NCBI GenBank assembly: GCA_902772625.1
Contig: CACYBP010000231.1
Location: forward strand, 1-16,120
DNA from: Oscillospiraceae bacterium
Lineage (GTDB): Bacteria; Bacillota; Clostridia; Oscillospirales; QAMX01
Length of the DNA: 16,120 nt
Direction: 5' to 3'
A program made the translations under genes and the position numbers. How positions within the stretch are numbered: the first letter of the stretch is position 1; the number at the start of each line of letters is the position of its first letter. Below are positions 1 to 16,120 of this stretch, one piece after another. A model generated the notes under the pieces. The model was not told the DNA's origin, ran no database searches, and saw nothing but the letters and a program-made list of their open reading frames with translations.

Positions 1-829
1 GCGTTTCGCGCTTATAGGCCGCGTATCCCGGCTTCCGGCTCTGCCGGTCCTCGGCCATGGGGATGCTGACAAAGAGAAAAAGCAGGGTGTTGACCGCGGC
101 GCCGGAGAGGAATTCCCACCGGCCGGGAAAGGCAGGAAGGACGGCAAGGGCGATCCCCCACCAGAAGAGGATCTCCCCGAGATAGTTCGGGTGACGGGCG
201 TATTTCCAAAGCCCGGTCCGGATCAGCTCGCCCGGATGTTCCCTCCTGTGGCGGCGCATCTGAAGATCGGGGATCAATTCCAGAAACACCGCGCCGAAGG
301 AAAGAAGCGCGAAGGGAAGCGAAAGCGCGGTCCAGGCGCTCTCCTCCCAAAAGGCCGCGGCGGCGGGGAGGACGCAGAGATAGACGATCAGGGTGGGCAC
401 CAGATGGATCCCGAAGAAGTTGACCGCGGGGTAGAGCCGGCCGGTCTTTTCCCGGAGCATCCGGTAGCGCCAGTCCTCGCTTTCCAGATTCCGGAAATTG
501 ACCGCCCAGTTTGCCGTCAGCCGCACGCCCCAGAAGAGGACCAGAGCCAGAAGCACCGCCCGCAGGGGCGTAAGCGCCTTGCCGGGGAGAAGCGCGAGAA
601 GGATCGCCGGGGGCGCCGCGCTCCAGTAGGGGTCGTAGACCGAGGCGTTGTGAAAAAGCACGCTGAAAAGAAAGGTCAGCACCGTCGCCCCGGCGTCGGC
701 GATGAGAAGCCGGAGGAAAGGGGCGAGGGGAAAGGCGTGATAGAGGAAAAGCCCGAGAAGAAAAGCGAGAAGATAGACGGCGAAAACCGCCGCGAAGGAG
801 GCGGGACGGCTCTTTTTTACGGCTTGCAT
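1..829 (-). CDS. DUF1295 / steroid 5-alpha-reductase-like integral membrane protein (3' end cut by window edge)
   Basis: The reading frame is open from an ATG at 829 to the left window edge, giving 276 codons with no stop, so the C-terminus is missing. Reading the complement gives a very hydrophobic protein with about six or seven membrane segments. Conserved blocks fit the DUF1295 family: VYDPYW at residues 64-69, RLTANW...NF...EDWRY at 103-122, and RTGLWKYARHPNYLGEILFW at 204-223. The RHPNY-x-GE block is the cofactor/substrate signature shared by steroid 5-alpha reductases and isoprenylcysteine methyltransferases. Members are thought to be NAD(P)H-dependent reductases or methyltransferases of lipid-like substrates in the membrane, but the substrate is unknown here. 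The ribosome site is AAGAGG, about 5 bases before the ATG. The gene is divergent from the COG0523 pair and has its own promoter at 920-948. Family assignment is confident; biochemical role is not. Confidence 0.88.
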   Translation of the reverse strand, partial: MQAVKKSRPASFAAVFAVYLLAFLLGLFLYHAFPLAPFLRLLIADAGATVLTFLFSVLFHNASVYDPYWSAAPPAILLALLPGKALTPLRAVLLALVLFWGVRLTANWAVNFRNLESEDWRYRMLREKTGRLYPAVNFFGIHLVPTLIVYLCVLPAAAAFWEESAWTALSLPFALLSFGAVFLELIPDLQMRRHRREHPGELIRTGLWKYARHPNYLGEILFWWGIALAVLPAFPGRWEFLSGAAVNTLLFLFVSIPMAEDRQSRKPGYAAYKRET

Positions 830-919
830 GGCAGCCTCTTTTCCCCGGGACCGCCTGAAAACGGGCGGAAAACCGGCATTTCGACGCGATCTGACAAAAT
901 GCGCGCCTTTCTGCCGTCT

Positions 920-948
920 ATCATAAACCATAAGCGGGGAAAAGGCAA
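920..948 (-). promoter_or_regulatory. Sigma-A-type promoter for the DUF1295 gene
   Basis: On the minus strand a -35 box TTGCCT (948-943) and a -10 box TATGAT (925-920) are separated by exactly 17 bases. Transcription should start near 912, leaving a leader of about 80 bases. That leader contains a short hairpin, CCGCC (851-855) with GGCGG (864-868). The match is by eye; no start site has been measured. Confidence 0.6.
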
Positions 949-985
949 GAGGATTTCGGGAAGCCGGAAAAGCCGGGAAGAGGGG

Positions 986-1014
986 TTGCGAAACCGGAGA
1001 GAATATGGTATAAT
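986..1014 (+). promoter_or_regulatory. Strong extended -10 sigma-A promoter for the COG0523 pair
   Basis: TTGCGA (986-991) and a perfect TATAAT (1009-1014) are 17 bases apart. A TG dinucleotide at 1006-1007 one base before the -10 box makes it an extended -10 promoter. Predicted start of transcription is about 1021, which gives a leader of about 30 bases with the ribosome site CAGGAGGG (1038-1045). I see no inverted repeat resembling a Zur box over it. Confidence 0.75.
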
Positions 1015-1050
1015 ACTCGTTTGAAAGAAGTATCTTCAGGAGGGAAACGA

Positions 1051-2256
1051 ATGACTAAAGTAGATATATTCTCGGGCTTTCTGGGAGCGGGCAAGACGAC
1101 CCTGATCAAAAAGCTCATCAAAGAAGCCTACAAGGGCGAAATGATCGTGGTGATCGAAAACGAGTTCGGCAAGATCGGCATCGACGGCGGCTTTCTGAAG
1201 GAGGCCGGGATCCAGATCACCGAGATGAACTCCGGGTGCATCTGCTGCAGCCTGGTGGGCGACTTCGGCGAGGCGCTGAAGAAGGTCGAGGAGGAGTATC
1301 ATCCCGACCGCATCGTGATCGAGCCCTCGGGCGTCGGCAAGCTCTCCGACGTCATCCGCGCCGTGCAGGACGCCGGGGTGGAAAACCTCGTGCTGAACGC
1401 CTTCACCACCGTGATCGACGCGTCCAAGTGCAAGATGTATATGAAAAACTTCGCCGAATTCTATCAGAATCAGATCGAATTCGCCTCCTCCATCGTCTTC
1501 TCCCGCACGGCGGGACTGCGCGCCGACAAGCTTGCCGACGCGGTGGAGCTGGTGCGCGCCCTGAATCAGAGCGCGTCCCTGATCACCACTCCCTGGGACG
1601 AGTTGGACGGCAAGGCCATCCTGGAGACCATGGAGAAGAAGAACACCCTGGAGGCCGAGCTGGAGCATCTTCTCGAGGAACAGAAGAAAAAGGACGCCCA
1701 TCATCACCATCACCATCATCACGAGGACGGCGAGGAGTGCGACGATCCGGAGTGCGAATGCCACCATCATCACGACGACGAGGACGAGGACGAGCACGAG
1801 CATCACCACCACCATCACGAGGACGGCGAGGAGTGCGACGATCCGGAGTGCGAATGCCATCATCATCACGACGACGATGACGAGGATGAGCACGAGCATC
1901 ACCATCACCACCATCACGACGACGATGACGACGAGCACGAGCATCATCACCATCATCACGACGATGACCACGACGCCGACGAGGTGTTCACCAGCTGGGG
2001 AATCGAGACCGCGGCCCGTTTCACCGAGGGCTTCGTGGAGGATTGCCTGGACGAGCTGATGACCGGCCGCTTCGGCATGATCTTACGCGCCAAGGGGATC
2101 CTGGCGGGTCAGAACGGCGAATGGATCCACTTCGACTATGTGCCGGGCGAAAAAGAGGTGCGTCTGGGCTCGGCCGACGTCACCGGCAAGCTCTGTGTCA
2201 TCGGCACCGATCTCGACCGGAAGAGCCTGAAGGCGCTTTTCACTCCGGCTGAGTAA
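1051..2256 (+). CDS. COG0523 (CobW/ZNG1-type) metallochaperone GTPase with a large His/Asp/Cys metal-binding arm
   Basis: A 401-residue cytosolic P-loop GTPase of the G3E/COG0523 family, which hands metal ions (often zinc) to client proteins. The P-loop is GFLGAGKTT at residues 9-17, the family CxCC metal site is GCICC at 62-66, and the switch II motif is EPSG at 91-94. The guanine-specificity motif, normally NKxD, reads SRTA at 151-154. Residues 217-310 form an acidic metal-binding insert with 39 histidines and 6 cysteines. A CobW C-terminal domain follows from about 311 (FTSWGIE...). I chose ATG 1051 because CAGGAGGG lies six bases upstream; the in-frame TTG at 1021 falls on the predicted transcription start and would be leaderless. 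It is followed 29 bases later by a second COG0523 gene. The metal is inferred from the family; zinc is the likeliest but nickel or cobalt is possible. Confidence 0.93.
   Translation: MTKVDIFSGFLGAGKTTLIKKLIKEAYKGEMIVVIENEFGKIGIDGGFLKEAGIQITEMNSGCICCSLVGDFGEALKKVEEEYHPDRIVIEPSGVGKLSDVIRAVQDAGVENLVLNAFTTVIDASKCKMYMKNFAEFYQNQIEFASSIVFSRTAGLRADKLADAVELVRALNQSASLITTPWDELDGKAILETMEKKNTLEAELEHLLEEQKKKDAHHHHHHHHEDGEECDDPECECHHHHDDEDEDEHEHHHHHHEDGEECDDPECECHHHHDDDDEDEHEHHHHHHHDDDDDEHEHHHHHHDDDHDADEVFTSWGIETAARFTEGFVEDCLDELMTGRFGMILRAKGILAGQNGEWIHFDYVPGEKEVRLGSADVTGKLCVIGTDLDRKSLKALFTPAE
1699..1980 (+). repeat. Coding repeat: duplicated 96-base His/Asp/Cys module
   Basis: Low-complexity coding DNA made of CAT/CAC and GAC/GAG/GAT codons. 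A 39-base block (1723-1761) encoding EDGEECDDPECEC recurs without change at 1819-1857, exactly 96 bases (32 codons) downstream. The His/Asp codons after each copy differ at silent positions, and a shorter third HEH...HHH unit follows near 1930-1960. It looks like in-frame tandem duplication of a metal-binding module, since the reading frame is kept throughout. Confidence 0.85.
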
Positions 2257-2285
2257 AAAGGCCATCGCTCTGGAAAGGAACCGAT

Positions 2286-3233
2286 ATGGAAGTACCCGTA
2301 TATCTGTTTACCGGCTTTCTGGAGGCGGGAAAGACCCGCTTCCTGCAGGAAGCGCTTTCTGACAGGAATTTCTTCGACAAGGGCGGCGAGCGCACGCTGG
2401 TGCTCCTGTGCGAAGAGGGCGAGGAGGAGCTTGATCCCTCCGGATTCGCCTCCCCCGACGTGTTCGTGGAGGTGCTGGAAAACGAACGCTGGCTGAACCC
2501 CGACAAGCTCGAGGCGCTCCGGCGCAAGCACAACGCCAACCGCGTCATGATCGAATACAACGGCATGTGGCTGGGTAATCAGCTCTTCGAGGCGCTCCCC
2601 GAGGACTGGTATATCTTCCAGGAGATGATGCAGGCCGACGCCTCCACCATCGAGGTCTACAACGCCAACATGAGAAACCTGGTGGTGGATAAGCTTTCCA
2701 CCTGCGACCTGGTGGTGTTCAACCGGTGCGAGGACGACACCGACACCATGGCGCTGCACAAGCTGGTGCGCGCCGTCAGCCGCCGCGCCAACATCATCTA
2801 CGAAAAGACCGACGGCTCGGCCACCTACGATACCATCGAGGATCCCCTGCCCTTCGACGTGAACGCGCCGGTGATCACGGTGGAGGACCGGGATTACGCG
2901 CTGTTCTACCGGGATCTCGGCGAGAACATGGAGACCTATCAGGGAAAGACCGTGCATTTCATGGGTCAGGTCAGCCTGGGGCCGCAGCTGCCCAAGGGCG
3001 GCTTCATCATCGGAAGGCCCATCATGACCTGCTGCGTCCAGGACACCACCTTCAGCGGGCTCTTCTCCGAAAACGACGCGAACCTGGTCGCCAACGGCGA
3101 CTGGGTGCGCCTCTCGGCGAAGATCGACCTGAAAAAGTGCCGCGTCTACGGCGGGCGCAAGGGCCCGGTCCTGAAGACGATCGCTCTGGAACCGGCCGAA
3201 GCGCCGGAGGATCCGGTGGCAACCTTCTATTGA
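2286..3233 (+). CDS. COG0523-like GTPase fused to a DUF1980 (YcgQ-type) C-terminal domain
   Basis: A 315-residue protein whose first ~200 residues form a second, divergent COG0523 GTPase. It has the P-loop GFLEAGKT (10-17), EYNG (90-93) in place of the switch II EPSG, and NRCED (146-150) near the usual NKxD. It lacks the CxCC metal site and has no His-rich arm. Residues about 203-315 resemble DUF1980, the C-terminal domain of B. subtilis YcgQ-type proteins that accompany COG0701 permeases: YQGKTVHFMGQV (218-229), GRPIMTCCVQDTTFSG (243-258) and DWVRLSAKI (272-280). The paired cysteines at 249-250 could bind metal or be redox-active. The ribosome site AAAGGAA is five bases before the ATG. It is the second gene of the operon, before the terminator at 3245-3290. 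A heteromeric partnership with the upstream GTPase is likely but inferred. Confidence 0.85.
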   Translation: MEVPVYLFTGFLEAGKTRFLQEALSDRNFFDKGGERTLVLLCEEGEEELDPSGFASPDVFVEVLENERWLNPDKLEALRRKHNANRVMIEYNGMWLGNQLFEALPEDWYIFQEMMQADASTIEVYNANMRNLVVDKLSTCDLVVFNRCEDDTDTMALHKLVRAVSRRANIIYEKTDGSATYDTIEDPLPFDVNAPVITVEDRDYALFYRDLGENMETYQGKTVHFMGQVSLGPQLPKGGFIIGRPIMTCCVQDTTFSGLFSENDANLVANGDWVRLSAKIDLKKCRVYGGRKGPVLKTIALEPAEAPEDPVATFY

Positions 3234-3244
3234 TCGCGATTTTA

Positions 3245-3290
3245 CGCCGCCGCGCCCTTCCTTCGGGAACGAGCCGCGGCGGCGTTTTTT
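3245..3290 (+). terminator. Rho-independent terminator of the COG0523 operon
   Basis: A perfect 10-base stem, CGCCGCCGCG (3245-3254) with CGCGGCGGCG (3275-3284), is followed directly by six T (3285-3290). The 20-base loop can form a small inner CCC/GGG pairing. It starts 11 bases after the stop codon at 3231-3233. Confidence 0.9.
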
Positions 3291-3321
3291 ACTCCGGTGA
3301 GATCCCCGGGAGGAGAGGATC

Positions 3322-4986
3322 ATGATAAAAAGGACGGTTTCGCTGCTTCTGGCGGCGGCGCTGTTTTTTCTTCTGTTCCCCGGATGCGGGCAGGAAAAGG
3401 CGGCGGGAGAAGAAAAGGAGGGGACCGGTATGGCGGCCCGGGAATCGAAAGAGTTCCTGCTTTCAGCATTCACCTATCCCGAGGAGGTCTTGTATCCGCT
3501 CCCGGCGTCTGACGGCGGAGAGGCGCTTTCGGAGCTTCTCCGGCGCACGGTGAAATCGGGATACGCGGGCATGAAGCATCAGGAGGGGACGAGCCTCGTT
3601 CATTCCCCGTATTTCTCCCTCACGGCGGAGGGGGTCGAGGTGCCGGTCTACGCCGCACCGGTGTATATCGCCACCGGGAACAGGGGAGCGCTTCACTCCT
3701 TCGCCTCGGTCGATCTGGCCTTCGGGAAGGAAAAAGAGGCTGTCTTCATTCTCACGGGGCTTTCCGGGACCGATCTTTCCGAACCGCATCTTTTCTCCTC
3801 TGATGAAAAGGCGCGGGTGGAGCTGAAGGACGGCGCGGCGGAGATCACGCTGACCGGCTTCGGGACCTATACCCTGCTCTTTCACGACGATCAGGAGAGC
3901 GCCTTCACGCTCTTCGTGCGCCCCTACGCCGACGAGGAAGAGGAGATCGCAAGGCTCCGGGAAACCCGGGGCGAGGACAAGGTGCGCGTCTTCGAGCCGG
4001 GGCTTCACGAGATCACCTACGAGCTCTGGGACGAAGACGACGTGGTGTTTTATCTGAAAAGCGGCGCGGTGCTTTTGCCGAAGCATACCTTCGACATGGA
4101 TTCCGACGAGGATATCGCGGGAAAGCGCGAGGAGCGCGATCCGGAATACGAAGCCTCGGGCGTCACGCGTTTCCCGGTGATGGCCGCCTTTCAGAAAAAG
4201 GGGCTTCGCCTTCTGGGGCGGGGCACTATCGACATGACCGGCATGGACTGGCACGAGCGGTGCGGCCCGACCTTCGCCGCCTGCGAGGATATTCTGGTGG
4301 AGGATCTGATCGTGGTCAACGCGGCCGAATGGTCGCTGATCGTGTCGGGCTGCCGCGACGCGGTGATCCGGCGGTGCGCCGTGTTCGGCTTCCGCACCAA
4401 CAGCGACGCCTTCGCGGTGGCCAGCTCGGAGCAGGTCACGGTCACCGACTCCTTCGCCCGCACCGGCGACGATATGTTCCAGGTGAAAAACACCGGCGGC
4501 CGGGAGACGAAAAACGTTCTTTTCACCCGGTGCCAGGCCTGGGGCAGCAAGGCGCGCTGCTACGGCGTCACCGGAGAGGTGATGGGCGATATCTCCGACG
4601 TGACCTTTGAGAAGAGCTTCGTGATCTGGCGCGACGCGATCTGGGACAACGACCGGATCGGGTCTCTGGTGGTCATCCGGGAGACCGGGACGGGGAAGAT
4701 CGAAAACATCCTCTTCCGGGACATCGAGGTCTGGTACGACGCGGGGAGAGCCGTGAACTGCGTGGTCTATTCCCCGGAGATCGCGGGAAGCGAGGCTCTG
4801 GGCGTGGTCTTTGAGAACGTGACCTACTGGGCGAAGATGGAATCCCAGTGCATGATAAACGCCGGGGAGGGAAACCGGATGGACGTCCTCTTCAAAAACG
4901 TCACCGCCAACGGGGAAAGGATCACCCCGGAAAACCTCGCGAAAAAAGTCCTTTCGGACGCGCCGGGCCTCTGCCGGGCGGAATAA
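3322..4986 (+). CDS. Lipoprotein with a right-handed beta-helix glycosidase domain (GH28/GH49-like)
   Basis: A 554-residue protein. The N-terminus is a lipoprotein signal: MIKR, a hydrophobic stretch, then LFPGC with lipidated Cys22, so it should sit on the outer face of the membrane. Residues about 100-200 look like a beta-sandwich. The rest shows the short repeating strands of a parallel beta-helix (for example VEDLIVVNAAEWSLIVSG near 327-344, and DVLFKNVTANG near the end). NSDAFAV and TGDDMFQVK carry Asp residues placed like the N-x-D and DD catalytic aspartates of GH28 polygalacturonases and GH49 dextranases, consistent with an inverting hydrolase of an acidic or alpha-linked glucan. The GHG and RIK motifs of true polygalacturonases are not evident, so substrate is open. 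The ribosome site is GGAGGAGAGG just before the ATG. There is no room for a promoter between the upstream terminator and this start. Confidence 0.82.
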   Translation: MIKRTVSLLLAAALFFLLFPGCGQEKAAGEEKEGTGMAARESKEFLLSAFTYPEEVLYPLPASDGGEALSELLRRTVKSGYAGMKHQEGTSLVHSPYFSLTAEGVEVPVYAAPVYIATGNRGALHSFASVDLAFGKEKEAVFILTGLSGTDLSEPHLFSSDEKARVELKDGAAEITLTGFGTYTLLFHDDQESAFTLFVRPYADEEEEIARLRETRGEDKVRVFEPGLHEITYELWDEDDVVFYLKSGAVLLPKHTFDMDSDEDIAGKREERDPEYEASGVTRFPVMAAFQKKGLRLLGRGTIDMTGMDWHERCGPTFAACEDILVEDLIVVNAAEWSLIVSGCRDAVIRRCAVFGFRTNSDAFAVASSEQVTVTDSFARTGDDMFQVKNTGGRETKNVLFTRCQAWGSKARCYGVTGEVMGDISDVTFEKSFVIWRDAIWDNDRIGSLVVIRETGTGKIENILFRDIEVWYDAGRAVNCVVYSPEIAGSEALGVVFENVTYWAKMESQCMINAGEGNRMDVLFKNVTANGERITPENLAKKVLSDAPGLCRAE

Positions 4987-5048
4987 GGCGCCGCCGGGAG
5001 CATAAGCTTTCCCTGAAAAACCGATCCGGACGTGACAAAACAAAAGTA

Positions 5049-5076
5049 ACAGGCGTGAGAGGTCTCACGCCTGTTT
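5049..5076. terminator. Bidirectional terminator between convergent operons
   Basis: A perfect 12-base inverted repeat, ACAGGCGTGAGA (5049-5060) and TCTCACGCCTGT (5063-5074), is flanked by TTT...TTATT on the plus side and by an A-rich tract (CAAAACAAAAG) that becomes U-rich on the minus strand. It lies between the stop of the beta-helix lipoprotein (4986) and the 3' end of the minus-strand operon (5165). Nothing else is evident in 4987-5164. Confidence 0.85.
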
Positions 5077-5164
5077 CGCTTATTAGGGAGGCTGCGGAGA
5101 GATCCGGCCCCGCGCCGGGACGGACCGCGCCCGGCGAAGACGGAGCCCGGAGGCGGGGCGGCCG

Positions 5165-5467
5165 TCACAGGGCGGCCAGCCTGCTTTTCAAAAGCGGGAT
5201 GCCGGTTTCGGTCCACCATTCGTTGTCGACGCCGCCGGAGCTCATGCCTCCGTGCGCGAAGGCTTTGATGACGGCATAATCGCCGTATTCGCCTGTCAGG
5301 GGCTTATTCGCAAGCGAAAGGTATTCCGCCCGGATCCCTTCTTCCAGCCCGCCGGGGGAAAGAAGCTCCATAGTCTCCGCACGCTTTTTCAGGTGATCCC
5401 AAAAATACGGATCTCCCCGGAAGCCCCAGCGTTCGGGCTTCTCTTCAAAAATGACCGAAAGATTCAT
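5165..5467 (-). CDS. Small conserved-looking protein of unknown function (RGDPYxW / HGGMSSG motifs)
   Basis: A 100-residue soluble protein without signal peptide or membrane segment. I recall similar small hypothetical proteins in Firmicutes with a WGxRGDPYxW block near the N-terminus (here WGFRGDPYFW, residues 19-28) and an AHGGMSSGGV block near residues 72-81, followed by a tryptophan pair and ETGIPLL; I know no function for them. I chose ATG 5467 because GAGGAGG (5483-5477) lies nine bases upstream; the alternative TTG at 5485 would overlap that ribosome site and the stop of the previous gene. It is the last gene of the minus-strand operon, 14 bases after the GH95-like stop, so it is probably co-translated with a glycosidase. 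Whether it acts with that enzyme cannot be told from the sequence. Confidence 0.8.
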   Translation of the reverse strand: MNLSVIFEEKPERWGFRGDPYFWDHLKKRAETMELLSPGGLEEGIRAEYLSLANKPLTGEYGDYAVIKAFAHGGMSSGGVDNEWWTETGIPLLKSRLAAL

Positions 5468-5481
5468 CTTTCCGCGCCTCC

Positions 5482-7971
5482 TCAAAAATCCCGCGGGAGG
5501 CCCACCGTGCGCTTGCCGAAGGTCTTCGGCCCACAGGCGGGGGAGAGGGGGACCCGGGTCGGATAGCTCCCGTCGATATGGAGATCCCGGGAGAAGATCA
5601 GATAGGTCCTTCCGGCCTCGGTGGGGAAGGAAAGAAAGCGCTCGCCCGCCCGCGTTTCAGACGTGAAGGGGATCTCCTCCCGCCCGGAACGCACGGTCTC
5701 CGCGGAGGAGAAGGGGCTTTGGAGCGTGAAAAGCCCGCCCCGGCGGCTTTCGGCCGCGACGTAAAGGACCCGGCCGTCCTTTTTTTCGGCGGTCACCATG
5801 AAATCCCCCTCGGCGTGGAGCCGGAAAAGCCCGTCTCCGGCGGCGGGGAACACCCGCACGTGCCCGGCGTGGGACTGAAGAAGGCTTTCGTTCAGAGCCG
5901 CGGAGAGCACGCCCATGGGCTCGGAATAGAAATGCGCGAACCGCACGGGGTCCAGTCTGACCCGCTCGCCCCGGTCCTTTTCGTGAAGCTCGTCCCAGGG
6001 GGTGCTTTGACTTTCCGGGCTGATCATGCGGGGAAAATAGGGGGACTCCAGCTCGCCCGGGTTGTAATGGGTCAGGCCGGAGGGGAAGATCACGTATTTT
6101 TCCAGGGCGTCCCGGATGAAATCCCGGGTCTCTTCCCGGAATCCCATCCGGGCGAAGACGATCCCCGCGGGATCCCATCCCACCGTGGAGCGGTGCGCCT
6201 TGAGCGCCGCGGCCGATTCCCGCGCGATCCCGCTCCAGGGATCCTCTTCGCTCCCGAGTCCGTAAAGCGAGGCCGGGAACACCGGCATGAGGGCGCCCAC
6301 GGGGCCGACCCCCATCCCGCTTTCGGGATATTCCGCGTCGACGACGGGGCTTCCGTCGGCTCTCCGGCCGTAGGCGAAGAGGGTCTTGCCCTCCTTTTCG
6401 ACGGTGGGAGGCTCGTAGAGCTTTTCCAGAAGCGCTTCGAAGGCCTCCCTTTCCTCCCCGGAAAGCCCGGCCTCCGGGGGAAGCGAGAGCAGAGCCTTGA
6501 AAAGCGCGCGGATCATCGCCCAGTCGGTGAGGGTGTCCGAAAGCATCAGATATCCCTCCAGTGCGGTGACGTCCCGGAGATGAAGCCGCCCGTCCTCCCC
6601 CGGGGCAAGAAGGCCCCGCCACGCGTCGGCCGCGGCCTTCATCAGGGGGAGCGCGGTCTCCAGAAGAAACTCCCGGTCAGGATAATGCCGGTAATGCCGC
6701 CAGGCCGAAAGCGCGATCATCGATCCGCAGGTCATGTTCCGGGCGGTGTCGGGCTCCACGGCCTGATCGCCCTCCGCCGAGGCAATATCCGAAAACCACG
6801 CGCCGTCTATGCCGAAAAGCGCCTTTGCGTCGGCTCTGGCCTTGGGAAGCATCTTGCGTCTGAAGGCGAAATAGCTTTCGGCAAGCTCGCCTTCGTCCCA
6901 GGCGTCCACCGGCCAGAACTGCATCTGGTCGTTCCAGTGATAAAAGTGTCCCCAGTTCCGCGCGTCGCCGAAGGCGGTCCAGAGAGATCCGAACACCGAG
7001 GGCGGGAAGGCGCCGAAGCCCGCCGAGGCGAATTGATACCGGTTCAGATACCAGAGGAATTCGGCGAATTCGTCCCCGACCGAAAGAAACGACCGGTTCC
7101 AAAGCTCCTTCCACCGGGCGCGATGCGCCGCGCGGAGCGCGTCGAATCCAGCCTCCGAGGCGGCGGAGAGCTTTTCCAGCGCCTCTTTTTCGGTGTCTTC
7201 CTCCCCGTGTGAAAGGGCCGTGGCGATCAGAACGCGAAAAGAGATCCGGTCGGAGGCGGGAAGGACCGTCTCGAGTTCCCGGCTGTTTTTGACCCGGACG
7301 ACGGCGCCCGGGCCTTCCACCCGCACGGCGGTGGTGAAGACCGTGCCCGAAAGGCGCTGGGTGATCAGCATCGCCCCGTCGAGCGCGCGGGAGGAGATCC
7401 CCGAAAGTCTGCGCCCGGGATCGCGGGAGACCGTCTCATAGGCGTGGAAAAAGCCCCGGGTCCCGTATCGCTCCAGAACGACCCGCCGCTCCAGAGGCTC
7501 GGGGGAGGCGAAGGAGACCTCCCAGCATAAGCACCCGCTTTCCCGGCTTCCGAAGCCCCGGGCCCGGAAGGAGGACAGGGGAGAAGAGGCTTCCGCCCGG
7601 ATCTCGGCCTTGCCGAGATCGAGATGCATCCGGTAATCCTGGAGATACTCCCAGGCGAAGGAAGGCGCGCCGTCCTCGATCCGCACCAGGCCGCAGGAGG
7701 CGAGCGCCGTGGTCTCTTCCTCCCATTCGTGGGCCCAGGCGCCGAAGCGCCCCTCCTTCCGGGCGTGATCGAAGGAGTCGGTCCGGCAGACGCGCTGGCA
7801 AAGGGCGCGGTCGGTGTGGTAAACCAGGCCGCCCATGCTCCCGGTGCCCAGGGGAAGGCCGTCAAGCGCTCTCCGGGCGGGGGAGAGATAGATCACGTCG
7901 TGTCTGGCGGCGTATTCCGAAACGTCCGCAAGAAGCTTTCCCTCGCGGTCGATGTGTACGGTGCGGAACAT
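5482..7971 (-). CDS. GH95-like (alpha/alpha)6 glycosidase, apparently cytoplasmic
   Basis: An 829-residue protein of the six-hairpin glycosidase superfamily, closest by eye to GH95 (alpha-L-fucosidases and alpha-L-galactosidases). The N-terminal beta-sandwich has LPLGTGSMGGLVY at residues 39-51, the usual GH65N_2-type opening. The catalytic barrel has HWNDQMQFWPVDAWDEGEL at 345-363, matching the N-x-x-M-N/Q-Y/F-WP block that carries the activating Asn of GH95. E472 in TALEGYLM is a candidate general acid. The C-terminal GHVRVFPAA matches the family's closing sandwich. The NxN pair of classical GH95 reads N-D here, so substrate may differ. The protein begins MFRTVHIDRE with no signal peptide, so it likely cleaves imported oligosaccharides. 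An AAAGGAGG site lies eight bases before the ATG. It is 30 bases downstream of the metallophosphoesterase in one operon. Confidence 0.82.
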   Translation of the reverse strand: MFRTVHIDREGKLLADVSEYAARHDVIYLSPARRALDGLPLGTGSMGGLVYHTDRALCQRVCRTDSFDHARKEGRFGAWAHEWEEETTALASCGLVRIEDGAPSFAWEYLQDYRMHLDLGKAEIRAEASSPLSSFRARGFGSRESGCLCWEVSFASPEPLERRVVLERYGTRGFFHAYETVSRDPGRRLSGISSRALDGAMLITQRLSGTVFTTAVRVEGPGAVVRVKNSRELETVLPASDRISFRVLIATALSHGEEDTEKEALEKLSAASEAGFDALRAAHRARWKELWNRSFLSVGDEFAEFLWYLNRYQFASAGFGAFPPSVFGSLWTAFGDARNWGHFYHWNDQMQFWPVDAWDEGELAESYFAFRRKMLPKARADAKALFGIDGAWFSDIASAEGDQAVEPDTARNMTCGSMIALSAWRHYRHYPDREFLLETALPLMKAAADAWRGLLAPGEDGRLHLRDVTALEGYLMLSDTLTDWAMIRALFKALLSLPPEAGLSGEEREAFEALLEKLYEPPTVEKEGKTLFAYGRRADGSPVVDAEYPESGMGVGPVGALMPVFPASLYGLGSEEDPWSGIARESAAALKAHRSTVGWDPAGIVFARMGFREETRDFIRDALEKYVIFPSGLTHYNPGELESPYFPRMISPESQSTPWDELHEKDRGERVRLDPVRFAHFYSEPMGVLSAALNESLLQSHAGHVRVFPAAGDGLFRLHAEGDFMVTAEKKDGRVLYVAAESRRGGLFTLQSPFSSAETVRSGREEIPFTSETRAGERFLSFPTEAGRTYLIFSRDLHIDGSYPTRVPLSPACGPKTFGKRTVGLPRDF

Positions 7972-8001
7972 GACTTCTTCCTCCTTTGCTTTTTTGAACG
8001 G

Positions 8002-9009
8002 TCAGAGGTCCGACCGCCTTTTCGGATACCGCCTTCTCGCGCGGTCGCCGAGAAGCGATAAAAGCTTGATGTGCCGGGTGGTGAAGGTCCCGTCCTTTTC
8101 AAAAAGGACGATCTCCCGGCCGCCGCGGATATCGTCTTCGCAGGTCATGTCGTACCCCACGGCGCTGTCGTAGGCCAGGGTGATGCCGAAGAGCTCGCCC
8201 GAAAAATCGTTGAGATGCTCGTGACCGAAGAAGATCCCCTTCACGTCGCCCCTCTGCTGGCAGGCCATGAAAAGGCCGTTATTCATCTCGGAGCAGCAGA
8301 TGGTCTCCCTCTGTTCGCCGATCATATGGCAGGCCAGGGGGTTTTTCTGGATCAGAAGCATTTCCATGATGGGGACGTGCATGTACATGATGGCCGGGAT
8401 CTTATATCCCAGCTCCTTTTCCATGGCCTTCGACGTCTCGTAATACCAGACCACCTGATCGAACATCGCCGAGGCCTGCACGCTGCCGCTCCCGAAGGAG
8501 TTGCGGAGGATATACCGGTGTTCCGGGTGGCCGAAGGCCTCCTGATAATCGGGGTATTCCCGGAAGGAATCCATGGCCCAGATATTCCAGGCGATCCGCG
8601 CCCCGTCGGAGGAGCGGACCGGCAGAACGTAATTCCCCACCCCACTCACCTCCTCCGGCCCGGCGGAGGAAAGACAGAGGGGAAATTCCTCGTAGACTTT
8701 TTCCTGCTCCGAAAGGGTCATGGGCTGCTCCCGGTCGTGGTTGCCGTAGACGTGAGCCCAGGGGATATCGCGCTCGGTCAGATGGGAAAGGGTGTGGCGA
8801 AGGTAGTTATAGAGCCTTTCGGGGGAGTCGGCGCCCAGCTGGTCGCCGCCCAAAAGCACCAGATCCGGATCGGTCCCGTCCACCAGGGCGTCGATCCCCT
8901 CCTTGAGCTGGGGGCCCGAGCGGTCGTGCCCGTGGAAATCCGAGATCATCAGGATGCGGAAGGTGCCGTCCTTCCGGAAGGAAAGCTCTTTTTTCAAGGC
9001 GGGGATCAT
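8002..9009 (-). CDS. Calcineurin-like metallophosphoesterase
   Basis: A 335-residue protein with all five metal-ligand blocks of the binuclear metallophosphoesterase fold: DFH (D24, H26), GGDQ (D56), GNHD (N90-D92), a later MHVP (H211) and GHEH (H263, H265). These residues hold two metal ions, so the enzyme should be active as a phosphatase or phosphodiesterase. Its overall size and GNHDREQ block resemble the Dcr2/purple-acid-like branch. There is no signal peptide. AAAGGA lies about 13 bases before ATG 9009, a long spacing, but no better in-frame start occurs before DFH. It is the first gene of a three-gene operon with a GH95-like glycosidase, which may mean that it acts on a phosphorylated sugar or a cyclic nucleotide, though this is inference. 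Confidence 0.88.
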   Translation of the reverse strand: MIPALKKELSFRKDGTFRILMISDFHGHDRSGPQLKEGIDALVDGTDPDLVLLGGDQLGADSPERLYNYLRHTLSHLTERDIPWAHVYGNHDREQPMTLSEQEKVYEEFPLCLSSAGPEEVSGVGNYVLPVRSSDGARIAWNIWAMDSFREYPDYQEAFGHPEHRYILRNSFGSGSVQASAMFDQVVWYYETSKAMEKELGYKIPAIMYMHVPIMEMLLIQKNPLACHMIGEQRETICCSEMNNGLFMACQQRGDVKGIFFGHEHLNDFSGELFGITLAYDSAVGYDMTCEDDIRGGREIVLFEKDGTFTTRHIKLLSLLGDRARRRYPKRRSDL

Positions 9010-9094
9010 GGCCGACTTACCGTCCTTTCCCGGAAACGTTTGGCATGGGGAAAGCGGCTTTCTCCGCCGGAGGCGGGCCGCCTTCTTTTTTTCT

Positions 9095-9124
9095 ATTATG
9101 CCCGGAAAGAGCGGGGTTTGTCAA
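9095..9124 (-). promoter_or_regulatory. Sigma-A-type promoter of the metallophosphoesterase / GH95 operon
   Basis: On the minus strand a perfect -35 TTGACA (9124-9119) and a -10 CATAAT (9100-9095) are separated by 18 bases. Transcription should start near 9087, about 78 bases before the ATG at 9009. The leader contains a compact hairpin, CCGCC-GGA-GGCGG at 9064-9076. The rest of 9010-9227 holds a GGGGATTTCACCCC inverted repeat upstream of the -35 box and nothing else that I can identify. Confidence 0.65.
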
Positions 9125-9227
9125 GCCTTTCGGCCGCAAAAAGAGCCCCGCCGGAAGAAGGGACCGTCATAAAGGGGATTTCACCCCGCGCCGGTGTGAT
9201 GAGAAAAGGCAGAGCCCGGGAAGAAAA

Positions 9228-9253
9228 AAACAGACTGGGGAATCAGTCTGTTT
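9228..9253 (-). terminator. Rho-independent terminator of the tetR operon
   Basis: A 10-base stem, AAACAGACTG (9228-9237) with CAGTCTGTTT (9244-9253), has a six-base loop. Read on the minus strand it is followed by a run of T (complement of the A-tract at 9223-9230). It lies 45 bases after the stop of the 114-residue gene. The plus-strand side also has four T, so it could work weakly in both directions. Confidence 0.82.
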
Positions 9254-9298
9254 TATGACGCGGTACGGCTGAAAAAGGGAACGGAGAAAACCGGGGGA

Positions 9299-9643
9299 TC
9301 AGACCTTGTAAGGCGTCCACTCGCCGTCCCGGAGGACTTCATAGCGTCCCCATTCGGGCTTCCCTTCGTTCCTTCCCTTGACGCGAAGGGGGAGAAAAGC
9401 GTCCTCCTGACACCCCGGAAGAGGATCGTCGAGAAGGAGCCACGCGGTGTGTTTCCGTGAATCCCAGACGTCCAGCGCGTCGCATAGAGAGGGATACCGT
9501 TCGTCGAAGGAAGAGATCACGTCCCCCTCCCCGGGATACAGAAAAACGCAGGTTTCTCCGCTTTCCCTCCGGCAGAGCATGATCTTCCGGATGAAAAGAC
9601 CGCTGTAGAAAACCGGATCGGGAAACAATGCCCATTCTCGCAT
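9299..9643 (-). CDS. Small protein of unknown function downstream of TetR
   Basis: A 114-residue soluble protein that I do not recognise. It begins MREWALFPDPVFYSGLFIRK and ends with a basic and acidic tail (VLRDGEWTPYKV). There is no signal peptide or clear membrane segment and no metal or catalytic motif. AAGGTG lies eight bases before the ATG. It follows the TetR stop by 36 bases on the same strand and is closed by the terminator at 9228-9253, so it is very likely a second gene of the tetR transcript. An alternative frame over 9339-9653 is Arg/Ser-rich and looks like a shadow. It may be an effector or partner of the regulator, but nothing in the sequence proves this. Confidence 0.68.
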   Translation of the reverse strand: MREWALFPDPVFYSGLFIRKIMLCRRESGETCVFLYPGEGDVISSFDERYPSLCDALDVWDSRKHTAWLLLDDPLPGCQEDAFLPLRVKGRNEGKPEWGRYEVLRDGEWTPYKV

Positions 9644-9679
9644 GTCGAAACACCTTCGCAGAATTCTTGAAAGCCGGTC

Positions 9680-10279
9680 TCAGACGCGGCCCTCCTGTTC
9701 CTCCAGAAAGACGTTGAAGCCGCGGAAAAAGAGATCGCTGACCGTGCGGGAGATCTCCTCCACCGGGGTCCGCCGGTCGGAGTTGAACCAGCTCTGGTAC
9801 ACCCCGATCAGCCCTGAAAGCGAATAATCCAGGATCACGTTCACCCGGTCCCCGTCCAGCGCCAGCTGCGGGGCGAGCGCTTCCCGCGCCTTTTCCTTCA
9901 GAAGGGCCACCAGCTTTGCCGAAAGCCCCGCGTTCTCGGTCATGGACAGAAGGTGACCGTAAAAATCCATGTCGGTGTTGATGATGGCGGTGATCTTCTG
10001 GAAGATCGCGTAGGGGTTCTCCATCTCCCGCCGGAGATCCAGATCGCCGAAGACCGCTTCGGTCATGGCGACCACCTCGTTTTCGATCTCGTCCATCACC
10101 TGATGGATGCCGCTGTAATAATTATAGAAGGTCTTGCGGTTGATCCCGGCCTGCGCGGCCACGTCGCGGATGGTGATCTCGTTGAGATCCCGTTCGGCCA
10201 GAAGCGCGGCCAGAGCGTTGCGGATGGCGCGCTTGGTGCGCCTGACCCGGGGATCCGCCGGCTTCGCTTTTTCCTGCAT
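9680..10279 (-). CDS. TetR/AcrR-family transcriptional regulator
   Basis: A 199-residue protein with a standard N-terminal TetR helix-turn-helix. Residues about 15-60 contain TKRAIRNALAALL, then EITIRDVAAQAGINRKTFYNYY, where ITIRDVA-x(3)-GIN...FYNYY is the family signature. The C-terminal half is a helical ligand and dimer domain ending YQSWFNSDRRTPVEEI, which resembles the type seen in clostridial regulators that end in a W-x-N-x(5)-P-x-E-E-I helix. The ATG at 10279 has a perfect AAGGAGG seven bases upstream. It is divergent from the lipid operon at 10474. The two promoters overlap, so it probably represses itself and that operon, with a lipid or acyl ligand a plausible but unproven inducer. 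Confidence 0.93.
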   Translation of the reverse strand: MQEKAKPADPRVRRTKRAIRNALAALLAERDLNEITIRDVAAQAGINRKTFYNYYSGIHQVMDEIENEVVAMTEAVFGDLDLRREMENPYAIFQKITAIINTDMDFYGHLLSMTENAGLSAKLVALLKEKAREALAPQLALDGDRVNVILDYSLSGLIGVYQSWFNSDRRTPVEEISRTVSDLFFRGFNVFLEEQEGRV

Positions 10280-10334
10280 GAGAAGGCCTCCTTATACCAC
10301 GAATTTGACGAAAACTGTTGCTTATGCCCCGCGA

Positions 10335-10427
10335 TGAGGCAAAAGCGTGGCGGACGTGCCGCCCGGAAAGAAAGCTGTCGCTTGCACTTTTTCCCGAAAC
10401 CATTATAATACACATGTGAGGCAAAAG
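10335..10427 (+). repeat. Direct repeat TGAGGCAAAAG x2 and palindromes in the divergent promoter region
   Basis: TGAGGCAAAAG occurs at 10335-10345 and again at 10417-10427, 82 bases apart, on both sides of the overlapping promoters. Between them lie GGCGG-ACGTG-CCGCC (10349-10363) and the palindrome CACATGTG (10411-10418). These are candidate TetR operators. TetR sites are normally palindromic, so the two inverted repeats are better candidates than the direct repeat. Confidence 0.5.
10382..10409 (+). promoter_or_regulatory. Promoter of the GT28-fakA-fakB-plsX operon
   Basis: TTGCAC (10382-10387) and a perfect TATAAT (10404-10409) are 16 bases apart. Transcription should begin near 10416, about 58 bases before the ATG at 10474. 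Its -10 box shares four bases with the -10 box of the divergent tetR promoter, so the two can hardly be occupied at once. Confidence 0.7.
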
Positions 10428-10431
10428 TCAA
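10402..10431 (-). promoter_or_regulatory. Promoter of the tetR gene, overlapping the divergent promoter
   Basis: On the minus strand TTGACT (10431-10426) and TATAAT (10407-10402) are 18 bases apart. The start would be near 10395, leaving a leader of about 115 bases. An eight-base palindrome CACATGTG (10411-10418) lies in its spacer and just downstream of the opposing -10 box, a natural place for an operator. Confidence 0.62.
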
Positions 10432-10473
10432 GGATCCGCCCGATACGGGGCGGGAAAGGGGGGAAAAAGCGGG

Positions 10474-11541
10474 ATGAAGCTTCTGATTTTGGGATACGAG
10501 TCCGGGACCGGACAGACCATCGCGGCCAGAGCTCTCCGGGAAGAGGCCGAAAAGGCGGGACACGAAGTATTCACCGCCGATCTCTCTTCCTTCCAGGGGG
10601 AGACGGGAAAGAAGAAAAACGCCCTCTCCCGGCGCGTGGAGAAAATGACCGAATCCTCGTCTCTGGCGCTGCCCTTTCTGTTTTCCGGGAGCCGGTACGC
10701 CGGGGCCTTCGGCAGGGCGATCGGGGATGGCGGATACGACGCGATCCTCGCGATCCACCCTCACGCGATGGAGGCTCTGTCGGCCCTTCTCCGGCGGGGA
10801 GAGACCCTTCCCGCGTGCTTCGGCGTGTTTTGCGATTACGCGCTTCCCCCGCTCTTCCGCGCGTCCGAGCTCGGGGGATATTTTCTGCCCCATTGGAGCA
10901 TGACCGAGGATCTGGCCGAAAAGGGGATCCTCCGGGAAAAGCTTGTCCCCTGCGGGGCGCCGCTGCCCGAGCGGCTTTCCGCGGTGCCGGGAAAGGACGA
11001 GGCGCGCAATTTTCTCTGGCTTCCCCGGGACGAGACCGTCTTTCTGCTCTTTGCCGACGGCATGAACACGGGAAACGCCGTGCGGATCCTGGACGAGCTT
11101 CTGGAACGCTTCCCCGAAAAGGCGCGGATCACGGTGATGGCCGGACGGGAAAGCGAGGAGCGCGACGAGCTTTCCACCCGTTATCAGGGAGAGAGCCGGG
11201 TGATGATCAACGCCGTGCCCGAACGGTTCGAGCTGTATCTCGCGGCGGGGGACGTCCTGATCGCAAGGCCCGACGGGGTGCTTTCTTCCGGCGCGGCTCT
11301 GGCGGGGATCCCGACGGTGCTCCTTCCCGCGCTCCCCGGAACGGCGGAGGCGAAAAACGCCGATTTCTTTGCCGGGCGGGAGATGGCGCTGAAGGCCCAG
11401 GGCGCGCGCGACGCGGTCCGGAAGGCCGAAAGACTGGTGCGGGACGGAGCGCTGGGAGACCGGATGAAGGCCATGCAGCGCCGCGGCTCGGTCCGGGCGG
11501 GGGCGGGGGAGATCCTCCGGGAGATCGCCCAGGGGATCTGA
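10474..11541 (+). CDS. GT28 / UgtP-MGDG-synthase-like glycosyltransferase (GT-B fold)
   Basis: A 355-residue protein with the two-domain layout of the diacylglycerol glycosyltransferases (UgtP, MGDG synthase) and MurG. The N-terminal MGDG-synthase-like domain starts MKLLILGYESGTGQTIAARAL, where family members usually have GxGH; here His is Gln (Q14). GVFCDYALPPLF (117-128) then YFLPHWSM...GI...G (136-161) matches the family pattern in which a D-Y/W block precedes the acceptor loop. The donor site ARPDGVLSSGAALAGIPTVL (264-283) and LPGTAEAKNADFF (287-299) correspond to the KPGGxTxSEAL and PGQExxNA motifs, with several normal residues changed. A run of G before the ATG (10457-10463) serves as the ribosome site. 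It likely transfers a sugar to diacylglycerol, or is a diverged relative. It is first gene of the lipid operon. Confidence 0.82.
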   Translation: MKLLILGYESGTGQTIAARALREEAEKAGHEVFTADLSSFQGETGKKKNALSRRVEKMTESSSLALPFLFSGSRYAGAFGRAIGDGGYDAILAIHPHAMEALSALLRRGETLPACFGVFCDYALPPLFRASELGGYFLPHWSMTEDLAEKGILREKLVPCGAPLPERLSAVPGKDEARNFLWLPRDETVFLLFADGMNTGNAVRILDELLERFPEKARITVMAGRESEERDELSTRYQGESRVMINAVPERFELYLAAGDVLIARPDGVLSSGAALAGIPTVLLPALPGTAEAKNADFFAGREMALKAQGARDAVRKAERLVRDGALGDRMKAMQRRGSVRAGAGEILREIAQGI

Positions 11542-11624
11542 ACCGGAAGGAAGACCGAAACGACTTTTTATACTATATCAATTTTGAATACGGACCGGAA
11601 GACGGTCGGGAGTGAAGAAGACGT
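11542..11624 (+). other. AT-rich leader before fakA, no confident promoter
   Basis: This 83-base gap holds the AT-rich stretch 11563-11590 (TTTTTATACTATATCAATTTTGAATA) and a small hairpin GACCG-GAAGA-CGGTC (11593-11607). TATACT (11569-11574) could be a -10 box, but no -35 hexamer sits at the right distance. The ribosome site before ATG 11625 is weak (GGGAG about 12 bases upstream). It may hold a weak internal promoter or a processing site; I cannot decide. Confidence 0.35.
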
Positions 11625-13262
11625 ATGACCAAGATCGACGGAGCGCTCTATTCCCGCATGGTGCGGGCGGGAAGCGAAAACCTCGCGGAATACCGGAAGG
11701 TCGTCAACGACCTGAACGTATTTCCCATCCCGGACGGGGATACCGGCGACAACATGTTCATGACCTGCGAGGCCGGGGCGGGCGCCGCGGGAAGCGCGTC
11801 GCTGGAGAAGGCGGCGGAGGCCGTGGCCCAGGGAATGCTGCTCGGCGCCCGGGGAAACTCCGGAGTGATCCTTTCCCGGATCTTCGCGGGCATCGCCCGG
11901 GGCTTCAGGGGCCTTGAAAAGGCCGGAGCCGGCGAGATCGCCGCGGCCATGAAGACGGGACTGGAGGAAGCTTACCGCGCCGTGGCCGTGCCGGTGGAGG
12001 GAACCATCCTCACGGTGTACCGGGAGGGGGTTGAAAGGGCCGCCCGGAACCTGAGTGCGGAGAGCACCCCCGAAAGCTTTTTCCGGGATCTGGTGAAGGA
12101 ATGCGAGGAGGCGCTGCTGCGCACCCCCGACCAGCTGGCCGTCCTGAAGGAGGCCGGCGTGGTGGACAGCGGCGGCGCGGGTTTTTATTACATCGCCGAG
12201 GGCATGAAAAAGGCCCTCACCGGCGACTGGATCGAGGGAGAGAGAGCCGCCGCGGCTCCCGCGGCGAAAAAGGGCCCCGATCTTTCGCTCTTTACCGAGG
12301 AAAGCGAGCTGACCTTCGGCTACTGCACCGAATTTCTGCTCAGACTTCAGAAAAAGAAGGGCGATCCGGAGGATTTCCCCCTGGAAAAGGAACGGGCATG
12401 GCTGGAAAAAGCCGGAGATTCCGTGGTGGTCTTTCGGGACGGAAGCGTCCTGAAGGTTCACGTTCACACGAAGACCCCCGGGGAGATCCTGAATCATTTC
12501 CAGCTTTACGGCGAATACCTGACCCTGAAGATCGAAAATATGACCCTGCAGCACAGCGAAAGCCGCGTGGAGAACCGGTTTGAGGTCAAACGGGCGAAAA
12601 AGCCCTACGGCATCGTGGCCGTGGCCTCGGGGGAGGGACTCAAAAAGACCTTCCTGGAATTGGGCTGTGACGAGGTGGTGGAGGGCGGACAGAGCATGAA
12701 CCCCTCGGCGGAGGCCTTCGTGGAGGCCTTCCGGAGGACCAACGCCGAGACCGTTCTGGTCTTCCCCAACAACGGCAACGTCATCCTCACCGCGCGCCAG
12801 GCCGCCGGACTCTTCGAAGAAAGCGACGTGCGCGTGGTGGAAAGCCGCACCGTGGGCGAAGGGTACGCCGCGATCTCCATGCTGGACACCTCCTCGGGGG
12901 ACACCGACGCGATCCTGGAGGAGATGAAGGAGGTCATCGGCGGCGTCGTCACCGGCGTGGTGTCCCGGGCGTCCCGCGCCGCGGAGATGAACGGGGTCGG
13001 GGTGAAGAAGGGCGATTTCATCGGCTTTTCGGACGACGTGATCTACGTGGACGACGCGAACCGGGAAAAGGCCGCGCTGCGTCTTGCCGAGGCTCTGCAC
13101 GCCGAAAACTACGACATCCTGCTTCTGCTTTGCGGGCTCGACGCGCCCGAGGAGGAGACCCGGCGCGTGACCGACGGACTCAGGGCGGCCTATAAACGCA
13201 CCGAGGTCATCACCGTCGACGGCGGCCAGCCCTTATACGATTACATCCTGATCCTGGAATGA
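11625..13262 (+). CDS. fakA: Fatty acid kinase catalytic subunit FakA (DAK2 domain, YloV family)
   Basis: A 545-residue protein of the FakA/YloV family, which phosphorylates fatty acids bound to FakB to give acyl-phosphate for phospholipid synthesis. The N-terminal DAK2 kinase domain has DLNVFPIPDGDTGDNM at 29-44, where the aspartates bind Mg-ATP, and GARGNSGVILSRI at 74-86. VVDSGGAGFYY (179-189) ends this domain. The middle domain shows YCTEF (233-237) and KVHVHTKTPG (277-286), the Cys/His pair associated with the bound zinc and the catalytic core. The C-terminal FakB-docking domain has GGQSMNPS (354-361), VFPNNGNVI (379-387) and VESRTVGEGYAA (405-416). Length is typical. Start ATG 11625 puts MTKIDGALYSRMV at the usual N-terminus. 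The next gene, 43 bases downstream, encodes its FakB-type partner. Confidence 0.95.
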   Translation: MTKIDGALYSRMVRAGSENLAEYRKVVNDLNVFPIPDGDTGDNMFMTCEAGAGAAGSASLEKAAEAVAQGMLLGARGNSGVILSRIFAGIARGFRGLEKAGAGEIAAAMKTGLEEAYRAVAVPVEGTILTVYREGVERAARNLSAESTPESFFRDLVKECEEALLRTPDQLAVLKEAGVVDSGGAGFYYIAEGMKKALTGDWIEGERAAAAPAAKKGPDLSLFTEESELTFGYCTEFLLRLQKKKGDPEDFPLEKERAWLEKAGDSVVVFRDGSVLKVHVHTKTPGEILNHFQLYGEYLTLKIENMTLQHSESRVENRFEVKRAKKPYGIVAVASGEGLKKTFLELGCDEVVEGGQSMNPSAEAFVEAFRRTNAETVLVFPNNGNVILTARQAAGLFEESDVRVVESRTVGEGYAAISMLDTSSGDTDAILEEMKEVIGGVVTGVVSRASRAAEMNGVGVKKGDFIGFSDDVIYVDDANREKAALRLAEALHAENYDILLLLCGLDAPEEETRRVTDGLRAAYKRTEVITVDGGQPLYDYILILE

Positions 13263-13266
13263 CAAA

Positions 13267-13289
13267 GATTCAATCAGATTCAATCAGAT
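13267..13289 (+). repeat. Short tandem repeat between fakA and fakB
   Basis: GATTCAATCA occurs twice in tandem (13267-13276 and 13277-13286), with a third copy starting GAT. It lies in the 43-base gap before the AAAGGAGAG ribosome site of fakB. It may be replication slippage or may keep the leader unstructured. I attach no function to it. Confidence 0.7.
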
Positions 13290-13305
13290 AAAGGAGAGAA
13301 AGATC

Positions 13306-14175
13306 ATGCTCGTGCTTTTCACCGACACCGATACCGACATCACCCCGTCCGAGGCGAAGGAATACGGCTACCGCCTCATCAGCATGCCCTACAGCATCGA
13401 CGGCGTGACCACCTACCCCTACGTGGATTTCGAGGAGTTCGACGCCCACGCCTTCTATGAAAAGCTGCGCGGCGGGGTGCTCCCCACCACCAGCGCCATC
13501 AGCGTCGAGCAGTACAAAAAGTACTTCGAGCCGGTCTTTGCCGAGGGAGACGATATCCTCTACGTGCATTTCTCCCGCGCCATGACCGCGACCTTCGACG
13601 CCATGGACGAGGCGGTGGCCGCTCTGAAGGAAAAGTATCCCGAAAGAGCCTTCTATGAGATCGACACCAAGGGCATCACCATCGGAAGCCTCAACATCGT
13701 CAAGGAGGCGGGCGATCTCTATAAGGCCGGCAAGACCGCGGAGGAGATCCTGGCCTGGGCGAAAGAGGAGGTGGACCGGTTCGCGGTCTATTTCTTTGTG
13801 GACGATCTGAAATTCTTCCGCCACAGCGGCCGCGTGTCGGGCATCGCCGGCACCATGGGGACCCTTCTGGGGATCCGGCCCATCATCCACATGAACGCCG
13901 AAGGAAAGATGGTCAGCGTGGGCAAGGAAAAGGGCCGCGCCAAGGCCATGGCAAGGCTCGTCGGCATCGTGGACGAGCTCGGCGACCACGTCGCCGATCA
14001 CCGGGTGATCGTGGGTCATTCGGATATGGAGGACGTGGCCGATCAGGTGATCGAAGAGCTGAAAAAGCGCTACGGGGATTCGCTCCGGGTGGAAAAGACC
14101 CTGGTCAATCCCACCGCGGGCAGCCATTGCGGCCCCAACGGCGTGGGTATCAGCTTCCACGCGATCCACCGGTAA
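13306..14175 (+). CDS. fakB: DegV-family fatty acid-binding protein FakB
   Basis: A 289-residue DegV protein. FakB proteins carry one fatty acid in a closed pocket and present its carboxylate to FakA for phosphorylation. Family hallmarks are visible: PTTSAIS at 60-66 (the TS that coordinates the carboxylate), HFSRAMTATF at 88-97, GRVSGIAGTMGTLLGIRPII at 175-194, and GSHCGPNGVG at 272-281 with the conserved His274. The start differs from most DegV proteins, which begin with a DSS/DSA motif: here it reads FTDTDTDI. AAAGGAGAG (13290-13298) lies seven bases before the ATG. Its immediate position after fakA supports the FakB assignment over a stand-alone DegV. Chain-length or unsaturation preference cannot be told by eye. 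Confidence 0.93.
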   Translation: MLVLFTDTDTDITPSEAKEYGYRLISMPYSIDGVTTYPYVDFEEFDAHAFYEKLRGGVLPTTSAISVEQYKKYFEPVFAEGDDILYVHFSRAMTATFDAMDEAVAALKEKYPERAFYEIDTKGITIGSLNIVKEAGDLYKAGKTAEEILAWAKEEVDRFAVYFFVDDLKFFRHSGRVSGIAGTMGTLLGIRPIIHMNAEGKMVSVGKEKGRAKAMARLVGIVDELGDHVADHRVIVGHSDMEDVADQVIEELKKRYGDSLRVEKTLVNPTAGSHCGPNGVGISFHAIHR

Positions 14176-14214
14176 GAGCACCGGACGGACTGAAAAAACG
14201 AGGGAGGGATCCGG

Positions 14215-15351
14215 ATGGTGACCGTCAGAGAGGTCAAGACCCCTAAAGAGCAAAAGGAATTCATCGAGTTTCCCCTGAAGCTTTATAAAGACAATCCGTA
14301 CTTCGTGCCGCCCCTCTACGGCGACGAAAAGAAGCTGTTCCGCCCCGATTATCTCTATTACGACACCTGCGAGGCGGTCTATTATAACGCCTACCGGGAC
14401 GGAAAGATCGTGGGAAGGATCTCCGGGATCCTGCAGAAGGCGTCCAACGAGAAGACCGGCGAAAAGCGCGTGCGCTTCACCCGCTTCGATTCGATCGACG
14501 ATCAGGAGGTGGCCTCGGCCCTCTTCGGCGCGGTGGAGACCTGGGCCCGGGAAAAGGGCATGGACACCGTGGTGGGCCCCCTGGGCTTTTCCGATCTGGA
14601 ACGCGAGGGGCTTCTGGTGGAGGGCTTCGACCAGCTTTCCACTTTTGAGGAGCAGTATAACGCCGATTATTATCCCCGCCTTGTGGAGGCCTGCGGCTAC
14701 CGGAAGGAGGTCGACTGGCTGGAAAGCAAGCTTTACGCCCCGGAGGACGACGACGGCAGCCTGAAAAAGATGACCGATTTCATCCTGAACCGCTACCGCC
14801 TGCACTTCGGCAAGGCGAAAAGCGTCCGGGATTTCATCCGCCGGTACGGCGACGAGTTCTTCGCCCTTCTGGACGAGGCGTACAAAGATCTTTACGGCAC
14901 CGTCCCCTTCACCGAGGGGATGAAAAAGCTGATCATCTCCAACTTCCTCCTGATCGTGGATCTGGAGCACGTGGCGGTGATCCTGGATGAAAACGAAAAG
15001 CTGGTGTGTCTCGGCATCTGCTTCCCCTCCATCGCCCGGGCGGTGCAGCCCTCGGGCGGCCGGCTGACGCCCCTTGCCCTGATCCGCCTCCTGAAGGCCA
15101 TCAAAAAGCCGAAGATCCTGGATCTGGGTCTGATCGCCGTGGCGCCGGAATACATGAACCGCGGCGTGTCCACCGCCATCTCCGCCGAGCTTCTGCGCAT
15201 GCTCCGGGAGGACGGGATCGAATACGCCGAGACCAACCTCAATCTGGAAACGAACCACGCCATCCAGAACCAGTGGAAGCGCTTCCGCCAGGTAAGGCAC
15301 AAGCGCCGCCGCTCCTACGTGAAAAGCCTCGGGGAGGGAACAGAGGAATGA
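14215..15351 (+). CDS. YghO / bacterial-ceramide-synthase-like GNAT-fold acyltransferase
   Basis: A 378-residue soluble protein of the YghO-type family, whose relatives include the bacterial ceramide synthase bCerS. The N-terminal block is FIEFPLKLYKDNPYFVPPL (16-34), with the P-x-x-LY-x-x-x-P-x-x-VPPL pattern. GPLGFSDLEREGLLVEGF (121-138) carries the family's GP-x-x-FS...G-L-L-V-E-G-F motif. The C-terminal GNAT half has DLGLIAVAPEYMNRGVSTAI (303-322), which corresponds to the acyl-CoA or acyl-ACP loop, and ETNLNLETNHAIQNQW (339-354) followed by HKRRRSYVK (362-370). GGGAGGG lies about seven bases before ATG 14215. It sits between fakB and plsX, and its stop overlaps the plsX start by four bases (ATGA). 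An acyltransferase that uses acyl-ACP or acyl-phosphate, forming an N-acyl or O-acyl lipid, is the best guess. Plain N-acetyltransferase is an alternative. Confidence 0.85.
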   Translation: MVTVREVKTPKEQKEFIEFPLKLYKDNPYFVPPLYGDEKKLFRPDYLYYDTCEAVYYNAYRDGKIVGRISGILQKASNEKTGEKRVRFTRFDSIDDQEVASALFGAVETWAREKGMDTVVGPLGFSDLEREGLLVEGFDQLSTFEEQYNADYYPRLVEACGYRKEVDWLESKLYAPEDDDGSLKKMTDFILNRYRLHFGKAKSVRDFIRRYGDEFFALLDEAYKDLYGTVPFTEGMKKLIISNFLLIVDLEHVAVILDENEKLVCLGICFPSIARAVQPSGGRLTPLALIRLLKAIKKPKILDLGLIAVAPEYMNRGVSTAISAELLRMLREDGIEYAETNLNLETNHAIQNQWKRFRQVRHKRRRSYVKSLGEGTEE

Positions 15352-16120
15352 AGATCGTCATGGACACCGCGGGAGGCGACAAGAGCCCCCGGGCCAACGT
15401 GGAAGGCGCGCTCCTCGCCATGAAAAAGCACGCGGACCTCAAAACCGTCTTCACCGGGGATGAGGAAACGGTCGCGCCGCTCCTCCGGGAGCTCGGCGCG
15501 CCCATGGACCGGATCGAGGTGATCCACGCCCCGGGCGTCATCACCGGCGAGGACAAGCCCACCGACGCCATCCGCCTGAAAAAGGACAGCTCCATGATCC
15601 GGGCGATCCGGCTCCTCCGGGAGGATCCGGAGGTTTCCGCCCTGATTTCCACCGGCGCCACCGGCGCCCTGGTGGCGGCGGCCACCCTCAGGATCGGAAG
15701 GCTCCGGGGGATCAGACGGCCGGCCTTCTGCCCCCTGCTTCCCACCATGCAGGGCGGGATCGTGGGGGTCTGCGACAGCGGGGCCAATATGGATATCCTC
15801 CCGTCTCAGCTCCGGGAATTCGCCATTCTCGGGTCCGAGTATCTTTCGGCGGTCTGCGGCGTGAAGGATCCCCGGGTGGCGCTCCTGAACGTGGGGGTCG
15901 AAAGCGAAAAGGGCGACGACCTGCACAAGGAGGGCTGCCGCCTTCTTGCCGGGACGCCTGGGATCCGGTTCGTCGGCAACATGGAAAGCCGGGATCTCCT
16001 TTCGGGGAAATACGATCTGGTGGTTTCCGACGGATTCTCCGGGAACGTCCTGATCAAGGCCACCGAGGGCACCGCGCTGGAGCTTCTGAAAAGGCTGAAA
16101 AAGGACATCTATTCCAAAAA
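15348..16120 (+). CDS. plsX: Phosphate acyltransferase PlsX (3' end cut by window edge)
   Basis: The frame runs open from ATG 15348 to the right edge: 257 complete codons, about three quarters of a usual PlsX (roughly 330-345 residues). PlsX makes acyl-phosphate from acyl-ACP, or the reverse, and feeds PlsY and glycerolipid synthesis. Reading the DNA gives MKIVMDTAGGDKSP at the start (the family normally has DAMGGD), AIRLKKDSSM, STGATGALVAAAT, VCDSGANMDILPSQL, LNVGVESEKGDDLHKEG and DLVVSDGFSGNVLIKATEG, all matching PlsX. The start overlaps the upstream acyltransferase stop by four bases (15348-15351), so translation is probably coupled; GGGAGGG and GAGGA supply the ribosome site. The DTAGGD variant may mark a branch of the family. 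The C-terminus cannot be judged. Confidence 0.95.
   Translation, partial: MKIVMDTAGGDKSPRANVEGALLAMKKHADLKTVFTGDEETVAPLLRELGAPMDRIEVIHAPGVITGEDKPTDAIRLKKDSSMIRAIRLLREDPEVSALISTGATGALVAAATLRIGRLRGIRRPAFCPLLPTMQGGIVGVCDSGANMDILPSQLREFAILGSEYLSAVCGVKDPRVALLNVGVESEKGDDLHKEGCRLLAGTPGIRFVGNMESRDLLSGKYDLVVSDGFSGNVLIKATEGTALELLKRLKKDIYSK

Follow-up and report, generated by a model that had tools for sequence, protein, structure and literature searches.

The window, meaning the whole stretch of DNA analysed (16,120 nucleotides), is an entire contig. Its last part carries five genes on the plus strand, with a regulator gene upstream on the opposite strand. The features are as follows:

9680..10279, minus strand: TetR-family regulator, divergent from the operon (Pfam TetR_N 31.7 bits, TetR_C_8 41.3 bits)
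10474..11541, plus strand: GT28/MGDG-synthase-like glycosyltransferase, 355 aa
11625..13262, plus strand: FakA, YloV-type fatty-acid kinase catalytic subunit, 545 aa
13306..14175, plus strand: FakB, DegV-family fatty-acid-binding subunit, 289 aa
14215..15351, plus strand: AT, YghO/bCerS-like tandem-GNAT acyltransferase, proposed to be an acyl-ACP-dependent N-acyltransferase, 378 aa
15348..16120 (ORF 15348 to 16118), plus strand: PlsX, acyl-ACP:phosphate acyltransferase, 5' part, cut by the contig end

The ORF listing agrees with the initial annotation on the five genes, their shared strand and their spacing (in order, gaps of 83, 43 and 39 bases and a 4-base overlap). Since the window is the entire contig, the ACP gene, which is located 3' of PlsX in relatives, falls beyond its end. 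Locus L031, of the same genus, has GT28 upstream and an ACP gene after PlsX (at 10910-11131). The TetR protein is, by sequence, a putative regulator of the operon; an opposite-strand TetR gene is found upstream of the operon in 13 fetched relatives (L031, L067, L083, L105, L112, L118, L121, L124, L129, L135, L137, L138 and L142). The region 10280-10473 was scanned for a TetR operator and gave a single short palindrome (10278-10295), which overlaps the TetR start and is not claimed as an operator; the scan also gave a single promoter-like site, which is on the minus strand.

Concerning the Fak subunits, the operon FakA contains all three Pfam domains (FakA-like C, M and Dak2) and the motif NVFPIPDGDTGDN at residue 31. 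It scores 524 bits against YloV TIGR03599 (above the cut-off of 396) and 413 bits against the FakA_VfrB equivalog model (below the cut-off of 975). FakB matches DegV of Pfam with 195 bits (cut-off 27) and the FakB1 equivalog model with 88 bits (below the cut-off of 350), and contains TSAIS and HCGPNGVG, which we take to be FakB motifs. The two proteins are assigned to the Fak families, and acyl-phosphate formation is their predicted activity. The incomplete PlsX reaches 261 bits on 257 residues against the TIGR00182 equivalog, above the cut-off of 243.

The operon FakA is the second full copy in the window genome. The other copy (contig C102, 598 bits) is preceded by a 119-aa ORF that we read as Asp23-like, and a second PlsX (contig C193) is followed by ORFs that we read as RNase III and SMC. 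The FakA tree took in only 31 operon loci, with 12 housekeeping and 6 other rows, the classes being assigned after the neighbours were inspected; in it, all 12 housekeeping copies form one clade (support 100/100) without any operon copy. The copies of L196-L198 (FakA-FakB-PlsX without AT) group among the operon copies, that of L192 branches basally on the operon side, and those of L190 and L191 are weakly supported neighbours of the housekeeping clade.

The resemblance of AT to YghO, proposed in the initial annotation, proved real: a single comparison with E. coli YghO gives 26% identity over the full length (E 5e-38). Across the 37 sequences of the family alignment, nine of which are of the YghO types, 18 columns are invariant, and the CAMMPHG of E. 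coli YghO is replaced by FEEQYN in AT. In Pfam and NCBIfam, GNAT domains alone are above or near the cut-off (Acetyltransf_1: 28.7 bits, cut-off 20.7, residues 296-340 of 378) and no NCBIfam family is matched. A PDB sequence search with AT alone gave no match, and one with the AT profile gave weak GNAT matches. The nearest named AT proteins come from Clostridia MAGs. In the AT tree (FastTree), most of the Fak- or ACP-linked proteins share a group with 94 members (83 Fak, 10 ACP, 1 neither); the support of this group is 0.45, so a single origin is not claimed. The accessible text of PMC9386255 lists yghO together with CC_1154 as the presumed acyl-CoA N-acyltransferase that makes dihydroceramide, and the link from AT to bCerS CC_1154 runs via that paper.

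The initial annotation had made its reading depend on conservation of the neighbourhood in relatives, and such conservation was found. Among the 80 closest named loci, FakB immediately precedes AT in 65 of the 74 assessable ones, PlsX immediately follows it in 61 of 75, and ACP is present downstream in 48 of 67. As the order FakA-FakB-AT-PlsX is repeated in most of these loci, it reflects more than chance. Five loci (L071, L079, L081, L084 and L096) contain AT-ACP without Fak or PlsX within the DNA examined, which points to ACP as the partner of AT; a strong SPT match was obtained in each of these genomes, that of L096 being a contig-edge fragment. Some relatives encode an AMP-binding enzyme (L092, L095, L134 and L179) and some a PAP2-family protein.

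GT28 is distributed differently. Of the 45 named loci that could be assessed, only 6 have it upstream, which rules it out as a core member. The protein scores 23.5 bits against MGDG_synth of Pfam, slightly below the cut-off of 25 (a weak call), and 58.8 bits against the NCBIfam diglucosyl-diacylglycerol synthase model (cut-off 500); its relative in L121 passes the MGDG_synth cut-off with 34.5 bits. We regard GT28 as a variable member and a possible head-group sugar step. Thus, of the earlier reading, the constant place of GT28 falls away, and the channelling of fatty acid to a specific lipid by the YghO/bCerS-like AT is retained: it agrees with the conserved neighbourhood, with the presence of an ACP, with a housekeeping FakA and PlsX encoded elsewhere, and with the SPT co-occurrence.

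Outside the operon, the window genome contains an SPT-like gene beside a KdsR-like reductase gene. The best NCBIfam model of the former is the Bacteroidota SPT NF047600 (SPT CFB; 525 bits), followed by a second SPT model (405), the BioF/Kbl family (382), bioF (379), glycine C-acetyltransferase models (375 and 292) and ALAS (249). In the PDB, the best match is an SPT (435 bits; best non-SPT 271). KBL is an unlikely identity, as SPT outscores the others in both databases. The cut-off of NF047600 (640) is missed and the gene is therefore called SPT-like; E. coli SPT passes its own NCBIfam cut-off (600 of 500). The sequence GTFSK at residue 237 is taken as the PLP-lysine motif. Similarly, the best of 226 matching families for the reductase is KdsR NF049977 (241 bits; next 219), below the cut-off of 400, hence KdsR-like. 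The two genes are adjacent in 27 of 31 loci. L180 has SPT-like, KdsR-like and DegV/FakB genes in tandem, and L179 has the order AMP-binding, SPT-like, KdsR-like, ACP, AMP-binding; these two loci link the base-making and acylation halves. None of the 143 loci searched with profiles contains AT and SPT together.

A strong SPT match is present in 49 of the 80 named operon genomes and 47 of 383 class controls, and SPT is found in 10 of 18 operon genomes of the order sample vs 31 of 277 others; the genomes in these counts cannot be treated as independent, and there is overlap between the 80 named ones and the order sample. By genus, the figures are 5/9 vs 23/139 in the order sample (p 0.013) and, for all AT in the class sample, 15/23 vs 14/200 (p 3e-10). 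The class signal stems from the more distant AT (28 of 44 genomes), whereas of the 8 genomes with Fak-linked AT only 2 have SPT (p 0.26). Distant AT of the order sample, mostly without Fak neighbours, has no SPT link (1 of 13), and 31 of the 41 SPT genomes of the order are without Fak-linked AT.

No strong SPT match was obtained in 31 of the 80 named operon genomes, among them the cultured Eubacterium ruminantium ATCC 17233 (L100) and Lachnospiraceae AC2029 (L134), nor was SPT found in 8 of the 18 operon genomes of the order sample, including the 99%-complete G061 and G038. Both findings count against a sphingolipid role of the operon, as do the SPT figures for Fak-linked AT in the class and order samples, the lack of loci with AT and SPT together, and the scores of the SPT-like and KdsR-like genes below the NCBIfam cut-offs. 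The 31 named genomes, and the low figure for Fak-linked AT in the class sample, favour another acceptor: FakAB-PlsX-ACP would supply AT, as a lipid N- or O-acyltransferase, that acts on an amino acid, ethanolamine or a lyso-lipid and gives an N-acyl amine or similar, the SPT link being a coincidence of lineage or habitat. The distant AT of L056, which adjoins a PAP2 protein and an ORF that we read as PlsC-like, agrees with this, as do N-acyl amines from gut Clostridia, reported in the accessible part of PMC10191378. However, E. coli YghO belongs to an SPT cluster (in F1267, yghO sits with spt, ACP, an epimerase and an acyl-AMP ligase), and the co-occurrence by genus also argues against a coincidence; we judge another acceptor rather unlikely.

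It is quite improbable that the operon is a second route from exogenous fatty acids to ordinary phospholipid, with AT in the place of PlsY or PlsC. Acyl-phosphate feeds PlsY in the phospholipid synthesis of Firmicutes (accessible text of PMC12594616) and the operon PlsX is the sole PlsX of G092 and G142; however, the window genome keeps its housekeeping FakA and PlsX separately, and 24 of the 25 genomes searched have a PlsY above the cut-off, including 17 of the 18 operon genomes (exception: a Treponema MAG), which makes AT an unlikely PlsY substitute. A small-molecule or protein acetyltransferase placed in the operon by chance would agree with the nearest solved folds, which are acetyltransferases with tandem GNAT domains, but N-myristoyltransferases have the same fold (VIA-align for both) and the position of AT beside FakB, PlsX or ACP is conserved in the Fak-linked clade, so this is highly improbable.

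With this conserved gene set, these gut and rumen Clostridia appear to trap fatty acids, charge a carrier protein of the set with them and acylate a lipid amine, which is probably a sphingolipid base. Sequence and co-occurrence point to acyl-ACP on the operon-encoded ACP as the likely direct donor of AT, and to the sphingoid base from the SPT-KdsR-like pair as the best-supported acceptor. We consider it somewhat probable that the operon encodes one half of a sphingolipid-type pathway, namely acyl-donor supply and acylation; we infer every reaction of this pathway. FakB would bind the free fatty acid, FakA would phosphorylate it, and PlsX would shift the acyl group from acyl-phosphate to the ACP encoded directly downstream. 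AT would then acylate the amine of sphinganine or 3-ketosphinganine, and the product would be a dihydroceramide-type lipid. For the base itself we propose two sources: synthesis by the SPT-like and KdsR-like enzymes, whose genes lie outside the operon, or, where SPT is missing, import from the gut or rumen. A head group may be added by GT28 here and by the PAP2-family protein in some relatives.

Among known systems, AT resembles bCerS (Caulobacter CC_1154) and E. coli YghO in its full-length YghO homology, its invariant residues, the company of ACP and acyl-activating enzymes, and the SPT of many, but not all, genomes carrying it. It differs in the low identity to YghO, in acyl activation that would run through FakA/FakB/PlsX rather than an acyl-AMP ligase, and in base-making genes elsewhere in the genome. 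The rhodobacterial sphingolipid genes spt-acpR-epi-aasR-aca, as given in the accessible text of PMC9386255, likewise bring SPT and an N-acyltransferase together with a special ACP and an enzyme for acyl activation, whereas here the genes are in two genomic places, activation is by Fak/PlsX and a KdsR-like SDR accompanies SPT. The Fak system of exogenous fatty-acid use has the same FakA, FakB and PlsX families; the set described here is a second one, which has an ACP and a YghO-like acyltransferase of its own and a FakA that is not part of the housekeeping clade. The Bacteroidota SPT and KdsR are the best NCBIfam models for the pair of the window genome, but both genes are below the curated cut-offs and the host group is different.

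Gut sphingolipids affect host immunity and metabolism and are credited mostly to Bacteroidota. The combination of FakA, FakB and a GNAT acyltransferase was not found in the literature searched, mostly without subscription journals and preprints. Searches for clostridial sphingolipids or SPT, and for fatty acid kinase with sphingolipid or ceramide synthase, gave nothing on this set among the matches listed. PMC11334938 reports, in its accessible text, Spt-like proteins in MAGs of 38 phyla, and the words Firmicutes, Bacillota and Clostridia are absent from that main text; no clostridial sphingolipid producer is named in the accessible parts of the reviews PMC10191378 and PMC10626005. Sphingolipid genes have been suggested in some Gram-positive bacteria (PMC11087976, accessible part), so that part is not new. 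More tentatively, and at a little below an even chance, we propose a split pathway in many uncultured gut and rumen Clostridia, in which SPT-KdsR would make the base, FakA-FakB-bCerS-like-PlsX-ACP would supply the second chain from host or diet, and carriers without SPT would salvage both base and fatty acid. If this is true, another large group of bacteria in gut and rumen would become a candidate source of sphingolipids, the second acyl chain would reflect host or dietary fatty acid, and a fatty-acid kinase would feed a product other than phospholipid.

The initial annotation had described a run of five same-strand genes separated by gaps of 83, 43 and 39 bases and one 4-base overlap, and the ORF coordinates bear this out. 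The genes of this operon (10474..16120, forward strand) are, in order:

Gene 1, forward strand: weak MGDG-synthase/GT28 match
Gene 2, forward strand: FakA/YloV family match (FakA)
Gene 3, forward strand: DegV/FakB family match (FakB)
14215..15351, forward strand: YghO/bCerS-like tandem-GNAT acyltransferase (AT), 378 amino acids, GNAT domain in the C-terminal part
Gene 5, forward strand: PlsX family match, gene incomplete

Since the window is an entire contig, one of 408 in a genome of 86% completeness, the operon continues past the contig end. The nearest AT proteins from named sources come from MAGs called Clostridia bacterium. Elsewhere in the window (1021-3233) lies a tandem pair of CobW-type genes, the first with long His/Asp-rich stretches and the second with a C-terminal DUF1980 domain.

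Of the 295 genomes of the order, 34 encode the AT: 18 at ≥48% identity (20 copies), 13 at 37–43% and three weak. All 16 close copies with long flanks, besides that of the window, share their cluster with FakB, which is directly upstream in 11 and part of an AT-FakA-FakB order in five; among distant copies of the order, FakB is directly upstream in 1/12 assessable. A scan of named genomes returned at least 554 stretches encoding an AT relative, and neighbours were called by profile searches in the best 80 loci. As these are the closest relatives among the matches listed, the fractions hold for the AT's own clade and not for YghO-like proteins at large: FakB is encoded no more than 400 bases upstream of the AT in 65/74 assessable loci, FakA upstream in 49/60, PlsX within 400 bases downstream in 61/75, an acyl carrier protein (ACP) gene in 48/67 and GT28 in just 6/45. 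The placement of the AT by fakB and plsX, for which a gene-order comparison had been proposed, is thus conserved. All 60 ACP matches examined contain DSL, DSI or DSV (DSL in 51). One 3.4-kb operon contig (L066) is binned as Syntrophobacterales; its AT is 75% identical to that of the window, which suggests misbinning. The variants of the operon were as follows.

Variants of the operon (loci)
AT-FakA-FakB without PlsX: L042-L044, L058, L059
AMP-binding enzyme upstream: L092, L095, L134
PAP2-family protein after ACP: L078, L092, L095, L100, L126, L134, L139
AT-ACP, no other operon genes within the flanks examined: L071, L079, L081, L084, L096

The PAP2-family protein, which also precedes a distant AT in L056, is possibly a head-group enzyme. 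In L071, L079, L084 and L096 the AT-ACP pair has an odd yet recurring place, downstream of an ORF which we take to be isoleucyl-tRNA synthetase.

The window genome carries a further full FakA (contig C102) and a further PlsX (C193), and G014, a genome of the same genus without the AT, has one of each. Such non-operon copies have gene surroundings of their own, and 12 housekeeping FakA proteins form one clade (support 100/100) containing zero operon copies. A separate housekeeping set is not universal: the operon PlsX is the sole one in G092 and G142. A Treponema MAG from horse faeces has the full FakA-FakB-AT-PlsX-ACP set (L128, 8001-9116 and flanks), with the operon FakA and PlsX as its only copies, and a search for PlsY in this MAG found none; either the operon arrived by horizontal transfer or the bin is chimeric. 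Three genomes of a single genus (G086:C58, G071:C39, G099:C38) carry a further FakA copy next to a second PlsY-like gene, which scores below the PlsY cut-off. The operon is real, conserved and mostly dedicated.

Concerning serine palmitoyltransferase (SPT), the E. coli query has a strong homologue (38–44%) in 11 of 25 chosen genomes, including that of the window, and a weak twelfth match in G009. The best models and solved relatives of the window-genome protein are SPTs; its score lies below the curated SPT cut-off. A KdsR-like reductase gene adjoins the SPT-like gene in 27/31 loci examined. L180 (5985-8790) has SPT-like, KdsR-like and DegV/FakB genes in tandem, the gaps between their profile matches being 1 and 21 bases; the last is FakB by profile and DegV by Pfam. 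L179 (6054-11689) is a candidate compact sphingolipid cluster, in which two AMP-binding enzyme genes flank consecutive SPT-like, KdsR-like and ACP genes. The 295-genome order search found no Fak-linked AT in the genomes of these two loci (G253, G114).

In the order sample, SPT is present in 10/18 genomes with Fak-linked AT vs 31/277 others (p = 1.8e-5; by genus 5/9 vs 23/139, p = 0.013), where these and all following p-values assume independence that the genomes do not have; with distant AT it is found in 1/13. In the class sample, SPT occurs in 30/52 genomes with any AT vs 19/339 (by genus 15/23 vs 14/200, p = 3e-10), in 28/44 with distant AT and in only 2/8 with Fak-linked AT (p = 0.26). The named operon genomes (best 80 of at least 554 loci), which overlap the order sample, have SPT in 30/50 and 19/30, that is 49/80, vs 47/383 class genomes without Fak-linked AT (p = 4e-19), a control spanning the whole class and unmatched for lineage or habitat. 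No SPT was found in G061 and G038 of the order sample; as both are nearly complete and carry the operon, its absence is more than missing sequence.

PlsX connects acyl-phosphate with acyl-ACP. The acyl-phosphate is described as the product of Fak (PMC12594616). The operon ACP would receive the acyl group, and the AT would transfer it from ACP to an amine. Direct use of acyl-phosphate by the AT would fit the AT-FakA-FakB loci without PlsX; the AT-ACP loci favour ACP as the donor. The acceptor may be a sphingoid base, as YghO homology and co-occurrence with SPT suggest. Our guess is that operon carriers lacking SPT take up the base; uptake of dietary sphinganine by gut bacteria, and conversion of imported sphingolipids into dihydroceramide by Bifidobacterium, which cannot make them, are described in PMC10626005. 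The operon joins a Fak system to an acyltransferase that is bCerS-like by homology, and for the window genome a putative role in sphingolipid metabolism is the best supported reading.
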